From the NCBI GenBank assembly GCA_017473555.1, contig JAFUKO010000068.1, positions 28,883-92,882 of the forward strand: a DNA stretch of 64,000 bases, in the 5' to 3' direction. Below the pieces are notes generated by a model. That model did not search any database, was not told the DNA's origin, and saw nothing but the letters and a program-made list of their open reading frames with translations. Below, in pieces: positions 1 through 64,000 of this stretch. The position numbers and the translations under genes are program-made. Every line of letters begins with the position of its first letter. Position 1 is the stretch's first letter. The stretch is from Ruminococcus sp. (GTDB taxonomy: Bacteria > Bacillota > Clostridia > Oscillospirales > Acutalibacteraceae).

Positions 1-47
1 AATAGGGCAGAGCTACGAACTTGTAAAAGGATAACTGGGAGAACAAT

Positions 48-608
48 ATGCTGATTGATATAACCTTGAAAATTACAAAATCAATGCTGTCCGAGTCTAC
101 TGTTAACGAAAACAAAGCTCTTATCGGTCACGTAGGGACTCACTTTGACGTGATGGACGAGGAGTTTCCGCTTAGCTACACAAAGCGTAAAGGTATAGTC
201 TTTGATGTATCAGGAGTAACACACAGAGATATTGGTGCAGATGACATTGATATTGAAAAAGTCAGTGCGGATATGTTTGTAGCTTTTTACAGCGGATTTA
301 TTGAGAGTGTAGGCTATGGTGAAAGCGGATATTTTACTGTTCATCCTCAGCTTAGCGATGAATTGATTGATGCTTTGGTAGAAAAGGGCATTTCTATAAT
401 CGGTCTTGATTTTGCCGGAATAAGACGTGGCAAAGAGCATATACCTAAAGACAGATACTGTGCGCAGCACGGAGTTTTTGTTGTCGAAAATCTGCGCAAT
501 CTAAAACGCCTGCTGAATTACAGCTCGTTTTATGTTTATACATACCCGATGAGTATTGGAGATATCACAGGTCTGCCATGCAGAGTAGTTGCTGAGGTTG
601 ATGACTAA
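48..608 (+). CDS. Cyclase family protein (kynurenine formamidase-like metal hydrolase)
   Basis: A 186-residue protein with the metal-binding signature of the cyclase/kynurenine formamidase family, HxGTHxD, at residues 28-34 (H28, H32, D34), followed by 'VFDVSG' and a C-terminal 'IGLDFAGIRRG' strand typical of the fold. Family members are metal-dependent hydrolases of N-formyl or cyclic amide substrates; the substrate cannot be read from the sequence and no tryptophan catabolism genes lie nearby. It is slightly shorter than the usual 200-220 residues. A GGGAGAA ribosome-binding site precedes the ATG. The hydrolase gene follows 60 bases downstream in the same direction and may be cotranscribed. 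Confidence 0.8.
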   Translation: MLIDITLKITKSMLSESTVNENKALIGHVGTHFDVMDEEFPLSYTKRKGIVFDVSGVTHRDIGADDIDIEKVSADMFVAFYSGFIESVGYGESGYFTVHPQLSDELIDALVEKGISIIGLDFAGIRRGKEHIPKDRYCAQHGVFVVENLRNLKRLLNYSSFYVYTYPMSIGDITGLPCRVVAEVDD

Positions 609-668
609 AGTATTGCGATATTGAGTATACTGTTGTTACTAAGTATGCTATTTATTGTGTAATTTCTG

Positions 669-1619
669 GTGATTTATTTGATTATTATTTCGTTTCTATT
701 ACTGATTGTAGCGGTTCTGGTCGCTGTATACTATGTTTATCGAGTTGCGTTTTATTCCCGCAAAAAGGGACAGGACGATGTTTATGCTGTGCCAGTAGGA
801 GAGCAATATGAACCCCACAAAAGTGAGATAGTTGAACTTATCGACAAGCTTTCTCAAATAGAGTACAAGGATGTTTATACAAACTCGTTTGATGGTTTGC
901 GCCTGCACGGCAGATATTATCACGTGCAAGACGGAGCACCGCTAAATATTGGATTTCATGGATATAGAGCGACTTCGTTACGTGATTTTTGTGTTGGTGC
1001 TAACGAGAGTCTGAAAAGAGGGCACAACATTTTACTTATAGACCAGCGAGGTCAGGGTAAAAGCGAGGGTAAGACAATTACTATGGGTGTAAAAGAGCAT
1101 CGTGATGTGCTCTCGTGGGTTGAGTTTGCCAATGCTCATTTCGGCGAGGATACTAAAATCATTCTTTATGGGGTGTCTATGGGTGCGGCGTCGGTTCTGA
1201 TGTCAACAGCTTTGCCACTGCCTGAAAATGTAACCGGTGTTATTGCTGATTGTCCGTACAATGCACCAAAGGATATTTTGCTGAATGTTTGTCAAAAGGA
1301 TATGGGGATAAATCCTAAAGTAGCATATCCGTTTATATGGCTTGCAGGAAGATTGTTTGGCAATTTTGACATAAACGCTGTCAGTTGCGAGAGTGCTGTC
1401 GCAAACTCAAAAATTCCGGTACTGATTCTGCATGGCGAGGATGACCGATATGTGCCATGCTATATGAGTGAAGAGATTGAAAGGGCTAACAAAAAGCTTG
1501 TCACACGTTACACTTTTCCAAATGCAGGACACGGAATCAGCTTTTTTTCAGACAAAGAGCGTTATCGCAAAATTACTGAAGCGTTTTTTGAAGAGTGTAC
1601 ACAGGATGATAAAAAATAG
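669..1619 (+). CDS. Membrane-anchored alpha/beta hydrolase
   Basis: A 316-residue serine hydrolase of the alpha/beta fold. The first 25 residues form one transmembrane segment, so the enzyme is probably membrane-tethered. The oxyanion region is 'GFHGYR' near residue 96, the nucleophile elbow is GVSMG with S170, the acid is D258 or D259 in 'HGEDDRYV', and the catalytic histidine is H288 in 'NAGHGIS'. It resembles the DUF-annotated alpha/beta hydrolases of Clostridia that act as esterases or peptidases; substrate unknown. The start is GTG at 669; no strong ribosome-binding site is visible, so a TTG at 678 is an alternative. A strong terminator follows at once. Confidence 0.85.
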   Translation: MIYLIIISFLLLIVAVLVAVYYVYRVAFYSRKKGQDDVYAVPVGEQYEPHKSEIVELIDKLSQIEYKDVYTNSFDGLRLHGRYYHVQDGAPLNIGFHGYRATSLRDFCVGANESLKRGHNILLIDQRGQGKSEGKTITMGVKEHRDVLSWVEFANAHFGEDTKIILYGVSMGAASVLMSTALPLPENVTGVIADCPYNAPKDILLNVCQKDMGINPKVAYPFIWLAGRLFGNFDINAVSCESAVANSKIPVLILHGEDDRYVPCYMSEEIERANKKLVTRYTFPNAGHGISFFSDKERYRKITEAFFEECTQDDKK

Positions 1620-1626
1620 TAATGTG

Positions 1627-1660
1627 AGAACAGCGAAGATAATTTTTCGCTGTTCTTTTT
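1627..1660 (+). terminator. Intrinsic terminator after the alpha/beta hydrolase
   Basis: Perfect 11-bp stem (1627-1637 with 1646-1656), an 8-base loop, then a run of Ts. It ends the cyclase-hydrolase unit. Confidence 0.85.
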
Positions 1661-1778
1661 GCAATATAAAGGTAAGTTTGTTTTGTAAGATTTGTACATA
1701 GCCTTGTAAAACTTGCACAAAGTGGAATAGCCATAATTATTCAATCGGTCAAACTTTTGTGGCGTTTAGTCATTTTTA

Positions 1779-1807
1779 TTGTATATTTTGTCCATTTGTA
1801 ATATAAT
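1779..1807 (+). promoter_or_regulatory. Candidate promoter of the EF-G-like gene
   Basis: TTGTAT (1779-1784) and TATAAT (1802-1807) are separated by 17 bases, about 85 bases before the start codon. The -35 is only a partial match to consensus. Confidence 0.6.
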
Positions 1808-1892
1808 TAAATGGTGTTCACGGGTTAAGTTGTGGAAAATGACCGAAAATGTCGTTTTTCTTAGACCCATAAGAAAGGAGTTGTTTTCAATT

Positions 1893-3968
1893 ATGAAACA
1901 ATATGACGCAAAACACATCTTGAATATTGCTATGGCTGGTCACTCAGGTGCTGGTAAAACTTCTGTCGCTGAGGCTATGCTGTATCTCTCCAAGGCTTCT
2001 GACAGACTTGGTAGAATCGCTGACGGTAACACAATGCTCGATTACGATGCTGAAGAAATAAAGAGAAAGGTATCAGTCCTCACAGCAGTTGCTCCTGTTG
2101 AGTGGAAGAATATGAAAATCAATCTCATTGACACTCCAGGTCTTTTTGACTTTGAGGGTGGTATCTGCGAGGGCTATCGTGCCGCTGAAACAGCTATGAT
2201 CGTTGTATCTGCTAAAGACGGCGTAAACGTTGGTACAGAAAAGGCTGTAAAGGCTGCTACAAAAGCAGGTCTTACAAAGCTGTTCTTCGTAAACGGCGTA
2301 TGCGACGAGGATGCTCGTTTCTATCGTGTACTTGAGGATTTAAAAGCTACTTTTGGTCCGGCTGTATGTCCTGTAATCGTTCCTCACATTGAAAACGGTC
2401 AGGCTAATACATATATCAACCTTTTTGAGTATAAGGCTTACACATATGATAAAGCAGGCAACGCTACTCCATCTGACATTTTACCTGAGATGGGTAACAG
2501 ACTTGAGGGCTTACGTGAAGCAATCAAGGAAGCTGTTGCTGAAACTTCTGAAGAGCTTATGGAGAAGTTTTTCGAGGGTGAAGAGTTCACTCCTGACGAG
2601 ATTATCTTAGGCGTTGCTCAGGGTGTTAAGGACGGTTCACTCTGTCCTGTATTCTGCGGTGATGCTCATTCTACATTTGGTATCGAGCAGTTTATGAACT
2701 CACTTTCATGGCTTGCTCCTACTGCTGCTGATAAGGGCGCTGAGGTTGGTGTTGACGTTAACGGCGATCCTATCGACATCACAGTTAACGAGGCAGGTGC
2801 TGCTGCAGCAATAGTATTTAAGACAGTAGCCGACCCATTCGTTGGTAAGCTCTCTTACTTCAAGGTAGTATCAGGTAAGATTTCAACAGAAACTCCACTT
2901 GTTAATATGCGTACTGGTAAGGAAGAGCGTATCACTAAGGTTCTTACAGTTAAGGGTAAGAAGCAGGAAGACGCAGCATATATCGGTGCAGGTGACATCG
3001 GTGCTATTCCAAAGCTTTCTTCTACTATCACAGGCGACACACTCTGTGCTCCAACTCGTAGAGTTATCTTAGAGGGCGTTTCATATCCTGCTCCATCTTT
3101 CTCAATGGCTATGTATCCAAAGAAGAAGGGCGAAGAGGATAAGGTTGCTCAGGGTCTCGTTAGACTTGCTGAAGAAGATCCAACTATTAAATTTGTAAAC
3201 AACTCTGAAACTAAAGAAATGGTAGTTTCAGGTATGGGCGAACAGCACCTTGATGTAGTTGTTTCAAAGCTCAAGAATAAATTTAACGTAGAAGTAGAGT
3301 TAAAACAGCCAAAGGTTGCTTATCGTGAGACTATCCGTTCAACAGCTGATGTTCAAGGTCGTCACAAGAAGCAGTCAGGTGGTTCAGGTCAGTTCGGTGA
3401 CGTATGGATTAAATTTGAGCCATGCGATTCTGACTCACTCGAGTTCGAGGTTCAGGTAGTCGGCGGTTCTGTTCCAAAGCAGTTCTACCCAGCAGTTGAA
3501 AAGGGTCTTCGTGATTCTATCAAGAAGGGTCCTCTCGCAGGTTATCCTGTAGTTGGCGTAAAGGCTATCCTCCATGATGGTTCATCCCACCCTGTTGACT
3601 CAAACGAAATGGCGTTCAAGATGGCAGCACAGATTGCTTTCAAGAATGGTATCCCACAGGCTAAACCTACACTCTTAGAGCCTATCGGTGCATTAAAGGC
3701 TAACGTTCCTGATGCTAACATGGGCGATATCATGGGCGAAGTTAATAAGCGCAGAGGTAGAGTCCTCGGTATGAACGTAGGCGAAGACGGAATGCAGATC
3801 GTTGAGGCTGAGGTTCCAATGGCTGAGATGGCTGACTTCTCAGTTTATATGCGTCAGGTAACACAGGGCAGAGGCTCATTCAGCTTTGAGTTTGAGCGTT
3901 ACGAAGATGCTCCTGCTCAGGTTTCCCAGAAAGTTATCGCTGAAGCTAAGGCTAACGCTGAGGAATAA
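1893..3968 (+). CDS. Elongation factor G-like GTPase paralogue (EF-G2 type) with degenerate G motifs
   Basis: A 691-residue protein with the full domain order of EF-G: GTPase domain, domain II, and the C-terminal III-IV-V arm ('GRHKKQSGGSGQFGDV' is the domain IV signature). The P-loop GHSGAGKT (16-23) is intact. The G3 motif reads DTPGLFDF (80-87), lacking the catalytic histidine of canonical EF-G (DTPGH). The G4 motif NKxD is replaced by NGVC at 134-137, so the lysine and the guanine-recognising aspartate are gone. I place the start at ATG 1893 because AAGAAAGGAG (1871-1880) sits 12 bases before it; an upstream in-frame extension has no such site. No canonical fusA neighbours (rpsL, rpsG, tuf) are present, so this is not the primary translocase. 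A TetM-like tetracycline protection role is not supported. Confidence 0.85.
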   Translation: MKQYDAKHILNIAMAGHSGAGKTSVAEAMLYLSKASDRLGRIADGNTMLDYDAEEIKRKVSVLTAVAPVEWKNMKINLIDTPGLFDFEGGICEGYRAAETAMIVVSAKDGVNVGTEKAVKAATKAGLTKLFFVNGVCDEDARFYRVLEDLKATFGPAVCPVIVPHIENGQANTYINLFEYKAYTYDKAGNATPSDILPEMGNRLEGLREAIKEAVAETSEELMEKFFEGEEFTPDEIILGVAQGVKDGSLCPVFCGDAHSTFGIEQFMNSLSWLAPTAADKGAEVGVDVNGDPIDITVNEAGAAAAIVFKTVADPFVGKLSYFKVVSGKISTETPLVNMRTGKEERITKVLTVKGKKQEDAAYIGAGDIGAIPKLSSTITGDTLCAPTRRVILEGVSYPAPSFSMAMYPKKKGEEDKVAQGLVRLAEEDPTIKFVNNSETKEMVVSGMGEQHLDVVVSKLKNKFNVEVELKQPKVAYRETIRSTADVQGRHKKQSGGSGQFGDVWIKFEPCDSDSLEFEVQVVGGSVPKQFYPAVEKGLRDSIKKGPLAGYPVVGVKAILHDGSSHPVDSNEMAFKMAAQIAFKNGIPQAKPTLLEPIGALKANVPDANMGDIMGEVNKRRGRVLGMNVGEDGMQIVEAEVPMAEMADFSVYMRQVTQGRGSFSFEFERYEDAPAQVSQKVIAEAKANAEE

Positions 3969-4115
3969 GCGTCCGAGCACCACAGCCTTCACATCGTAGG
4001 GTTCGGCGTTCACGACGAACCATATTTCAAAAGCATGTGGACTTTTGAGGAGTAGCGAAGGTAAACGAGGCGTGATATATAAGCGTCTGATCATCGAAAT
4101 ATATTATATAAAAAT

Positions 4116-4143
4116 AACCCCCTGATTTTCAGGGGGTTTTGTT
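4116..4143 (+). terminator. Intrinsic terminator of the EF-G-like gene
   Basis: CCCCCTGA (4118-4125) pairs with TCAGGGGG (4129-4136), flanked by A/T pairs and a T-rich tail. About 147 bases of unannotated DNA separate it from the stop codon; they contain a small dyad GTTCG..CGAAC near 4002-4021 but no gene. Confidence 0.85.
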
Positions 4144-4160
4144 ATGCGAAAATGATGGGT

Positions 4161-4194
4161 AAAAAAACCGCGTGTGTAATTTAACACACGCGGT
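4161..4194 (-). terminator. Intrinsic terminator of the pgk-tpiA-gpmI operon
   Basis: Ten-bp stem (4168-4177 with 4184-4193) with a run of seven As on the plus strand at 4161-4167, which is the U-tract on the minus strand. It lies just after the gpmI stop and faces the convergent EF-G terminator. Confidence 0.85.
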
Positions 4195-4215
4195 AATATT
4201 TTATGAAACTTATGA

Positions 4216-5730
4216 TTACTTAATGAGTGATTTACCTGTCATTTCAGCAGGCTGTGGAAGCTCCAAAATTTCGAGCATTGTTGGTGCGATATCAGCGAGG
4301 CAACCGCCATCTCGAAGTGTGCAGTCTTTACCAACAACAACGAAAGGAACAGGATTAGTTGTATGAGCTGTAAATGGTGAGCCGTCTACGTCATACATTC
4401 TGTCAGCGTTGCCGTGGTCAGCAGTGATGAGTGAAATACCGCCCATCTCAGCTACTGCATCTGTAACAGCCTTAACGCCCTTGTCAACAGCCTCAACAGC
4501 AGCCTTCGCAGCGTCAAATACACCTGTGTGACCTACCATATCGCAGTTAGCAAAGTTAAGGATGATAACATCGTACTTGCCAGTCTTGATAGCTTCAACA
4601 CACTTGTCTGTTACTTCGTAAGCACTCATATGAGGCTGGAGGTCGTATGTTGCAACCTTTGGAGAAGCCACAAGAATTCTGTCCTCGCCATCGTACTGCT
4701 TTTCAACACCGCCGTTGAAGAAGAATGTTACGTGAGCGTACTTCTCTGTTTCAGCGATTCTAAGCTGAGTTTTGTTCATTTTTGAGAGATACTCGCCTAA
4801 TGTGTTTGTTAAACTCTGTGGCTTGAAGGCTACCTCTACGTTTGGCATAGTAGCATCGTACTGAGTCATACAAACATAAGTGAGTGGCATCATACCGTTT
4901 CTTCTCTCAAAACCTGTGAATTCAGGATCTACGAAAGTACGGGTGATTTCTCTCGCTCTGTCAGGGCGGAAGTTGAAGAATACAACTGAGTCGTTAGCAG
5001 AAATTCTCTTTGTGCCCTCGATAACAGTAGGGATAACGAACTCATCAGTAACATCGTTTTCGTATGATTTAGCAACAGCGTCAACAGGACAAGTAGCCAT
5101 TTCACCCTCGCCGTAAACCATAGCAGCGTAAGCTTTTTCAACACGCTCCCAACGGTTATCTCTGTCCATAGCGTAGTATCTGCCTGTAACTGTAGCAATC
5201 TTACCAACGCCGATTTCGTTCATCTTATCAACGCACTCTTTAACAAAGTCTTTACCGCTTGATGGTGGAACATCACGGCCGTCTAAGAAAGCGTGTACGA
5301 ATACATCAGTTAAGCCCTTTTTCTTAGCCATCTCAAGGATGCCGTAAAGGTGAGTGTTGTGTGAATGTACACCACCGCTTGATAAAAGACCGAAAAGGTG
5401 AAGTGATGTGCCGTTATTTAAAGCGTTATCCATAGCAAGGTTTAATGCCTCGTTATTAAAGAAATCGCCGTCATTGATTGATTTTGTGATTCTTGTTAAC
5501 TCCTGATAAACGATGCGGCCCGCACCCATATTTGTGTGGCCAACTTCACTGTTACCCATCTGACCGTCAGGAAGACCAACGTCCATACCTGATGCACCAA
5601 TCTGTGTGATAGGGTTTTCTGCAAAGATTTTATCAAGAGCAGGAGTTTCAGCTGCAGCAATAGCGTTACCATCAACAGGAGCTATGCCGAAGCCGTCCAT
5701 AATAATTAAAGCAAGTGGTTTTTTAGCCAT
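4216..5730 (-). CDS. gpmI: 2,3-bisphosphoglycerate-independent phosphoglycerate mutase
   Basis: A 504-residue enzyme that interconverts 3- and 2-phosphoglycerate in glycolysis, using two divalent metals (usually Mn). It belongs to the alkaline phosphatase superfamily. The N-terminal 'IIMDGFGI' carries the first metal-binding Asp, 'MGNSEVGH' carries the phosphorylated serine, 'DGRDVPP' binds substrate, and 'TADHGNAD' with a late His ('FTAHTTNPVP') completes the metal sites. Length is normal for the family (about 510). It is the last gene of a pgk-tpiA-gpmI unit, 23 bases after tpiA, and ends at a strong terminator. The gap and eno genes usually found in larger glycolytic operons are absent here. 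Confidence 0.97.
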   Translation of the reverse strand: MAKKPLALIIMDGFGIAPVDGNAIAAAETPALDKIFAENPITQIGASGMDVGLPDGQMGNSEVGHTNMGAGRIVYQELTRITKSINDGDFFNNEALNLAMDNALNNGTSLHLFGLLSSGGVHSHNTHLYGILEMAKKKGLTDVFVHAFLDGRDVPPSSGKDFVKECVDKMNEIGVGKIATVTGRYYAMDRDNRWERVEKAYAAMVYGEGEMATCPVDAVAKSYENDVTDEFVIPTVIEGTKRISANDSVVFFNFRPDRAREITRTFVDPEFTGFERRNGMMPLTYVCMTQYDATMPNVEVAFKPQSLTNTLGEYLSKMNKTQLRIAETEKYAHVTFFFNGGVEKQYDGEDRILVASPKVATYDLQPHMSAYEVTDKCVEAIKTGKYDVIILNFANCDMVGHTGVFDAAKAAVEAVDKGVKAVTDAVAEMGGISLITADHGNADRMYDVDGSPFTAHTTNPVPFVVVGKDCTLRDGGCLADIAPTMLEILELPQPAEMTGKSLIK

Positions 5731-5753
5731 TTTAAAAATCCTCTCGATGAAAA

Positions 5754-6521
5754 TTAGTTGCTTGCAGCCTTAACGATAGCAGCAAATTTTTCAGCAACAA
5801 GTGAAGCACCGCCGATGAGACCGCCGTCAACGTTCTCTTTAGAGAGAAGCTCAGCTGCATTAGCATCGTTCATAGAACCGCCGTACTGAATTGTAACAGC
5901 CTGTGCACAGTCGTCGCAATAAAGACCAGCAAGAACATTACGGATGATAGCACAAACCTCTTCAGCCTGATCTGCTGTAGCTGTAAGACCTGTACCGATA
6001 GCCCATACTGGCTCGTAAGCGATAACGATTCTCTTAAGCTCGTCAGCAGAAACACCCTGTAAAGCAACCTTTGTCTGGAGTGATACTGTCTCAGCTGTGA
6101 TGCCCTGCTCACGCTCAGAAAGAAGCTCGCCAACACAGAGGATAACTGTTAAGCCTGCATCAAGAGCAGCTCTTACTCTCTTGTTAACTGTTACGTCTGT
6201 TTCACCGAAGTACTGTCTACGCTCTGAGTGACCGATGATAACGTACTCAATGCCCATAGCCTTGAGCATATCAGCAGAAATTTCGCCAGTGAAAGCACCG
6301 CTCTTTTCCCAGTGGCAGTTTTCAGCACCGATTTTAACGTTTGTGCCTTCTGTAGCTTCTAATGCTACCTGTAAATCAACGAAAGGTACACAAGCGATAA
6401 CGTCGCAGTCAGCGTCCTTTACGAGTGGTGTAATCTGTGTTAAAAGCTCTTTAGCTTCAGCTGGAGTTTTGTTCATTTTCCAGTTGCCGGCAATGATAGA
6501 CTTACGAACGAGTTTATTCAT
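5754..6521 (-). CDS. tpiA: Triosephosphate isomerase
   Basis: A 255-residue (beta/alpha)8-barrel enzyme that interconverts dihydroxyacetone phosphate and glyceraldehyde 3-phosphate in the cytoplasm. Recognisable are the N-terminal 'GNWKMNKT' with the catalytic Lys, the His of 'IIGHSERRQYF', the catalytic Glu in 'AYEPVWAIGTG', and the phosphate-binding 'YGGSMN' and 'GGLIGGASL' loops. A GAGGT ribosome-binding site precedes the ATG. It lies between pgk (78 bases upstream) and gpmI. Confidence 0.97.
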   Translation of the reverse strand: MNKLVRKSIIAGNWKMNKTPAEAKELLTQITPLVKDADCDVIACVPFVDLQVALEATEGTNVKIGAENCHWEKSGAFTGEISADMLKAMGIEYVIIGHSERRQYFGETDVTVNKRVRAALDAGLTVILCVGELLSEREQGITAETVSLQTKVALQGVSADELKRIVIAYEPVWAIGTGLTATADQAEEVCAIIRNVLAGLYCDDCAQAVTIQYGGSMNDANAAELLSKENVDGGLIGGASLVAEKFAAIVKAASN

Positions 6522-6562
6522 AGTAATTACCTCTTTATGTTAAATTTAGTTTTATCAAATTG

Positions 6563-6586
6563 AAGGGCGGAACTATGTCCGCCCTA
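6563..6586 (-). promoter_or_regulatory. Intercistronic hairpin between pgk and tpiA
   Basis: AGGGCGGA (6564-6571) pairs with TCCGCCCT (6578-6585). It is not followed by a U-run on the minus strand, so it is more likely an RNA-processing or stability element, or a partial attenuator, than a full terminator. Confidence 0.5.
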
Positions 6587-6599
6587 TCTTAAAGTCAGA

Positions 6600-7808
6600 T
6601 TATTTGTCGCCGATAGCTGCGATACCAGGAAGAACCTTGCCCTCGAGATATTCGAGTGATGCGCCGCCACCTGTAGAGATGTGGCTCATCTTGTCAGCAA
6701 AGCCGAGGTTGATAACAGCAGCAGCAGAGTCACCGCCACCGATGATGGTTGTAGCGTCTGTTTCAGCTAAAGCCTTAGCAACAGCGATTGTACCGTTAGC
6801 AAAGCACTTGTTCTCAGAAACGCCCATAGGACCGTTCCATACAACTGTCTTAGCGTTCTTAACAGCGTTAGCATAAAGCTCAGCAGTCTTAGGACCGATA
6901 TCAAGACCCTCAAGGTTAGCAGGGATTGCTTCTGCAGAGTGAACTTCTGTATCAACAGGAGCATCGATTGGGTCTGGGAAATCCTTTGCACAAACACAGT
7001 CAACAGGGAGTAAGAGCTCTTTACCGAGTTCCTTAGCCTTGTTGATCATCTCAAGACAGTAGTCAAGCTTTGTATCATCAACAAGTGACTTACCAACTTC
7101 CTTGCCTAAAGCTTTAGCGAATGTGTAAGACATACCGCCACCGATGATGAGTGTGTCGCACTTGTCAAGTAAGTTAGAGATAACGTTTAACTTGTCAGCA
7201 ACCTTAGCACCGCCTAAGATAGCAACGAAAGGACGAACAGGGTTCTCAACAGCGTTGCCGAGGTAGTCGATTTCTTTCTGCATAAGGTAACCTACAGCAG
7301 TTTCCTTGATGTGCTCTGTTACACCAACAGTTGAGCAGTGTGCTCTATGTGAAGAACCAAAAGCGTCCATAACGAAGCAGTCAGCTAATGAAGCAAGCTC
7401 ACTCTTGAATGGCTCAAGGTTCTTTGTCTCTTCTTTTCTGAAACGTGTGTTCTGAAGGAGAACTACGTCGCCGTCTTTCATTTGAGCAACAGCTTTCTTA
7501 GCGTTCTCGCCAACAACTTCGTCATCGTTAGCAAAAACAACCTCTTTGCCTAAAAGCTCAGAGAGTCTTACAGCAACAGGAGCTAAAGAGAATTTCTCTT
7601 CTGGGCCGTTCTTTGGCTTGCCAAGGTGTGAGCAAAGGATAAGCTTGCCGCCGTCTGCTAAAATCTTCTTGATTGTATCAAGAGCAGCAGTAATTCTGTT
7701 GTCGTTAGTGATAACGCCGTCCTTTAAAGGAACGTTGAAGTCACAACGGCAGAGAACTCTCTTACCGCTGAAGTTGATGTCGTCAACTGTGTACTTGTTG
7801 AGTTTCAT
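6600..7808 (-). CDS. pgk: Phosphoglycerate kinase
   Basis: A 402-residue enzyme making ATP and 3-phosphoglycerate from 1,3-bisphosphoglycerate. The two-lobed fold is recognisable: the N-lobe '[11 protein letters not shown]' substrate motif and 'HLGKPK', and the C-lobe nucleotide site 'GAKVADKL', 'GGGMSYTF', 'NGPMGV' and 'GGGDSAAAV'. Length is standard. It is the first gene of the glycolytic unit; a minus-strand promoter lies 60-90 bases upstream. Confidence 0.97.
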
Positions 7809-7867
7809 AAGTAATCATCCTTTCAGATATTGAATATTGAAAAAATATTCCAAATTTGTACATGTTA

Positions 7868-7897
7868 ATTATATAACAATATATAGCGTGTTTTCAA
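7868..7897 (-). promoter_or_regulatory. Candidate promoter of pgk-tpiA-gpmI
   Basis: On the minus strand TTGAAA (7892-7897) is followed after 18 bases by TATAAT (7868-7873), about 60 bases before the pgk start. Confidence 0.65.
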
Positions 7898-7987
7898 TAG
7901 TCAAAAACACTAATATTTTGCCCATATTTTCATACAATTATATCACAAAAAATACTCTTAAAAATCAGGGGTTAAAATTAACACCTT

Positions 7988-8012
7988 GTAGGGGCGACTA
8001 TTGGTCGTCCAC
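7988..8012. repeat. Small palindromic (REP-like) element
   Basis: An imperfect palindrome, GGGCGAC followed by GTCGTCC after a 5-base loop, embedded in 'GTAGGGGCGAC'. Elements of this look are scattered in intergenic DNA of many gut Clostridia. Only this copy is visible here, so repeat status is inferred. It is just downstream of trmL. Confidence 0.4.
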
Positions 8013-8029
8013 CGTGCTTACACAAACAA

Positions 8030-8527
8030 TCACCACTTGTGATTATGAAGCTGTCCGACCTCTAATAATGACGGGTAATCCCACTGTCTTAACGCTTCGT
8101 AGGTAGCGATAGCAACAGCGTTTGAGAGATTAAGCGAGCGAGCTTCGTCAATCATAGGAATTCTCACGCAACTGTCACGGTTTTCAAGGAGCAGTTCTTC
8201 AGGAAGTCCCTTGGTTTCTTTACCGAAAACGAGATATGCACCGTCAGGATATTTTACGTCACTGTGACGATGCAGAGCTTTTGTTGTAAAAAAGTAAAAC
8301 TGCTTGCCTTTGTTTTTTTCAAAAAATTCTGCCTGGTTCTCATAGTATGTGATGTCTAAATACTGCCAGTAATCAAGACCGGCACGTTTAAAATGCTTGT
8401 CGTTTATCTCAAAGCCAAATGGTTTGACTAAATGCAGTCGTGCGCCGGTTGCAGCACAAGTACGGGAAATGTTTCCTGTATTCTGCGGAATTTCAGGCTC
8501 GATGAGTACAATATTTAATTCTGCCAA
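8030..8527 (-). CDS. trmL: tRNA (cytidine/uridine-34 2'-O)-methyltransferase
   Basis: A 165-residue SPOUT methyltransferase of the TrmL/YibK/CspR type, which 2'-O-methylates the wobble base of tRNA-Leu using SAM. The motifs are 'EPEIPQNTGNISRTCAATG' at the N terminus, 'FGKETKGLP' and 'IPMIDEARSLNLSNAVAI', which build the trefoil knot. The length is that of the minimal single-domain family. It is monocistronic and divergent from the small gene at 8601. Confidence 0.93.
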   Translation of the reverse strand: MAELNIVLIEPEIPQNTGNISRTCAATGARLHLVKPFGFEINDKHFKRAGLDYWQYLDITYYENQAEFFEKNKGKQFYFFTTKALHRHSDVKYPDGAYLVFGKETKGLPEELLLENRDSCVRIPMIDEARSLNLSNAVAIATYEALRQWDYPSLLEVGQLHNHKW

Positions 8528-8600
8528 AAGTTATCACCTCTAACCTATTTTAAAATGGAGATAGTATTATTGCAAGTCTTTTTTAAAAGGAGGTAAAATT

Positions 8601-8786
8601 GTGGCAAAAGGAAATGCTATGGGAATCGCAAAAGGCGTGGCTGTCGGTATGGCGACAGGCATGCTCGCAGGATATGTCGGCAAGGTGATGATGGACACAG
8701 GTAAGCACGGTCTCAAAAAGAAAGCCAACAAGGCACTGGACACAATGGAAAACATTGCATCTACCGCTAAATATATATTCAGATGA
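8601..8786 (+). CDS. Small glycine-rich protein of unknown function
   Basis: A 61-residue protein with a GTG start, chosen because AAAGGAGGT (8586-8594) lies 6 bases before it. Residues 5-32 are rich in Gly, Ala, Met and Val with glycines every three to four residues ('GIAKGVAVGMATGMLAGYVG'), like a glycine-zipper membrane helix, and are followed by a basic amphipathic tail. It resembles YtxH-type or glycine-zipper mini-proteins, but I do not recognise the family. A terminator follows, supporting an independent transcript. Confidence 0.7.
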   Translation: MAKGNAMGIAKGVAVGMATGMLAGYVGKVMMDTGKHGLKKKANKALDTMENIASTAKYIFR

Positions 8787-8830
8787 TTTTAAGGGCACGG
8801 TTTATTTCCGTGCATTAAGACAATAAAACA

Positions 8831-8864
8831 AAACAGCACCGCTGATTACTAAGCGGTGCTGTTT
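8831..8864. terminator. Hairpin terminator after the glycine-rich mini-gene
   Basis: Thirteen-bp perfect stem (8831-8843 with 8852-8864) with a short T-run. A second weaker hairpin, GCACGG/CCGTGC, lies at 8795-8813. Confidence 0.65.
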
Positions 8865-8896
8865 GCGTATATTCACAAAAATAAAGGTCGTTATTA

Positions 8897-8925
8897 TTGA
8901 CAACCTGTAGGATAGGGGGTATAAT
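8897..8925 (+). promoter_or_regulatory. Consensus promoter of the LRR-dockerin gene
   Basis: Perfect TTGACA (8897-8902) and TATAAT (8920-8925) spaced by 17 bases, 45 bases before the start codon. A strong sigma-A type promoter is expected. Confidence 0.85.
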
Positions 8926-8969
8926 ATAGGTGACTACTAGTTGTACACAAATAAAAAGGAGTAGTAATT

Positions 8970-10385
8970 ATGAAAAAGATATTATGTTTAGCGCTCAGTT
9001 TTATTATGATAGTTTCTCTTGCAACATCGTTTAGTGCGAGTGTTACTATGAATAAATCTTTAGACGCAAGTAGTGATGAGGCGTCTAAAGATAGTACCAT
9101 TCCAGAGGGATATACAGAGACAGGTTCTTGCGGTAAGAACGCTTTTTGGTATTACTATGACGATACAAAAACTCTCATAATCAGCGGTGAGGGCAAGGTC
9201 GAAAGACCTGACTTCTACAAACCAACCTTTGATTATCATGGGTTGCCTTTTGAAAAAGCCATCATTGAAGAGGGTATAACAGAGCTTGGCAGTTATGCTT
9301 TTTCAAAATGCGAGTTTTTAAAGGAAGTTTCGCTTCCTGACAGCCTTACGAGAATTGAGGATTCTATATTTGGGTATTGTAAGAGTTTGAAAAGTATTAC
9401 TATTCCCAAAAATGTCAGTTATTGGGGTATGAATAACTTTTACTATTGTGAATCTCTTGAAGAAATCATAGTTGACCCTGAGAATACTACTTTCGATAGC
9501 AGAGATAACTGTAACGGTGTTGTGGTTACTCAAACAAATATGTTAAGATATGCTTGCAAAAACACAACAATTCCTGAGAGTGTTACAAGTATTGGATCAA
9601 TGACATATTGCGGTGTAATGGGTGTGACAGAAATTACAATACCTGATAACGTTACAAGTATATATGGTCAGGCTTTTCAAGAATGTGTTGACCTTGAAAC
9701 AGTCAAGTTGCATCCTAATGTTAACTTATATCCTTCAGGTATATTCAGTAAGTGTAAAAAACTGAAAAACGTTTATCTTCCTTCTGGTATAACAGAGATT
9801 GGTATGCAGGAATTCAGCGAATGTACAAGTCTTGAGAGTATTGTAATACCTGCAAGCGTTAAGTGGATTAATCAATCTGCTTTTCTTAATTGTACATCTC
9901 TTAAATCGGTTACCATTGAAAACGGAGTTAAAGCTTTAGGCCCGGGTGCTTTTACCGGATGTACAAGTCTGGAAGAGGTTGTTCTGCCAAAGTCTGTAGA
10001 TACAATCCAGATAGCGACATTTAAAGATTGTGCAGCTATGAAAAGTGTGACTGTGTATAATCCGGAGTGCGAGATTGGTGATATGGACATAACATTTCCA
10101 GCGAACGCTGTCATCTACGGATATGAAGGCTCTACAGCACAGCAATATGCTGAAAAATATGCAAGAGAGTTTATCGCTTTACCTGAGCCAGAGTATGCTA
10201 TCGGCGATGTAGATTTAGACGGCGATGTTTCAATCATGGATGCAACAGAAATCCAGATGGTTGAAGCACGACTCAAAGAATGGAAATCTGAAAACTGTGA
10301 GGCACTGGGCGACGTTGATAACGACGGTGAAGTATCTGTGCTCGACGCTACCGAAATACAGCTTATCATTGCAGGACTGGCCTAA
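8970..10385 (+). CDS. Secreted BspA-type leucine-rich repeat protein with C-terminal dockerin
   Basis: A 471-residue protein with a signal peptide (1 to about 24). Residues about 85-385 hold repeated BspA/LRR_5 units of the type 'FSKCTSLESIVIPASV' (alternating cysteine-bearing 'C.SL..I.IP..V' lines), a fold used for binding polysaccharides, host or surface proteins. The C terminus (about 400-471) is a dockerin with two calcium F-hands, 'DVDLDGDVSIMDATEIQ' and 'DVDNDGEVSVLDATEIQ', which should bind a cohesin. No catalytic domain is present. AAAAAGGAG precedes the ATG. It is a single-gene unit with its own promoter and terminator. A binding or adhesion component of a cohesin-dockerin assembly is the most likely role. 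Confidence 0.88.
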   Translation: MKKILCLALSFIMIVSLATSFSASVTMNKSLDASSDEASKDSTIPEGYTETGSCGKNAFWYYYDDTKTLIISGEGKVERPDFYKPTFDYHGLPFEKAIIEEGITELGSYAFSKCEFLKEVSLPDSLTRIEDSIFGYCKSLKSITIPKNVSYWGMNNFYYCESLEEIIVDPENTTFDSRDNCNGVVVTQTNMLRYACKNTTIPESVTSIGSMTYCGVMGVTEITIPDNVTSIYGQAFQECVDLETVKLHPNVNLYPSGIFSKCKKLKNVYLPSGITEIGMQEFSECTSLESIVIPASVKWINQSAFLNCTSLKSVTIENGVKALGPGAFTGCTSLEEVVLPKSVDTIQIATFKDCAAMKSVTVYNPECEIGDMDITFPANAVIYGYEGSTAQQYAEKYAREFIALPEPEYAIGDVDLDGDVSIMDATEIQMVEARLKEWKSENCEALGDVDNDGEVSVLDATEIQLIIAGLA

Positions 10386-10406
10386 AACTGAATATGGCAT
10401 AATAAA

Positions 10407-10440
10407 AGCACCGCATATTTTTATGCGGTGCTTGCTTTTT
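10407..10440. terminator. Bidirectional terminator between the LRR-dockerin gene and luxS
   Basis: AGCACCGCATA (10407-10417) pairs with TATGCGGTGCT (10422-10432), followed by a T-run on the plus strand and AT-rich DNA on the other side; it serves both convergent genes. Confidence 0.8.
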
Positions 10441-10455
10441 ATTACTGGTTTACAG

Positions 10456-10920
10456 TTACTCACAGTAATCGTAGCTGAGCTTTTCAACAGTCCAGTCTTT
10501 GATTACATCATAATATTTGCACAGCTCTTCGTGAGCTTTCTCGACATTGTGCGCAAGGTAGTTTCCACACTCGATTTTTGAGTTGCCCGGAATCTCACCC
10601 TCGTGGTCACGACATTTCTTTACGATATCTTTAATGAGATTCAAAGCTGTGTTGAGCTCTAAATCTCTTGTCAGAAAATAAAAACCCGTCATACATCCCA
10701 TCGGTCCGAAGTAAATCACGTTGTCACTGTACTCACTGTTTCTTACATATGTTGCAAACAGATGCTCGATTGTGTGCATAGCGTATGGTTCTAAAAACGG
10801 GGGAGTGTTCGGCTTGATAAAACGCAGGTCAAAGGTGGTGATATCTCCGTCAATTCGTGATATATACATACCTTTTTCCAGTTTGTTGTGGTCTACTGTA
10901 AAGCTTGCTATTTTTTTCAT
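10456..10920 (-). CDS. luxS: S-ribosylhomocysteine lyase
   Basis: A 154-residue metalloenzyme that cleaves S-ribosylhomocysteine to homocysteine and the AI-2 precursor DPD, in the activated methyl cycle. The metal ligands are H49, H53 (in 'HTIEH' with E52 the general base) and C118 ('KIECGNY'), and C76 lies in 'GPMGCMTGFY'. Length is typical. It starts 11 bases after the GH25 gene stop and is probably cotranscribed with it. No pfs/mtnN or lsr-type genes are adjacent, so a signalling role cannot be argued from context. Confidence 0.96.
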   Translation of the reverse strand: MKKIASFTVDHNKLEKGMYISRIDGDITTFDLRFIKPNTPPFLEPYAMHTIEHLFATYVRNSEYSDNVIYFGPMGCMTGFYFLTRDLELNTALNLIKDIVKKCRDHEGEIPGNSKIECGNYLAHNVEKAHEELCKYYDVIKDWTVEKLSYDYCE

Positions 10921-10931
10921 AATACCCTCAC

Positions 10932-11879
10932 TTAATAGTTTTTAAGACAGATGTTCATATCAACGTTGCCTTCAATTCCGTCTACCTGACCCTCAATATT
11001 GTACTGCCACATAGTAAAGTTGTAGTACATTGACGGGGTTTCCTCATAGTCAGCAACCCAGAAGTCGACATCCTTTAGTTCTTCGAGGTTATACTTGTAG
11101 TACATAAGCTGAGTGTTTGAGTAGATAATAGCCTTGTTGCCACTTTGATTTATTGTATCGCAGAAAGCTAAAGCAGCTGCGGTCAAATCCTCATTAGTTA
11201 CGTTGTCGGTACGGGCTGAATCACCCTCGATTGTTTCCCAGTCAAAAGCAATCGGATAGTCGAAATCCATATGTTTGATGAGCTCGAGTGTGTAAAGAGC
11301 CTCGGCTGTTCCTTCCTCTGCGTTTTTAGCCTGAGAGAAGAAGTATCCGCCGACTTTAAGTCCTGCTGCTTTTGCTTTGTTGTAGTAGTCATCAAGATTT
11401 GCATCAACAAAGAACTCACCCTCTTCAGAGTAGTATCTTCCTCCGATTCTTATCATTACAAATTCAAATCCCTGATTTTTTAAAGCGTTGAAGTCAACAT
11501 CACCCTGATATTCTGACAGGTCAACACCCATACATGATGCAACTTCATTATCTATGTAGTATGTCATCATACCATTTTCGTCTACAACAAAATTTGTATT
11601 GTCATATGCGTTTTTAGGGAAACCGTGCACAGCATCGATTTCGATTGTTCCTAAAAACGGGTCGTTGATAGTGATTTTTTCACCTTTCTTAACTACATCA
11701 GGCTCCTGCTCAACAAAAAGAGTCTCTTTTGGGGTGTCATCACTGATGTTGTTATTGTTACGATTACAGCTTGTGAAAATTACCACAACCATTGCGATAA
11801 GTAGGATAACTGACAATATTATTATGAGTAAAGGGTTTATGCCCTTATTCTGTGCGTGTCTGCCGGTATTTGAAAACAT
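10932..11879 (-). CDS. Membrane-anchored GH25 muramidase (lysozyme-like)
   Basis: A 315-residue protein with an N-terminal transmembrane anchor at about 16-36, a polar linker, then a glycoside hydrolase family 25 domain from about residue 115 to the end. Visible are 'MGVDLSEYQGDVDF' with D120, and the catalytic 'AFDWE' with D213 and E215, plus the 'WQY' strand near the C terminus. The family hydrolyses the MurNAc-GlcNAc bond of peptidoglycan. The position outside the membrane suggests wall remodelling. No wall-binding repeats are present. Confidence 0.9.
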   Translation of the reverse strand: MFSNTGRHAQNKGINPLLIIILSVILLIAMVVVIFTSCNRNNNNISDDTPKETLFVEQEPDVVKKGEKITINDPFLGTIEIDAVHGFPKNAYDNTNFVVDENGMMTYYIDNEVASCMGVDLSEYQGDVDFNALKNQGFEFVMIRIGGRYYSEEGEFFVDANLDDYYNKAKAAGLKVGGYFFSQAKNAEEGTAEALYTLELIKHMDFDYPIAFDWETIEGDSARTDNVTNEDLTAAALAFCDTINQSGNKAIIYSNTQLMYYKYNLEELKDVDFWVADYEETPSMYYNFTMWQYNIEGQVDGIEGNVDMNICLKNY

Positions 11880-11970
11880 AGAAATAACCTCCGTTTCAAC
11901 AATTTATGCTACGAGGATACCATAAAAACCGACTAAAGTAAACAAATTTAACAGTATGTTTACTTTTGCC

Positions 11971-11999
11971 TTGAAAATGTTTACACTTTCTTTTATAAT
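11971..11999 (+). promoter_or_regulatory. Promoter of the small gene at 12027
   Basis: TTGAAA (11971-11976) and TATAAT (11994-11999) with 17-base spacing, immediately before the ribosome-binding site. Confidence 0.75.
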
Positions 12000-12026
12000 T
12001 AACTAAATAGTGAAAGGGGGATGCTT

Positions 12027-12272
12027 GTGCAGGTTTTGGGATACAAAAAGAAGTCTAAAGCTGAGTTGCTTAAAGCTGTTGATGAATGTGTATCTATAAG
12101 CCAAGTGTGTGCACTTGTACAGCATGAGGGGCTTGTCCTGCAAATGCAGTGTCTTCCCGGTGCTTCAAATATCCCTAAAAAAGAACTCAGCACAGGTGAA
12201 ATGGTCGTTAAATCCCCGCTAGATAACTTAAAGGACAGGGTAAAAATCGCTATTATATGTCAAAGAATATAA
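12027..12272 (+). CDS. Hypothetical small protein
   Basis: An 81-residue protein of no recognised family. I prefer the GTG at 12027 because GAAAGGGGG (12012-12020) lies 6 bases before it; an in-frame ATG at 12021 directly touches that site. The sequence has a basic N terminus, three cysteines in the middle and no signal peptide or transmembrane segment. It stands alone between its own promoter and a terminator, so transcription is likely; function unknown. Confidence 0.6.
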   Translation: MQVLGYKKKSKAELLKAVDECVSISQVCALVQHEGLVLQMQCLPGASNIPKKELSTGEMVVKSPLDNLKDRVKIAIICQRI

Positions 12273-12279
12273 CTACTTT

Positions 12280-12309
12280 AAAGTACAGGAAACTGTACTT
12301 TATTTTTTT
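12280..12309 (+). terminator. Terminator of the small gene at 12027
   Basis: Nine-bp stem (12280-12288 with 12293-12301) closed by a GAAA tetraloop and followed by eight Ts and As. Confidence 0.85.
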
Positions 12310-12341
12310 ACCTAAACTTGTGCACTTTAGCTAAAATTTTC

Positions 12342-12370
12342 TTGATATCCTACGAAAATAGTAGTACAAT
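12342..12370 (+). promoter_or_regulatory. Promoter of the metallophosphoesterase-dockerin gene
   Basis: TTGATA (12342-12347) and TACAAT (12365-12370), 17 bases apart, 38 bases before the start codon. Confidence 0.8.
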
Positions 12371-12408
12371 TACATTGGTAGCTATATTAACATTTTAAGG
12401 AGGTTAAT

Positions 12409-15400
12409 ATGAAGAAGTTATTATCAATAATTCTCTCAATAGTTATGGTATTAAGTGTTATGCCATATACTGTTTTTGCTGAGGAAGTCAGCAGCCTGTC
12501 CTATGAATTTACAGGCATAAACGCTGATGACCCGGGCTACGCAGAGGGTACTATCACCTTTAATGCAGGCTCAGCAGCAACCTATTATATGTATTGGGGC
12601 GACGATGAAAAGGCTCTCCCACAGTATTTTGAGATTACATCATTTACTGTTCAAAAGGGCGATTCAGTCACATACAAATTCCCTGCACAGACAGCTATAC
12701 CTGCTGATGCAGAATGCGTATTTATATCTAAAATGAAGTCGTGTGAAAACGCATACGTAAGCGAAGGTATCGCAAAATTTGACCTTCCTGACAACAAAAA
12801 GCTTGTTGATTCTTCCGATGAGCGTCAGTACAGATATGCGGCCCTTTCTGATATTCACATCGATATGCAGCACGGCACAAAAGCCGGTTACTACACATAC
12901 GCAGTAGATCACTGGAAGCAGACACTCGACGTTTGTGTTGACAGAAATGTTGATTTTATCATTTCAGCAGGTGACCAGGTTACAAATGCTTATGGTGCTA
13001 CCCTTGAGTGGCTTACATATCAGCAGGTGCTTTCGGAGTCTGATTACGTTAACCCTATTTATGAAGCTGACGGTAACCACGAGCCACGAGGTAGTTATAA
13101 CAGTGATTGCGATGTTGCTTGTAGCAACGAAGAATACGCTATCGGCACTGGTCTTGATAAAGACGCTCAGTCAATCGTTGACGGCAAAGACTACTACGAA
13201 GTAACAGAGCCTAACACAGGTGACCACTTTATCTTTATGAGCGAGGTTCACGCTCATCCGGGCGAGAATGATAACTTCTCAACCGAGCAGCTTGATTGGC
13301 TTGAGGGCTTGCTCGCAAAGTATAAGGGCGACGGCAAGAAGGTTTTCCTTATCCAGCACGCACTTTTACAGGGTTATGGCGCAGGTGACGATGTCTATGA
13401 TCCGGGCTATCAGGGCGGTATCAGAATGCAGCACGCTGAAACAGGTGAGCAGTTCCCTAACAACCAGCGATTCAAGCAGATTATCGAAGCTAACAAGGAT
13501 ATTATCTGGTACTCAGGTCACACACATATAGATTTCAGAGAAGAGCAGAACTATAGTAGCGAGAATGGTACCTCTTGCCATATGGTACATATTCCGTCTG
13601 CTTGTAATACAACAAGCTACGTTAAAGATGCTAACGGATATAAAGTGCCTGGTTCTTCAACAGACTATACATTCTACGATGATGCAACACAAGGCTACTT
13701 TGTAGATGTATATGAAGATGCAACTATCCTTTACGGAACAAATCTTCACTACAACAAGGTTTACCCAAGATACACATATATTATCGAAGAGGGCGAGCCA
13801 GAAACAAGACCTACAGAAACACCAACACAAAGACCTACATCTCCACCACCTACACAGCCTGATATTGCTGATGGCAAGACAGTTTACTGCGTAAATTCAG
13901 CTAACTGGGCTGAGGTTTACGTTCATTCCTGGGTTGATGGCAGTACAGGTACAACATGGCCAGGTTATGCTATGACTAAAACAGGCGAGCAGGCTAATGG
14001 TTTTGATGTTTACAAAGCAGTTGTAGAGCCTGGTTATACAAACGTTATTTTCAACAATAACAACAAAGGCTCACAGACCTCTGACCTGACAATTCAGGAG
14101 GGACAGTATTTTGACGTAAGATCAGGCAAGTGGTACGCATCATTAGATGATATCCCTGAGGTTGGTGCACTTGCTACTGATCGCTTCCTTGTTGGTTCAT
14201 TCAACAACTGGAGTACAGTGGCAAACGAGTTTATGCTCAAAGCTGAGGGCGATTTGACAGCTTACGTTACTATGACTCTTGAAGCTAATACAACCTATGA
14301 ATTCAAGGTAGTAAGAGAAGGTAAATGGACAAGTAACACAACACCTATCACAGGTGATGTAGAAGAACTTGTATTTTCATCTTCTGTTAACGATAATGCA
14401 ACAATCACAACAACTTACGCAGGCGAATATGAGTTCTCTTTTGGTATCAGCAGCTCAAGATTAGCAGTAAAATATCCAACACAGGCTCCAACACAGCCTC
14501 CTACAGAGGAGCCAACAGAGGAGCCGACAGAAGAGCCAACAGAGGAGCCGACAGAAGAGCCAACTGAAGAGCCGACTGAAGAGCCTACTGAGGAACCAAC
14601 TGAGGAACCTACAGAGGAGCCTACTGAAGAACCTACAGAGAAACCTACCGAAGAGAAAGTTTTATACGGTGACTCTGATTTAGATAAGTCTGTTACAATT
14701 ATGGACGCAACATTTATCCAGCTCTATCTGGCACAGAAAGAAGATTTTAGCGATAAACAGTTAAAGTGTGCTGATGTTGATGGTGAGGGTATTACGATTA
14801 TGGACGCTACTCTCATTCAGCTTTATCTTGCACAGGCAATTGATAAATTCCCTATTGAAGAAAAAGCAGTCGCAACAGTAGGTTCCAAAAAATCTGTTGC
14901 AGGCACTTCTGCTGATGTTTTAACAAGCGAGGAGCTTTTCACAAAGGCTACTGACTATCTGTCATATTACTTCCAGTATGCATCATACGATACATATCAG
15001 GCACTCAAAAAGACAGTATATGCATATAAAGATACTGATACTACAGCTCTTACAGCCTCAGCTCAGGCAGAGCTAACAGATGCTATTGCCGCTTTTGATG
15101 CACTCAGAGAAAAGGTGCACCAGCAGACAGTTTACTACACAGACGGCAAGGCATTCAGTGGTATCAGAGCATATTACTTCAACAGTAAAACTAATGCAAA
15201 GGTTGAGGACTGGCCTGGTCAGATTGGTTCATACATCCGCACAAACTCCTATGGACAGAACATCTACGCCGTAACATTAAACTTCTCTAAGTTTGATACT
15301 ATCATATTCAGCGGCGGTAGCAACAAAACTGTAGATATAACTCTCGACGGATGTTCAGGAAAACTCTACTATCCGACAGAGCAGGATGCTACAACAGGCG

Positions 15401-15774
15401 AATGGGCAGTTGCAGAAACAACCTTCAAACAGATGTGGTACGGCGAGAAACAGGACGAGATAGGTGATGACGTGCTCGAAGATATCACTGTTTACTTCAC
15501 CGATACCTTAGGTTGGAGTGCTGTCAACTGTTATTATTGGCTTGGTTCTGCAAACAACACATGGCCTGGCGAGAAAATGGAGTTTGTCAGAAACAACTCT
15601 CAGGGACAGCCTATCTATAAGATTACTCTCCCTGCTGGTGCATCAGCGGTATTTAATAACGGCTCAGGTACACAGAGCGTTGATGTCACAGGACTCGCAC
15701 ATGGATACGGATACTACCTCACAACCCAGTCAGGCGGAAAATACCTCTATGACACATACAAATACGGAGAGTAA
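12409..15774 (+). CDS. Secreted metallophosphoesterase with starch-binding-like modules and an internal dockerin
   Basis: A 1121-residue multimodular protein. A signal peptide (1-24) precedes a beta-rich region (25-140), then a calcineurin-type phosphoesterase (about 141-455) with metal ligands D148/H150 ('SDIHID'), D189 ('AGDQ'), N223-H224 ('GNHE'), H317, and H371/H373 ('GHTHID'). A Pro/Thr linker leads to a CBM26-like module (489-580, W500, W508, 'WPG' at 517), a second beta-sandwich like the CBM48/X25 fold (590-688, 'FLVGSFNNW'), a 50-residue PTEE repeat linker, a dockerin (752-815), a helical segment (about 835-905), and two more CBM26-like modules (907-1010 and 1024-1121). The substrate is inferred: phosphate esters on starch or another polysaccharide. 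AAGGAGG precedes the ATG. A small gene follows 10 bases later. CBM assignments are by eye. Confidence 0.85.
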   Translation: MKKLLSIILSIVMVLSVMPYTVFAEEVSSLSYEFTGINADDPGYAEGTITFNAGSAATYYMYWGDDEKALPQYFEITSFTVQKGDSVTYKFPAQTAIPADAECVFISKMKSCENAYVSEGIAKFDLPDNKKLVDSSDERQYRYAALSDIHIDMQHGTKAGYYTYAVDHWKQTLDVCVDRNVDFIISAGDQVTNAYGATLEWLTYQQVLSESDYVNPIYEADGNHEPRGSYNSDCDVACSNEEYAIGTGLDKDAQSIVDGKDYYEVTEPNTGDHFIFMSEVHAHPGENDNFSTEQLDWLEGLLAKYKGDGKKVFLIQHALLQGYGAGDDVYDPGYQGGIRMQHAETGEQFPNNQRFKQIIEANKDIIWYSGHTHIDFREEQNYSSENGTSCHMVHIPSACNTTSYVKDANGYKVPGSSTDYTFYDDATQGYFVDVYEDATILYGTNLHYNKVYPRYTYIIEEGEPETRPTETPTQRPTSPPPTQPDIADGKTVYCVNSANWAEVYVHSWVDGSTGTTWPGYAMTKTGEQANGFDVYKAVVEPGYTNVIFNNNNKGSQTSDLTIQEGQYFDVRSGKWYASLDDIPEVGALATDRFLVGSFNNWSTVANEFMLKAEGDLTAYVTMTLEANTTYEFKVVREGKWTSNTTPITGDVEELVFSSSVNDNATITTTYAGEYEFSFGISSSRLAVKYPTQAPTQPPTEEPTEEPTEEPTEEPTEEPTEEPTEEPTEEPTEEPTEEPTEEPTEKPTEEKVLYGDSDLDKSVTIMDATFIQLYLAQKEDFSDKQLKCADVDGEGITIMDATLIQLYLAQAIDKFPIEEKAVATVGSKKSVAGTSADVLTSEELFTKATDYLSYYFQYASYDTYQALKKTVYAYKDTDTTALTASAQAELTDAIAAFDALREKVHQQTVYYTDGKAFSGIRAYYFNSKTNAKVEDWPGQIGSYIRTNSYGQNIYAVTLNFSKFDTIIFSGGSNKTVDITLDGCSGKLYYPTEQDATTGEWAVAETTFKQMWYGEKQDEIGDDVLEDITVYFTDTLGWSAVNCYYWLGSANNTWPGEKMEFVRNNSQGQPIYKITLPAGASAVFNNGSGTQSVDVTGLAHGYGYYLTTQSGGKYLYDTYKYGE
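14500..14655 (+). repeat. In-frame tandem repeat encoding the PTEE linker
   Basis: About twelve copies of a 12-base unit encoding Pro-Thr-Glu-Glu, with third-position changes between copies (CCA/CCG/CCT, ACA/ACT). It is an extended acidic linker between the second binding module and the dockerin, and its copy number is likely to vary between strains. Confidence 0.9.
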
Positions 15775-15784
15775 TGAGAGGTTT

Positions 15785-16039
15785 ATGAAGAAATTCAAAC
15801 TCATAACTATTTTCAACAGGCGTGAGTTGTGCATAACCATGAACAACGATGAGCGTTTTCGCATTTGCACAATCCTCGCACAAAATGGTATCAAGTACGA
15901 TTTAGTGACTACGAATCTTTGCAGTCGCTCAGGCAGAAGCGGAACTTTCGGAATAGATATTAACAGTATGTATTCCTACAGAATCTATGTCCACAAAGAC
16001 GACGAGGAAGAAGCCGCGTATTTAATAAATAAGAGATAA
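15785..16039 (+). CDS. Conserved-looking small protein of unknown function
   Basis: An 84-residue soluble protein beginning MKKFKLITIFNRREL. The pattern, a strand with 'IFNRREL', a helix with 'ILAQNGI', a 'RSGRSGTFGI' turn and 'YRIYVHKDDEEEA', suggests a small alpha/beta ferredoxin-like domain similar to uncharacterised short proteins of Clostridia; I do not know a function. It begins 10 bases after the metallophosphoesterase stop, with only a weak GAGAGG site, so translation is probably coupled. It ends at a strong terminator. Confidence 0.65.
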   Translation: MKKFKLITIFNRRELCITMNNDERFRICTILAQNGIKYDLVTTNLCSRSGRSGTFGIDINSMYSYRIYVHKDDEEEAAYLINKR

Positions 16040-16041
16040 CG

Positions 16042-16076
16042 AAAAAGGTCGCTAGCATTATGCAAGCGACCTTTTT
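16042..16076 (+). terminator. Terminator of the metallophosphoesterase operon
   Basis: Twelve-bp perfect stem AAAAAGGTCGCT (16042-16053) with AGCGACCTTTTT (16065-16076). The A and T runs make it able to work in both directions. Confidence 0.85.
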
Positions 16077-16151
16077 GAAGTTGATAAAAATTTTTTCTTA
16101 CTGCAAAAATACACCTTTCTGGATTGTATTATTAGTGAAAGGGGGAAAACG

Positions 16152-16643
16152 ATGGAAGTTTCATTTAGTGCTAAAATGCAGGCAGAAAGGGTAATACGGC
16201 AGTACGCTGATATGATATTTCGCATAGCGTTACAAAATTTGAAGAATAAGGCTGACGCTGAAGATATACTACAGGACGTAAGTCTTGCACTTCTTACAAA
16301 GAATGCACCCTTGTATGATGAAAGCCACATAAAATCATGGCTGATTCGTGTCACGTTAAATAAATGCAAAAATTTTCATAAATCTGCACATAGAACTAAA
16401 ACCGAACCCCTTTCGGATTATGTCGAGCTTTGTGCCAAAGAGGATCAACGGCTTTTAGAAGATGTTATGGGTTTACCGAAAAACTATCGTAATACGCTGT
16501 ATCTCTTTTACTACGAGGGCTACAGTATTGACGAGATTGCTAAGCTACTGAATAAAAAGCCTTCAACAGTAGGCTCGTGGCTACATAGAGCTCGAAAAAA
16601 GTTGAAAACAATAATCTTGGACGGAGGTAATGGTTGTGAATAA
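16152..16643 (+). CDS. ECF-type RNA polymerase sigma factor
   Basis: A 163-residue sigma-70 family protein of the extracytoplasmic-function type. Region 2 spans about 10-75 ('YADMIFRIALQNLKNKADAEDILQDV') and region 4 about 100-155 ('YYEGYSIDEIAKLLNKKPSTVGSWLHRARKKLK', a helix-turn-helix). Regions 1 and 3 are missing, as expected. GAAAGGGGG precedes the ATG. Its stop overlaps the start of the next gene, a membrane protein that is probably its anti-sigma factor. Confidence 0.92.
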   Translation: MEVSFSAKMQAERVIRQYADMIFRIALQNLKNKADAEDILQDVSLALLTKNAPLYDESHIKSWLIRVTLNKCKNFHKSAHRTKTEPLSDYVELCAKEDQRLLEDVMGLPKNYRNTLYLFYYEGYSIDEIAKLLNKKPSTVGSWLHRARKKLKTIILDGGNGCE

Positions 16644-17577
16644 AAACAGATATACTAAACTCTTTGACAGAATAAAAGCTGATGATGATGCAGTAAGAAA
16701 TGCGGTTGACAGTATTTATGAGAAAGAAACTACAGATGTGGGTGAGTTTAAGCTCACGAGGAATATGAATTTGAAATTTGTGCATGCTGTGGCGGTTGCC
16801 TTGGTGTTTGTGCTAGTTTTAGGTGTGTATATTTTGCCGATTACCCCAAAAGCTGATAACTGCTTTGTAGTGAAAGCAGGAGCATCTGAAATAAACTCGA
16901 TAAGTAGCGTAGAGATAGGCGAGCTTAAAGGTGAGAACAACGCTATAAGAATTTGTTTTGATGACAGTGATAAAGTAAGCTATTTGGTTCAGTGTAAGGT
17001 GGTTGATTTTCCTGTTATGTGTACGGGAAATAATATTGAAAAAGTAACCTATAAAGTGAAAGGTAACGGCTATTTCGCACTGCATAGAGATGTGCAGGGA
17101 GTGTCAGATGTAGAATACGTTGAAAAGGCCCCTACCTCTTACGAAGAAGAGCAGAAGTATCCTTATGATTTAGCAGATACTGGAGATTATACGAAGAAAG
17201 CTCTTGCATATACAGTTGACTATGATGCACAAAATGAGGCTGTTGCAAAGCTCTGTCTTTATACCGTGGATGATGGCGATAAATACTGCGACTCATATAG
17301 CGAAACCATTTATTTCGAGGAATCGGACGGCTCGTTTGTTCATGGAAAGGACTTTGACTATGAGATGATGTATCTCGATATTTTCACCGACGGCGACTAT
17401 AGTGTTGATGCAATCAACTACAGCGACTACAGTGTAGAAATTACGGCTACGTTTGAAGATGGCACACAGGAATCGAAGACTGTGAACATAGGTCTTGAGA
17501 AAACAAAAAAGAATTACGATAGCGGTGAGGACGGAGAATACACAGTGCTAAACGTACACGCTAAGTTATCTGAATAA
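16636..17577 (+). CDS. Single-pass membrane protein, putative anti-sigma factor
   Basis: A 313-residue protein with a cytoplasmic N terminus of about 47 residues, one transmembrane helix ('VHAVAVALVFVLVLGVYILPI') and a large extracytoplasmic domain of about 240 residues rich in Asp, Tyr and beta strands. I choose GTG 16636 because GGAGGT (16623-16628) is 7 bases upstream; the ATG at 16630 is too close. It overlaps the sigma gene by 8 bases, the usual arrangement for an ECF anti-sigma factor. It lacks a zinc-binding anti-sigma motif and an RsgI-type N-terminal domain, so the role rests on context. The signal sensed is unknown. Confidence 0.65.
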   Translation: MNKNRYTKLFDRIKADDDAVRNAVDSIYEKETTDVGEFKLTRNMNLKFVHAVAVALVFVLVLGVYILPITPKADNCFVVKAGASEINSISSVEIGELKGENNAIRICFDDSDKVSYLVQCKVVDFPVMCTGNNIEKVTYKVKGNGYFALHRDVQGVSDVEYVEKAPTSYEEEQKYPYDLADTGDYTKKALAYTVDYDAQNEAVAKLCLYTVDDGDKYCDSYSETIYFEESDGSFVHGKDFDYEMMYLDIFTDGDYSVDAINYSDYSVEITATFEDGTQESKTVNIGLEKTKKNYDSGEDGEYTVLNVHAKLSE

Positions 17578-17584
17578 ATTGTAC

Positions 17585-17624
17585 AGAGGTCGGCTCAGTT
17601 TCATGAGCCGACCTCTTTTTTTAT
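17585..17624 (+). terminator. Terminator of the sigma/anti-sigma operon
   Basis: Thirteen-bp perfect stem (17585-17597 with 17604-17616) and a run of Ts. Confidence 0.9.
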
Positions 17625-17636
17625 TCAGTATGAGGT

Positions 17637-18404
17637 TTATGTATCCAAAACCATCTTTCCGTCGTGTTCGGTGTGGTAGTTGCCTTTTGGCAGAAGCTGT
17701 GATATCGGAACGATTTTGTAGCCTTTTGCTTTGATTGCTTCAATAATGAGAGGTAGTGCCTCTGGCGTATTTTTTGCACCATTATGAAGTAGGATTATCG
17801 AGCCGTCTTTGAGATTGTTTTCTATTCGACTCACCATATCCTGCGGTGTCGGGTCTTTCCAGTCAAGAGAATCGATGTCCCATTGTACACAGTACATATC
17901 AAGACCGTTACAGACTTCGACAACCGAGTTGTCATATTCACCGTATGGCGGTCTGAAAAGCGTGACTGGTTTGTTTATCAGACTCTCAATTTTTTGGTTA
18001 CAGTTTTCAATTTCTGCTTTTTGTTCGGATAGAGATATCTGTGTCATATGAGCGTGGGTGTCAGAGTGGTTGCCGACATCGTGGCCACGTTTTGAAATCT
18101 CTTTTACTGATTCAGGATACTTTTCTACCCAATCTCCTACCAGAAAAAACGTAGTTTTGACCTTGTGCTCATCGAGGATATCAAGCAGAGTTTTTGTTTG
18201 TTCGTTGCCCCAGGCGGCATCAAATGAAATTGAACAGACTTTTTCGGTTGTATCAACGTAGTAGATAGGTATGAGTCTTTCAGCAGAAGCCGTCTGAATA
18301 GCCTGTGATGCAGTCGAGGTTGTAATTGTCAGCATTATAGCACCAATCAACACACACGCAAATATCATCAGCAGTCCTTTTTTAGTAATAGTAATAACTT
18401 TCAT
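17637..18404 (-). CDS. Polysaccharide deacetylase (PdaB-like NodB domain)
   Basis: A 255-residue protein with an N-terminal membrane anchor or signal (about 9-31) and a NodB homology domain. Motif 1 is 'SFDAAWG' with D62, the form seen in sporulation-type PdaB rather than 'TFDDG'; motif 2 is 'HSDTHAHM' with H113 and H117 as zinc ligands; motif 3 is 'RPPYGEYD'; motif 5 is 'ILLHNG'. Such enzymes remove acetyl groups from peptidoglycan or other amino sugars outside the cell. A sporulation role is inferred from the motif only. It follows the cysS terminator and seems to be transcribed on its own. Confidence 0.88.
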   Translation of the reverse strand: MKVITITKKGLLMIFACVLIGAIMLTITTSTASQAIQTASAERLIPIYYVDTTEKVCSISFDAAWGNEQTKTLLDILDEHKVKTTFFLVGDWVEKYPESVKEISKRGHDVGNHSDTHAHMTQISLSEQKAEIENCNQKIESLINKPVTLFRPPYGEYDNSVVEVCNGLDMYCVQWDIDSLDWKDPTPQDMVSRIENNLKDGSIILLHNGAKNTPEALPLIIEAIKAKGYKIVPISQLLPKGNYHTEHDGKMVLDT

Positions 18405-18440
18405 AAAAATCCCCCTGTAAAACCTATGCTTACAGGGGGA
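18405..18440 (-). terminator. Terminator of cysE-cysS
   Basis: TCCCCCTGTAA (18410-18420) pairs with TTACAGGGGGA (18430-18440); the U-tract on the minus strand is short and runs into the first codon region of the deacetylase gene. Confidence 0.75.
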
Positions 18441-18460
18441 TAATTATACATAATATTAAA

Positions 18461-19879
18461 TTAACCTTGTATTTCCCAAGTGATTCCGTCTTTTGAGTCT
18501 TTTACTACAACGTGCATTGCAGCAAGCTCGTCACGGATAGCGTCAGCAGTAGCCCAGTCTTTGTTAGCTCTGGCTTCCTGACGTTTAGCAATAAGCTCTT
18601 CGATTTTAGCAGTATCGACATCTGAGTTTTTCTGTTCATTTTCAGCCTTGACTTTGTTTGCTTCTTCAATAAGACCTAGGCTTAACACCTTGTCAAAATC
18701 AGCGATGAGATAGAGCTTTGTAGCGTCATTTGTCTTAGCTTTCAATACATCGTAAAGACTTGTAAGACCTAAAGATGTATTAAGGTCATTATCCATATTT
18801 TCTTTGAACTTTGCGATGTACTCGTTTGCTACAGCCATATCTACCTCACCATCATCTTTGAGGTTAGCGATACGGTTTACGAGTTTATTGTATGCTGTAA
18901 CTGTGTTGTCGAGGATATCAAAGTCAAACATCAGAGGCTTTCTGTAGTGTGACTGTAAACAGAACATTCTGTAAGCCAGCGGATTGTAGCCTTTTTCTTC
19001 AAGTAATGATACTGTTAAGAACTCGCCCTTTGATTTGCTCATCTTACCACGTCTGTCGAGAAGGTGGAGTACATGGAACCAGTGCTTACACCACTCATGA
19101 CCAAGGTATGCTTCTGACTGGGCGATTTCATTTGTATGATGTGGGAAAGCGTTGTCAACACCACCGCAGTGAATGTCACAATACTCGCCTAAGTGCTTGA
19201 TTGAAATTGAGCTACATTCGATGTGCCAGCCCGGATAGCCGATGCCCCAAGGTGAATCCCACTTTAATTCCTGATCATCAAACTTGGATTTTGTGAACCA
19301 GAGTACAAAGTCTGTTTTATTCTTCTTAGCGAGATCTTCTTCGACGTCATCTCTTACACCGACTTCGAGGTCTTCTTCTTTCTGATTACCGAAAACATAG
19401 TATTTATCAAGCTTTGATGTGTCAAAATATACGTTACCACCGCTGATATATGCGTACTCTTTTTCAAGTAATACGGATACCATTTCAATGAACTCATCAA
19501 TACAATTTGTAGCAGGCTCTACTACATCAGGGGTTTTGATGTTGAGCTTTTTGCAGTCTTCAAAGAAAGCGTCTGTATAGAATTTTGCGATCTCAAGAAC
19601 AGTTTTCTTTTCGCGCTTTGCACCTTTGAGCATCTTGTCTTCACCTGTGTCAGCGTCAGAAGACAGATGTCCTACATCGGTGATGTTCATAACTCGTGTC
19701 ACATCATAACCGCTGTATCTTAGATATTTTTCAAGTACGTCTTCCATAATGTATGTGCGAAGATTACCGATGTGCGCGTAATGGTAAACAGTAGGTCCAC
19801 AGGTGTACATTCTGACCTTGTTACCCTCAAATGGGACAAATTCCTGTTTTTCGTTTCCTAGTGTGTTATAGAGAATCAT
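18461..19879 (-). CDS. cysS: Cysteinyl-tRNA synthetase
   Basis: A 472-residue class I aminoacyl-tRNA synthetase that charges tRNA-Cys. The HIGH-type motif is 'YAHIGN', the KMSKS motif is 'KMSKSKG', and zinc ligands are seen in 'YTCGPTVY', 'WHIECSS' and 'FPHHTNE'. The C-terminal helical and anticodon-binding regions are complete. The start overlaps the cysE stop by 4 bases (ATGA), showing translational coupling. The unit is controlled by a T-box leader. Confidence 0.97.
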   Translation of the reverse strand: MILYNTLGNEKQEFVPFEGNKVRMYTCGPTVYHYAHIGNLRTYIMEDVLEKYLRYSGYDVTRVMNITDVGHLSSDADTGEDKMLKGAKREKKTVLEIAKFYTDAFFEDCKKLNIKTPDVVEPATNCIDEFIEMVSVLLEKEYAYISGGNVYFDTSKLDKYYVFGNQKEEDLEVGVRDDVEEDLAKKNKTDFVLWFTKSKFDDQELKWDSPWGIGYPGWHIECSSISIKHLGEYCDIHCGGVDNAFPHHTNEIAQSEAYLGHEWCKHWFHVLHLLDRRGKMSKSKGEFLTVSLLEEKGYNPLAYRMFCLQSHYRKPLMFDFDILDNTVTAYNKLVNRIANLKDDGEVDMAVANEYIAKFKENMDNDLNTSLGLTSLYDVLKAKTNDATKLYLIADFDKVLSLGLIEEANKVKAENEQKNSDVDTAKIEELIAKRQEARANKDWATADAIRDELAAMHVVVKDSKDGITWEIQG

Positions 19880-20505
19880 TGTAATTCCTCCAGTTTCTTT
19901 TTAAGTTCGTTGATTTGAATCTGCATTTTGCACAGCTCCTGTGCTACCGGATCTGAGTAATGTATCTGGTCGAGATAGTCGAGTTTCTCACCGTTGATTT
20001 TTACAACTCGTGCAGGTACACCGACAGCGGTTGCGTTGTCCGGGACTTCTCCGAGCACCACAGCACCTGCGGCAATTCTAGCGTTATCACCGACCCTGAA
20101 TGGTCCCAAGACCTTTGCTCCTGAACCGACAAGTACGTTGTTGCCGAGAGTAGGGTGACGCTTGCCGTGTTCTTTACCAGTACCGCCAAGTGTGACATTC
20201 TGATAAAGAGTACAGTTGTCGCCGATGATTGTAGTTTCACCGATAACAACACCCATACCGTGGTCAATGAAAAGACCTTTGCCTATTGTGGCACCGGGGT
20301 GAATTTCGACACCAGTTTTGTGTCTGCTACGCTGTGAAATCCATCGGGCAATAAACTTCATATTATGATTGTAAAACCAGTGAGCACGTCTGTAAGACCT
20401 CACCGCCTTGTAGCCGGAATACAGGAAGAAAACTTCCATCTTACTCCTTGCGGCTGGGTCACGCTCCATAACGGAGTTTAAATCCGCTATTAAAGTTTTG
20501 AACAT
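19876..20505 (-). CDS. cysE: Serine O-acetyltransferase
   Basis: A 209-residue enzyme making O-acetylserine from serine and acetyl-CoA, the first step of cysteine synthesis. It has an N-terminal helical domain and a left-handed beta-helix of hexapeptide repeats; the family hallmark 'GVVIGETTIIGDNCTLYQNVTLGGTG' region lies at about 80-105, followed by 'HGKRHPTLGNNV'. A short C-terminal coiled coil ('LCKMQIQINELKKKLEEL') follows. It is first in the T-box-cysE-cysS operon. Confidence 0.96.
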   Translation of the reverse strand: MFKTLIADLNSVMERDPAARSKMEVFFLYSGYKAVRSYRRAHWFYNHNMKFIARWISQRSRHKTGVEIHPGATIGKGLFIDHGMGVVIGETTIIGDNCTLYQNVTLGGTGKEHGKRHPTLGNNVLVGSGAKVLGPFRVGDNARIAAGAVVLGEVPDNATAVGVPARVVKINGEKLDYLDQIHYSDPVAQELCKMQIQINELKKKLEELQ

Positions 20506-20559
20506 ACATATTCTCCTTGTATTAAAGTGGGGTGGAGAGTGGGATAAAGGCGTATGAAA

Positions 20560-20815
20560 ACAAAAAATGCGTCATCCCAAAAGGGACGACGCAGTCGTGG
20601 TTCCACCCAAATTCAGCCGATGCATCATAAAACGAGTCAGCATCAACCCTTTGTGCTTTGTAACGGAAGCTTCCGTGTGAAGATACTTAGTTTCCCCTCA
20701 CAAGCTCACAGGTGCATTTCGTAAAAACTAGACCAAAGGGAATTTCAGCATACATCCCTCTCTCTGATGGCTTTGTTTAAAGTACTTCTCCTGATCAACG
20801 CCTTTTTATATTACT
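20560..20815 (-). ncRNA. T-box leader (cysteine-specific) of cysE-cysS
   Basis: The minus strand carries the T-box core GGGTGGAACCACGA (20595-20608), which forms the antiterminator bulge that binds the tRNA NCCA end, then an intrinsic terminator (20568-20578 with 20583-20593) and a U-run (20562-20567). Upstream, within the expected Stem I, the sequence GAAATGCACC gives a specifier codon UGC (Cys) at 20714-20716. Uncharged tRNA-Cys would stabilise the antiterminator and allow expression of cysE-cysS. This stretch of about 345 bases otherwise has no gene. Confidence 0.92.
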
Positions 20816-20818
20816 AGT

Positions 20819-20847
20819 ATTATATACACTAAATCGCAAAAATGCAA
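20819..20847 (-). promoter_or_regulatory. Candidate promoter of the T-box operon
   Basis: On the minus strand TTGCAT (20842-20847) and TATAAT (20819-20824) are 17 bases apart, just upstream of the T-box. Confidence 0.6.
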
Positions 20848-20850
20848 TAC

Positions 20851-21441
20851 TTACATTTCGCTTATAGCGTCTTTATTGTCAAGAACATACTTAACGCCTG
20901 AGATAACAGTAAATACAACTGAAATCCACATCATAACTTCGCCAACTACATAGAAGATGTTTTCCATCATCTGAATAGCTAACTGCGGTGCGTAAGGGAA
21001 AACAGCGTAAACCTCGAGTGCTACCTGAAACACAAAAACTGCGATAATAGCAATCATCTGTGTGACTGTTTTAACCTTACCCCACATATTGGCGGCAACA
21101 ACCGTGCCGCTTGAAGCAGCAGAAAGTCTGATTGATGTTACGACAAATTCTCTGAAAAGTACTATGATGATAATGATAGGGTCGCACAATCCGTTTGCCA
21201 AAAAGCAAACAAGTGCGGAAACAACCAAGATTTTGTCTGCAATCGGATCAGCAAATTTGCCAAAATTTGTGATGAGGTTACGCTCACGGGCAATTTTTCC
21301 GTCAAAATAATCGGTGAGCGATGCCGCACCAAAAATAAGTCCTGCAACTAAATAGTGAAATGGGAATGGTATCAGCATAGCCGCAACCATAAACGGCACG
21401 AGAATGATACGGAGAACTGTTAACTTGTTTGGTAAATTCAT
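20851..21441 (-). CDS. pgsA: CDP-diacylglycerol-glycerol-3-phosphate 3-phosphatidyltransferase
   Basis: A 196-residue integral membrane enzyme making phosphatidylglycerol phosphate, the committed step of phosphatidylglycerol synthesis. The CDP-alcohol phosphotransferase motif DGxxARxxxxxxxxGxxxDxxxD is intact in the segment from 'YFDGKIARER' to 'FADPIADKI', and several transmembrane helices are evident. It starts one base after the rimO stop, so it is the last gene of recA-recX-rimO-pgsA. Confidence 0.95.
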   Translation of the reverse strand: MNLPNKLTVLRIILVPFMVAAMLIPFPFHYLVAGLIFGAASLTDYFDGKIARERNLITNFGKFADPIADKILVVSALVCFLANGLCDPIIIIIVLFREFVVTSIRLSAASSGTVVAANMWGKVKTVTQMIAIIAVFVFQVALEVYAVFPYAPQLAIQMMENIFYVVGEVMMWISVVFTVISGVKYVLDNKDAISEM

Positions 21442-21442
21442 T

Positions 21443-22774
21443 TTATGCCTCCATTTCGCCTACGAGATCGCAGTCGAGATAGTCAGTGATCTTAACTTTA
21501 ACGATGTCGCCCTGCTTAGGTTTTACGCTATCTGTTGTGAAGAACACACACGGGTCAACTTCAGGTGCATCAAGTACACTTCGACCAAAGTAACACTCGG
21601 CGTAGCGGTCAAAACCATCAACCAGTACTTCGAGAGTTTTGTCGATATAGTTTTCGCAGTTATCCTGCATGATGATAGCCTGCTGTTCGTTAATAATCTG
21701 AGCACGCTTAGCTTTTACGTCCTCATCCAACTGGTCAGGATACTCACCTGCGATGGTGTTCTCCTCCTGAGAATACGCAAAGCAACCGAGTCGCTCAAAT
21801 TTCATATCCTGCACAAACTGAGAACGTTCAGTAAACTGTTCTTCGGTTTCTGCAGGGAAGCCAGCGATTAAAGTTGTTCGCAGGGTGATGTCAGGGATTT
21901 CGGTTCTTAGTTTATTTATAAGAGCAGTAAGAGAATTCTTGTCGCCTCTGCGGTTCATTCTGTTCAGCACCTCACCGTTACAGTGCTGTAATGGCAGGTC
22001 GATATACTTAACGATTTTGTCTTCGTTCTTGATAGTTTCGATGAGCTCGTCAGTAATTCTCTCAGGGTAGCAGTAGAGTATACGCACCCACTCTAACCCC
22101 TCGATTTTGCATAGCTCTTTGAGTAAATCAGGTAGCATCAATTTGCCGTAGATATCCTCACCATAACGGGTTGTATCCTGTGCGATAACGTTGAGCTCTT
22201 TTACACCGTTGTTTACTAAAATCTGTGCTTCTTCTAAAATACTCTCCATTTTTCGAGAGCGGAAACGTCCACGGATAAGTGGAATAGCACAGTATGTACA
22301 GCAGTTGTCGCAACCGTCAGCAACTCGAAGATAAGCGTAGTGCTGTAAGGTTGACTGTACACGCTTGCCATCAAGTGGCATCAATTCTTTATCAGGAAAG
22401 CTCTCAACAGTCTCGTTTTCTAAAGCCTTGTTGATAGCCTCTGCAATGTCGCCATTTGCACCAAGTCCCAAAACTACATCAGCCTCAGGAATAAGCTCAC
22501 GCACCTGTTCTGCGTAACGCTGGGCAAGACAGCCTGTGACAATAATCTTTTTAATTTTACCTTCTTCCTTGAGTTTAGCAAGTTCAAGAATTTCGTTGAT
22601 GCTCTCCTGCTTTGATGACTCAATAAAGCCGCAGGTGTTGATGACAGCAATATCAGCCATAGCGGCATCTTCGATAAGACGGAATCCGCTTTCACGAACT
22701 TTACTCATCATCATTTCGCAGTCAACTCTGTTCTTGGCACATCCCAAGGAAACAAAACCAACAGTAGTAGACAT
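21443..22774 (-). CDS. rimO: Ribosomal protein S12 (Asp88) methylthiotransferase
   Basis: A 443-residue radical-SAM enzyme that methylthiolates Asp88 of ribosomal protein S12. It has the N-terminal UPF0004 domain ('VGFVSLGCAKNRVDCEMM'), the radical SAM CxxxCxxC in 'CDNCCTYCAIP', and a C-terminal TRAM domain. The start is ATG 22774, preceded by GGAG; an in-frame upstream extension of 53 codons runs into recX and has no homology-like sequence. It sits between recX and pgsA. Confidence 0.94.
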   Translation of the reverse strand: MSTTVGFVSLGCAKNRVDCEMMMSKVRESGFRLIEDAAMADIAVINTCGFIESSKQESINEILELAKLKEEGKIKKIIVTGCLAQRYAEQVRELIPEADVVLGLGANGDIAEAINKALENETVESFPDKELMPLDGKRVQSTLQHYAYLRVADGCDNCCTYCAIPLIRGRFRSRKMESILEEAQILVNNGVKELNVIAQDTTRYGEDIYGKLMLPDLLKELCKIEGLEWVRILYCYPERITDELIETIKNEDKIVKYIDLPLQHCNGEVLNRMNRRGDKNSLTALINKLRTEIPDITLRTTLIAGFPAETEEQFTERSQFVQDMKFERLGCFAYSQEENTIAGEYPDQLDEDVKAKRAQIINEQQAIIMQDNCENYIDKTLEVLVDGFDRYAECYFGRSVLDAPEVDPCVFFTTDSVKPKQGDIVKVKITDYLDCDLVGEMEA

Positions 22775-22802
22775 TTTATTCTCCAGTATGTAGATGTATT
22801 TA

Positions 22803-23423
22803 TCAGTAATAGTATTCATCGGTATCGGTGTAAAGTGAAAGCACCGATTTGATATCCGAGTAGCTGTAGCCCAGTCGCAGTAAGGCGTTGACACATCTGC
22901 GTCTGCCTTTTTCGTCACTGAGATTACGAGCATATTTTTTGTCGATAACAGCTTTGATGTTTTCTGTCACATCACATTCAATCGACTCAACTGTATCATA
23001 AGCAAGGTCTTTGTCGATACCCTTTTCTATCAGCTTTCTGACAGCACCGTTTTTTGACAGATGCTTTAAATTAAGCAGGTCGCTAGCATATCGGAAAGCG
23101 TATCTCTCATCGTTGATGAGTCCGAGCTCAACAAGTCTGTCGACCGCTTTTTGTGCGGCATCTCTGCCATAATCTTTAGCAACCTTGTCAACAAGCTCTT
23201 TTTGTGCGTGGTCACGATAGGAGATAAGCCACATAGCCTTATCCTTGGCGCGCTTGATATTAGATGCATCTATGACCTCTTTGAGCTTATCGTCGTCGAT
23301 TTCAATGCCCACATCAATTCTGTGCGATAACAGAATTTCGGTGTCAAGCTTGAGAGCAAATTCTCCGTCTATATATAGAGCAGACAGGCCCTTGCGCTTT
23401 GGCTCAATAGCAGTGACAGTCAT
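22803..23423 (-). CDS. recX: RecA regulatory protein RecX
   Basis: A 206-residue helical protein with the tandem three-helix repeats of RecX ('ERYAFRYASDLLN' and 'GRRRCVNALLRLGYSYSDI'). It modulates RecA filaments. Its first base overlaps the last base of recA, so it is co-translated with it. Confidence 0.92.
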   Translation of the reverse strand: MTVTAIEPKRKGLSALYIDGEFALKLDTEILLSHRIDVGIEIDDDKLKEVIDASNIKRAKDKAMWLISYRDHAQKELVDKVAKDYGRDAAQKAVDRLVELGLINDERYAFRYASDLLNLKHLSKNGAVRKLIEKGIDKDLAYDTVESIECDVTENIKAVIDKKYARNLSDEKGRRRCVNALLRLGYSYSDIKSVLSLYTDTDEYYY

Positions 23424-24526
23424 CAGTCTTCAACTAAGATGTCAATGTTTGATTTTGAGCTTTTTGCAGGAGCAGCCTTTGGCTCGGCAGCTGGCTTGGA
23501 TACAAGTGTTGCCTTAGCCGGTTTTTTAGGCTTAGGACTTAACTTGTCAACATTTTCCCACAAGAGCTTTTCTATTTCATTTCTGAGTTCGTCATTGTTT
23601 TCGAGCATGTCTTTAACATTGTCACGACCCTGTCCAAGACGGGTTTCGCCAAAGTTAAACCAAGCACCTGATTTCTGTACAACATCAGCTTTGACAGCGA
23701 GGTCTAAAAGCTCGCCTGTGCGGGAAATACCCTTGCCGTACATAATGTCAAATTCAGCCTCTTTGAATGGAGGAGCGATTTTATTTTTAACAACTTTGGC
23801 TCTTGTACGTGAACCAATCATTTCGCCATTTTGCTTTAATGTTTCAATTCTTCTGATGTCAATACGGACAGATGAATAGAACTTGAGTGCTCTACCGCCA
23901 GGAGTAACCTCAGGGTTACCATAGACGACGCCGACTTTTTCTCTGAGCTGGTTAATAAAGATAGCAACGCAGTTTGACTTAGAGATAGCACCTGCGAGCT
24001 TTCTCAGTGCCTGTGACATAAGTCTAGCCTGTAGACCTACGTGAGAGTCACCCATTTCGCCCTCGATTTCAGCCTTAGGAACCAAAGCAGCAACTGAGTC
24101 GATTACGATAACATCAATAGCACCTGAACGGATAAGAGCCTCTGCGATTTCGAGAGCATCTTCACCGGTGTCTGGCTGAGAAACTAAAAGTGAATCAACG
24201 TCAACACCAAGAGCCTGTGCATAAACAGGGTCAAGAGCGTGTTCAACGTCGATGAATGCAACGTTACCGCCGTCTTTCTGACCTTCAGCGATACAGTGGA
24301 GAGAAAGAGTTGTTTTACCTGAAGATTCAGGTCCGTAGATCTCGATGATTCTGCCACGTGGCAGACCGCCGATACCAAGTGCAATGTCAAGTGAAAGTGA
24401 GCCTGTTGAAACATGGCCCACGTTGAGTGCAGAGTCCTGACCAAGGCGCATAACAGCACCTTTTCCGAACTGTTTTTCAATCTGACCTAAAGCGGTCTCA
24501 AGAGCTTTATTCTTATCAATAGCCAT
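23423..24526 (-). CDS. recA: Recombinase RecA
   Basis: A 367-residue ATP-dependent strand-exchange protein for recombination and SOS induction. Walker A is GPESSGKT (65-72), Walker B is '[10 protein letters not shown]', and '[15 protein letters not shown]' holds the L2 loop region. The C terminus is Lys/Pro/Ala-rich and ends in an acidic tail ('DILVED'). AGGAG precedes the ATG. A promoter with an adjacent LexA-like dyad lies upstream. Confidence 0.98.
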
Positions 24527-24572
24527 AGAAATTCTCCTTTTTGGGACAAGCCCACAGATATATTACTCTAGC

Positions 24573-24601
24573 ATTATACTACATAATTGCAGAAATTTCA
24601 A
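24573..24601 (-). promoter_or_regulatory. Promoter of recA-recX-rimO-pgsA
   Basis: On the minus strand TTGAAA (24596-24601) and TATAAT (24573-24578) have 17-base spacing, about 47 bases before the recA start. Confidence 0.75.
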
Positions 24602-24608
24602 CAATTTT

Positions 24609-24622
24609 CGAAAATATGTTCT
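24609..24622 (-). promoter_or_regulatory. Candidate LexA (SOS) box upstream of recA
   Basis: The minus strand reads AGAACATATTTTCG, close to the Gram-positive LexA consensus CGAACRNRYGTTYG with one arm degenerate. It lies 7 bases upstream of the -35 element. Confidence 0.45.
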
Positions 24623-24637
24623 AATTGTAATTTAAGG

Positions 24638-25486
24638 TTACGGATTGTAAATAGCTGTCATAGCACGCACTGTGCCTGCTATATCCAGAAAGCCTTCGAC
24701 GTCGGTGTATCCGGCATTTTCAAGTAGCGTTTTGATATACTCAAACTGGTTTTCTCCGATTTCAAATGCGATTATTCCGCCTTTTTTGAGTTTCTTGGAC
24801 CAGACGTTTATAATGCCACGATAAAAATCGTAGCCGTCCTTTCCACCGTCAAGAGCAAGAGCTGGTTCAAACTGCACTTCTTTTTGCAGAGTTTTTATCT
24901 CGTGTGAAATAATGTATGGTGGATTAGAAACAATGAGGTCGAGTGAGCTGTCTTCAAATTCATTCACGCAGTCATACAAATCAGCGTGGATATGTTTTAT
25001 ATCAGCGTTGTTTAAAATAGCATTTTTGACAAGATATGAGTATGCTGTATCACTCTTTTCAACTGCGTAAACCGTTATGTCGTTTGAAAGAAGTTTTAGC
25101 GTAATAGCGATTATGCCTGAGCCTGAACACAGGTCAACAACCTGACATTCCTTCTTGCTGTTAAGTATATCAAGACATGTGGTCACTAGCACCTCAGTAT
25201 CATCTCTGGGGATAAGTACGCCCTGCGCTACCTTGTAGGTGTTTCCCATGAATTCCCACTGACCTATAATATATTGTATAGGTTCACCCGAAATACGTCT
25301 GGTGATACATTCATTAAGGTAGGGGAGCTTGCTTTCGTCAATTGCCTTATCAGCGTAGACTATGGTGTCCTTGCGTGAAAGGGAAAATATGTGTTCAAAC
25401 AGATATATAGTATCAAAGGCGGGGTTTTCTATGCCCGCCCTTTCAAGTAGTTCTTCTGTATAGTGAAAAGTTTCTCTGATGTTCAT
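24638..25486 (-). CDS. prmC: Peptide chain release factor N5-glutamine methyltransferase
   Basis: A 282-residue SAM-dependent enzyme that methylates the GGQ glutamine of release factors RF1 and RF2. It has an N-terminal helical domain, the SAM motif 'VVDLCSGSGIIAITL' and the signature 'SNPPYI'. It begins 5 bases after the DUF1385 gene, a pairing common in Clostridia, and closes the trmB-to-prmC operon. prfA is not adjacent in this window. Confidence 0.94.
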   Translation of the reverse strand: MNIRETFHYTEELLERAGIENPAFDTIYLFEHIFSLSRKDTIVYADKAIDESKLPYLNECITRRISGEPIQYIIGQWEFMGNTYKVAQGVLIPRDDTEVLVTTCLDILNSKKECQVVDLCSGSGIIAITLKLLSNDITVYAVEKSDTAYSYLVKNAILNNADIKHIHADLYDCVNEFEDSSLDLIVSNPPYIISHEIKTLQKEVQFEPALALDGGKDGYDFYRGIINVWSKKLKKGGIIAFEIGENQFEYIKTLLENAGYTDVEGFLDIAGTVRAMTAIYNP

Positions 25487-25491
25487 AATAC

Positions 25492-26481
25492 TTATTGCTT
25501 GTCACAGCAGTTTTCGATAATGTCAGAGCCATCATCAGGGATAACAGCTGTCATTGCTTCAATAGCAACTTCAATCATTTTATCATCAGGCTCTTTGGTT
25601 GTGATGTGCTGTGCCCATACACCAGGAGCTGCTAAAATTCTGGTGAATTTGTTGTCGTGCTTGCCACAGAGCTTGATTACTTCGTAGCCTACACCAATCA
25701 TAAGCGGGAGAAGTAAGAGCTTGAATACCGGTCTTAAAATACTGATGCCGAATGGCTGTGCAGGGATAAAAAGACCGAGTACAATACCTACGATAAGGGT
25801 GATAACAAGAAAACTTGTGCCACATCTAGGATGGAATCTGCTCTGTTTTTTAACGTTTTCAACGGTGAGCGGGAGCTCTGCTTCATAGCAGAAGATTGTT
25901 TTGTGCTCAGCACCGTGATACATAAATACCCTACGCATTTCTTCCATTCTTGAGCACAGGACAACGTAACCTAAGAATAATGCAATTTTAAGTACGCCCT
26001 CAAAAACTGATTTTGCAAATACCACATCTGCAATAGAAGGGAAAGCAAGAGCGAGTAAGTCATATAAAAATGATGGTAAAAAGAAGAACAAGCCTAAAGA
26101 TAAAGCTACACCTAAAACGGTAGCGAATACCATAATTACGTTCATCAGCTTATCACCGAATTTATCGGTGAGCCATTTTTCAAATTTAGATGGTTCTTCA
26201 TCTTCTACCATTCCTGATTCCAAAGCCTTGTCTGCAGAAACAGAAAGAGCCTTGTAGCTCAGTCGCATTGAGTCAATAATGCCGACAACACCACGAATTA
26301 AAGGAAGTCTGAAAAACTTACCCTTTGATGAAATGGATGGGGTGTTGATATCTTCGGTATGTATTTCGTTTTCGCCTGTTCTTACGGCAATAGTAGTGCG
26401 TTTTGGACCACGCATCATAATACCTTCTATCAATGCACTACCACCGATAGAGGTGATTTTTCTCTGGTTAGTTTCTGACAT
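25492..26481 (-). CDS. DUF1385 family membrane protein
   Basis: A 329-residue protein of the DUF1385 family ('GGSALIEGIMMRGPKRTTIAVR' near the N terminus is the family signature). It has several transmembrane helices (about 110-175 and 225-275) and a conserved cytoplasmic segment with 'YHGAEHKTIFCYE' and 'RFHPRCGTSFL', which contain possible metal-binding His/Cys. No biochemical function is known. It lies 5 bases from both neighbours, histidine kinase upstream and prmC downstream. Confidence 0.9.
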   Translation of the reverse strand: MSETNQRKITSIGGSALIEGIMMRGPKRTTIAVRTGENEIHTEDINTPSISSKGKFFRLPLIRGVVGIIDSMRLSYKALSVSADKALESGMVEDEEPSKFEKWLTDKFGDKLMNVIMVFATVLGVALSLGLFFFLPSFLYDLLALAFPSIADVVFAKSVFEGVLKIALFLGYVVLCSRMEEMRRVFMYHGAEHKTIFCYEAELPLTVENVKKQSRFHPRCGTSFLVITLIVGIVLGLFIPAQPFGISILRPVFKLLLLPLMIGVGYEVIKLCGKHDNKFTRILAAPGVWAQHITTKEPDDKMIEVAIEAMTAVIPDDGSDIIENCCDKQ

Positions 26482-26486
26482 AGTGT

Positions 26487-27953
26487 TTATTCCTTTGAGA
26501 TATCTTTATTTTCCGCAATAAATTTTTGTTCTTCTTCCTCAAGCTGGTTTTTGTATATAGGAATACCAACAGTAACCGTTGTACCTACATCAAGACTTGA
26601 GTCTATGTCGAGATGGCCTGAGTGGAGTTTGACAATCTCGTCTGCAACTGCAAGTCCGATACCTGAACCGTTGACTTTCTGGTTAGCTTTGTAGAATTTA
26701 TCCTTGATTTTAGGAATATCGTCCTGAGAAATACCGCAACCGTTGTCGGCAACAATAATCTTGATCATATCTTCCTTGAAATCCTGATAAACCTGAACAC
26801 CTACCATACCGCCTTCGGGAGTGTACTTGAGAGCATTATCGAGTACGTTGATAAACACCTGTTTTAATCTGTTACGGTCGCCGTATACAGGAGGCATAAT
26901 TTCAGGCTCGTCGTAGAGCAGGTGCTTTCCTTCGGATAAAGCTCGTTCCTTGAACATATAAATCGCTTCGTCAACCTCAGCGAGTATATCTATTTTTTGC
27001 ATATTCATAATCAGTCTGCCGGACTGAAGCTTTGAGAAGTCTAAAAGCTCCTCAACAATTCCTGTAAGTCGTGAACTCTCGGAAACGATTACTGACATAC
27101 CTTTTTCAAGAGTAATTCTGTCAGGTACACCGTACTGCATTGTTTCCGCCCAGCCTTTGATAGCTGTAAGCGGAGTTCTCAGTTCGTGAGAAACACGGGA
27201 GATAAAGTCGTTTTTGAGCTTTTCGGATTCGTCAAGCTCTTTTGCCATATCGTTTATGGAGTCGCACAAATCACCGATTTCATCATCGTACATTTTAGTG
27301 AGCTTCTGATCAAAGTCGCCCTGAGCGATTTTTTTAGCGGTTTCGCTCATTTCTCTGACAGGTTTAACGATTGAACGGATAAAGTAGCTACCCGAAAAGG
27401 CAACACATCCGATGATAATAATGCCGATGAAAATTGCTATAAGCGTCGCAACAAAGGTGTAAAGGTTGGCTTTTCTTAAAGACACAACGTAGCGGATAGC
27501 TCCGACAGGTGTTGAGTTAGAATTCTTAATTATATGAGTTGTAGCCATGACCTTTTCGCCTGAGCTCAGGTTTCCTGTCCATTGAGCAAATCCGTCATCT
27601 TCTGCAAGAGCATCTTCATAGTCGGGCATAGTCATTCCCTCATCGGGCTCAAAGCCTGTTGAAGTAATGGTGACTCTGCCCGAGGCGTTAATAATCATAA
27701 GCTCCATAGATTCTTTGAACATAAAATCCTCGACGTATTTTGACGCCGTATTCTGGAAATCTGTGGTGCTTTCACATTTGTAGCCAGGGAAAACCGATGA
27801 AAGCTCGCTGTTACGATTAAGCAGTGCCTGTTCGATAGATGAGTAGGTCAGGGACTGCACCAGTACACTAAGGCATACAACAAGTAAGGTTATTACTGCG
27901 ATAATAACACCAAAGGTGTTGATTATCCATCGTTTGGTGATACCTTTAAACAT
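26487..27953 (-). CDS. Sensor histidine kinase
   Basis: A 488-residue membrane kinase: transmembrane helix 1 (about 10-32), an extracytoplasmic sensor region (about 33-160), transmembrane helix 2 (about 165-190), HAMP, a HisKA domain with the phosphorylated His in 'RVSHELRTPL', and a HATPase domain with 'NALKY' (N box), 'DNGCGIS' (G1) and 'GSGIGLAV' (G2). The start is ATG 27953, which has GGAGG 7 bases upstream. It follows its response regulator and probably senses an envelope signal, perhaps with the FG-GAP lipoprotein encoded just before the pair. Confidence 0.94.
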   Translation of the reverse strand: MFKGITKRWIINTFGVIIAVITLLVVCLSVLVQSLTYSSIEQALLNRNSELSSVFPGYKCESTTDFQNTASKYVEDFMFKESMELMIINASGRVTITSTGFEPDEGMTMPDYEDALAEDDGFAQWTGNLSSGEKVMATTHIIKNSNSTPVGAIRYVVSLRKANLYTFVATLIAIFIGIIIIGCVAFSGSYFIRSIVKPVREMSETAKKIAQGDFDQKLTKMYDDEIGDLCDSINDMAKELDESEKLKNDFISRVSHELRTPLTAIKGWAETMQYGVPDRITLEKGMSVIVSESSRLTGIVEELLDFSKLQSGRLIMNMQKIDILAEVDEAIYMFKERALSEGKHLLYDEPEIMPPVYGDRNRLKQVFINVLDNALKYTPEGGMVGVQVYQDFKEDMIKIIVADNGCGISQDDIPKIKDKFYKANQKVNGSGIGLAVADEIVKLHSGHLDIDSSLDVGTTVTVGIPIYKNQLEEEEQKFIAENKDISKE

Positions 27954-28020
27954 CCCTGTCCCTCCTCTCAATAGTTTTCAAAGTATGCAAAAAGGTAGTA
28001 ATCAAAGTAAAAAAGTTATA

Positions 28021-28722
28021 TTATGTGTCCCACTTGTAGCCAAGACCCCATACTGTTACGATGAACTTAGGGTTACTTGGTTCGTCCTCAACCTTCATAC
28101 GTAAACGACGGATGTTAACGTCAACGATTTTTTCTTCGCCAACATAAGCTTCGCCCCAAACATGGTTAAGGATGTCTGTACGATCAAGAGCAACACCAGG
28201 GTTTGAGAAGAAATACTCCATAATCTGGAACTCAACCTGTGTGAGTTCAATCATTTTGCCGTTCTTCATGAGAGCACGGTTTCTGAGATTGAGTGTGAAG
28301 ATACCTGATTTAAGCTCTTCTTTGAAGTTGTTCTCAGCCTTCTGCTCAGCTAAAGCGACACGTCTGTATAAAGCGTCAACACGAGCAGTCAACTCAGATG
28401 GTGAAAATGGCTTGGTGATATAGTCATCAGCACCGAGCATAAGACCTGTTACTTTGTCCATTTCCTGAGTTCTTGCTGAAAGCATGATGATACCGATGCC
28501 TGAGTTTTTGTTTCTCAGTTCCTTACAGACCTGTAAGCCGTCGATACCCGGCATCATAATGTCAAGAATAGCAACATCAAAATCGCCGTTGCTATCCTCA
28601 TACTTTTGCAGAGCCATCTCTCCACAGTCGGCTTCTACAACTTCATAGCCTGCACGTCTAAGGTTAATAACCACAAAATCGCGGATAGCAGCCTCGTCTT
28701 CGCAAACAAGAATCTTTTTCAT
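28021..28722 (-). CDS. OmpR/PhoB-family response regulator
   Basis: A 233-residue DNA-binding regulator. The receiver domain has the acidic pair in 'CEDEAA', phosphoacceptor D54 ('DVAILDIMMPG') and the conserved Lys in 'YITKPFS'. The C-terminal winged helix has 'LTQVEFQIMEYF' and 'VDVNIRRLRMKVE'. It is the partner of the histidine kinase gene downstream. Confidence 0.95.
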   Translation of the reverse strand: MKKILVCEDEAAIRDFVVINLRRAGYEVVEADCGEMALQKYEDSNGDFDVAILDIMMPGIDGLQVCKELRNKNSGIGIIMLSARTQEMDKVTGLMLGADDYITKPFSPSELTARVDALYRRVALAEQKAENNFKEELKSGIFTLNLRNRALMKNGKMIELTQVEFQIMEYFFSNPGVALDRTDILNHVWGEAYVGEEKIVDVNIRRLRMKVEDEPSNPKFIVTVWGLGYKWDT

Positions 28723-28771
28723 AACAAAACCTCCGTTTATGAATAGTGATAAAAGTTTAAATAATTAGAAT

Positions 28772-30085
28772 TTATTGATTAACGAGTGTGAACAGAGTTT
28801 TGAGTTCATCACCCGTAATTGACAGATAGTTGTCGGCTTTGCCGAGAGTATAAGCGTAAACAGTTGAGCCTGAGCGTAAAAACTCGATATAGCCGGAGCT
28901 GTTTTTGTCGAAATCTTCGTCAGAATACGCTTTGATACTGATGATATCATCGGTAAGTTTAAAGGTGTTGCCGACGTACTTGTAACCTGAAACCGTGGTT
29001 TCACGGGATTTTTCGTTGTATCTTGCGGTGACAACGCCGTTCCATTTCTCAGGCATAGTCAGGCTGTAGCCATCTTTAGGACAGAGAATAGAGCTGACGT
29101 TTGTCTTCAGGGTATAAGATGTGGTGTCAAAATTTGACCAGTCAACTTTTCGAGATACAGTTGATATGTCTTCATTTTCGCTGTAAGGCATAAGTGTGCA
29201 CACAGGAACATCGATAAGCTCATCCTTATCAAAGTCGGTTGAGCATATCTGAATCGAACGACGTGTCGAACTGTAACCTGAATAGGTGTAAAGCGGATTT
29301 AAAAGTGCCGGTATTGAAGAATCGAACAGCACTACCTGAGTGGTGTAATCGCCGGTTGAAGTGATGCCATCAATTATCGCACCATACACACCGTAGGAAA
29401 TCTGACCATACTGAACACATGCAAGCGATGTGATATCAGAATCAAGCTCAGCTGTGCTGATTTCGGTGAGGCTTCCTTTTGTGTGGATTAAAAGCTTTGC
29501 GTGTGCTGAAATATCGTTAGAGAACAGGGAGATAAGTAAAATATCGTCCGCTTTGTCAAAGTTGAAATCCCCCGTTACAAGACTTGAGTAAGTAGTGGTA
29601 ACGTCAAGCTGGGTGATGGTTTCGTTGTAATCATACACACAAAGAGTGTTTTTGGATGAAGTGGAGCTGGAACAGCCGATTAGTATCTCGTATGTTTTAT
29701 CACCGTTTAAGTCAGCAAAATCGATTCTGTCGATATTGCTTGCTTCTAAAACAATATCACTGATAACAGAGAAATCACCGTCTTCGCTTTCTACAAACAA
29801 AGCGTGAATGACCGAGTTATCATCATCAGCGTAAAAGGCAACAGCTTCTTCTTCGCTATCGTTATCAATGTCCTGCATAACGATAGAGCTTCGGTTAGCA
29901 CCGTTTTTAGGGTATTTCAGTGTGTAGTCGCCCTTGGTTTGCTTGTCAATCAGCTTTTGAATCTGAGCCTTGTTGCCTGTGGCTTTTGGAGGACACATAA
30001 TATCAGAGCCATCAAAAGAAAATGCAGAACAGCCCGCAAGCAAAAGTGTCAGCATTAAAGCCAGAGCTATTTTGAGTTTTCTCAT
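28772..30085 (-). CDS. Lipoprotein with FG-GAP/VCBS-like repeats
   Basis: A 437-residue protein with a lipoprotein signal peptide (lipobox 'LLAGC', Cys19) and repeated calcium-loop-like segments: 'DIDNDSEEEAV', 'DLNGDKTYEIL', 'DFNFDKADDIL' and 'DFDKDELIDV'. These suggest an integrin-alpha-type beta-propeller anchored outside the membrane. No enzymatic motif is seen. It lies 49 bases before the two-component genes and 33 bases after trmB, so it may provide a sensory or accessory function to the kinase; that link is inferred. Confidence 0.75.
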   Translation of the reverse strand: MRKLKIALALMLTLLLAGCSAFSFDGSDIMCPPKATGNKAQIQKLIDKQTKGDYTLKYPKNGANRSSIVMQDIDNDSEEEAVAFYADDDNSVIHALFVESEDGDFSVISDIVLEASNIDRIDFADLNGDKTYEILIGCSSSTSSKNTLCVYDYNETITQLDVTTTYSSLVTGDFNFDKADDILLISLFSNDISAHAKLLIHTKGSLTEISTAELDSDITSLACVQYGQISYGVYGAIIDGITSTGDYTTQVVLFDSSIPALLNPLYTYSGYSSTRRSIQICSTDFDKDELIDVPVCTLMPYSENEDISTVSRKVDWSNFDTTSYTLKTNVSSILCPKDGYSLTMPEKWNGVVTARYNEKSRETTVSGYKYVGNTFKLTDDIISIKAYSDEDFDKNSSGYIEFLRSGSTVYAYTLGKADNYLSITGDELKTLFTLVNQ

Positions 30086-30118
30086 TATGTCCCTCCTCCT
30101 AAAAATACTCAGGGTATC

Positions 30119-30775
30119 TTAAAGCAAACTGGCTTTGAGATGCTTGATTTTTATACCCTCATTTGAGAACATTGTTTCGTGTTCTGTCATTATGTTATCT
30201 GTGACATCACTGTTGTGTAAATCACGGGTGATGTAGTCTATTGTGAAATTGCACTCCTCAAAGTAAGGGATGCTTTCTTCAAACAGCTCATCGTTGTCGG
30301 TTTTAAAGTGTATCTGAGCATTACTGCTTAAAAAGCTGCGGTATTTGTTGAGCTTTGTAGTGTGAGTGAGTCTGCGCTTTTTGTGCTTTTCTCTCGGCCA
30401 CGGATTACAGAAATTTATGTACATACGCTTGATGTTGTCGTCTTTGCTGATAAGCTCGTCGATATTTTCAACGTTAAAAGCAACAAGTGCGATGTTGTCA
30501 ACTTTTCTGTCGTGCTCAGAAAAGAGCTTTTCGATGTTACGTCTGCCAACGCCGAGCATATCACTTTTGATGTCAACTGCGATGAAATTTTTATCCGGAT
30601 TTAAAAGAGCTTTCTGAGCAACAAAGCTGCATTTACCGCATCCGACTTCAAGCTCAATGTCGTTGCCGTTATTGAAAAATTCTTTCCATTTTCCAAAATA
30701 TGATTTTGGGTCTTTTACAAAATACGGACACATATCGAGCTCAGGCTGTGCCCATTTCTTTTTTCTGATTCTCAT
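30119..30775 (-). CDS. trmB: tRNA (guanine-N7-)-methyltransferase
   Basis: A 218-residue SAM-dependent enzyme that makes m7G46 in tRNA. The SAM site is 'ELEVGCGKCSFV', and the family signature 'NFCNPWPREKHKKRRL' is present. I choose the ATG at 30775 because AAAAGG is 5 bases before it; a GTG at 30781 is too close. It is the first gene of the operon that runs to prmC. Confidence 0.93.
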   Translation of the reverse strand: MRIRKKKWAQPELDMCPYFVKDPKSYFGKWKEFFNNGNDIELEVGCGKCSFVAQKALLNPDKNFIAVDIKSDMLGVGRRNIEKLFSEHDRKVDNIALVAFNVENIDELISKDDNIKRMYINFCNPWPREKHKKRRLTHTTKLNKYRSFLSSNAQIHFKTDNDELFEESIPYFEECNFTIDYITRDLHNSDVTDNIMTEHETMFSNEGIKIKHLKASLL

Positions 30776-30941
30776 AGTCACCTTTTAGTGGCTCTTCATT
30801 TTGTGGTCTAAAAAACCACATATTACCACATATAGTTATTTACATTACAATATTATAACAAAAGAGCTATGCTTTTGCAATTCTTTTTTACATATGTAAT
30901 GTAAAATATATTATTTTAATAACAAATATGACAAAATAGGC

Positions 30942-30987
30942 AAAAAAATAGCGGAAAATCAGCATTTTTGCAACTAATTTTCCGCTA
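30942..30987 (-). terminator. Terminator of the trmK-nif3 operon
   Basis: TAGCGGAAAAT (30949-30959) pairs with ATTTTCCGCTA (30977-30987); seven As at 30942-30948 give the U-run on the minus strand. The 170 bases between it and trmB are AT-rich with a tandem CCACATAT motif and no gene. Confidence 0.85.
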
Positions 30988-30997
30988 AATTATTATT

Positions 30998-31165
30998 TTA
31001 TTGATTCATTAATGACTCGAAATATTCTTCCATTTCTTTTAAGTCATCGTCTTTTTCCTTTTCAGGGTCATCGGTGTAATAAACAGAAGTTGGAGCATGT
31101 TCGGCTCTTGATACAAGAAAATCCACATTTTCTTTCTGAAGACCGTTATATAACATAAAGCTCAT
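30998..31165 (-). pseudogene. C-terminal segment of Nif3, separated by a -1 frameshift
   Basis: A 55-codon reading frame whose ATG overlaps the stop of the upstream nif3 frame (ATGA, 31162-31165). Its sequence ('MLYNGLQKENVDFLVSRAEHAPTSVYY') has the character of the C-terminal end of Nif3 proteins, where 'GHxxTE' is followed by a helix and a 'VxFIVS..' strand. The upstream frame stops soon after 'GHFETES'. The two frames join by one base at the A5 run 31168-31172 (T5 on the coding strand). The join could be a genuine mutation, a sequencing indel, a programmed slip, or two coupled polypeptides. A strongly acidic tail of about 20 residues ends the frame. Confidence 0.65.
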
Positions 31166-31836
31166 TGAAAAACTGCGATGCTTTCTGTTTCGAAATGTCC
31201 CGCCTCTACGGCACATAGGGATTTTTCCTTAGCATAAAGGAAATGGTGGTGCTTGATTTCTCCTGTTACGAGTGCATCAAAGCCGTATTTATCCATCAGT
31301 GTAACTGCGCCACTTCCGGCACCTGAGCTGACAGCAACCTTTTTGATAGGCTTGTCACCGATTTGTGTGTATTTTACACTGTTTATATCAAGCTGTAATG
31401 CGACAAATCTTGCGAATTCTTTGTCACTCATCGGTTTGTGTAACTCTCCGACACACAGAAAATCTTCAGGATACAAAACAGTGTTTTTAAGATCAAGATA
31501 GTTTGCAAGTATCTGGTTAACTCCGAAAATTGCAGCTCTGTCAAAGTTAGTGTGTAAGCACAGAGCAGAAAGGTCGTTTTTGATAAGCTTGTAAACTATG
31601 CTGTCGCTTGTAACCTTTGTAAGAGGGGAGAAAATCACAGGATGGTGACTTACAATGAGTTCACAACCAAGCTCTTTTGCCTCCTTGATTACATCGTCTG
31701 TAATGTCAAGGCAGCATAAAACTTTTGTGACAATAGTATTCTCGTCACCAACTAAAAATCCCGAGTTGTCAAAGTCTGCCTGCGTGTCAAATGGAGCGAG
31801 TTCGTCAACAACTGAAATGATATCTTTTATTGTCAT
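31162..31836 (-). CDS. Nif3-like dinuclear metal centre protein, truncated reading frame
   Basis: A 224-residue frame of the NIF3/YqfO (DUF34, 'GTP cyclohydrolase 1 type 2') family. Metal ligands are visible in 'IVSHHP' and 'CLHTNFDRA' near residues 60-100, and 'TGEIKHHHFLYA' with 'EAGHFETES' near the end. The family normally continues for 40 or more residues; here the frame ends four residues after 'TES', and the missing part appears in the overlapping frame at 30998-31165. The start overlaps the trmK stop by 4 bases, the usual trmK-nif3 pairing in Firmicutes. Function is unsettled for the family. Confidence 0.8.
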   Translation of the reverse strand: MTIKDIISVVDELAPFDTQADFDNSGFLVGDENTIVTKVLCCLDITDDVIKEAKELGCELIVSHHPVIFSPLTKVTSDSIVYKLIKNDLSALCLHTNFDRAAIFGVNQILANYLDLKNTVLYPEDFLCVGELHKPMSDKEFARFVALQLDINSVKYTQIGDKPIKKVAVSSGAGSGAVTLMDKYGFDALVTGEIKHHHFLYAKEKSLCAVEAGHFETESIAVFQ

Positions 31837-32489
31837 AAATTACACTCTCCTTTGATTTTGCCGATAACAGGCAATAACTCCTTGTTACCGATGGAGCGTT
31901 TTTGGAGATGCGACAAAACGTGTTTTAAATACGCTTTTGATTGTTCATCTGATGGGTTGAGCTTACCTGTATATAGAAAGCTTTCGTCAATCTGTTTTAC
32001 ATCACCTGTATATTCAACGAGCATAACGGTGTAGTGTTTGCTGTCGCACTCACACGCTTGTTGCTCAATAATCTCAAAGCCGTTTTCATAAAGATATTTT
32101 ATGAGCACTTCGCATTTTGTCATAGGTTGTAGAATATAGTGTTTGCCTTTGGTTTTAGCCCAAGGACAGTCGTTTAAAATCTTTGAGATAAGTTCTCCAC
32201 CCATACCTGCGATAACGATGTCGTCAGCTTCAGTAGAGTTTACTTTCTTAAGTCCATCAGACAGCCTTAATGTGATGTTGTCACTTAGCTCGTATCGGTT
32301 TACAGTATCAAGTCCACTGCATAACGGTCCTTCGTTGATATCGCACGCAAGAGCCCTGTTTATAACACCATGTAAAACCAGCCACACAGGTAAGTATGCG
32401 TGGTCAGTGCCGATGTCAGCAAGGGTTGCACCTTTTCGTATAAAGGAAGCACAAAGGCTTAATCTGTTATCAAGTGAGAAAAGTCTCAT
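31833..32489 (-). CDS. trmK: tRNA (adenine(22)-N(1))-methyltransferase
   Basis: A 218-residue enzyme of the TrmK/YqfN family. The motifs are 'RLSLCASFIRKGATLADIGTDHAYLP' (SAM binding with 'DIGTDHAYLP'), 'VIAGMGGELI' and 'LQPMTKCEVL'. It makes m1A22 in certain tRNAs. It overlaps nif3 by 4 bases and starts 7 bases after the DUF1858 gene. Confidence 0.93.
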   Translation of the reverse strand: MRLFSLDNRLSLCASFIRKGATLADIGTDHAYLPVWLVLHGVINRALACDINEGPLCSGLDTVNRYELSDNITLRLSDGLKKVNSTEADDIVIAGMGGELISKILNDCPWAKTKGKHYILQPMTKCEVLIKYLYENGFEIIEQQACECDSKHYTVMLVEYTGDVKQIDESFLYTGKLNPSDEQSKAYLKHVLSHLQKRSIGNKELLPVIGKIKGECNL

Positions 32490-32496
32490 GGCTTAA

Positions 32497-32691
32497 TCAG
32501 ATAGCAGAATTGATTTTTGTAATCAATGCATCACAATCAGCAGAATGAACCATACAAGCCTGCTCGATAGTTTCGCCTCTTGCAGAAGGACAACCTAAAC
32601 AGTGCATACCCATCTCAAGGAAAAACTGAGCAGTCTGTGGGTACTGGTCGAGTACATCGCCGATGATAGAATTTTTTGTTACCTTATCCAT
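32497..32691 (-). CDS. DUF1858 domain protein (redox-disulfide type)
   Basis: A 64-residue protein of the DUF1858 / hybrid-cluster-protein-associated family with 'MGMHCLGCPSARGETIEQAC', a CxxC at C31 and C34. Such small proteins are thought to carry a redox-active cysteine pair or bind a metal. The ATG at 32691 has GGAGGT 8 bases upstream; a longer in-frame extension has no such site. It precedes trmK by 7 bases in the same transcript. Confidence 0.85.
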   Translation of the reverse strand: MDKVTKNSIIGDVLDQYPQTAQFFLEMGMHCLGCPSARGETIEQACMVHSADCDALITKINSAI

Positions 32692-32796
32692 AGTGTAAAC
32701 CTCCAAAGTTAGTTTTAAAATATTTGTACTTAATATATCACACAATACGGCAAAAAACAACAGTTTATACAATAGGATGAGTAATTTAGCGGATAC

Positions 32797-32831
32797 AAAA
32801 AGCAAACGGCGTCCGAGTATTCGGACGCCGT
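32797..32831 (-). terminator. Terminator of the zinc-ribbon gene
   Basis: ACGGCGTCCGA (32806-32816) pairs with TCGGACGCCGT (32821-32831), and the As at 32797-32800 give a short U-run on the minus strand. Confidence 0.8.
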
Positions 32832-32865
32832 GAAAAAGCGATATTTTGGCATTGCGAGGTATATC

Positions 32866-33150
32866 TTAAGCTTCTTCTGCTTCTTTCTTCTTTGCAAAGC
32901 ATTCGCTGCAATAGTAGTCTTTACCTTCCATAGGTCTGAATGGAATAGTAGCTTCGCCACCGCACTGTGCACATGTTGTAGTGTGCATCTCGCGTGCTGA
33001 TTTAACAGCATTCTTGCGAGCAACTCTGCAAGCCTTGCAACGCTGTGGTTCGTTTACGAACCCTTTTTCTGCATAGAATTCCTGTTCGCCTGCTGTGAAT
33101 ACAAATTCAGCACCACAATCTTTGCAAACCAGAGTTTTGTCTTCGTACAT
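32866..33150 (-). CDS. Zinc-ribbon domain protein (CxxC)
   Basis: A 94-residue protein with four CxxC pairs: C9/C12, C38/C41, C60/C63 and C81/C84. The first half is the 'probable zinc-ribbon' domain ('LVCKDCGAEFVFTAGEQEFYAEKGF') and the second half a CxxC...CxxC ribbon, so two structural zinc sites are expected. The function is unknown; such proteins are common in Clostridia. It lies alone between terminators. Confidence 0.85.
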   Translation of the reverse strand: MYEDKTLVCKDCGAEFVFTAGEQEFYAEKGFVNEPQRCKACRVARKNAVKSAREMHTTTCAQCGGEATIPFRPMEGKDYYCSECFAKKKEAEEA

Positions 33151-33165
33151 AGTGTAACCTCACTT

Positions 33166-33219
33166 AAAAAAAATATAAAATCCCGCGACGGAGTTGCACC
33201 GCCAAGTACTTTTCGGGAT
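33166..33219 (-). terminator. Terminator of the sigma factor gene
   Basis: ATCCCG (33180-33185) pairs with CGGGAT (33214-33219) around an inner CGG/CCG element, followed on the minus strand by a T-rich run (33166-33179). Confidence 0.6.
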
Positions 33220-33228
33220 AAATGACAA

Positions 33229-33822
33229 TTATTTGGACAGCTTTTTTCGGATACGATACAAAGCGTTGTCAACCGCTTTTTCAGTAACAGAAAGCTTTTC
33301 AGCGGCTTCCTTGTAGGAGTATCCGGAAAGATGCATAGACAGCACGCTTTTCTCAAGAGGAGAGAGCACGCCTGTGATTTTCTCGTAAACGCTACTCAGA
33401 AACTCTTTTATCTCCAGTGTTTCCTGCATAGTCAGTGAAGTTATATCTTCAACGGCATTTACTGAATCATCAATAGGTTCGATATTGCTTTCAGGTACAC
33501 GGAACTTAGCTTTTGAAAGGCGTCTGATGGTGCGGAAACGGTTTTCCACGCACAGCATAGCGTAATTCTTGAAAGACTTACCGCTGTTTGCATCGAAAGT
33601 TCTGCACGCAAGCATAAAGCCAATGAGACCTTCCTGCATAATATCTGAGTGTTCGTATCCGTCCGCACAATCGCGGAACTTGGATGCGATTGATGCTATA
33701 AGTCCTATGTATCTCGCACACATATTTTCAAACGCTTCGTTTGCCAGTGAGCCACCTGATTTTATGAAGCCGACAAGAACGGCATCTGGACATTTTTCAA
33801 AAGAGCAGGATGCTTCATTCAT
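33229..33822 (-). CDS. Sigma-70 family sigma factor, SigH-like
   Basis: A 197-residue sigma factor with region 2 ('YIGLIASIASKFRDCADGYEHSDIMQEGLIGFMLACRTFD', about 38-80) and region 4 ('LSPLEKSVLSMHLSGYSYKEAAEKLSVTEKAVDNALYRIRKKL'). It resembles the sporulation-initiation sigma factor SigH in length and region 2 more than an ECF factor. I choose ATG 33822, with GAGGT 8 bases upstream, over an upstream ATG. It is monocistronic. Family-level naming is firm; the exact orthology is not. Confidence 0.8.
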   Translation of the reverse strand: MNEASCSFEKCPDAVLVGFIKSGGSLANEAFENMCARYIGLIASIASKFRDCADGYEHSDIMQEGLIGFMLACRTFDANSGKSFKNYAMLCVENRFRTIRRLSKAKFRVPESNIEPIDDSVNAVEDITSLTMQETLEIKEFLSSVYEKITGVLSPLEKSVLSMHLSGYSYKEAAEKLSVTEKAVDNALYRIRKKLSK

Positions 33823-33857
33823 TGCTGTTACCTCACAAATATACATATCTATGATAT

Positions 33858-33886
33858 ATGATACTATGGTTTGCAGAAAAAGTCAA
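33858..33886 (-). promoter_or_regulatory. Candidate promoter of the SigH-like gene
   Basis: On the minus strand TTGACT (33881-33886) and TATCAT (33858-33863) with 17-base spacing. Confidence 0.65.
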
Positions 33887-33973
33887 CAGAAAATTAGTTT
33901 TTCTTAACAAAAATGCAAAAGATGATAATAATTATTGTGCAAAATATACAAGAAAAAGTCGTATACTTTTGCT

Positions 33974-34002
33974 TTGTGTCGAAGTGTGAAATGTGATAGA
34001 AT
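33974..34002 (+). promoter_or_regulatory. Candidate promoter of comM/yifB
   Basis: TTGTGT (33974-33979) and TAGAAT (33997-34002) with 17-base spacing, 49 bases before the TTG start. Matches to consensus are partial. Confidence 0.5.
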
Positions 34003-34050
34003 AAAATGTAAAGGTCGAATACTCTAAATATACGTTGGGAGAGGTAACAT

Positions 34051-35577
34051 TTGGTAGTTAAGTGTAACAGTTTCGGACTGTTTGGTATAGATAGCTTTTG
34101 TGTAGAGGTTGAGGCTGATGTCAGCAGAAGTGTTCCATCATTTGATATAGTCGGACTTCCTGATGCATCTGTAAAAGAGAGTAAAGACAGAGTGCGTTCT
34201 GCACTGTCTAACTGCGGGCTGGAGTTTCCGCCTGCGAGAATAATAATTAACCTTGCTCCTGCCGACAGGAGAAAAGAGGGCCCTGTGTATGATTTGCCGA
34301 TATTGGTGGCACTGCTACAGGCAACAGGTCAGATAAATGCAGATTTATCAGAATGTGCTTTTGTCGGTGAACTGTCACTGTCGGGAGATGTAAGACGTGT
34401 GAACGGTATGCTTTCAATGGCTATCAAAGCGTCACAGAGCGGAATAAAGAAGCTTTTTGTACCTTTTGATAACGCACTTGAAGCGGCTGTTGTAAAAGAC
34501 ATAGAAATATATCCTGTTAAAAGTGTCTTTGAGCTTGTAGATCATCTCAAAGGTAGGGGATATATCGAGAAAATACACTACGATTTTGATGCTGATGACA
34601 ACGTTGATAGTGTGCTCGATTTTTCACAGGTAAAGGGTCAGTATGAGGCAAAACGTGCGTTGGAAATTGCAGCCGCGGGTGGACACAACGTGTTGTTGAT
34701 TGGTCCTCCGGGTTCTGGCAAAAGTATGCTTGCTAAAAGAATGGGAACAATACTTCCGAAGATGACCTTTGATGAAATGATAGAAACTACAAAAATTCAT
34801 TCAGTAGCAGGACTTGTGCCTGAGAATAAGGGTCTTATAACCAACAGACCATTTCGATCCCCACACCATTCGGTGTCGGCAGTCGGACTTACAGGAGGTG
34901 GAACCGTTCCTCGACCGGGTGAAATTTCGCTTTGTCATAATGGCGTGCTGTTTTTAGATGAGCTCCCTGAGTTTAACCGCTCATCACTTGAGGCGTTGCG
35001 CCAGCCTGTAGAAGACTCACAGGTTACTATCAGTCGCGCTATGGGTAGGCTGACTTATCCGTGTTCATTTACGCTGATAGCCGCAATGAATCCTTGTCCG
35101 TGTGGTTTTTATAATCATCCTGTAAGAGAGTGTACATGTAGCGAGGATGCTGTAAGAAGATATTTAAGTCGTATTTCAGGACCGCTTTTAGACCGTATTG
35201 ACATTCACGTTGAAGTTCCTGCTGTCGATTATGATGACCTTACATCAAAAGCTATGGAGGAAAGCTCGGAAAGTATCAGAGAGCGTGTTAACAAAGCCAG
35301 AGCTATCCAGACAGAGCGTTACAGGGAAACATCGATAAATTGTAACGCAAATCTTGATGCGTCGATGTTTTCTCAGGTTTGTGTCGTTGATGATAGGGCA
35401 AATATGCTGCTTAAAAATGCTTTTGACAGAATGGGACTTACCGCAAGAGCGTATGACAGGATTTTAAAAGTTGCACGTACTATCGCTGACCTTGATGGTA
35501 GTGAAATAATAAAAAGTAACCACATAACAGAGGCTATCCAGTTCCGTTCACTCGATCGTAAATACTGGGGAAGATAA
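34051..35577 (+). CDS. comM: YifB/ComM family Mg-chelatase-like AAA+ ATPase
   Basis: A 508-residue protein with an N-terminal ChlI-like domain ('SFDIVGLPDASVKESKDRVRSAL'), an AAA+ core (Walker A 'GPPGSGKSML', Walker B 'VLFLDELPEF') and a C-terminal Mg-chelatase lid. Members are hexameric helicases that aid branch migration during natural transformation. The start is TTG at 34051 with GGGAGAGGT just upstream. It has no competence or topA/dprA neighbours here. Confidence 0.92.
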   Translation: MVVKCNSFGLFGIDSFCVEVEADVSRSVPSFDIVGLPDASVKESKDRVRSALSNCGLEFPPARIIINLAPADRRKEGPVYDLPILVALLQATGQINADLSECAFVGELSLSGDVRRVNGMLSMAIKASQSGIKKLFVPFDNALEAAVVKDIEIYPVKSVFELVDHLKGRGYIEKIHYDFDADDNVDSVLDFSQVKGQYEAKRALEIAAAGGHNVLLIGPPGSGKSMLAKRMGTILPKMTFDEMIETTKIHSVAGLVPENKGLITNRPFRSPHHSVSAVGLTGGGTVPRPGEISLCHNGVLFLDELPEFNRSSLEALRQPVEDSQVTISRAMGRLTYPCSFTLIAAMNPCPCGFYNHPVRECTCSEDAVRRYLSRISGPLLDRIDIHVEVPAVDYDDLTSKAMEESSESIRERVNKARAIQTERYRETSINCNANLDASMFSQVCVVDDRANMLLKNAFDRMGLTARAYDRILKVARTIADLDGSEIIKSNHITEAIQFRSLDRKYWGR

Positions 35578-35896
35578 GAGTCCTTCATTGATTGTGAAAG
35601 TAAAATCACCTAATATTCTAAATTAGAATATTGATTATAGAAATTTAAGTAGTTGTGGTTTGTCTTTTACATACAAGTTTACCAAATTTTTTGACAATCT
35701 GGATTTTCGGTTGACTTTGGGCTACTTTTGTATTATCTTATTACATAGATAATGGAATGTTCTGCCTTGATGCAGGATATGCTTTCGGAAAAAGTTTCCG
35801 GAATTTGTTATTTTCAGCCATAATTCAGCGTTGTGGTTGATACGTTATGCGATTATAAGAGATACCATATATAAAAATTTAGGAAGTGTACAGATT
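35578..35896. other. 319-base intergenic region before murA
   Basis: No gene is seen. It contains a perfect AT-rich dyad AATATTCTA/TAGAATATT (35612-35632, 3-base spacer) that could be a terminator stem or operator, a TTGACA at 35691-35696 without a convincing -10 at the right distance, and a second TTGACT at 35711-35716 near TATTAT/TATCTT (35731-35739). The last 60 bases are open in the murA frame, but I place the murA start later. Confidence 0.5.
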
Positions 35897-37192
35897 TTGG
35901 AGAAATTTGTAGTTAATGGTGGCACAAAGCTTTTCGGTGAAGTAACTGTAAGTGGTGCGAAAAACGCAGCCGTAGCTATTATACCTGCAGTTATATTGTG
36001 CGATGAGCCTTGCCGTATTGAAAATATCCCTAACATCAGCGATGTTACTCTGATTGCTACTATTTTGCAGGAGCTTGGTGCTGTTGTTACACGAGTAAAT
36101 AAATCAACTTTAGACATCGATCCGCGTCCTATCAACACTTTTGTTGCTACACAGGATTCAGTAAGAGGTATGCGTGCATCATACTATCTGCTTGGTGCTC
36201 TGCTTGGCAGATTCCACAATGCCAAGGTTGCTTTACCTGGTGGTTGTAACTTTGGTGTGCGTCCTATCGACCAGCACTTGAAGGGTTTTGCACTTATGGG
36301 TGCAAAGAATGAGCTCATCAATGGTGCGATTATCGAGTCAACAAGTGACCGCAGACTTCACGGTGCAAGAATTTATTTTGACACTGTTTCTGTTGGTTCT
36401 ACTATGAATATTATCCTCGCTGCTGTTAAGGCTGAGGGACAGACAATTATCGAGAATGCCGCTAAAGAGCCACATATCGTAGACTTAGCAAACTTCTTGA
36501 ACTCTATGGGTGCTAACATCCGAGGTGCAGGTACCGACGTTATCAAAATCCGTGGTGTTGAGTACTTAAAGGGTATAACATATTCAATTATTCCTGACCA
36601 GATTGAAGCAGGCACATATATGGCTGCTGCCGCTGCTACAAGAGGTAAAATCACAGTCAGAAATATCACACCAAAGCATCTTGACAGTATTTCTTCAAAG
36701 CTCAGAGAAATGGGCGTTGAAATCGAAGAATACGACGAGGCGGTTGTAGTAGATGCTACAAAACGTCCGCTCAACAGAGTTAATGTCAAGACTATGCCAC
36801 ACCCTGGTTTCCCTACTGATTGTCAGCCACAGTTTGCTGCACTGCTTTGTTCGGTTAACGGCACATCTATTATGAACGAGAGTGTCTGGGACAACCGTTA
36901 CCAGTATATCGCTGAGCTTGTTCGAATGGGTGCTAAAATCTCAGTCGAGGGCAGACTCGCTATCATTGAGGGCGGTCCGATACTAACAGGTGCTCCTGTT
37001 AAGGCTACTGACCTTAGAGCAGGTGCTGCTATGATTATTGCAGCTCTTATTGCCGAGGGTACTACCTATATTTCAGGTATCAGCTACATCGAAAGAGGCT
37101 ACGAGGATGTTGTTGAAAAATTCAAATCTCTTGGTGCTGATATCAAGAAGATTTACATTCCTGATAACGACGACGTAGCTACAACAGCATAA
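35897..37192 (+). CDS. murA: UDP-N-acetylglucosamine 1-carboxyvinyltransferase
   Basis: A 431-residue enolpyruvyl transferase that starts peptidoglycan precursor synthesis from UDP-GlcNAc and PEP. 'SGAKNAAV' with K22-N23 binds substrate, and the catalytic cysteine is C117 in 'PGGCNFGVRP' (so the fosfomycin target Cys is present). I choose TTG 35897 because AGGAAGTG lies about 8 bases upstream and the protein then has normal length (about 420-430); an upstream in-frame ATG adds 22 residues of unlikely sequence. Confidence 0.94.
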   Translation: MEKFVVNGGTKLFGEVTVSGAKNAAVAIIPAVILCDEPCRIENIPNISDVTLIATILQELGAVVTRVNKSTLDIDPRPINTFVATQDSVRGMRASYYLLGALLGRFHNAKVALPGGCNFGVRPIDQHLKGFALMGAKNELINGAIIESTSDRRLHGARIYFDTVSVGSTMNIILAAVKAEGQTIIENAAKEPHIVDLANFLNSMGANIRGAGTDVIKIRGVEYLKGITYSIIPDQIEAGTYMAAAAATRGKITVRNITPKHLDSISSKLREMGVEIEEYDEAVVVDATKRPLNRVNVKTMPHPGFPTDCQPQFAALLCSVNGTSIMNESVWDNRYQYIAELVRMGAKISVEGRLAIIEGGPILTGAPVKATDLRAGAAMIIAALIAEGTTYISGISYIERGYEDVVEKFKSLGADIKKIYIPDNDDVATTA

Positions 37193-37199
37193 AACTTAC

Positions 37200-37230
37200 A
37201 AAGGGTACAAATAAGTACCCTTTTGTTTTT
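37200..37230 (+). terminator. Terminator after murA
   Basis: AAAGGGTAC (37200-37208) pairs with GTACCCTTT (37215-37223) and Ts follow. walJ begins 20 bases later, so some read-through is likely. Confidence 0.7.
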
Positions 37231-37250
37231 ATAGGATATAAGGAGATTTT

Positions 37251-38039
37251 ATGGCGAAAATTGTTCCGCTTTTTTCTTCCAGCAAGGGAAACAGCTACTA
37301 CATTTCAGGCAACAATGAAGCGATTCTTGTCGATGCCGGTAAAAATTGCAAACAGCTTGAATTGTCACTGCTCCAAAATGAAATAGATACAAAGACTATC
37401 AAGGGGATTTTTATTACTCACGAGCACACCGACCATTGTTCAGCACTCAGGGTTTTTGCCAAGCGATATGACTTGCCCATATATGCGACTAAGGGTACAC
37501 TTGATGCTCTGGTAAATGGTGATAAGGTTGACAGGAACGCCCGTCTTTTTGAGATTGAGGATGAAATTATTCTTGGTGATATGGCAATAAAACGGGTTGT
37601 GACATCTCACGATGCTGCTCAAAGTTGTGGGTATCATATCACTACAGCTGATAATAGAAGATGTTCGGTGATTACTGATACAGGCTTTTTGACAGGGGAC
37701 GCTTTGTCTGCCCTTAAAAACTCAAATGCCGTAGTGATAGAATCAAATCACGATGTTGAAATGTTGAAGAATGGACCATATCCGTTTATACTTAAAAAGC
37801 GTGTGCTGTCGCCTACCGGCCATCTTTCAAATGTTGATTGTGCAAAGGTTTTGCCCGAACTTTTAGACAGCGGTGTGACACATTTTGTGCTTTCGCATTT
37901 AAGTCAGGAAAACAATACACCACGTATAGCACTCGATACTTCTGTGTCAGTCTTAAACACGTTTGGTGCTGTGCGTGATAACGATTATACAATTATGACC
38001 GCACCAGTTGAAACAAACGGTAAAACGGTAATTTTTTGA
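37251..38039 (+). CDS. walJ: WalJ/YycJ metallo-beta-lactamase fold hydrolase
   Basis: A 262-residue MBL-fold protein with the dinuclear zinc signature 'THEHTDHCSAL' (HxHxDH), 'SSKGNSYYI' at the N terminus and 'ESNHD' later. WalJ/YycJ family proteins are linked to the cell-wall two-component system WalRK and to DNA mismatch repair; the neighbours here are murA and rlmH, and walRK is not in the window. AAGGAG precedes the ATG. Confidence 0.9.
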   Translation: MAKIVPLFSSSKGNSYYISGNNEAILVDAGKNCKQLELSLLQNEIDTKTIKGIFITHEHTDHCSALRVFAKRYDLPIYATKGTLDALVNGDKVDRNARLFEIEDEIILGDMAIKRVVTSHDAAQSCGYHITTADNRRCSVITDTGFLTGDALSALKNSNAVVIESNHDVEMLKNGPYPFILKKRVLSPTGHLSNVDCAKVLPELLDSGVTHFVLSHLSQENNTPRIALDTSVSVLNTFGAVRDNDYTIMTAPVETNGKTVIF

Positions 38040-38049
38040 GGAATTTTAT

Positions 38050-38529
38050 ATGTTGAATGTTAACATAATTTGCGTAGGCTCAATTAAAGAAAAGTTTTTT
38101 ACCGATGCCTTGAATGAGTATAAAAAGCGGTTGCAAAGATATTGCAAATTTAATATAGTTGAGCTTGCTGAAGAAAAAATAACTGACCAGGAAACACAGG
38201 CACAGATTGACAAAACACTTTCAAAAGAGGGCGAGCGAATCCTCGCAAAAATCGGTAAGAGCGACTATGTGATTGCTATGTGTATCGAAGGTAAACAGCT
38301 CAGTAGCGAGGAGCTATCACAAAAGCTCTCTGAGATTTCTATGCTGAGCGGTACTGTCGATTTTATTGTTGGCGGTTCGTGGGGATTGTCAAAGGATGTT
38401 AAAAGCAGAGCGGATTTCAAACTGTCTGTGTCTAAGATGACGTTTCCACACCAGCTTTTCAGAGTAATGCTGAGTGAACAGATTTACAGAGCGTTTACCA
38501 TCACAGCAAACGCAAAATATCATAAATAA
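38050..38529 (+). CDS. rlmH: 23S rRNA (pseudouridine-1915 N3)-methyltransferase
   Basis: A 159-residue SPOUT enzyme. The trefoil-knot signature 'FIVGGSWGLS' and C-terminal 'FPHQLFRVMLSEQIYRAFTI' are complete. It acts on Psi1915 in 70S ribosomes. It starts 10 bases after walJ. Confidence 0.96.
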   Translation: MLNVNIICVGSIKEKFFTDALNEYKKRLQRYCKFNIVELAEEKITDQETQAQIDKTLSKEGERILAKIGKSDYVIAMCIEGKQLSSEELSQKLSEISMLSGTVDFIVGGSWGLSKDVKSRADFKLSVSKMTFPHQLFRVMLSEQIYRAFTITANAKYHK

Positions 38530-38564
38530 GATGATTTTTGATAATAAAAAAGGAGGTTAATAAA

Positions 38565-40271
38565 ATGGCACTTGACGGAATGATGTTAAGTTTAATAAAA
38601 GATGAGCTTAAAGAAGAACTGATGGATTCTCATATAAGTCAGATTCATCAGCCGAGCAAAGACGAAATTGTTATTAACTTCCGCACAAAAAACGGAGCTA
38701 AAAAACTGTTCTTGAGTTGTAGAGCTGATTGTGCACGAGTGCATTTTACCGAGAATGCTCCGGAAAATCCGCCTACTCCACCGATGCTTTGTATGTTACT
38801 TAGAAAGCGTCTGTGTGGTGGCAGACTTCTGGATATCAGACAAATCGAGTTTGAACGCATTTTGTTCTTCGATTTTGAAGCCACAAATGAAATAGGCGAC
38901 AGAGAACGTCTGACTTTATGTATCGAGATAATGGGCAGATATTCGAATATCATCCTTATTGAGGAGAAAGGCTTGGTGGTTGATGCTGTCAAGCGTATTG
39001 ATATAACGATGACTAGCGAACGTGTTGTACTGCCAAAAATCGAGTACACTATTCCTCAAAAACAGGACAAGCTCAATATCTTAGAGGACAGCACGAGTGA
39101 TATAGTCAAGGCTATTGAAAACAGTGAAAAGTCGCTTGATAAAGCAGTGTTATCAAGTGTGCAGGGTATCTCACCGATTATCTGTCGTGAGATTGAGCAC
39201 AGAGTGTTTGAGGGAAGTGAGCTTTGTTGCGAGATAGAGAACATCGCAAGCGTTCTGAGAGATAAAAAAAGCATACCGACTATGGTTCTCAAAGACGAGA
39301 ACACTCCGTTTGATATCACCTTTGTGCCTATCACTCAGTATGGCGATGTAATGAAAACAAAACAGTTTGAGAATTATTCAGCACTGCTCGACAGCTTTTA
39401 TTATCAGCGTGATATGGCTGTCAGAATGAAGCAGAGAAGTATGGATTTATACAAGCTGGTTTCTAATATGATTGAGCGACTGACTAAGAAAATCAACATC
39501 CAGAAAGCCGAGCTTAAAAAGAGTGAGAATAGGGAAGAGCTCAGAATAAAAGGTGACCTGTTACAGGCTAATCTGTACAAAATTGGCAAGGGTGCTATGT
39601 TTGTGGAGGTGGAGAATTTCTACGAGGAAAACTCACCAACCCTACGAATAGTGCTTGACCCGAGTATAACACCTGCACAGAACGCACAGAAGTTTTACAA
39701 AGCCTATGCAAAAGCTAAAACTGCACAGCAGATGCTGAAAATCCAGATTGAAAAAGCTGAACAAGAACTTAGTTATATGTTGTCTGTTCAGGACTTTTTA
39801 TCCAGAGCCCAAAGCGATAAGGAGCTATCTCAGATACGACTCGAATTGGTTGAGCAGGGGTATATCAAAGAGCACAGAAAAGGTAAGCAAAAGGCTTTGA
39901 AAGCTCTGCCACCACTTGAATTTAAAACATCGGATGGATTCACGGTTTTAGTCGGCAGAAACAATAAACAAAACGACCAGCTTACACTTAAGACTGCTGG
40001 CAGATTTGATTACTGGTTCCATACAAAGAACATACACGGCTCTCACACTATCGTTTTGACAGAGGGTAAGGAGTTAAGCGATACTGCAATTTTAGAAGCG
40101 GCACAGATTTGTGCTTATCACAGTAAGGGTAAGGATTCGTCTCAGGTGCCTGTTGATTACACAATCGTCAAAAACGTGTCTAAACCAAGTGGAGCAAAAC
40201 CAGGCAAGGTGATATATGACAGCTACAATACTGTTTATGTAACACCAAAGTTGCCTGACGCAAATGAATAG
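38565..40271 (+). CDS. rqcH: RqcH/FbpA (NFACT family) ribosome quality-control factor
   Basis: A 568-residue NFACT protein. The N-terminal FbpA/NFACT-N domain ('MLSLIKDELKEELMDSHISQIHQPS'), two HhH and coiled-coil segments (about 280-420) and the C-terminal NFACT-R domain ('GRFDYWFHTKNIHGSHTIV') are all present. The bacterial protein adds alanine tails to nascent chains on obstructed 50S subunits; it was formerly called fibronectin-binding protein. Start ATG 38565 has AAGGAGG 8 bases upstream. Confidence 0.93.
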   Translation: MALDGMMLSLIKDELKEELMDSHISQIHQPSKDEIVINFRTKNGAKKLFLSCRADCARVHFTENAPENPPTPPMLCMLLRKRLCGGRLLDIRQIEFERILFFDFEATNEIGDRERLTLCIEIMGRYSNIILIEEKGLVVDAVKRIDITMTSERVVLPKIEYTIPQKQDKLNILEDSTSDIVKAIENSEKSLDKAVLSSVQGISPIICREIEHRVFEGSELCCEIENIASVLRDKKSIPTMVLKDENTPFDITFVPITQYGDVMKTKQFENYSALLDSFYYQRDMAVRMKQRSMDLYKLVSNMIERLTKKINIQKAELKKSENREELRIKGDLLQANLYKIGKGAMFVEVENFYEENSPTLRIVLDPSITPAQNAQKFYKAYAKAKTAQQMLKIQIEKAEQELSYMLSVQDFLSRAQSDKELSQIRLELVEQGYIKEHRKGKQKALKALPPLEFKTSDGFTVLVGRNNKQNDQLTLKTAGRFDYWFHTKNIHGSHTIVLTEGKELSDTAILEAAQICAYHSKGKDSSQVPVDYTIVKNVSKPSGAKPGKVIYDSYNTVYVTPKLPDANE

Positions 40272-40284
40272 CAAACAAAAACAA

Positions 40285-40316
40285 AAAGGTGACAGCCGTA
40301 ATGGTTGCCACCTTTA
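40285..40316. terminator. Terminator between rqcH and the XRE gene
   Basis: AAAGGTGACAGCC (40285-40297) pairs with GGTTGCCACCTTT (40303-40315) with one mismatch and one wobble. It is convergent and overlaps the XRE stop. It closely resembles the terminator at 42118-42150. Confidence 0.75.
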
Positions 40317-40514
40317 ATCTTTTATATATTCAGCTATGTCTTCGAGTTTGCAGTTGAGAGCGTCGCATAACTTGCTAAGTGTTTTAGTTTCAATGTTATC
40401 GTTAGCTTTCAGTCTACGGACAGTTTTGCTGTCTATTCCGCACCTCTCACGCAGAGTGTAGGTGCTGACACCTTTTTCTTTCATTGTTATCCATAATTTG
40501 TCAAAAACTATCAC
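40314..40514 (-). CDS. XRE-family helix-turn-helix regulator
   Basis: A 66-residue Cro/CI-type DNA-binding protein: 'IVFDKLWITMKEKGVSTYTLRERCGIDSKTVRRL..NDNIETKTLSKLCDALNCKLEDIAEYI'. It belongs to the short stand-alone XRE group common in Firmicutes. I choose GTG 40514 because AAGGTGGGG lies 7 bases before it and homologues begin 'MIVFDKLW'. The promoter and an inverted repeat (40542-40588) lie upstream, so autoregulation is likely. Confidence 0.85.
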   Translation of the reverse strand: MIVFDKLWITMKEKGVSTYTLRERCGIDSKTVRRLKANDNIETKTLSKLCDALNCKLEDIAEYIKD

Positions 40515-40541
40515 AGTAAATCCCCACCTTGACAATTTATA

Positions 40542-40588
40542 TTATGGGGATTATAATCTTAATTATTAAGGGGATATAACCCCCATAA
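40542..40588. promoter_or_regulatory. Candidate operator: inverted repeat upstream of the XRE gene
   Basis: TTATGGGGATTATAAT (40542-40557) occurs inverted and nearly identical at 40573-40588 (14 of 16 bases), separated by about 15 bases. The first copy overlaps a TATAAT that could serve as -10 on either strand. Confidence 0.5.
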
Positions 40589-40761
40589 GAGGTGGTTGTA
40601 ATGCACAAAAAACAATAAATATTTTCAGTCAATATAGCAGTTGTATTATGGTTCAACGAGTTGTAGAATATAATTGTAAGAACAAGACCGATGAATTGGT
40701 TTTTATAAAACCGAGTCGGTAGTATTTGTCCTGTGTATATTTTTTAGAGAGGAATGATTTT

Positions 40762-42024
40762 ATGAAAAAGGTTATTTCTATTATTTTATTCTTGGTTATA
40801 GCTTTAAATGTTGCGGGTTTATCGGTGTCTGCACAAACAGCGGAAATCTCTGACAGCTTGTTGTCTGCTATAAGAGTTGAGTATTCTGACCAGGAACTAG
40901 TAAAGGATGATATCTCGGTTAGATTTATGAAAGAGCTGTCACACGATAAATATATTCTTAAATACACCGTGAGCAACTATGCTTATACTTGCGATGTAGT
41001 AGATATTTATGTCGGTGATTACCACATTACGTCAGCTCGTCCGTTACCTGTTATCTTTATGGATGGTACACTTTACGATATCGAAGATGCATATGACAAT
41101 GGGTTGCTCAGTGAGTCTGACTTGCGTACAATGTCAGAGTTTGAAGAGCTCAATATGGTGAAAACAGTCATCACTGAGGAGCTTATGTACGCTATGGCTT
41201 ATTACGCAAATGATGATTATATCAATATCCGTTTTGAGGTGCAGGGTTTTGATAAAACAATAGCTGATATTGATGGCTGGGTTGATGATATACGCGGAGC
41301 GGTGGCTAAGCTTAATGAACACTATGAAAGCTTGCATCAGAAATTACTCAAGGACGTGCTGGATGATATTGAGTACAAAGATCAGGTACATAACAATGGT
41401 GTGAGTGTGGTTGCTGTTAAGAAGAGTGATATCGAAAAGCTGTCGCACAATGAGTTTGTTTTACAGATGGACTATATATCTGAAGTGCATCTTAAGTATA
41501 TTGAGCAATTTGATGCCCGATTTAAGGAATACACTTATGAAGAAAAATGTCGTGAAACAGATGGCGACGGAGAGTTTTCTTATTGGCTGATAAATGCACA
41601 CAACAATATGGGTAGCAGTGCGGTAGTTGGATTCCGTTTTGGTGACCATATTGTCAGAAGTGGAGCGATTTACGGTAATTTTACATACGGATATGGTATT
41701 TATGATATAAAGGAAGAAAAGTTCTATGATGTCTATGATTTGAGAGATTGTGTAGACAAATACTATAGACTTGAAGATCACCTTGCATTTTATAGCAGAG
41801 CAGTACAGGTCGGTGACAGTGATGGTGATCGTAACGTTACAGTTTTGGATGCCACAAAAATTCAGAGATTTATTGCAAAACTTGATTATTTGTGGGATGA
41901 TGCATACACTTCTCATGAGAATAAGAAGACAGTTTATGTTTCTGATGTAGATTATGATGGAAAGATTTCTGTTTTAGATGCAACAGCTATTCAGCTTAAA
42001 CTTGCAAAGTATGATTCATTTTAA
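40762..42024 (+). CDS. Secreted dockerin protein with a duplicated domain of unknown function
   Basis: A 420-residue protein with a signal peptide (1-24). Two segments look duplicated: 'IYVGDYHITSA' to 'LYDIEDAYDNG' near 85-120 and 'FRFGDHIVRSG' to 'FYDVYDLRDC' near 290-335. I do not recognise the domain and see no catalytic motif. The C-terminal dockerin has F-hands 'DSDGDRNVTVLDATKIQ' and 'DVDYDGKISVLDATAIQ', separated by an unusually long linker. The ATG at 40762 has AGAGAGGA upstream; an earlier in-frame ATG would precede the signal peptide. The gene stands alone between two terminators. Confidence 0.8.
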   Translation: MKKVISIILFLVIALNVAGLSVSAQTAEISDSLLSAIRVEYSDQELVKDDISVRFMKELSHDKYILKYTVSNYAYTCDVVDIYVGDYHITSARPLPVIFMDGTLYDIEDAYDNGLLSESDLRTMSEFEELNMVKTVITEELMYAMAYYANDDYINIRFEVQGFDKTIADIDGWVDDIRGAVAKLNEHYESLHQKLLKDVLDDIEYKDQVHNNGVSVVAVKKSDIEKLSHNEFVLQMDYISEVHLKYIEQFDARFKEYTYEEKCRETDGDGEFSYWLINAHNNMGSSAVVGFRFGDHIVRSGAIYGNFTYGYGIYDIKEEKFYDVYDLRDCVDKYYRLEDHLAFYSRAVQVGDSDGDRNVTVLDATKIQRFIAKLDYLWDDAYTSHENKKTVYVSDVDYDGKISVLDATAIQLKLAKYDSF

Positions 42025-42117
42025 GTAATATAGAACAAAACATGGCTGTAGCTTGAGATGTTGTGCAGTCTATATGTGCATGGTTAGATGATAATGACAA
42101 GTGTATTATATGAATAA

Positions 42118-42150
42118 AAAAGGTGGCGACCATTTTGGTTGCCACCTTTT
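42118..42150. terminator. Bidirectional terminator between the dockerin gene and mutS2
   Basis: AAAAGGTGGCGACC (42118-42131) pairs with GGTTGCCACCTTTT (42137-42150) with one wobble. A and T runs flank both sides. Confidence 0.85.
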
Positions 42151-42153
42151 ATG

Positions 42154-44502
42154 TTATTTCAGTTCTACAATTGTAACGCCTGCTTCGCCCTCGCCAAATG
42201 TACCTAAGCGGAATTTTTTGACCGCCTTGTGAGTTTTTAAATGGCGATGAATTTCGGCTCTTAAAACTCCCGTACCTTTACCGTGGATGACGGTCAGGTT
42301 GTGAGTGTTTGTTAAAATAGCTGTATCGATAGCCTGGTCAACTGCGATGATTGCTTCAATTGCTGTCTGACCTCGCAGGTCGATTTCTGTTTCAGCTCTT
42401 GCTGAAACATTTTTAGTTATCTTACGTTCAGGACGTTTAGGCACAGTTACCTTTTCGTCATTTAAAAGACGAAGGTTAGAAAGCGGAACTCTGGTTTTTA
42501 TGATACCCGCCTGAACTAAAACCTGACCCTTATCAGGGAGCTCAAGCACTTCGGCCTTTTTGTCAATATCAAAAATCAGTACGCTATCGCCGATTTTTAG
42601 GTCACGTGGTAACTTGTATGAGCTCTGCTTTGCATCTTTGACAGGGTCAGCAGTGTCCTCGAGATTACGCATATTTTTCTTGAGCTTTGCTCTGTCATCT
42701 GCGGTCAGTGCCTTAGCTTTCTGAGCTTTTTCAAGGTCATCGATAAGAGCGTAAGCCTGAGCTTTTGTTTTTGATAAAATCAGAGATGCTTCGTGTTTGG
42801 ATTTTTCAATCTCACGCTGTGCATCACGCTTTGCACGCTCGAGTTCCTTTTGAGCGTTTTCTCGGTCGATTCTTGCTTTGTTAAGCTCTTCCCTTGTTTT
42901 AGCCAAAAGCTCGTCGAGCGATTGTCTGCGTTCTTCCAGAGTTTCTACAACGTCCTCAAACTGACGGCTTTCTGCTGATACGAGCTCTTTTGCTCTATCG
43001 ACGATTTCGTCCTCCATACCAAGGCGTTTTGAGATAGCAAAAGCATTACTCTTACCGGGTACGCCGATGAGAAGCTTGTAAGTCGGACGCAGTGTTTTTA
43101 CGTCAAATTCGCAACAGCCGTTTTCGACTTTATCTGTACGTAGTGCGTATTCTTTGAGCTCAGCATAATGTGTTGTGCTGGCAATTTTTGCGCCACGTGA
43201 ACGGAGCTTTTCAAGAATTGACACAGCAAGTGCCGCACCCTCAACAGGGTCGGTACCTGCACCAAGCTCGTCTATAAGTGCGAGCGTTGAACGGTTAGCA
43301 AGTTTAAGTATGCCGATGATGTTGGTCATATGGGCGGAAAAGGTTGAGAGCGATTGCTCGATGCTCTGTTCGTCACCGATATCGACTAATACTCGTCTGA
43401 ACGTAGAAAGCTCGGAGTTTTCAGCACAAGGTACCATAAGACCGCACATAGCCATCAGTGTTAAAAGACCGATTGTTTTAAGCGATACGGTTTTACCGCC
43501 TGTGTTTGGACCCGTAATAACTAAAGTGTCAAAAGTTTTGCCCAGAGTGATGTCGGTTGGAACAACGTTTTTGTCAGGAATAAGCGGGTGGCGTGCTTCT
43601 CTTAAGTCGATTTCACCCTTGTCGTTCATTTTAGGCATAACAGCTTTCATCTTGTAAGCAAGCTGAGCTTTCGCAAAAATGACGTTTAGTTCAACGGTGA
43701 AGTTGTAGCTCTCGATTATATCGTCAGCATGGCTGCCACATGATGCGGACAGCTCGTAAAGTATACGCTCAATCTCTGCCTGTTCCTTTGATTCTAATAC
43801 ACGTATGTCATTGTTAGCTTGTACAACACCCATAGGCTCGATGAATACGGTGGAGCCTGACGCTGAGGTGTCGTGGACTAAACCTGCGACACTTCCTCTG
43901 CACTCAGCTTTTACAGGAACAACGTATCTGCCGTAACGCTGGGTGACGATAGCGTCCTGAAGATATTTCTGATATGTAGAAGAATGTATAATTTTGTCAA
44001 GCACCTCTCGTGCCTTTGACTGGGCAACCCTGATTTTGCGACGGATGTCATATAGGGTAGAGGATGCGTTGTCGCACAGTTCTTCTTCGCCTATGATACA
44101 GGTGTTGATTTTTTCTTCCAGAAACTTGTTTGTAGATAAGCTTTCAAAGTGGTTATCAAGCGATGTCAAAACACCAGCTGATTTATTTCGCCATTCTTTG
44201 ATAAGTCTGATTACACGCAGAGTCTGTGCGATTTTTAAAAGTTCGGTTGTAGATAAGCAACCGCCTGCCTGTGCACGTCTTAGTGCATTGGCAATATTTG
44301 TTACACCGCCGAAAGACGGTGCACCGAATCTGCCGATGAGCATATGTGCGTCATCAGTTTGTTTCAGTAACTCTTTAACCTCGAAAAGTCCCCACGCAGG
44401 CTCTATTTTCAAAGCCTGTTCGTAAGCGTCAGGAATGGTAGTTTCTTTGGCTAAAAGAGTGAGTATTTTATCAAGTTCAAGTGCTCTGTAATGTCTGTTC
44501 AT
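42154..44502 (-). CDS. mutS2: Endonuclease MutS2
   Basis: A 782-residue MutS-family ATPase-endonuclease. Walker A 'GPNTGGKTVSLKTIG', the signature 'LIDELGAGTDPVEGAAL', a long coiled coil (about 510-610), and a C-terminal Smr nuclease domain ('LRGQTAIEA', 'VIHGKGTGVLRAEIHRHL') are complete. It suppresses recombination and also splits collided ribosomes. I prefer ATG 44502, in agreement with family starts; a GTG at 44511 lies inside recO. recO is immediately upstream. Confidence 0.95.
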   Translation of the reverse strand: MNRHYRALELDKILTLLAKETTIPDAYEQALKIEPAWGLFEVKELLKQTDDAHMLIGRFGAPSFGGVTNIANALRRAQAGGCLSTTELLKIAQTLRVIRLIKEWRNKSAGVLTSLDNHFESLSTNKFLEEKINTCIIGEEELCDNASSTLYDIRRKIRVAQSKAREVLDKIIHSSTYQKYLQDAIVTQRYGRYVVPVKAECRGSVAGLVHDTSASGSTVFIEPMGVVQANNDIRVLESKEQAEIERILYELSASCGSHADDIIESYNFTVELNVIFAKAQLAYKMKAVMPKMNDKGEIDLREARHPLIPDKNVVPTDITLGKTFDTLVITGPNTGGKTVSLKTIGLLTLMAMCGLMVPCAENSELSTFRRVLVDIGDEQSIEQSLSTFSAHMTNIIGILKLANRSTLALIDELGAGTDPVEGAALAVSILEKLRSRGAKIASTTHYAELKEYALRTDKVENGCCEFDVKTLRPTYKLLIGVPGKSNAFAISKRLGMEDEIVDRAKELVSAESRQFEDVVETLEERRQSLDELLAKTREELNKARIDRENAQKELERAKRDAQREIEKSKHEASLILSKTKAQAYALIDDLEKAQKAKALTADDRAKLKKNMRNLEDTADPVKDAKQSSYKLPRDLKIGDSVLIFDIDKKAEVLELPDKGQVLVQAGIIKTRVPLSNLRLLNDEKVTVPKRPERKITKNVSARAETEIDLRGQTAIEAIIAVDQAIDTAILTNTHNLTVIHGKGTGVLRAEIHRHLKTHKAVKKFRLGTFGEGEAGVTIVELK

Positions 44503-44503
44503 A

Positions 44504-45250
44504 TCAATCACTCATCATTTTATAAAATTGCAGTGTCATATAGTCTTTTTCAGTTACACAGCTTAAATAGCTTTCAGTAATTGTGTTTAAAAGTTTCAGT
44601 GACTCTTCATTCAGTGAGAACGAAAAGAGTTTTTCAAAGTCTGCGTAAATAGTGTGTCTTAAAGCCGTTATTACACTGAGTGGGGCTGTTATTCCTAAGG
44701 CTCCGTTTTGACTTGCACAGCTTTGACAGAAGAGCTTGCCTGTTTTAGGGATGAATGTCATAGAGGGTGCCTTGTATTCTCCGCAACAGTCACACATAAT
44801 TAGGTCAGGCATATAGCCACACAACTGCATCAGCCTCATTTCGACACAGGCTTTGATTAAAAGCGGTTCTTTCTTGTTGTTTGAAAGCAGATACAAAGCA
44901 TTCAGTATAAGTCGCAAAAACTCACTCGCTTCGAGCTCCTTCGGACATAAATTAAGACAGAGTTCGCAAAAATACTGAGCGAGGCTCATATTAGCGACAT
45001 CCTTTCTAAGTCCTGTAAACATCTCGAGGCTTTTTGCTTCATCGACAGAATATGTACCCTTGTTTTCAAAAACAGAAAGTTCTGAATAACACAAAAGCCC
45101 GGTGGATGCACACTTCGGGCTTTTGATATTCTTTGCACGACGCACAAACGCACGGATAACACCGTGTGAGGATGTGAGTATAGTTACGAGCTTATCTTGC
45201 TCCCTTATACTCTGTTCCTTTATTATCAGTCCGTTTGTTTTGAATTTCAT
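44504..45250 (-). CDS. recO: DNA repair protein RecO
   Basis: A 248-residue RecO with the N-terminal OB fold ('TNGLIIKEQSIREQDKLVTILTSSHGVIRAFVRRAK') and a C-terminal helical domain with a four-cysteine zinc site ('CDCCGEY', 'CQSCAS'). It loads RecA onto SSB-coated DNA. The ATG at 45250 has GGAGG 6 bases before it. It begins inside yqzL and ends just before mutS2. Confidence 0.93.
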   Translation of the reverse strand: MKFKTNGLIIKEQSIREQDKLVTILTSSHGVIRAFVRRAKNIKSPKCASTGLLCYSELSVFENKGTYSVDEAKSLEMFTGLRKDVANMSLAQYFCELCLNLCPKELEASEFLRLILNALYLLSNNKKEPLLIKACVEMRLMQLCGYMPDLIMCDCCGEYKAPSMTFIPKTGKLFCQSCASQNGALGITAPLSVITALRHTIYADFEKLFSFSLNEESLKLLNTITESYLSCVTEKDYMTLQFYKMMSD

Positions 45251-45365
45251 CTTTATCCTCCAAAAGATTTGGATCCTTCTTAGCGTTTTGGATAGATTTG
45301 TAGTGCAGGTAATCAAGTACACTGCCACTAATCAGAAAAGAGTTCCACGCATCTGTTTCGTTCAT
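45192..45365 (-). CDS. yqzL: YqzL-family small protein
   Basis: A 57-residue protein read from ATG 45365, 'MNETDAWNSFLISGSVLDYL'. The spacing of W7, F10, 'SG', 'YL' and 'YK' matches the YqzL family, small proteins encoded between era and recO in Firmicutes. Its 3' third overlaps the recO start by 59 bases in another frame, adding a charged tail of about 20 residues (Asp/Glu/Lys) not needed for the core. AAAGGG lies about 10 bases upstream. Function unknown. Confidence 0.75.
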   Translation of the reverse strand: MNETDAWNSFLISGSVLDYLHYKSIQNAKKDPNLLEDKDEIQNKRTDNKGTEYKGAR

Positions 45366-45544
45366 TTTTATCTGCCCTTTCCGTAGGTTTGTTAACCGTT
45401 GTAAGATTATTATACGAAAACTTGGTGCAGATATAGTGGGAAATATGTAGAAGCCAGAAATTGTATATTAAGTCAAGCGGCTTCTATCACACCTTTTATG
45501 TCTTTGTATTGAGATTTGCAAGTCAGAACATAAAAAGGTTTAAA

Positions 45545-46456
45545 TCAGTCAAAATCCTTCTGGTTAAAGCCAAAGTTGTTGAGAAGAGCTTCTCGGTTAC
45601 GCCAGTCTTCTTTTACCTTGACCCAGGTCTGCAGATTTACTTTACAGTCAAAAAACTTTTCCATATCTTGTCTTGCGTAGGTGCTGATTTTCTTGAGCAT
45701 CGAGCCACCCTTACCGATGATGATACCCTTATGAGTTGAACGTTCACAGTAGATGGTAGCATCAATATCCAGAATGTCAGAATCTTCTCTTGTTCTCATT
45801 CTCTCGATAACTACGGCTGTGCCGTGAGGAATTTCCTTGTCTGTAAGACGAAGAATTTTTTCTCTTATCATTTCAGCAGCGAGAACTTTTTCAGTCTGGT
45901 CGGTTAAAGCATCTGCCTCAAAGAAGTGACCACCCTCGTTACAAAGCTTCTTGAGCTCGTCGATAAGGTCGTCTACACCCTTGCCGTCTACTGCGCAAAC
46001 TGGCACAACAGCCTCAAAGTTGTACAGGTTTGAGTATGAGAGTATAAGCTCCAGTAACTGCTCCTTGTCCTTTAACATATCAATCTTATTGATAGCAAGT
46101 ACAACAGGAGTCTGTGTTTTTTTAAATTTTTCGATGAGCATCAGCTCTGTTTTACCGACTTCTTTGTCAGCCTCTACAACCAGAACGCACGCATCAACGC
46201 CCATAACTGACTCGTTGATTGAGCGTACCATATACTGACCCAAGGTTGTCTTTGGTTTGTGCATACCCGGGGTGTCGATAAAAACAAGCTGGTATTCGTT
46301 TTCGGTGAGTATACCCATAATACGTGTACGGGTAGTCTGTGGTTTAGAAGAAACGATGGCAATCTTCTGCTTTAGCATACAGTTTAAAAGCGAGGATTTG
46401 CCGACATTTGGTCTTCCTGTTAATGCTATAAAAGCTGATTTATCTTTAGTGTTCAT
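45545..46456 (-). CDS. era: GTPase Era
   Basis: A 303-residue GTPase for 16S rRNA maturation and 30S assembly. G1 is 'GRPNVGKSS', G3 'DTPGMHKPK', G4 'NKID', followed by a C-terminal KH domain ('GIIIGKGGSMLKKI'). Length is typical. It lies 23 bases after dgkA in the phoH-ybeY-dgkA-era order. Confidence 0.97.
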   Translation of the reverse strand: MNTKDKSAFIALTGRPNVGKSSLLNCMLKQKIAIVSSKPQTTRTRIMGILTENEYQLVFIDTPGMHKPKTTLGQYMVRSINESVMGVDACVLVVEADKEVGKTELMLIEKFKKTQTPVVLAINKIDMLKDKEQLLELILSYSNLYNFEAVVPVCAVDGKGVDDLIDELKKLCNEGGHFFEADALTDQTEKVLAAEMIREKILRLTDKEIPHGTAVVIERMRTREDSDILDIDATIYCERSTHKGIIIGKGGSMLKKISTYARQDMEKFFDCKVNLQTWVKVKEDWRNREALLNNFGFNQKDFD

Positions 46457-46479
46457 AAAATAGTTCCTTTTAGAATCGT

Positions 46480-46974
46480 TTACTTTTTCTTTGTGAGTTT
46501 ATCAAGATACCACTGAGGTTTTATTACTATAAAAGCTAACGCTACTACCGTACATAATATCAGAACCACAAGAGATGTGATGTTGTGTGTGTAGTAGTTG
46601 ATTATGAGTTTGAATGTGTAAATATCGAAAAGCAAAAGGAATGCTATGATTACTGATGCTATGGCAGCTACCAGTACTGCACCTGCTGATACGTCCTTGA
46701 TGAACTCAATATTTTTGTTATATTCGGTTGTAACAGTGTCGCACACACGTTCAAGCACGGTGTTTAATATCTCGGTGATGAAAACCAGCGAGATAGTAAG
46801 AATCAGTACACTCAGCTGTGCTGATGTCAGCATGTAAAATTTGCTTGCAAAAAATACTACGTATATTGCCGCGACAAGGTGGAATCTCATATGCGACTCG
46901 GTTTTTAGTACGGACAGCAGTCCTCTTATAGCGTAGTAAAAGCTGTGTATCTGTTTAACGATTCTGTCTTTCAT
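46480..46974 (-). CDS. dgkA: Diacylglycerol/undecaprenol kinase, with C-terminal extension
   Basis: A 164-residue membrane protein of the prokaryotic diacylglycerol kinase family; in Gram-positives the substrate is mostly undecaprenol. The signature 'EILNTVLERVCD' and 'KDVSAGAVLVAA' supply the catalytic Glu and Asp. Three family helices are followed by two additional hydrophobic segments ('LVVLILCTVVALAFIVI'), making it longer than the common 120-140 residues. It lies between ybeY and era. Confidence 0.9.
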   Translation of the reverse strand: MKDRIVKQIHSFYYAIRGLLSVLKTESHMRFHLVAAIYVVFFASKFYMLTSAQLSVLILTISLVFITEILNTVLERVCDTVTTEYNKNIEFIKDVSAGAVLVAAIASVIIAFLLLFDIYTFKLIINYYTHNITSLVVLILCTVVALAFIVIKPQWYLDKLTKKK

Positions 46975-46983
46975 AGCTTGTCC

Positions 46984-47487
46984 TTATTCTTCGCCTATGT
47001 AACCCTGACTTGCTTCAAGTCCGAGCATATCCATTACATACTCTTCTTTTTCTCTCATTCTTACCTTTTCGAGTGGCTCCATGTGGTCGTAGCCTAAGAG
47101 GTGAAGAACGGAGTGTGCTGTAAGGTATCCGACCTCACGCTGGAAAGAGTGACCGTAAAGGTCGCTTTGCTCCAAAGCTTTTTCCATTGAGATAACAACA
47201 TCGCCGAGAATCTGGGCACCTGTTGTCGGGTCTGTGTCGTATTTGCCGTCACTGCCCATCGGGAATGAGAGCACGTCCGTTTCAATCGGCTTGTCACGAT
47301 ACTGTGTGTTGAGCTCTTTAATCTGCTCGTTATCAACGAAGGTTACGCTGATTTCAGCCGGACCCTCAAACTGCTCCATTTTGAGCACTGCGTTGCAGCA
47401 TCTTCTTACAAGCATTCTCATACCTGTAGGGATTTTTACTACTCTCTGTGAATTTGTGATTACTACTCTTACCTTATCCTTTGTCAT
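46984..47487 (-). CDS. ybeY: Endoribonuclease YbeY
   Basis: A 167-residue zinc-dependent RNase for 16S rRNA 3' end maturation and ribosome quality control. The metal motif H3xH5xH is seen as 'HSVLHLLGYDH'. The ATG at 47487 overlaps phoH by 14 bases and a GGAGG lies 12 bases before it; earlier starts in the same frame would lie deeper in phoH. Confidence 0.94.
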   Translation of the reverse strand: MTKDKVRVVITNSQRVVKIPTGMRMLVRRCCNAVLKMEQFEGPAEISVTFVDNEQIKELNTQYRDKPIETDVLSFPMGSDGKYDTDPTTGAQILGDVVISMEKALEQSDLYGHSFQREVGYLTAHSVLHLLGYDHMEPLEKVRMREKEEYVMDMLGLEASQGYIGEE

Positions 47488-48445
47488 GTCTTCTTTTTGC
47501 CTCCTCATTTTTTTCATACGCCTTGATAATATCCTGCACCAATTTGTGCCTTACGACATCTTTTTCAGAAAAAGTTATATGCTTAATGTCTTTGATATTT
47601 TTGAGTACCTTAACAGCTTCTTTTAAGCCGCTTTTTGCACCATTTGGCAGGTCAATCTGGGTAATGTCGCCTGTAATTACCATTTTGGAACCGTTGCCCA
47701 GTCTGGTTAAAAACATCTTCATCTGTTCGCTTGTAGTGTTTTGCGCCTCATCTAAGATGATGAACGAGTCGTCGAGTGTTCTGCCTCGCATATAAGCAAG
47801 CGGAGCAACTTCGATGTTGCCTCGTTCAAGATATTTCTGATAAGTTTCAGCTCCGAGCATATCAAACAGAGCATCGTACAGTGGTCTTAAATATGGATCA
47901 ACCTTGCTCTGCAAATCTCCAGGTAGAAAACCGAGCTTTTCGCCTGCTTCTACGGCAGGTCTGGTTAAGATGATTCGGTTGATTTCTTTAGCTCTGAAAG
48001 CTGTTACCGCCATAGCTACAGCAAGGTAGGTTTTACCTGTACCTGCAGGGCCGACACCGATAGTGATAGTGTTGTCTTCAATAGCCTTGCAGTAGTGCTT
48101 TTGTCCTATGGTTTTTGGTTTGATAGGCTTACCCTTTGATGTGACACAGATGCAGTCTGATGCCAACTGTTCAATTTTCTCCTCACTGCCTTCATTGATG
48201 AGCGAGATGCAGTATCTGACATTCTGCTCCGAAAGCTGTTCGCCACGATTAAGAAGTGATAACAATGAGTCGATAACCTTTGCGGCTTTCATAACACCCT
48301 CAGGCTCGCCACTGATTTTAAGCTCGCTGTCTCTGGCAGTGACCCTGACTGAAAACTCGTGTTCAATTAGTTTGATATTTTCGTCAAAACTTCCGAACAA
48401 TGCGACTGCGTGTTCCATGCGGTCAATACTGATAATCTGTTCCAT
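47474..48445 (-). CDS. phoH: PhoH-like ATPase
   Basis: A 323-residue protein with an N-terminal RNA-binding (KH-like) region and a PhoH ATPase domain: Walker A 'GPAGTGKTYLA', 'TRPAVEAGEKLGFLPGDL', and Walker B 'FIILDEAQN'. Its role is linked to RNA metabolism and ribosome assembly with YbeY. It is the first gene of the phoH-ybeY-dgkA-era set. Confidence 0.95.
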   Translation of the reverse strand: MEQIISIDRMEHAVALFGSFDENIKLIEHEFSVRVTARDSELKISGEPEGVMKAAKVIDSLLSLLNRGEQLSEQNVRYCISLINEGSEEKIEQLASDCICVTSKGKPIKPKTIGQKHYCKAIEDNTITIGVGPAGTGKTYLAVAMAVTAFRAKEINRIILTRPAVEAGEKLGFLPGDLQSKVDPYLRPLYDALFDMLGAETYQKYLERGNIEVAPLAYMRGRTLDDSFIILDEAQNTTSEQMKMFLTRLGNGSKMVITGDITQIDLPNGAKSGLKEAVKVLKNIKDIKHITFSEKDVVRHKLVQDIIKAYEKNEEAKRRHDKG

Positions 48446-48579
48446 TTTTTATCTCCAGGTTTGGTAAACAAATTTATACAAGTTATAGTATAACACAAAA
48501 CATCGACTAAATCAAAGAAAATATTACCTATAATATGGAGAAAAAATCGCTTATTACAGCGAAAAAATCGTGATTATGC

Positions 48580-48608
48580 TTGACAAATGGGTATAGCTTT
48601 GATATAAT
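48580..48608 (+). promoter_or_regulatory. Consensus promoter of ylxM-ffh
   Basis: Perfect TTGACA (48580-48585) and TATAAT (48603-48608) with 17-base spacing, 56 bases before the ylxM start. Confidence 0.9.
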
Positions 48609-48663
48609 CGCAGAAGTGTAAAGTAATTTGCTTTACAGCTGTATGGTCAGGAGGGTGAGTTTT

Positions 48664-49023
48664 TTGGAGAAAAATCTTGAGATTTCACTGCTTTTTGACT
48701 TTTACGGACAGATGCTCACACCCACACAACAAGAGGCTGTGAGCCTTTACTACAACGACGATCTGTCACTTTTGGAAGTAGCACAGATTTTGTCGATGTC
48801 ACGTCAGGGCGTCAGAGATGCACTCAATCGTGCTAAAAAGAGCCTTTACACTTTTGAGGAAAACCTGAAGCTCTATGAGCGTTTTTCTAAAACACAGCAA
48901 GGGCTTGTGACTATCATTGAAAAAGCTCAGCGTCTTGAGAGTCTTTCTTTTGATGATGAGATAAAAAAGCTGTCTTCTGATATTGTCAGGACAGCACAGA
49001 GCCTTTACGAACAGGAGGTCTGA
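48664..49023 (+). CDS. ylxM: YlxM family DNA-binding/SRP-associated protein
   Basis: A 119-residue helix-turn-helix protein similar to sigma region 4 ('LTPTQQEAVSLYYNDDLSLLEVAQILSMSRQGVRDALNRAKKSL'). YlxM stimulates the GTPase activity of Ffh in the signal recognition particle of Gram-positives. TTG 48664 is chosen because GGAGGG lies 8 bases upstream. ffh starts 3 bases after its stop. Confidence 0.92.
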   Translation: MEKNLEISLLFDFYGQMLTPTQQEAVSLYYNDDLSLLEVAQILSMSRQGVRDALNRAKKSLYTFEENLKLYERFSKTQQGLVTIIEKAQRLESLSFDDEIKKLSSDIVRTAQSLYEQEV

Positions 49024-49025
49024 AA

Positions 49026-50396
49026 ATGGCGTTCGAAGGTTTATCTGAAAAACTAACCAAAGCGTTTAAAAAACTTAAGAATAAAGGTAAGTTAACCGAG
49101 GCTGATGTTAAAGAAGCGATGCGAGAAGTCAGACTCGCTTTACTTGAAGCTGACGTTAACTACAAGGTTGCTAAAGACTTTACAAAGAGGGTTACCGAGC
49201 GTGCAGTTGGTTCTAACGTTTTAGAGAGCTTAACACCGGCACAGATGGTAATCAAAATCGTAAACGAGGAACTCACAACCCTGATGGGTGCTGAGAATTC
49301 TCGCCTTAACTTTGCGTCAAAACCGCCGACAGTAATTATGATGTGCGGTTTACAGGGTGCCGGTAAAACTACCCACGCAGCAAAGCTTGCACTTTACCTG
49401 AAAAAGCAGAATCACCGACCACTTCTGGTCGCTTGTGATATATATCGTCCTGCTGCTATTCAGCAGTTGAAGGTAGTAGGCGAAAAAGCAGGAGCTCCTG
49501 TATTTGAAATGGGTCAGGAAAATCCTGTTAAAATTGCTAAGGAAGCGATTAAGCACGCTAAGGACTACGGCAACGATATCGTAATCCTCGATACTGCTGG
49601 TCGACTCCACATTGACGAAGCGTTGATGACTGAGCTTAAGAACATCAAAGCTGAAGTTAAAATTGACGAAATCCTCCTTGTTATCGACTCGATGACAGGT
49701 CAGGACGCAGTTAATGTCGCTAAGACATTCAACGAGCTTTTGGATATTACAGGCGTTATTCTTACAAAGCTTGATGGTGATACCAGAGGCGGTGCGGCAC
49801 TTTCAGTCAAGGAAGTTACAGGCCGTCCGATTAAGTTCTCTGGTACAGGCGAAAAGCTCGAGGATTTAGAAGCGTTCCATCCTGACAGAATGGCTAGCAG
49901 AATTCTCGGTATGGGTGATGTACTCACTCTTATCGAAGAAGCTGAACAGAAGCTCGATGCTAAAAAGGCCGAACAGCTTGCTGATAAAATGCTCAAGAAC
50001 AAGATGGACTTTAATGACCTTTACGACCAGTTTGAGCAGATTCAGAACATGGGACCGCTAAAGGGTCTTCTGTCTAAGCTTCCTGGTATCGGCAACAAAC
50101 TTGATGATGTTGATATAAATGAGCGTCAGATTGACTGGTGCAAGGCTATCATCCTCTCTATGACAAAAGAGGAGAGAGCAAAGCCATCGCTTATCAATCC
50201 GTCACGTAAGAAGAGAATTGCCGCTGGTTCAGGACGAACTGTCGAAGAAGTCAATCGACTCATCAAACAGCTTGAGCAGACACAGAAGATGATGAAGCAG
50301 TTCACATCTAAGGCAAAAAGAGGCAAGCGTATGCCTAACCTTCCGGGTCTTGGCGGACCACCAATGGGTGGAAACGGCGGTTTCCCAGGTTTTTAA
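49026..50396 (+). CDS. ffh: Signal recognition particle GTPase Ffh
   Basis: A 456-residue SRP54 protein with N and G domains (G1 'GLQGAGKTTH', 'DTAGRLHID', 'TKLDGDTRGG') and a Met-rich M domain ending in a flexible Gly/Pro tail. It targets membrane and secreted proteins with 4.5S RNA to FtsY. ftsY and the SRP RNA gene are not in the window. AGGAGGT precedes the ATG. Confidence 0.97.
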   Translation: MAFEGLSEKLTKAFKKLKNKGKLTEADVKEAMREVRLALLEADVNYKVAKDFTKRVTERAVGSNVLESLTPAQMVIKIVNEELTTLMGAENSRLNFASKPPTVIMMCGLQGAGKTTHAAKLALYLKKQNHRPLLVACDIYRPAAIQQLKVVGEKAGAPVFEMGQENPVKIAKEAIKHAKDYGNDIVILDTAGRLHIDEALMTELKNIKAEVKIDEILLVIDSMTGQDAVNVAKTFNELLDITGVILTKLDGDTRGGAALSVKEVTGRPIKFSGTGEKLEDLEAFHPDRMASRILGMGDVLTLIEEAEQKLDAKKAEQLADKMLKNKMDFNDLYDQFEQIQNMGPLKGLLSKLPGIGNKLDDVDINERQIDWCKAIILSMTKEERAKPSLINPSRKKRIAAGSGRTVEEVNRLIKQLEQTQKMMKQFTSKAKRGKRMPNLPGLGGPPMGGNGGFPGF

Positions 50397-50478
50397 ATAA
50401 CGCAAAACAGTCTTAAATGCCAATAATTTACATTGGTAAATATATATAAAACACATAAATTTATTGGAGGAACAAAAA

Positions 50479-50718
50479 ATGGTAAAAATCAGATTAAGAA
50501 GAATGGGTGCTAAGAAATCACCTTTCTACAGAATCGTAGTTGCTGACTCAAGATACCCAAGAGATGGCCGTTTCATCGAGGAAATCGGCACATACAACCC
50601 ACTCACAGAGCCATCAGAGGTTAAGGTTGACGCTGACAAGGTTAAGGAGTGGATCGCTAAGGGTGCACAGCCAACAGATACTGTTAAGAATCTTTTCAAG
50701 AAGAACGGTATTCTCTAA
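50479..50718 (+). CDS. rpsP: 30S ribosomal protein S16
   Basis: A 79-residue ribosomal protein ('[20 protein letters not shown]'), complete and slightly short. The ATG at 50479 has GGAGG 10 bases upstream. It stands in the conserved ffh-rpsP-khpA-rimM-trmD order. Confidence 0.97.
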
Positions 50719-50740
50719 TCCCTGAAAGGAAACAGTTTTG

Positions 50741-50974
50741 ATGAAAGACTTACTCTTAACGATTGCAAAGGGTCTTGTTGAAGAGCCAAACGAGGTTTCT
50801 GTTACACAGGACGAGCCTAACGAAGAGGGCACAATCGTGTATCACATTCACGTTGCTGAAAACGATATGGGCAGAATCATCGGCAAGCAGGGCAGAATTG
50901 CTAAGGCTATCCGTACTGTTGCTCGTTCTGCTGCTATCAGAAGCAACGAGAAGATTATGGTCGAAATCGACTAA
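50741..50974 (+). CDS. khpA: KH-domain RNA-binding protein KhpA
   Basis: A 77-residue KH protein (YlqC/KhpA) with 'RIIGKQGRIAKAIRTV'. It works with KhpB on small RNAs and cell division/elongation. ATG 50741 is preferred over the preceding TTG since GAAAGGA is 10 bases upstream. Confidence 0.94.
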   Translation: MKDLLLTIAKGLVEEPNEVSVTQDEPNEEGTIVYHIHVAENDMGRIIGKQGRIAKAIRTVARSAAIRSNEKIMVEID

Positions 50975-50991
50975 ATTACTTTTAAGAACTG

Positions 50992-51016
50992 GCGGTACGA
51001 TTCGTACCGCTTTTTC
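50992..51016 (+). terminator. Terminator between khpA and rimM
   Basis: GCGGTACGA (50992-51000) pairs with TCGTACCGC (51002-51010) with a one-base loop as written, followed by five Ts. It splits rpsP-khpA from rimM-trmD. Confidence 0.75.
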
Positions 51017-51081
51017 TTTTGCTTTACTATTTTCTTTAGTTGTGATAAAATCACTTTGAAATTAGTTTGTAGGTGAAATTT

Positions 51082-51594
51082 ATGGTTAAACAGTTTTTAG
51101 AAGGTGGAAAGATTGTCGGTACTCATGGAGTGAGGGGCGAAATGCGTGTTGAATGCTGGTGTGATTCTCCACAGTTTTTAGCACAGTTTAAAACACTCTA
51201 CTTTGATGAGGGTAAAGAGAAAGTGAAAGTACAGTCACGTGCCCATAAGAATATGGTGCTGATGAAGATGCCTGATGTTACAACAATCGAGCAAGCTGAT
51301 CAGCTCAGAGGTAAGATTGTTTACATCAAGCGTTCTGATATTAAGCTTGATGAGGGTGTTAATTTTGTTCAGGACTTAATCGGTTTACAGGTGACAGATT
51401 CTGCTACTTCTGAGGTTTACGGCACTGTTAAAGACGTTTTGAGGACAGGCTCAAACGACGTATATGAGATGAAGAGTGACGACTCTAAACTTTACTACAT
51501 CCCTGCTATTCCTGACATTGTTGATGAAATCGACATCGAGGGTGGTAAGATATTCATTACACCGATGAAAGGATTGTTCTCTGATGAGGATTGA
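51082..51594 (+). CDS. rimM: Ribosome maturation factor RimM
   Basis: A 170-residue protein with the RimM N domain ('GGKIVGTHGVRGEMRVE') and PRC-barrel C domain ('VYEMKSDDSKLYYIPAIPDIVDEIDIEGGKI'). It helps 30S head assembly around S19. The ATG at 51082 has AGGTG 6 bases before it. Its end overlaps the start of trmD by 11 bases. Confidence 0.95.
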   Translation: MVKQFLEGGKIVGTHGVRGEMRVECWCDSPQFLAQFKTLYFDEGKEKVKVQSRAHKNMVLMKMPDVTTIEQADQLRGKIVYIKRSDIKLDEGVNFVQDLIGLQVTDSATSEVYGTVKDVLRTGSNDVYEMKSDDSKLYYIPAIPDIVDEIDIEGGKIFITPMKGLFSDED

Positions 51595-52339
51595 TATAAT
51601 AACCCTGTTTCCTGAGATGATGGAAACTGTGCTTAACGAGTCTATTATCGGCAGAGCACAGAAAAAGGGTGTGCTTGAAATAGAATGTCATCAGCTCAGA
51701 GAATTTGCTTTTGATAAGCACCGCCATGTAGATGATGCACCATACGGTGGTGGTAAAGGTATGCTTATGATGACCGAGCCTATCGCTTTGTGCTATGAAG
51801 ATATTTGCAGTAAACTCGATGAAAAGCCGTATTTTGTGTATATGTCACCACAGGGCAACGTGCTTAATCAGCAAAAGCTTATCGATATAAGTTCAAATCA
51901 TAAAAATATCTGTGTGCTGTGTGGACACTATGAGGGTGTTGACCAGAGGGTTATTGACGAGCTTATTGATGAGGAAATTTCTATCGGCGACTATGTATTA
52001 ACTGGTGGAGAATTGCCTACACTAGTATTTGTAGATGCACTTGCACGTATGGAGAAAGGCGTGCTCTCTGAAGATGAGTGTTTTACTAAAGAAAGCCACT
52101 ACGACGGACTTTTAGAGTACCCGCAGTACACTCGTCCACAGGTGTGGCGAGGCAGAGAAGTGCCCCCGGTGCTGCTTTCAGGACACCACGAAAACGTTGA
52201 CAAATGGCGACGTGAACAGTCTGTTGTGAATACTGCCAGAAAACGCCCTGATATGATAGAAAAAGCAGAGCTTTCTGATGCTGAAAGAGAGCTTGCAAGA
52301 CAGATAATTGAGGACAGTAAAACTGAGCAAAACCCTTGA
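51584..52339 (+). CDS. trmD: tRNA (guanine-37 N1)-methyltransferase
   Basis: A 251-residue SPOUT enzyme making m1G37, needed to prevent frameshifting. The knot motifs 'CGHYEGVDQRVID' and 'ISIGDYVLTGGELP' are complete. It overlaps rimM by 11 bases. No rplS follows, unlike many Firmicutes. Confidence 0.97.
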   Translation: MRIDIITLFPEMMETVLNESIIGRAQKKGVLEIECHQLREFAFDKHRHVDDAPYGGGKGMLMMTEPIALCYEDICSKLDEKPYFVYMSPQGNVLNQQKLIDISSNHKNICVLCGHYEGVDQRVIDELIDEEISIGDYVLTGGELPTLVFVDALARMEKGVLSEDECFTKESHYDGLLEYPQYTRPQVWRGREVPPVLLSGHHENVDKWRREQSVVNTARKRPDMIEKAELSDAERELARQIIEDSKTEQNP

Positions 52340-52483
52340 TATATTCTGGTTTTTTCACGTTTGGTCAAAATTTGTCTTGTATGGTAAGCACAAAAAGTTA
52401 TCAACATTTTAGCAGTTTTGCACAAAGAACCAGTTTGTAAAAAATTACTTGTTATCTATCAAAACAAAAATGCATTTTCTTGG

Positions 52484-52512
52484 TTGACCAACGCGATTTT
52501 TGTAGATATAAT
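52484..52512 (+). promoter_or_regulatory. Promoter of the HPr gene
   Basis: TTGACC (52484-52489) and TATAAT (52507-52512) with 17-base spacing, 77 bases before the start. Confidence 0.8.
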
Positions 52513-52588
52513 ATCAATCATCGGACAGAGTCCCCTGTTCAATTTTCAGTCTATAATTATTTTGCAAACGAAAAGAGAGGGTTTTAGA

Positions 52589-52852
52589 ATGTATACTAAA
52601 GAAGTATTGGTTCAGAACAAAGCTGGTCTTCATGCTCGTCCAGCAACATTTTTTATTCAGAAAGCTAACGAATTTAAGGCAACTGTTTGGGTAGAGAAGG
52701 ACGAGAGAAAGGTTAACGCTAAGAGCCTTCTCGGTGTACTCTCACTCGGCATCATCGGTGGTACAACAATCACTATCTATGCTGATGGCTCAGACGAGAC
52801 TGAGGCTGTTGAGGGTCTTGTTGCTCTTGTAGAGTCAGGTTTTGCTGAATAA
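52589..52852 (+). CDS. ptsH: Phosphocarrier protein HPr
   Basis: An 87-residue HPr with the phosphorylated H15 in 'AGLHARPAT' and the regulatory S46 in 'AKSLLGVLSLGI'. Both sites are present, so it can serve sugar phosphotransfer and HprK/CcpA carbon-catabolite control; it is not a Crh, which lacks His15. The ATG at 52589 is preceded by AGAGAGGG. It is monocistronic, away from ptsI. Confidence 0.95.
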   Translation: MYTKEVLVQNKAGLHARPATFFIQKANEFKATVWVEKDERKVNAKSLLGVLSLGIIGGTTITIYADGSDETEAVEGLVALVESGFAE

Positions 52853-52874
52853 TTTTTATATATTTCTGGTACAT

Positions 52875-52906
52875 TAAGGCGGAGTTTTTACTTCGCCTTA
52901 TTTTTG
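52875..52906 (+). terminator. Terminator of the HPr gene
   Basis: TAAGGCGGAG (52875-52884) pairs with CTTCGCCTTA (52891-52900), one wobble, followed by five Ts. Confidence 0.85.
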
Positions 52907-53009
52907 TTTTGAGAGCCGAGTGTTCAAGCCTTGATATTTTCCTTTACAAAGCATTAGTTTTGCTTTATATTTAAAATGAGATAGTTTGTGAAGTGACGGA
53001 GGTGATTGT

Positions 53010-54851
53010 GTGAACGAAAAGCTAAAAGAGCTCAGAAAAAAGGCGATGGCGTTGCCGCTTTCTCCGGGTGTGTATATTATGAAGAATAAAAATCGTGATA
53101 TTATCTACATCGGTAAAGCAAAAGCGCTGAAAAACCGTGTCAGCCAGTATTTCGGTTCACAGAATAATCATCCCGAAAAAGTACGTAGAATGGTTGAAAA
53201 TGTATTCGATTTTGAGTACATTATCACAGACTCGGAGTTTGAAGCGCTGATACTGGAGTGCAGTCTGATAAAACAGCATACGCCAAAGTATAATATTCTT
53301 TTAAAAGACGACAAAGGATATAGCTACGTAAGGGTTAGTAATGAGGATTGGCGACGTATTTCCTATGTTCTCCAGAAAGGCGACGATGATGCTACCTATA
53401 TCGGCCCTTATAAAAGCAGTTACTACGTAAAAAACAGCGTTGAACAGGCACAGAAAATTTTTAAACTCCCTACCTGTAACAGAAAGTTTCCACAGGATTT
53501 CAGAAAGGGCAGACCGTGTCTAAATTACCACATCAAGCAGTGCTGTGCTCCGTGTACAGGCAGAGTCAAGCTTAAAGATTACAACGAAGCTGTCGAAGAA
53601 GCGCTGAGTTTCTTAAAGGGTGGCGATGCAAAAACCATCAGGCTGTTAACAGAGAAAATGATGGAGGCATCGGATAACCTTGACTTTGAGCGTGCAGCAA
53701 AAATCCGTGACCAGATAAATTCGATAAAGAAGATGCGTGATAAGCAGAAGGTTGTTAACACTACTGTTGATGAACAGGATGTTATCGCCTATGCAAACGA
53801 CGGCAAAAAAGGTTCGTTTGAGGTGTTCAGATTCAGCGGTGGCAGACTGTTTGACAGAGAGAATTTTATCGTTGAAGACCCTGGTGACGAAGGTGTCGCG
53901 CGTCACGAGTTTATGCTCAGATATTACACAATCCGTGAGGATATCCCACGTAATGTAGTGCTCGACTGTGAGTTTGAAGATATAGAAATTTTAGAGCAAT
54001 GGCTCAGTGAGAAGAAGGGTAAACGTGTTTATATAAGCGTGCCTAAAATCGGTGAACAAAAGCATCTTGTCGATATGTGCAAGCAGAATGCTTTTGAAAC
54101 TTTGGGCCAGCTCCAGGGGATGCAGGGCAGACAGGCTGCTGTGCTTGAGAGTCTGCGTGATATATTGGGACTTAAAGAGGTACCATACTATATCGAATCT
54201 TACGATATCTCTAACACAGCAGGTGCTGAGAATGTCGCAGGTATGGTTGTTTTTGAAAACGCAAAGCCAAAAAAATCTGCGTACAAAAAGTTTAAGATAA
54301 AGTCTTTTTCAGGTCAGGATGACTATGGCTCAATGGCAGAGGTGCTGACCAGAAGATTCAGCGAGTATTTAAAAGCTAAAGAAAGCGGAGTAGATATTGA
54401 CGAAGGGTTTGCAAAGCTCCCTGACCTGATTCTTCTTGATGGTGGTAAAGGTCAGGTAGGTGCTGCTAAACCTGTGCTTGATAGCCTGGGGATAGATGTA
54501 CCGTTGTTTGGTATGGTAAAAGACGATAAGCATCGCACTCGTGCTATAGTGACAGATAGTCAGGAGATAGCTATACGACCTAACCAGAGTGTGTTCAGCT
54601 TTGTTACCTCGATTCAGGATGAGGTGCACCGCTTTGCTATTGGTTATCATCACCAAAGCCGTAAAAAGTCGATGAAATCGTCAACGCTTACTAAAATTGA
54701 CGGAATCGGAGACGTAAGAGCAAAAGCTTTACTGAAGTATTTCAGAACTATTGAGAATATAAAAAACGCATCATTGAAAGAGCTCCTTAGCGCTCCTAAA
54801 ATGACAGAGGATAGTGCGAAAGCAGTTTACAGATATTTTCACGAGGATTAA
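53010..54851 (+). CDS. uvrC: Excinuclease ABC subunit C
   Basis: A 613-residue nucleotide excision nuclease. The GIY-YIG domain ('SPGVYIMKNKNRDIIYIGKA'), the UVR UvrB-binding motif ('EKMMEASDNLDFERAAKIRDQI', region 205-235), the RNase H-like C nuclease and tandem helix-hairpin-helix are present. The start is GTG with GGAGGTGATT before it. rsmD begins 12 bases later. Confidence 0.97.
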   Translation: MNEKLKELRKKAMALPLSPGVYIMKNKNRDIIYIGKAKALKNRVSQYFGSQNNHPEKVRRMVENVFDFEYIITDSEFEALILECSLIKQHTPKYNILLKDDKGYSYVRVSNEDWRRISYVLQKGDDDATYIGPYKSSYYVKNSVEQAQKIFKLPTCNRKFPQDFRKGRPCLNYHIKQCCAPCTGRVKLKDYNEAVEEALSFLKGGDAKTIRLLTEKMMEASDNLDFERAAKIRDQINSIKKMRDKQKVVNTTVDEQDVIAYANDGKKGSFEVFRFSGGRLFDRENFIVEDPGDEGVARHEFMLRYYTIREDIPRNVVLDCEFEDIEILEQWLSEKKGKRVYISVPKIGEQKHLVDMCKQNAFETLGQLQGMQGRQAAVLESLRDILGLKEVPYYIESYDISNTAGAENVAGMVVFENAKPKKSAYKKFKIKSFSGQDDYGSMAEVLTRRFSEYLKAKESGVDIDEGFAKLPDLILLDGGKGQVGAAKPVLDSLGIDVPLFGMVKDDKHRTRAIVTDSQEIAIRPNQSVFSFVTSIQDEVHRFAIGYHHQSRKKSMKSSTLTKIDGIGDVRAKALLKYFRTIENIKNASLKELLSAPKMTEDSAKAVYRYFHED

Positions 54852-54862
54852 GTGAGGTAAAA

Positions 54863-55408
54863 ATGAGAGTTATTACAGGTAAAGCCAGAGGCAGAATTCT
54901 GGAAACTTTAAAGGGTGACGATGTACGTCCTACAACTGATAAGGTTAAGGAAGCTATTTTTTCTGCAATTCAGTTTGAACTTGAAGGAAGACACTTTTTG
55001 GATTTGTTTGCAGGATGCGGACAGATGGGAATAGAGGCTTTGTCACGTGGATGTGCAAACGCTACATTTATTGATAAGAGCAGAGCAGCAATTAAGGTTA
55101 TCGACAGGAATTTATCGGTTACAAACTTGAAACAGTTTGCCAGAGTATACAACGCTGATTCCGTAAATTTCATCAGAAACAGTCTTGATGAATATGACAT
55201 TATTTTCCTAGACCCACCATATAATAAGGGGATTTTACAAGAAATTATGCCACTTGTTGCACAAAGAATGAAAAAAACCGGTGTTATTATTTGTGAAAGT
55301 GCATTAAATGATGAAATATTACAAAAATATTACAATTTTACTCTTGACAGAGAACGTACCTATGGTAAAATAAAGGTAAGCATATATCGTCACGAAGATT
55401 ATGTATAA
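54863..55408 (+). CDS. rsmD: 16S rRNA (guanine-966 N2)-methyltransferase
   Basis: A 181-residue SAM enzyme with 'RVITGKARGRILETLKG', the SAM motif 'FLDLFAGCGQMGIEALSRG' and the catalytic 'LDPPYNKG'. It pairs with coaD as in most Firmicutes. Confidence 0.95.
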   Translation: MRVITGKARGRILETLKGDDVRPTTDKVKEAIFSAIQFELEGRHFLDLFAGCGQMGIEALSRGCANATFIDKSRAAIKVIDRNLSVTNLKQFARVYNADSVNFIRNSLDEYDIIFLDPPYNKGILQEIMPLVAQRMKKTGVIICESALNDEILQKYYNFTLDRERTYGKIKVSIYRHEDYV

Positions 55409-55447
55409 CTATATATAGTGGTTCGTGATTTTTCTTAGGGGGCTGTT

Positions 55448-55948
55448 ATGAATAATACGGTTATCTGCCCCGGAAGCTTCGACCCTGTGACGCTCGGACA
55501 TGTTGATATTATTAAGAGAGCGTCCAAAATGTTTGACAAGGTTATCGTTGCGGTGCTTGTCAATATGTCAAAAACACCTAGCTTTTCTATAGAAGAGCGT
55601 ATTGCTTTTCTTGAAAAAGCGTTAGAGGGTGTAGACAACATTGAGATAGTCGGTTTTTCGGGACTTCTCGCTGATTATGCGAGAGAACGAAACGCAAAGG
55701 CTGTTGTCAAGGGCTTGAGAGCTATGTCGGATTTTGAGTATGAGTTTCAGATGGCACTCACAAACAAGAAACTTAACCCTGAGCTTGATACGGTGTTTCT
55801 TACATCGGACTCGCAGTATATGTACCTGAGTTCAAGTATGGTGAAGCAGATTGCCTCTTTGGGCGGAGATATCAGTTACTTCGTACCGGAGTGTATTCAT
55901 GAACAGGTTTATGAACGTTTAAAAACAGGAGCTAGAAAGGAAAAGTAA
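55448..55948 (+). CDS. coaD: Phosphopantetheine adenylyltransferase
   Basis: A 166-residue nucleotidyltransferase making dephospho-CoA. The TxGH motif is T15-L-G-H18 in 'CPGSFDPVTLGH', and 'YMYLSSSMVKQ' is the ISSTxxR-like motif. A GGGGGC site precedes the ATG. A coiled-coil gene follows by one base. Confidence 0.95.
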   Translation: MNNTVICPGSFDPVTLGHVDIIKRASKMFDKVIVAVLVNMSKTPSFSIEERIAFLEKALEGVDNIEIVGFSGLLADYARERNAKAVVKGLRAMSDFEYEFQMALTNKKLNPELDTVFLTSDSQYMYLSSSMVKQIASLGGDISYFVPECIHEQVYERLKTGARKEK

Positions 55949-55949
55949 A

Positions 55950-56405
55950 ATGAGAGTGGATGAACTAATAAACGAGTTGCACGATATGATTGCTGATGCT
56001 AAGGCTGTTCCTCTTACAGGCGGTAAGGTTATGGTTGACGCAGAGAAGGTTTTCGATATCCTCGATGAAATGCAGGATACTATGCCTGCTGAAGTAAGAC
56101 AGGCTAAGAATATCGTTGCTGACAGAGGTCAGATTATTTCTGAGGCTAAGAAGGAGTCTGAGGACATCATCAGAGCTGCTGAGGAGCGTAAGAAGGCTAT
56201 GATCGAAGAGTCTGAGATTATGCGTGCTGCTAAGGCTGAGGCTACAGAGCTTCTTAACGAGGTTAAGTCTAAGTCTGCTGAGATGCGTAAGGCTGCTAAC
56301 GATTACGTTGAGAACATCATGAAGAAGACTGACGATGCTATCACAGCACAGCTTACTGAGCTCAGAAAGACTCGTCAGAACTTAAGAATTACAAAGAAGT
56401 CTTAA
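55950..56405 (+). CDS. Coiled-coil protein of unknown function downstream of coaD
   Basis: A 151-residue, highly charged helical protein rich in Ala, Glu and Lys, with one long coiled coil (about 45-145) and no membrane segment. It resembles annotations such as 'ATP synthase subunit B/H-like' or 'DivIVA-like' in Clostridia; these names reflect composition rather than function. The position after coaD (1-base gap) is widely conserved. Codons are strongly biased (GCT, GAG, AAG), suggesting high expression. AAAGGAAAAG precedes the ATG. Confidence 0.75.
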   Translation: MRVDELINELHDMIADAKAVPLTGGKVMVDAEKVFDILDEMQDTMPAEVRQAKNIVADRGQIISEAKKESEDIIRAAEERKKAMIEESEIMRAAKAEATELLNEVKSKSAEMRKAANDYVENIMKKTDDAITAQLTELRKTRQNLRITKKS

Positions 56406-56438
56406 CTTTTGCGGTAAGTTAATATTTTGCAAGCTATG

Positions 56439-56469
56439 GGCTGTTTCGCAAAAGCGAAACAGCCTTTTT
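56439..56469 (+). terminator. Terminator of the uvrC-rsmD-coaD operon
   Basis: GGCTGTTTCGC (56439-56449) pairs with GCGAAACAGCC (56454-56464) and a T-run follows. Confidence 0.9.
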
Positions 56470-56499
56470 GATATTAATATGTTTCGGATAATGGTGGTT

Positions 56500-56554
56500 G
56501 TGTCAAAAATTGCAGATTACATCAGAAAATATACCGATTACATCATTTTGACAC
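56500..56554 (+). promoter_or_regulatory. Candidate regulatory dyad upstream of the first N-terminal-dockerin gene
   Basis: GTGTCAAAA (56500-56508) is inverted exactly at 56546-56554, and between and overlapping the arms GATTACATCA is repeated at 56515-56524 and 56536-56545, 21 bases apart (about two helical turns). The right arm contains TTGACA (56548-56553), a likely -35 with a poor TACAGT (56573-56578) 19 bases later. Confidence 0.5.
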
Positions 56555-56609
56555 TTTGTATGCATTTTCTGTTACAGTATGAATGGAAAATATATGGGAG
56601 GATGATTCT

Positions 56610-57182
56610 ATGAAAAAAGTGTTTTCTGTTTTGTTAGCATTGATGCTGATGTTGTCGTGTGTTATTAACGCTGGTGCGATTCCTGCTCCGTGCTATTATG
56701 GTGATGCTAATGCTAACGGTGAGTCTAATGTGATGGATGTTACCTTTATACAGGAAGTTCTGGTTAAATTGAATACGATGTCTGCTTTACAGAATAAGTT
56801 AGCTGATGTTAATGCAGACGGAAACCTGAGCGTGTTTGATGCAACACTTATTCAACTTAAGTTAGCTAAGTGTATAAGTGAATATCCTGCCGGCAAGGAA
56901 GTTTATGTCTATATGCTTTTAGGTGGTTTTGAGACGGATAAAGAATCCGGTTTGGCTACTGTGAACGAGCCTGTCACCTTTACTGTTTTTCCGGACGGCA
57001 AGTGTGAACCATTCTACTTTGACTATTATGTAAATGGTGAGTTGATAATTGATGATTCTCAGGAGACATCGTTTACATATTCATTTGATGAAGCAGGCAG
57101 TTATAGAATACAGGCTACTGCTACAAATTCTGTGGGCGTTTCATCTGTTGTTTCAATGGACTTTGAAGTAGTTGAAGCCTGA
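56610..57182 (+). CDS. Secreted protein with N-terminal dockerin and Ig-like C terminus
   Basis: A 190-residue protein. A signal peptide (1-23) is directly followed by a dockerin (about 28-90; 'DANANGESNVMDVTFIQ' and 'DVNADGNLSVFDATLIQ'), and then a beta-sandwich like a PKD/Ig-type fold (about 95-190; 'FTVFPDGKCEPFYFDYYVNG', 'YSFDEAGSYRIQATATN'). Most dockerins are C-terminal; here it is N-terminal. No enzyme motif is visible. The ATG at 56610 has GGAGG 10 bases upstream. It is paralogous to the next gene. Confidence 0.82.
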   Translation: MKKVFSVLLALMLMLSCVINAGAIPAPCYYGDANANGESNVMDVTFIQEVLVKLNTMSALQNKLADVNADGNLSVFDATLIQLKLAKCISEYPAGKEVYVYMLLGGFETDKESGLATVNEPVTFTVFPDGKCEPFYFDYYVNGELIIDDSQETSFTYSFDEAGSYRIQATATNSVGVSSVVSMDFEVVEA

Positions 57183-57220
57183 TAGAACTATGTGATTATC
57201 ATAAATAACAGTATTTACAA

Positions 57221-57252
57221 CAAAAGCTCCGATTTCATTCGGGGCTTTTGTG
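57221..57252 (+). terminator. Terminator of the first N-terminal-dockerin gene
   Basis: ACAAAAGCTCCGA (57221-57233) pairs with TCGGGGCTTTTGT (57240-57252), one wobble. Confidence 0.8.
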
Positions 57253-57257
57253 TTTGT

Positions 57258-57286
57258 TGACAGTGATTTTGAAGAGTGGTACAATG
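57258..57286 (+). promoter_or_regulatory. Promoter of the second N-terminal-dockerin gene
   Basis: Perfect TTGACA (57258-57263) and TACAAT (57281-57286) with 17-base spacing. Confidence 0.8.
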
Positions 57287-57316
57287 TGACCACTAAAAAG
57301 AATTTTGGTGAATATT

Positions 57317-58204
57317 ATGAAAAAAGTGATTTGTTTTCTGCTTTGTGCAGTAATTATGATGTCGTTTAGTGTTATGAGCACAAACGCTGCTATTGAGCCG
57401 ATTGCCTATGGTGACGCTGATGCCGACGGTGATGAAAATATTTTCGATGTTACGTTTGTACAGCTTTGCGTGGCTTTACTCGATGAAATGGATAAGTTGC
57501 AATTTGAGGTTTCCGATGTTGATGATAACGGAGAGATAACCATTATGGATGCGACTATGATTCAATGCCATAACGCTGAACTTATAGACAGCTACCCTGC
57601 GGGCGGATCGGTATCGCTTGATTTGGATATTCATAACTTCTACTGCAACTTAGGAGATGCTGTGCTGACGTCAAATGATTTAGCGACTTTTTATGCGGAT
57701 GTTTATAGTGGTGTAGGTGGACCGGTTACTTACAGCTTCTACATAAACAAAAGACTTGTACAAGTAACAAATGATTCGTATTTCAGCTACTATTTCAGAG
57801 AAGCCGGCGAATATGATATTAAAGTTGTTGCCGAAAACCATATAGGTATTGTTGAAGAAGCACATCTGAAAGTTCAAAGCATCGGAGAAGAAACTCACAC
57901 TGCACCAGAGATTGGAGTTTACTATACTAATCTGTATAAACGAGATCTGTGTGACCGTGCTGATGATGCAACAATTAACGTTATGGTTCTGGGTGCAGAT
58001 GAACCTTATGAGTATGCATTTGACCTTTATTATGGGGATAAATTGATAGCATCACAGATAATGTCCGAGGATAACACCTTTAAGTTGCATCCTGACAAAT
58101 TGAAGATTAAACACGAATATACCTTATATGTTGCGGTTAGTACAGGTGACTCAAATATCTACTTAAGAGATGTGCCTGTGCTCGTAAGATACACAAGAAT
58201 ATGA
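57317..58204 (+). CDS. Secreted protein with N-terminal dockerin and two beta-sandwich regions
   Basis: A 295-residue paralogue of the upstream gene. The signal peptide (1-25) is followed by a dockerin (about 31-95; 'DADADGDENIFDVTFVQ' and 'DVDDNGEITIMDATMIQ'), a beta-sandwich (about 100-195, with 'FREAGEYDIKVVAENHIG' equivalent to the Ig-like end of the first protein), and a further domain (200-295, 'YEYAFDLYYGDKLIA', 'LKIKHEYTLYVAV'). The ATG at 57317 has a weak GGTG upstream. No catalytic residues are evident. Confidence 0.8.
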   Translation: MKKVICFLLCAVIMMSFSVMSTNAAIEPIAYGDADADGDENIFDVTFVQLCVALLDEMDKLQFEVSDVDDNGEITIMDATMIQCHNAELIDSYPAGGSVSLDLDIHNFYCNLGDAVLTSNDLATFYADVYSGVGGPVTYSFYINKRLVQVTNDSYFSYYFREAGEYDIKVVAENHIGIVEEAHLKVQSIGEETHTAPEIGVYYTNLYKRDLCDRADDATINVMVLGADEPYEYAFDLYYGDKLIASQIMSEDNTFKLHPDKLKIKHEYTLYVAVSTGDSNIYLRDVPVLVRYTRI

Positions 58205-58226
58205 TAAGCCTTTAATGAAAAAATCG

Positions 58227-58259
58227 AAGCACTGCGGAAAAATTCGCAGTGCTTTTTGT
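58227..58259 (+). terminator. Terminator of the second N-terminal-dockerin gene
   Basis: AAGCACTGCG (58227-58236) pairs with CGCAGTGCTT (58245-58254), followed by Ts. Confidence 0.85.
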
Positions 58260-58342
58260 GTTTTATTTAGTATATATATCCAAAATTCCAGTCAAGAAAA
58301 TTTCAAATTGTAAATTTTTTGTTATAAATCGTAACTTTTACC

Positions 58343-58371
58343 TTGATTTTCTAACAGACATAGTATATAAT
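58343..58371 (+). promoter_or_regulatory. Promoter of the mraZ-rsmH cluster
   Basis: TTGATT (58343-58348) and TATAAT (58366-58371) with 17-base spacing, 70 bases before mraZ. Confidence 0.8.
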
Positions 58372-58381
58372 CGTTCTATAA

Positions 58382-58405
58382 GTGGCATAAGGTGGTAAAA
58401 AGTGT
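58382..58405 (+). promoter_or_regulatory. Candidate MraZ operator: three GTGG/GTGT boxes at 10-bp spacing
   Basis: GTGG at 58382, GTGG at 58392 and GTGT at 58402 stand exactly one helical turn apart, just after the -10 element. MraZ is known to bind such direct repeats before its own gene. Confidence 0.65.
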
Positions 58406-58441
58406 AACTTTATAGTCACAAAATTCAGGGGAGGTGGCAGA

Positions 58442-58861
58442 ATGTTCTCTGGTACTACTAATCAGACAATTGACCCAAAGGGTAGATTTATTCTGCCGTC
58501 TAAGTTTAGAGAAGAACTCTCGAGTACGGTTTATGTTACATCAGGTTTTGAAAACTGTGTGCAGATTTTGTCCCCTGAACAGTTTGATCGCCTCAGAGAG
58601 CAGATCAGACAGCTCCCTGCTGACAAGACGTTATCATTGCAGTATATTCTCATTTCGCCTGCAACAGAGGTAAGTGTCAGTGCCCAGGGCAGAGTTATGA
58701 TTCCTCAGAAACTCAGAGAGGATGCATCACTTACTAAAGACATTGTTGTTGTTGGTATGGATACCAGAATTGAGGTCTGGAATAAAGAAAACTTCGAAGC
58801 GTTTATTGAAAAGCAGAAGAAAGAGTCTGTTAAAGAGGCTCTTGAGCTTCTGAGACTGTGA
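58442..58861 (+). CDS. mraZ: Transcriptional regulator MraZ
   Basis: A 139-residue AbrB-like protein with two MraZ repeats ('DPKGRFILPSKFREELS' and 'SAQGRVMIPQKLREDASL'). It forms a ring and represses the dcw cluster at repeats before its own gene. GGGGAGGTGG precedes the ATG. rsmH follows by 7 bases. Confidence 0.96.
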   Translation: MFSGTTNQTIDPKGRFILPSKFREELSSTVYVTSGFENCVQILSPEQFDRLREQIRQLPADKTLSLQYILISPATEVSVSAQGRVMIPQKLREDASLTKDIVVVGMDTRIEVWNKENFEAFIEKQKKESVKEALELLRL

Positions 58862-58868
58862 GGAAGAT

Positions 58869-59792
58869 ATGAGTTTTTCACACATTCCCGTGCTTTTAAA
58901 CGAAACGATAAATGGTCTTAATATACAGGAAAACGGAATTTATGTTGACGGCACAGCAGGTGGCGGTGGTCACTCTTCAGAGATTTTATCACATCTTAAA
59001 GAGGGAAAGCTTATTTCTATTGATCAGGACCCCGACGCTATCCGCCACGTCAAAGAGCGTTTTAAGGATAACCCTAACTCGATTATTGTTAAAGGTAACT
59101 TTTCCGATATGAAAGAGCTTTTAAACGCAAGAGGAATTTATTGCGTAGACGGTGTTATGCTTGATATCGGTGTATCATCTCACCAGCTGGATGTAGCTGA
59201 GCGTGGATTTTCTTTCCACGAGGACGCTCCGCTTGATATGCGTATGAGCCAGGAGGGTGCTTCTGCAGCAGATTTAGTCAATACGCTGGAGTATTCAGAG
59301 CTTGCAAGAATTATCAATAACTACGGTGAGGAGAAGTATGCTTCTTCAATCGCGAAAAATATAGTGAAAGCAAGACAGGAAAAGAGAATTGAAACTACTC
59401 TTGAGCTTGCTGAGATTATAAAAAACAGCGTACCTCAGAAGGTGCGTAGGGATGGACATCCTGCCAGAAAGACATTTCAGGCATTGAGAATTGCAGTAAA
59501 TCGTGAGCTTGATGTGCTGGAAAAGGGTCTTGACGAAGCTTTTGAGCTGTTATCAAAAGGCGGCAGACTTGCTGTGATTACTTTCCATTCGCTCGAGGAT
59601 AGAATTGTAAAGCAGAAAATGGCTTCATGGTGTGTAGGCTGTACCTGCCCTAAGGATTTTCCTGTTTGTGTTTGTGGTAACAAGCCTAAAGCCAAGCTTA
59701 TTAATCGCAAGCCGATTGTGGCAACAGACGAGGAGTTGGAGCTCAACGTTCGCTCAAGAAGTGCAAAGCTGAGAGTCTGCGAAAAGCTGTGA
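58869..59792 (+). CDS. rsmH: 16S rRNA (cytosine-1402 N4)-methyltransferase
   Basis: A 307-residue SAM enzyme (MraW). Motifs 'HIPVLLNETI', 'VDGTAGGGGHSSEIL', 'LDIGVSSHQLDVAERGFSF' and 'RRDGHPARKTFQALRIAVNREL' are typical. It is the second gene of the division cluster. Confidence 0.97.
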   Translation: MSFSHIPVLLNETINGLNIQENGIYVDGTAGGGGHSSEILSHLKEGKLISIDQDPDAIRHVKERFKDNPNSIIVKGNFSDMKELLNARGIYCVDGVMLDIGVSSHQLDVAERGFSFHEDAPLDMRMSQEGASAADLVNTLEYSELARIINNYGEEKYASSIAKNIVKARQEKRIETTLELAEIIKNSVPQKVRRDGHPARKTFQALRIAVNRELDVLEKGLDEAFELLSKGGRLAVITFHSLEDRIVKQKMASWCVGCTCPKDFPVCVCGNKPKAKLINRKPIVATDEELELNVRSRSAKLRVCEKL

Positions 59793-59855
59793 GTTTTTTA
59801 CAAAAAACTGCTTTAATTCTTATGCAGAATAACAGTGGTCAAAACATCTATATGA

Positions 59856-59874
59856 ATGGGTAAATAATACCCAT
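59856..59874 (+). terminator. Palindromic hairpin after rsmH
   Basis: ATGGGTA (59856-59862) pairs with TACCCAT (59868-59874), followed by a short T-rich segment. It is a weak terminator or operator. Confidence 0.45.
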
Positions 59875-59892
59875 ATTTGTTGTTATTTACTA

Positions 59893-59921
59893 TGGACTTT
59901 GTATATACCCTGTGGTAAAAT
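59893..59921 (+). promoter_or_regulatory. Candidate promoter of the ftsL leader
   Basis: TGGACT (59893-59898) and TAAAAT (59916-59921) with 17-base spacing; partial matches to consensus. Confidence 0.4.
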
Positions 59922-59929
59922 GATAACAA

Positions 59930-60103
59930 ACTTGTAAACAATGTTACAATTTTCTTTAAAACACTATAAATTGTGATAAATAAATAGCTTTTACGCTATA
60001 TTGTGGGTGCTTTCAGATACCCGCTCAAGGAAAACGATGTTTGTTTTCGCCTTGAGAAACTCAAATTGTGTCAACGGTGTAATTTTTATAGGACACAATT
60101 TTT
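59930..60103 (+). ncRNA. Putative structured leader with terminator upstream of ftsL
   Basis: The 411-base gap between rsmH and ftsL holds several stems: ATAGC/GCTAT (59984-59999), GTGGGT/ACCCGC (60003-60024), CTCAAGG-AAAAC with GTTTT-CG-CCTTGAG (60024-60056), and last AAATTGTGTC (60063-60072) with GACACAATTT (60092-60101) followed by Ts, an intrinsic terminator 100 bases before ftsL. The series resembles a riboswitch or attenuator. I match it to no known class. Confidence 0.5.
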
Positions 60104-60203
60104 GCTTATGATTATTTACTTTTTACATATCGCCTGAAAAACAGAAACCAAAACAGAACCAAAAACAGAACAGAATTGAAATGACAGGACACGGGGTGCA
60201 TCT

Positions 60204-60752
60204 ATGTTTTACGACAACCGTAATCTGGCTTATGACCTTCGCTTGTTCGAAGAAGAAGAGATTCGCTCTTCTACAGTAGAAACCCCAAAGAAGAAACAAG
60301 CCGATAAGCCGAAAAAGAAACAACAGAATACGCATGTCGACAAAAAGAGCACGGGCGAGAGCAGTTCTATCAAACGTATCAAACGTAGAAAGAACAACTT
60401 CCTTAACATCTCGCTTGCAGTGGTGCTCGCAGTAGTGATTGTGGCGGTGGTAGGTCTTATTATCCACGGTCAGGTTCAGCTTACAGAGCTCAACCAGCAG
60501 ATCAGTGCGGCAAACAGCGTGCTTGAGGAACAGCAGAGTTTATATACTCAGCTTGAAATGAAAGTCGACGCAAGCATATCAACAGCCGTTGTTGAGAAGT
60601 ATGCACAGGAAAAACTGGGAATGATTAAGGTGTCTAACTCACAGAAAGAGTTCATAAGCCTTAGTGAAGGCGACAAGGTCGAGCTCACCATGAGCGATAA
60701 CGACACAGTCTTCGATGCTATTGCCGATGCGTTTTCCTCACTTTGGTCATAA
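60204..60752 (+). CDS. ftsL: FtsL/DivIC-like cell-division protein
   Basis: A 182-residue bitopic protein: a long Lys-rich cytoplasmic N terminus (1-66), one transmembrane helix (67-88), and an extracytoplasmic leucine-zipper coiled coil (90-130) ending with 'VEKYAQEKLGMIK', characteristic of FtsL/septum-formation-initiator proteins. Position between rsmH and the PBP gene is that of ftsL, so I use that symbol; the sequence alone does not separate it from DivIC. A GGGGTGC precedes the ATG. Confidence 0.85.
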   Translation: MFYDNRNLAYDLRLFEEEEIRSSTVETPKKKQADKPKKKQQNTHVDKKSTGESSSIKRIKRRKNNFLNISLAVVLAVVIVAVVGLIIHGQVQLTELNQQISAANSVLEEQQSLYTQLEMKVDASISTAVVEKYAQEKLGMIKVSNSQKEFISLSEGDKVELTMSDNDTVFDAIADAFSSLWS

Positions 60753-60785
60753 CTTTTTAACCGGCGTAATAGTATGTAGAAGATA

Positions 60786-60814
60786 AGAGTTGAGATTTTG
60801 TCTTAACTCTTTTT
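60786..60814 (+). terminator. Terminator between ftsL and the PBP gene
   Basis: AGAGTTGAGA (60786-60795) pairs with TCTTAACTCT (60801-60810), one wobble, then Ts. The PBP gene may have its own promoter in the following 130 AT-rich bases. Confidence 0.7.
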
Positions 60815-60944
60815 CTGCTATTGTATTGGTTGTATTTTTTATCGAAATCTGACCCGATTATTCAAAAAAATTTATTTTTTATAGTTTTATGAGCTGTTTT
60901 TACTCAGCTTTAATACTGAAAATTTTGGAAAGGAGAGAACACTT

Positions 60945-63254
60945 ATGAGCTCTAAACAAAAGGGTGCTACCCAAAGACTTCGTCAGCGTACTGTATGGCT
61001 GCTTATCATATTGCTTGCTGTAGGATTTGGTGCGGTTATCTCAAGACTTGCTTATCTTCAGCTCATAGTGGGCGAGGATCTCCAGCAAAAGGCTGTTTCC
61101 CAACAGCTTTCGGACACAACTATCAGTGCTAAACGAGGCACTATATACGACCGTAACGGAAAAATTCTTGCACAGAGTGCGTCGGTATGGCAGGTGGTAC
61201 TTTCTCCGGCTAACTTCAAGACTGACGAGCAACGTGAGTTTGTTGCTACACGTCTTGCTGAAATACTCGATTTAGAAAAAGAAGATGTTCTGGAAAAAAC
61301 AAAGCAGGACAGTTATTACACCGTAGTCAAGCGTAAAATCGAAAGCGAAGAGCAAAAGCAGATTTTAGAGTTGATGAATGTAGTAGAAGAAAAATACAAG
61401 CTTAGTAGTGTTATCGCTTTGCTTGATGATTACAAGCGTTACTATCCTTACAGCGAGCTTGCTTCGTCAGTTATCGGATTTACCGGTTCAGATGACCAGG
61501 GACTTTCCGGTGTTGAATACCAGTATGATGAGTATCTCACAGGAACACCTGGCAGACTTGTAACAGCAACTAACGCTAACGGAACAGTGATGCCGTTCGA
61601 TTACAGCCAGAATGTCGATGCTGTTGACGGTAACTCGGTTGTACTGACAATCGACGAGACTATCCAGAGCATCGTTGAGAAATATATGAAGAAGGCTATC
61701 GAGGACTACAACGTTTACAACCGTGGCGTTTGTATCGCTATGGATGTTCGAAACGGTGAAGTCCTTGCAATGGCAACGGTTGAGGGTTATGACTCAAATG
61801 ATCCGTTTACTATCAGCCGTGAGGAACAGAAGAAAATCAAGGAGATAGATAAAGAGTATCTCATTGAAAACGGATATCTCAAAGAAGAGGATAATCCTAC
61901 TCAGGAAGAGTATGATAAGATTCTTGCTACCGCTAAAAGCGAAGCTGAGAGTGCTGCTCTTACAAAGATGTGGCGAAACAAGGCTATCAGTGATACATAC
62001 TATCCTGGTTCCGTATTCAAAATGATTACCCTTTCGATGGCACTCGAAGAGGGTACAATAAATCAGGACTCCAGATTCAACTGTTCAGGTGCGTTCCAAC
62101 TCTATGATAAGAGTATCGGTTGTCACTACAGTGCAGGTCACGGTACACAGACTTATGCAGAGGCTCTGTGTAACTCATGTAACCCTGCGTTTATTCAGAT
62201 TGGTCAGTCGGTTGGAGAAGAAAAGTTCTGGCAGTATTACCAGTCTTTCGGCTTCTCTGAGAAAACAGGTATTGACCTTCCTGGTGAATCTGACGACCTG
62301 TTCTTTACTGAGGATGGTTCAATGGGTCCTGTTGACCTTGCGGTTGCGTCTTTCGGTCAGAACTTCTCAATTACTCCTATCCAGATGATTACAGCAGCGT
62401 CAGCTATTGCTAACGGCGGCGATCTTGTTCAGCCACACGTTGTTAAGCAGATTTTAGGTATAGACGGTTCTGTTGTTCAGAATATCAGCACAAACACAAA
62501 GCGTCAGGTTATCTCAGAACAGGTAGCTGAAGAGATGCGTGGTATACTCGAGCAGAATGCTATCGACGGTACCGGTAAAAACGGTTATGTAGCAGGTTAC
62601 AGAATCGCAGGTAAAACCGGTACAACCGAGAAACTCAATGACTCAAACGGCGACGGCGTTCAGGACTATATTGCTTCATACTGTGGTTTTGCTCCGGCTG
62701 ATGACCCTGAAATAGCGATGCTGGTGTTCTTTGATACTCCGCTTTCAGGCAACTACTATGGTAGTGCGGTTGCAGCTCCTGTATTTGCAAGCATCATGGG
62801 TGAGGTTCTTCCTTATCTCGAGCTTGATGCACAGTATACTGAGGATGAGGCTGCAAATGTTGACACTACCGCAGGTACATACACAGGTCTTTCTGTGAGT
62901 GAAGCTTCCAAGATTGTTAATTCCGACGGATTTAACGTTACAATAAAGGGTGAGGGTACAACAGTTGTATCTCAGGTGCCTGCTGCAGGTAGTAAGATTC
63001 CTACAGGCGGTACGGTTGTACTTTATACCGATGATAGTAGCACTACAGAAAAGGTCACAGTGCCAAGCCTTATCGGTTTCTCTGTTGCAGATGTAAACTA
63101 CATTGCTTCTCAGTATGGACTTAACGTCAGCCTCGCAGGTATGGTAAGCTCTAGCGACTGTACTTCGATCTCTCAGGATATCGCTGAGGGTACTACCGTG
63201 AGTCCGGGTACCGTTATTACGGTTACATTCAGTTCAAGCGGTGTAAATGACTAA
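60945..63254 (+). CDS. ftsI: Penicillin-binding transpeptidase (FtsI/SpoVD type) with two PASTA domains
   Basis: A 769-residue class B PBP: transmembrane helix (about 15-37), dimerisation domain ('AKRGTIYDRNGKILAQSA'), and a transpeptidase domain with S356-x-x-K359 ('SVFK'), S411-C-N413 and K557-T-G. Two PASTA repeats (about 640-769) end the protein, as in PBP2x and SpoVD. It crosslinks septal peptidoglycan. The division-gene context supports FtsI, though a SpoVD role cannot be excluded. GGAAAGGAGAG precedes the ATG. Confidence 0.93.
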   Translation: MSSKQKGATQRLRQRTVWLLIILLAVGFGAVISRLAYLQLIVGEDLQQKAVSQQLSDTTISAKRGTIYDRNGKILAQSASVWQVVLSPANFKTDEQREFVATRLAEILDLEKEDVLEKTKQDSYYTVVKRKIESEEQKQILELMNVVEEKYKLSSVIALLDDYKRYYPYSELASSVIGFTGSDDQGLSGVEYQYDEYLTGTPGRLVTATNANGTVMPFDYSQNVDAVDGNSVVLTIDETIQSIVEKYMKKAIEDYNVYNRGVCIAMDVRNGEVLAMATVEGYDSNDPFTISREEQKKIKEIDKEYLIENGYLKEEDNPTQEEYDKILATAKSEAESAALTKMWRNKAISDTYYPGSVFKMITLSMALEEGTINQDSRFNCSGAFQLYDKSIGCHYSAGHGTQTYAEALCNSCNPAFIQIGQSVGEEKFWQYYQSFGFSEKTGIDLPGESDDLFFTEDGSMGPVDLAVASFGQNFSITPIQMITAASAIANGGDLVQPHVVKQILGIDGSVVQNISTNTKRQVISEQVAEEMRGILEQNAIDGTGKNGYVAGYRIAGKTGTTEKLNDSNGDGVQDYIASYCGFAPADDPEIAMLVFFDTPLSGNYYGSAVAAPVFASIMGEVLPYLELDAQYTEDEAANVDTTAGTYTGLSVSEASKIVNSDGFNVTIKGEGTTVVSQVPAAGSKIPTGGTVVLYTDDSSTTEKVTVPSLIGFSVADVNYIASQYGLNVSLAGMVSSSDCTSISQDIAEGTTVSPGTVITVTFSSSGVND

Positions 63255-63287
63255 CATAAACTTACTAAAAATAAATGAGGTGTAAAA

Positions 63288-64000
63288 ATGGAATTAGGAA
63301 TATGGACTTTTGCGACAGCACTCGTTTCATTTGCCATTGCTGCTATTTCGGGAAGATACCTTGTGCCTTTTCTGCACAAGCTGAAGTATGGTCAGACTAT
63401 TCTTGATATCGGTCCTTCATGGCATAAGAATAAGCAGGGTACTCCTACTATGGGCGGATTGATGTTCATCTTGGGTATCACGATTTCTACAATCTTATTC
63501 GTTGTATTGTACGCTGTAAATCACGACGGTCTTGGGGATAACGACCTCTTCGTTTTCACAGGTTTGTTTATGGCTCTGTGCTATGGTGGCATCGGTTTTA
63601 TAGATGACTATATCAAAGTAGTAAAAAAGCGCAACTTAGGTTTAACTGCTATTCAAAAGCTTGTTTTACAGTTTACAGTAGCTGCTGTTTATCTTTTCAT
63701 AATGTATAAGTTCGGTGATAACACTGAATTGTTTATTCCATTTTTAGGTTATGTAGATCTCGGCTTTTTCTACTATATCATTATGGCTCTTATTATCGTT
63801 GGTATTACAAATGCGGTTAACCTGACTGACGGTATTGATGGTCTTAACGGTTCAATAACTTTCTTTGTTGCATTATTTTTAATGATTATAGCAACCATCC
63901 TCGGTAGTTTTAAGTCAGACGTGTTGTTCTCAGCCTCTGTTGCGGGCGGATGTTTAGGCTTTTTAGTATGGAACTTCCACCCTGCAAAGGTGTTTATGGG
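63288..64000 (+). CDS. mraY: Phospho-N-acetylmuramoyl-pentapeptide transferase (partial, runs off the window)
   Basis: The first 237 codons of MraY, open to the window end. Multiple transmembrane helices are seen with 'GTPTMGGLMF', 'GGIGFIDDYIKVVKKRNLGL' (catalytic DD) and 'NAVNLTDGIDGLNG'. It makes lipid I from UDP-MurNAc-pentapeptide and undecaprenyl phosphate. The ATG at 63288 has GAGGTG 8 bases before it. It follows the PBP gene by 33 bases, without murE and murF between them. Confidence 0.96.
   Translation, partial: MELGIWTFATALVSFAIAAISGRYLVPFLHKLKYGQTILDIGPSWHKNKQGTPTMGGLMFILGITISTILFVVLYAVNHDGLGDNDLFVFTGLFMALCYGGIGFIDDYIKVVKKRNLGLTAIQKLVLQFTVAAVYLFIMYKFGDNTELFIPFLGYVDLGFFYYIIMALIIVGITNAVNLTDGIDGLNGSITFFVALFLMIIATILGSFKSDVLFSASVAGGCLGFLVWNFHPAKVFM

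Follow-up and report, generated by a model that had tools for sequence, protein, structure and literature searches.

A secreted metallophosphoesterase joined to starch-binding modules and a dockerin in the genus of Ruminococcus bromii: a candidate glucan phosphatase

Architecture of the gene and its host genome

The window, i.e., the whole 64,000-nucleotide stretch of DNA analysed here, contains an open reading frame of 1121 amino acids (12409..15774, + strand, as are all features below), which is preceded by a ribosome-binding site judged good by direct reading of the sequence (AAGGAGG, 12397..12403). The encoded protein begins with a Sec-type signal peptide recognized by eye (residues 1–24; 12409..12480), followed by a beta-rich domain (25–138; 12481..12822) that is common to the secreted relatives according to an AF2 model and alignment, and by a calcineurin-like metallophosphoesterase domain (139–458; 12823..13782), which was assigned by profile, AF2 model and alignment and contains D148, H150, D189, N223, H224, H317, H371 and H373. 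A Pro/Thr linker connects this domain to the first of three CBM26 copies (13882..14091; profile, 50.3 bits). Further downstream lie an X25/CBM48-like, putatively starch-binding beta sandwich (588–690; 14170..14478), a long Pro/Thr/Glu linker with EEPT repeats (14476..14658; PF04886 PT), a type I dockerin (753–807; 14665..14829; Pfam and sequence reading), a conserved segment that has no Pfam match and looks helical from its letters (816–904; 14854..15120), and the second (15130..15339; 30.9 bits) and third (15490..15687; 52.2 bits) CBM26 copies, both assigned by profile. The upstream neighbour is a GH25 gene, and an ECF sigma gene followed by another gene lies downstream; none of the near neighbours that were read appeared to be starch-related.

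The first-pass annotation of this locus had described a secreted calcineurin-type phosphoesterase with a complete set of metal ligands, three CBM26-like modules, one CBM48/X25-like sandwich and an internal dockerin, and this composition was confirmed. All eight metal-site residues are present, the signal peptide can be read, and the AF2 model of the catalytic part has a calcineurin-like fold. In profile searches, which the annotation had suggested for each module, the three CBM26 copies and the dockerin (26.0 vs 22.9 bits) passed their Pfam cut-offs, but the catalytic part of the window copy and the X25-like module did not, the latter scoring 15.8–18.8 bits against X25 (cut-off 27) and 15.5–16.1 bits against CBM48 (cut-off 22.4). 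Nevertheless, the best structural matches of the predicted model of this module were starch-binding domains, and its fold is of the X25 type. CBM26 copy 3 matches modules of R. bromii Amy16, Amy10 and Amy4 in sequence comparison. To judge from the module families, the predicted attachment of the protein to starch is well supported.

A type I dockerin is expected to contain two regular 12-residue calcium loops. The second loop of the window dockerin is one residue short, and its first acid is absent in L138, L140, L038, L044 and L026 among the 20 rows looked at. Because this loop is irregular in the window copy and in several relatives, docking to a cohesin scaffold, as predicted from the dockerin, is likely but not certain.

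The host genome is a MAG of 1.98 Mb (92.96% complete), in which 78 dockerin, 7 cohesin (6 over the cut-off), 18 GH13 and 43 CBM26 matches were found at E 0.001. By these gene families the genome looks amylosome-like, in line with the setting proposed by the first-pass annotation. The stretches examined contain 23 CBM26-bearing ORFs of this genome, 20 of which were scanned with Pfam together with L026, a second starch-tagged copy of the phosphoesterase, while two small ones (L216) were left out. Among these 20, an alpha-amylase domain (PF00128) occurs in five and papain-type proteases over the cut-off in two (with L209 just under, at 20.5 vs 20.7 bits), and there are one PF00756 esterase and one CotH kinase; in the remaining ORFs Pfam recognized starch modules, in some cases accompanied by a dockerin, and no known catalytic family. 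The starch tag is therefore also found on non-amylase proteins, and, since CBM26 accompanies papain-like and esterase-like proteins, it marks the place of work rather than the bond that is cut. We infer that the phosphoesterase may be part of a kit that clears the non-glucan parts of starch granules. The relatives L030 (dockerin plus fn3) and C102 (a 370-residue frame) of the same genome gave no CBM26 match.

Catalytic domain and paralogues

The family belongs to the calcineurin-like superfamily. The catalytic part of the window copy reached 18.8 bits against Metallophos_2 (cut-off 27) and had no Pfam match at E 0.01, while PF00149 was matched by 65/67 family members at that threshold and the orthologues L034 and L035 scored over its cut-off. 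The superfamily is characterized by the metal-site residues of blocks I–V, and this pattern is present in the alignment of the 67 catalytic parts: D148, D189, N223, H224, H317, H371 and H373 are invariant in 67/67, and position 150 is occupied by H in 50 rows and by Q in the other 17. The fold neighbours of the catalytic-part model include phosphodiesterases (Rv0805, GpdQ) as well as phosphomonoesterases, and further acid sphingomyelinase and SMPDL3; the only hits of a PDB profile search with the catalytic part were weak ones, to portions of Mre11, SMPDL3A and 2nxf. Assignment of a substrate from profiles was dropped, as NCBIfam searches of the 67 members returned weak matches scattered over several phosphodiesterase models, with no model in more than 7/67 and with cAMP phosphodiesterase and YaeI models among those matched by some members. 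Because the nearest folds span phosphodiesterases and phosphomonoesterases, computation does not decide the substrate.

The 17 Q-type rows form one group in the maximum-likelihood tree (support 100/100). The window copy is H-type, and L026 is Q-type. The window's lineage comprises seven rows of the tree; five of the seven corresponding genomes (G000, G210, G215, G238 and G296) contribute one row of this lineage and one Q-type row each, and the genomes of L036 and L038 each encode another copy, which shares the SDPQ block, both subtypes being kept in 7/7. Many genomes of the genus contain two or more paralogues. The H-type and Q-type paralogues could split the work, for instance between C6 and C3 phosphate.

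Distribution and starch tagging of the family

A fragment of Amy16 from the solved R. bromii structure was searched against 161/161 genus genomes and matched G297 at 98% and G231 at 94%. To judge from sequence, the window comes from the genus to which R. bromii belongs; G297 is probably R. bromii itself, given the 98% Amy16 identity, and G231 a near relative. A family profile matched 101/161 genomes at E 0.001 (63/100 in the first sample and 38/61 in the second) and, among the matches printed, 94/161 at E 1e-80 or better (58 + 36). In nine of these 94 (G235, G239, G247, G278, G279, G280, G325, G331 and G337), the sole such match is a short frame starting after the N-terminal domain, and the secreted form, i.e., a match including the N-terminal part, occurs in 85/161 genomes, its gene being broken by a stop in three of them (G226, G288 and G293). 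No family match was found in G297 or G231 at E 0.001. Since these two genomes lack the family and the secreted match occurs only in 85/161, the family is not essential for growth on starch. CBM26 is present in 100/100 genomes of the first sample (6 to 52 copies). Across these 100 genomes, family presence (58 with and 42 without a strong match) correlated with CBM26 load (raw p 5.7e-6; p 2.1e-4 with one CBM26 deducted for each member), but the correlation vanished when three were subtracted (p 0.11); because, in addition, the species are not independent, it was dropped as support and left unused. The named members (8 loci) come from Ruminococcus MAGs of sheep, goat, roe deer and cattle colon or rectum and from one Oscillospiraceae MAG, and no plasmid match was found at E 1e-10.

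Of 73 ORFs found in the family search, four repeats (L034, L035, L037 and L040) and three from other genera (L042, L051 and L028) were set aside, leaving 66; L142, located at a contig end, has no C-terminal part, so that the C-terminal set consists of the window copy and 65 others, two of which (L173 and L187) likewise reach the end of their contig. CBM26 was detected in 61/66 of these C-terminal halves (63 with a self-built profile), a dockerin in 47/66, the AMPK glycogen-binding model in 8 and the X25 model in 1 (Pfam, E 0.001). The first 60 loci had been chosen from the stronger full-length matches, with in-frame-stop matches skipped; because this choice favours tagged forms, a second batch of 60 places including short ones was added. 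Here the self-built profile detected CBM26 in 40/43 full-length rows (two of which repeat L036 and L038), and L312, one of the three rows without it, is truncated by a contig end. A further 17 rows had no N-terminal part: two fragments, one from a broken gene (L275) and one cut by a contig end (L276), bear CBM26, and the remaining 15 (303 to 449 residues) show no CBM26 with this profile and no visible signal peptide, and are apparently intracellular. From the counts in both sets, starch tags are present on nearly every secreted form of the genus and absent from its short form, and the 15 short relatives indicate that this type of enzyme also works away from starch. At locus L281 of G354 a short copy lies 4 bases from a tagged copy on the same strand, and at locus L317 of G335 a short piece overlaps the end of the tagged frame, so that the two may be made together, as if the intracellular relative finished the phosphorylated product inside the cell.

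Outside the genus, CBM26 together with a dockerin was found in G019 (L003) and G091 (L042), and CBM26 in a second G091 protein (L028). In the same taxonomic family, L045, L047, L048 and L033 have a dockerin without CBM26, and L046, L049 and L012 have neither. An order-wide search matched 23/394 genomes at E 1e-30. It yielded 22 rows beyond the four genomes already included, of which 20 were taken (G444 and G553 omitted) and 18 remained after exclusion of the broken L261 and L262; at E 0.001 Metallophos was present in 18/18, a dockerin in 6/18 and CBM26 in 0/18. In the 80-row maximum-likelihood tree, which was midpoint-rooted, carries a long-branch warning for the outer rows and covers the forms other than the short genus ones, the genus rows cluster with L051, L042 and L028 in a single group of 70 rows (support 99/99) that holds all tagged rows, with the other relatives outside. 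Chance similarity was ruled out, as the fusion recurs across paralogues and genera. In our reading, an older phosphoesterase acquired its starch attachment in this lineage before it was duplicated.

Proposed function and comparison with known systems

We tentatively propose, with confidence somewhat short of even, that the protein is a secreted two-metal phosphoesterase that is held on starch, probably joined to a cohesin scaffold, and cleaves the phosphate esters that starch bears, most likely the monoesters at C6 and C3 of amylopectin. The three CBM26 copies and the X25-like module would hold the enzyme on starch, the dockerin would place it on a scaffold next to amylases, and the esters at the starch surface would be hydrolysed at the two-metal site, whereupon neighbouring amylases and pullulanases could pass. 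Starch phosphate, the substrate proposed by the first-pass annotation, is a reasonable one to infer from the place where the enzyme would be held. Counting for this reading are the near-universal CBM26 in the genus family versus 0/18 order relatives, the seven metal-site residues invariant in 67/67, the single group of tagged rows, the starch-binding domains matched by the X25-like model, the amylosome-like gene set and the precedent of laforin and SEX4, in which a glucan-binding module likewise accompanies a phosphatase; counting against it are the diesterase folds among the closest neighbours, the CBM26 on papain-like and esterase-like proteins of the genome, the absence of the family from G297 and G231, the 15 short untagged relatives, the loss of the link with CBM26 load and the irregular dockerin loop.

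Several of these observations would also fit a broad secreted phosphoesterase that scavenges phosphate from nucleotides, sugar phosphates or diesters and whose anchoring on starch and the complex would serve no purpose other than keeping it close to the cell. Some relatives from other genera have no tag or just a dockerin, and the short forms of the genus are untagged too; this suggests an enzyme type older or broader than the starch tag, and cyclic-nucleotide and glycerophosphodiester enzymes among the fold neighbours, as well as the weak cAMP phosphodiesterase and YaeI matches, point the same way. However, starch modules are present in nearly all scanned secreted members, in a genus specialized on starch, and general scavenging would not call for the two or more paralogues found in many genomes; we regard this alternative as rather unlikely. 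Action on the lysophospholipid of cereal starch granules, by phosphodiester or head-group cleavage, is improbable: GpdQ, acid sphingomyelinase and SMPDL3 are among the fold neighbours, lysophosphatidylcholine is cited as a phospholipid of maize granules, and the same genome encodes an esterase-like CBM26 protein, but a fold match does not prove function and the Pfam scans show no lipid-binding or saposin-like domain.

A slightly smaller chance is given to phytate or phosphoprotein in the grain matrix surrounding the starch, on which the enzyme would act alongside the CBM26-bearing proteases, since the fold is widely shared and nothing singles phytate out. The replacement of H150 by Q in 17/67 rows could be taken to indicate a catalytically idle starch adhesin with a retained phosphoesterase fold, but the other seven metal-site residues are identical in 67/67 and the window copy keeps all eight, which makes this explanation highly improbable. 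Hydrolysis of starch phosphate is the leading candidate function of the starch-tethered family, which would make it a family of glucan phosphatases.

To our knowledge, starch phosphate removal has so far been assigned to plant and animal enzymes, and the calcineurin-like phosphodiesterases GpdQ and Rv0805, which share 16 to 17% identity with the window catalytic part, have no starch modules or dockerin that we know of. Purple acid phosphatases and wheat purple acid phytase show 14 to 15% identity and were compared by fold only.

Phosphate on starch affects the ease of granule degradation, and in plants SEX4 and LSF proteins dephosphorylate starch, giving hydrolases access (PMC12892837). If the proposed function is true, the family would add a dephosphorylation step to the gut breakdown of phosphate-rich starch, such as that of potato, and its absence from G297 and G231 would separate species by the starches they open.

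The R. bromii amylosome proteins Amy16, Amy10, Doc22 and Sas20 are alike in having a signal peptide, CBM26 or X25-type modules and a dockerin, but none is described with a phosphoesterase in the portions available of the two reports (PMC5814915, PMC9112005), from whose main texts the words phosphat-, phosphoesterase and calcineurin are absent. Modules of the window protein directly match Amy16 and Amy10 in sequence. No description of a phosphoesterase combined with CBM26 or a dockerin was found among the titles listed by searches of the open-access literature, supplementary tables aside, which bears out the first-pass remark that the combination was not known to be described; the family is conserved and apparently undescribed.

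The likeness to laforin (CBM20 plus DSP) and SEX4 (DSP plus CBM21) lies in the joining of a phosphatase to a starch- or glycogen-binding module, and activity on glucan is reported for both (PMC2714694, PMC12892837). Gentry and Pace, searching for dual-specificity phosphatases in the genomes of 2009, stated that bacteria possess either domain but combine them in no protein, and considered a bacterial glucan phosphatase unlikely (PMC2714694). Both kinds of domain, phosphatase and carbohydrate-binding, are joined in the bacterial family described here. Laforin and SEX4 combine a dual-specificity phosphatase with CBM20 or CBM21, whereas the window protein is secreted, has a two-metal calcineurin-like fold and no dual-specificity phosphatase domain, and carries CBM26, an X25-like module and a dockerin; because the phosphatase domain is not shared, it stands outside the laforin and SEX4 families and at most works like them. 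It is conceivable, though doubtful, that these two-metal enzymes, fused to starch modules and plugged into an amylosome, would constitute the first secreted glucan-phosphatase family of bacteria and would have arisen separately from laforin and SEX4.

Further metallophosphoesterases and short companion copies

Besides the copy in the window, the same genome encodes a second phosphoesterase bearing the starch tag CBM26 (L026:2529-4874), in which the block I His is replaced by Q; the family members with Q at this position form a separate group. A further metallophosphoesterase of this genome (L030:1869-5495) carries an N-terminal dockerin and fn3 domains, and no CBM26 match was found in it. In two genomes of the same genus, a short phosphoesterase is encoded right beside a starch-tagged copy, both on one strand (L281:1424-2452 beside L281:2456-4741, and L317:1-513 beside L317:506-3211). 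The short copies lack the starch tag and have no visible signal peptide, and the gene order of the pairs suggests an arrangement as in an operon.

A conserved segment within the window phosphoesterase

Between the dockerin and the second CBM26 lies a segment (14854-15120) that includes YYxYSSYDxYQALKK, with residues near-invariant across the phosphoesterase family. No Pfam match was found for this segment, which from its sequence is probably helical. In Ruminococcus bromii Sas20d1, according to the published account (PMC9112005), a CBM26-like fold is paired with three helices around maltotriose.

Other starch-tagged proteins of the genome

CBM26 is also fused to a PF00756 esterase domain (L210:2272-3756, contig C11), where the profile search gave a sub-threshold dockerin match as well, and occurs with an X25-like module in a CotH-kinase protein of 2462 residues (L206:361-7746, contig C62). 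Two CBM26 proteins match a papain-family protease profile (L208:1627-4638 and L208:4725-7013, contig C120), and a third does so slightly under the cut-off (L209:312-3326, contig C136). These may perhaps be starch-tethered proteases acting on the granule protein coat.

Neighboring genes in the window

Directly downstream of the phosphoesterase gene, an ECF-type sigma factor gene is followed by a gene without a Pfam match (together 16152-17577), perhaps encoding a membrane partner of the sigma factor; this pair has no known connection with the phosphoesterase gene. The window encodes three additional dockerin-type proteins (40726-42024, 56583-57182 and 57305-58204, the last with a match under the cut-off), two of which adjoin each other and carry the dockerin N-terminally. 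A secreted leucine-rich-repeat protein (8970-10385) has a dockerin-like C-terminal part scoring 20.1 bits, under the 22.9-bit cut-off; it resembles two proteins on record for R. bromii, Doc1 and Doc2.

Follow-up and report, generated by a model that had tools for sequence, protein, structure and literature searches.

The gene at positions 12409..15774 of the window, i. e. the whole stretch of 64,000 nucleotides of Ruminococcus sp. DNA that was analysed, encodes what is very probably a starch-tethered phosphoesterase, one member of a large, conserved and apparently undescribed family. As judged from sequences and structural models, its modules, its metal site and the conservation of the family are established here, and we infer both its phosphoesterase activity and its substrate. 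We suggest that three CBM26 modules and one X25-type module would tether a secreted dimetal phosphoesterase to starch granules, that its dockerin would carry it into an amylosome-like complex, and that it would cut phosphate esters in the granule. The leading candidates are phosphate monoesters on C6 and C3 of amylopectin glucose; that such glucan monoesters are the main substrate has, in our view, somewhat less than an even chance of being correct. Their removal would free phosphate and unblock chain ends for neighbouring GH13 enzymes. The features of the gene are the following:

12398..12403, + strand: ribosome-binding site AGGAGG, read off the sequence
12409..15774, + strand: whole gene, open reading frame for a multimodular protein of 1121 amino acids
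12409..12480, + strand: signal peptide, residues 1-24, by eye
12490..12798, + strand: N-terminal beta domain, residues 28-130 (strands in the model, conservation alongside the catalytic domain)
12826..13794, + strand: metallophosphoesterase catalytic domain, residues 140-462 (conservation, model, Pfam on P0002)
13882..14088, + strand: CBM26 module 1, residues 492-560
14173..14478, + strand: X25/CBM48-like beta sandwich, residues 589-690
14479..14655, + strand: PT/TEEP repeat linker, residues 691-749 (Pfam PF04886)
14665..14829, + strand: internal type I dockerin, residues 753-807 (Pfam, loop reading)
14926..15117, + strand: conserved domain with a motif like YxSYDxYxxLKK, residues ~840-903 (alignment)
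15130..15339, + strand: CBM26 module 2, residues 908-977 (profile and alignment)
15490..15687, + strand: CBM26 module 3, residues 1028-1093 (Pfam, family profile and alignment)

A first-pass annotation of this DNA had proposed a secreted protein with essentially this set of modules, and both proposals hold: the modules by profiles, conservation and AlphaFold2 models, and secretion by the signal peptide read by eye. None of the NCBIfam models covers the protein at E 0.001. The N-terminal beta domain is marked in the family alignment by conserved G43, A45, G47, W63, P98 and A101. The YxSYDxYxxLKK-type domain (60-65 residues), which we guess may be helical, has L851 and S859 invariant in 50 of 50 aligned members and is also present in relatives that have neither CBM nor dockerin (the CBM-free L017, L018 and L022). 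A hairpin directly 3' of the gene was rejected as it scores no better than shuffled sequences.

The catalytic domain shows both the fold and the five metal/catalytic motifs of the calcineurin-like metallophosphoesterase superfamily. The structure prediction that had been called for returned a calcineurin-like fold with a pLDDT of 95, and family alignments and the model confirm the complete set of metal ligands claimed before: D148, H150, D189, N223, H317, H371 and H373 are all present. The roles of these ligands, and of H224 as a catalytic-type histidine, are presumed by analogy with known calcineurin-like enzymes. Pfam PF00149 matches 45 of 50 chosen family members and not the protein itself. 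In the 172 proteins listed from the first two homology searches (best 120 of each, window protein included), D148, D189, N223, H224, H317, H371 and H373 are invariant, as are E219, E279, Q294, W297, D327, Y334, N381 and H394; the seven ligand and catalytic positions are also kept throughout a later alignment with 250 rows, drawn from 171 proteins and 79 loci. At position 150, 148 of the 172 proteins have His and the other 24 have Gln. As judged by eye, the 10 of the 24 Gln150 proteins that are in the tree, themselves or by their loci, form one clade (SH-aLRT 100). Gln at this ligand position is also known from the ADPRibase-Mn family, which includes 2nxf. A second copy of this enzyme, at C61 of the genome (L082, L086), belongs to this clade, with Gln replacing the metal ligand His150; it bears CBM26 as well as a dockerin-like stretch and corresponds in sequence to protein P0070, which tblastn places outside the window.

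The best PDB matches of the catalytic model are GpdQ, purple acid phosphatases and their kin. The GpdQ-type fold and ligand pattern of the class III phosphodiesterases, which include GpdQ (2zo9) and Rv0805, are matched here; in contrast to GpdQ, to which the identity is 16%, the protein has an extra N-terminal beta domain, a signal peptide, starch-binding modules and a dockerin. The catalytic fold spans monoesterases and diesterases; the top structural match is a phosphodiesterase, diesterases are among the nearest folds, and this weakens the case for glucan monoesters. The phosphorus of starch itself is of two kinds. According to the available text of PMC8288039, monoester phosphate is carried by ~0.5% of the glucose residues of potato starch and might inhibit exo-acting hydrolases, and the available text of PMC10178128 describes the phosphorus of most cereal starches as primarily lysophospholipid, complexed with amylose. 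Both forms are conceivable substrates for this fold. The enzyme might be a granule-tethered phosphodiesterase acting on starch phospholipids, mainly the lysophosphatidylcholine within granule channels and amylose helices, or on glycerophosphodiesters left by deacylation; stripping the lipid that shields cereal starch would also yield choline, glycerol and phosphate. We consider this rather unlikely.

The CBM26 profile of Pfam matches three stretches of the protein with 100.3 bits (cut-off 28.1), and the W-P-G motif is found in 3 of 3 modules, in agreement with the three CBM26 modules reported initially; the model supports the CBM26 fold for module 1 only. AlphaFold2 supports two of the four sandwiches, with Sas6, SusF and the X25 module of Sca5 as structural matches. 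For the CBM48/X25-like sandwich, the modelled residues 589-690 do adopt the X25/CBM48 fold, but the X25 and CBM48 profiles remain below their cut-offs (15.8 and 16.1 bits versus 27 and 22.4), so that the original assignment stands by fold and not by profile. For many family members there is good support for starch targeting, and the CBM26 and X25 copies of this protein are predicted to bind starch.

The type I dockerin profile matches above its cut-off (26.0 versus 22.9 bits) and the first calcium loop is canonical, but the second loop is one residue short, and the protein therefore lacks the pair of canonical loops. By pattern match, a canonical second loop is found in 58 of 167 dockerins of the family. 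A cohesin on a scaffoldin would be the putative docking partner. In a comparison of 39 of the genome's 78 dockerin matches plus that of the C61 copy, the dockerin of the window protein has a mean identity of 0.545 to the dockerins of CBM26 proteins (13 rows) versus 0.471 to the others, mostly high scorers (24 rows; p 0.007, or p 0.02 when partial rows are dropped). The L098 dockerin was placed outside the CBM26 group, its frame being without CBM26, which sits on another frame.

The genome (1.98 Mb, 137 contigs) offers an amylosome-like setting, in line with the amylosome-like complex proposed initially: at E <= 0.001, there are 78 dockerin, 43 CBM26, 18 GH13 and 7 cohesin matches, of which 75, 37, 18 and 6, respectively, exceed the curated cut-offs, and GH9 has no match at this threshold. 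The protein thus joins starch modules to a dockerin, and its genome also encodes cohesins and GH13 enzymes, as would be expected of an amylosome component. CBM26/X25-type modules are common to the protein and to Amy16, Amy10, Sas6 and Sca5 of R. bromii, and the order of an internal dockerin followed by CBM26 is that of Amy16 (PMC5814915, Table 1, in the available text). In contrast to the amylosome enzymes of R. bromii, the catalytic domain here is a phosphoesterase and not GH13.

Starch-binding modules in this genome are not confined to amylases. Among 16 CBM26-bearing frames picked mostly for lack of a GH13 match, papain-like peptidase domains were detected in two (E 1.4e-4 and 1.9e-4, narrowly above the cut-off), an esterase in one (E 3.4e-19; its dockerin is below the Pfam cut-off), a CotH kinase-like domain in one and GH13 in one; in the other eleven, Pfam detects no catalytic domain at E 0.001, and one of these, L129, resembles the same papain-like peptidase by eye. 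CBM26 and dockerin thus occur together on papain-like peptidases (L130, C120), on a PF00756 esterase (L132, C11) and on the CotH-kinase-like protein (L128, C62), which indicates that the modules mark tethering to the granule and not the substrate, and which weakens the case for glucan monoesters. As far as domain content tells, the granule toolkit of this genome is broader than amylases. The CotH-like protein brings in another explanation, complex housekeeping, with the phosphoesterase removing phosphate that this kinase-like protein puts on extracellular proteins. The CotH kinase domain matches at E 1.4e-21 and shares one frame of 2462 amino acids with CBM26 and a dockerin, but such a cycle would require extracellular ATP, and CotH activity outside spores is putative, so that we regard this explanation as highly improbable. 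Elsewhere in the genome, L085:2126-5695 (C21) encodes a dockerin protein with two metallophosphoesterase domains and an fn3 match, in which starch modules were not found; it adjoins two dockerin proteins that resemble CAP-domain proteins by eye.

Searches listing the best 120 matches each gave 337 homologues of the whole protein, some of which may share only binding modules or the dockerin, 266 of the catalytic part alone and 362 of the CBM-free short form; among the 120 listed for the short form, those that lack PF03714 match either PF00149 or nothing at all. Of 50 chosen members scanned with Pfam, 42 have CBM26, 6 CBM41 (PF03714), 7 an AMPK-type CBM and 32 a dockerin, and with HMMs made from the family's own modules each of the 172 listed proteins has either CBM26 (143) or CBM41 (29). 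Applied to 81 loci, made up of the C61 copy and the 80 best of 214, these HMMs find a binding module in 63 and none in 18, namely three short frames (L006, L009, L014), twelve forms of 551-627 amino acids and three loci with another C-terminus (L032, L033, L042). The catalytic core also occurs without starch-binding modules, and CBM-free forms of ~550 amino acids are common, which again weakens the case for glucan monoesters. In a tree of 78 rows, the CBM41 forms and four CBM-free forms make up one clade of nine (SH-aLRT 100), mostly from Lachnospiraceae, that adjoins the CBM26 forms; three further CBM-free rows fall elsewhere, and the tree is midpoint-rooted, so the direction of module change is not proven by it. 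The samples of the relatives, where named, come from goat, roe deer, sheep, dairy cattle, reindeer or red deer gut, and the label 'Lapin' suggests rabbit. Set aside from the family was L087:2226-3332 (C102), a distant relative of the catalytic domain that is a separate short protein of 368 amino acids and adjoins a collagen-like frame, phage-tail-like by eye.

These combinations bear on whether the enzyme is a general phosphate-scavenging phosphomonoesterase or phytase, acting on phytate, nucleotides or phosphoproteins of seed tissue and merely kept near plant material by its starch-binding modules. Purple acid phosphatases, which are among the best structural matches, carry the motifs GDxxY, with the tyrosine ligand, and DxG. 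Here the protein reads G188-D189-Q-V-T and D148-I-H150, and this tyrosine ligand of purple acid phosphatases and phytases is missing; moreover, the binding modules recognised across the family are of the CBM26, CBM41 or AMPK/X25 type, all alpha-glucan binders. A scavenging role therefore appears doubtful to us.

The surroundings of the gene add nothing on the substrate. The neighbours in the 64-kb window comprise glycolysis genes, luxS and genes for an LRR-dockerin protein, a GH25 protein and an ECF sigma factor, and no starch genes are among them. Close relatives likewise have two upstream ORFs that match luxS and the GH25 gene in size, the one feature compared, and in 8 of 8 loci selected for having a downstream ORF of at least 140 amino acids (L015, L017, L018, L028, L029, L034, L035, L070), the first such ORF encodes an AraC-type regulator with a cupin sensor. 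Synteny is uninformative in this respect. CBM26 is present in 60 of 60 congeneric genomes, this one included, and the catalytic domain in 38 (in G051 as no more than a short match at E 8e-5); the median CBM26 count is 24 with and 16.5 without the enzyme (p 0.003), but this excess is not significant after removal of 2 or 3 modules per enzyme match (p 0.07 and 0.26). Co-occurrence was therefore rejected as support for starch phosphate as the substrate, and CBM26 counts, like neighbouring genes, say nothing on the substrate. The lack of starch genes nearby, the corrected counts and the non-canonical second dockerin loop all weaken the reading of glucan monoesters as substrate. The window has further features of its own: a BspA-type LRR protein of 471 amino acids (8970-10385), 2 kb upstream of the phosphoesterase gene, ends in a dockerin of 20.1 bits, below the cut-off; dockerin-like stretches, by similarity to the phosphoesterase protein, lie at 40726-42024, 56583-57182 and 57305-58204; and a T-box leader (20579-20807, minus strand, 126.3 bits) is found upstream of ORF 19876-20505, which is followed by cysteinyl-tRNA synthetase.

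If glucan monoesters are the substrate, the family would be a convergent counterpart of glucan phosphatases such as laforin. It would then do the same job as the eukaryotic enzymes SEX4, LSF2 and laforin, which are Cys-based dual-specificity phosphatases that act inside cells. The protein has no dual-specificity Cys phosphatase domain; its metal-dependent fold is unrelated to theirs and, in contrast to these enzymes, comes with a secretion signal; no Cys-based glucan phosphatase is among the Foldseek matches listed for the catalytic model. SEX4 pairs its phosphatase with a carbohydrate-binding module. Likewise, laforin joins a dual-specificity phosphatase with CBM20 (available text of PMC9254107). 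We tentatively propose that bacterial extracellular, scaffold-docked starch phosphatases arose independently of those of plants and animals, that gut Clostridia fuse a metal-dependent phosphoesterase to CBM26, X25 or CBM41, and that amylosomes thereby strip phosphate off resistant, phosphorylated starch; this possibility is clearly the less likely side of an even bet.

The enzyme would also modify starch with a fold that, to our knowledge, is not known for such use. Docked proteins other than glycosidases are familiar from R. flavefaciens, where peptidases, LRR proteins and serpins are attached to the scaffold, and no starch modules are seen on them in the available text of PMC2930009. The words phosphatase, phosphoesterase and phosphodiesterase do not occur in this text, nor do 'phosphatase' and 'phosphoesterase' in the available text of the R. 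bromii amylosome papers PMC5814915 and PMC9112005. Among the literature matches listed (for example 20 of 261 and 20 of 220), no title, opening of an abstract or term count links a metallophosphoesterase to starch modules or a dockerin; subscription journals lay mostly outside the search, and the negative result is therefore weak evidence of absence. The combination was initially put forward as undescribed, and in the literature matches listed this is so, but relatives are already in public databases, under names that include 'starch-binding protein' and 'metallophosphoesterase'.

The family is real, conserved and apparently undescribed, and would consist of accessory enzymes of amylosome-type complexes. 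The breakdown of resistant starch has been framed in terms of amylases, pullulanases, scaffoldins and binding proteins (PMC5814915, PMC9112005, available text). With a docked phosphoesterase, peptidases and an esterase on the same tethers, amylosome-type complexes would, if our interpretation is correct, also handle phosphate, lipid and protein in the granule, and it becomes testable how gut bacteria deal with phosphorylated starch, be it from potato or type 4 resistant starch made by chemical phosphorylation.
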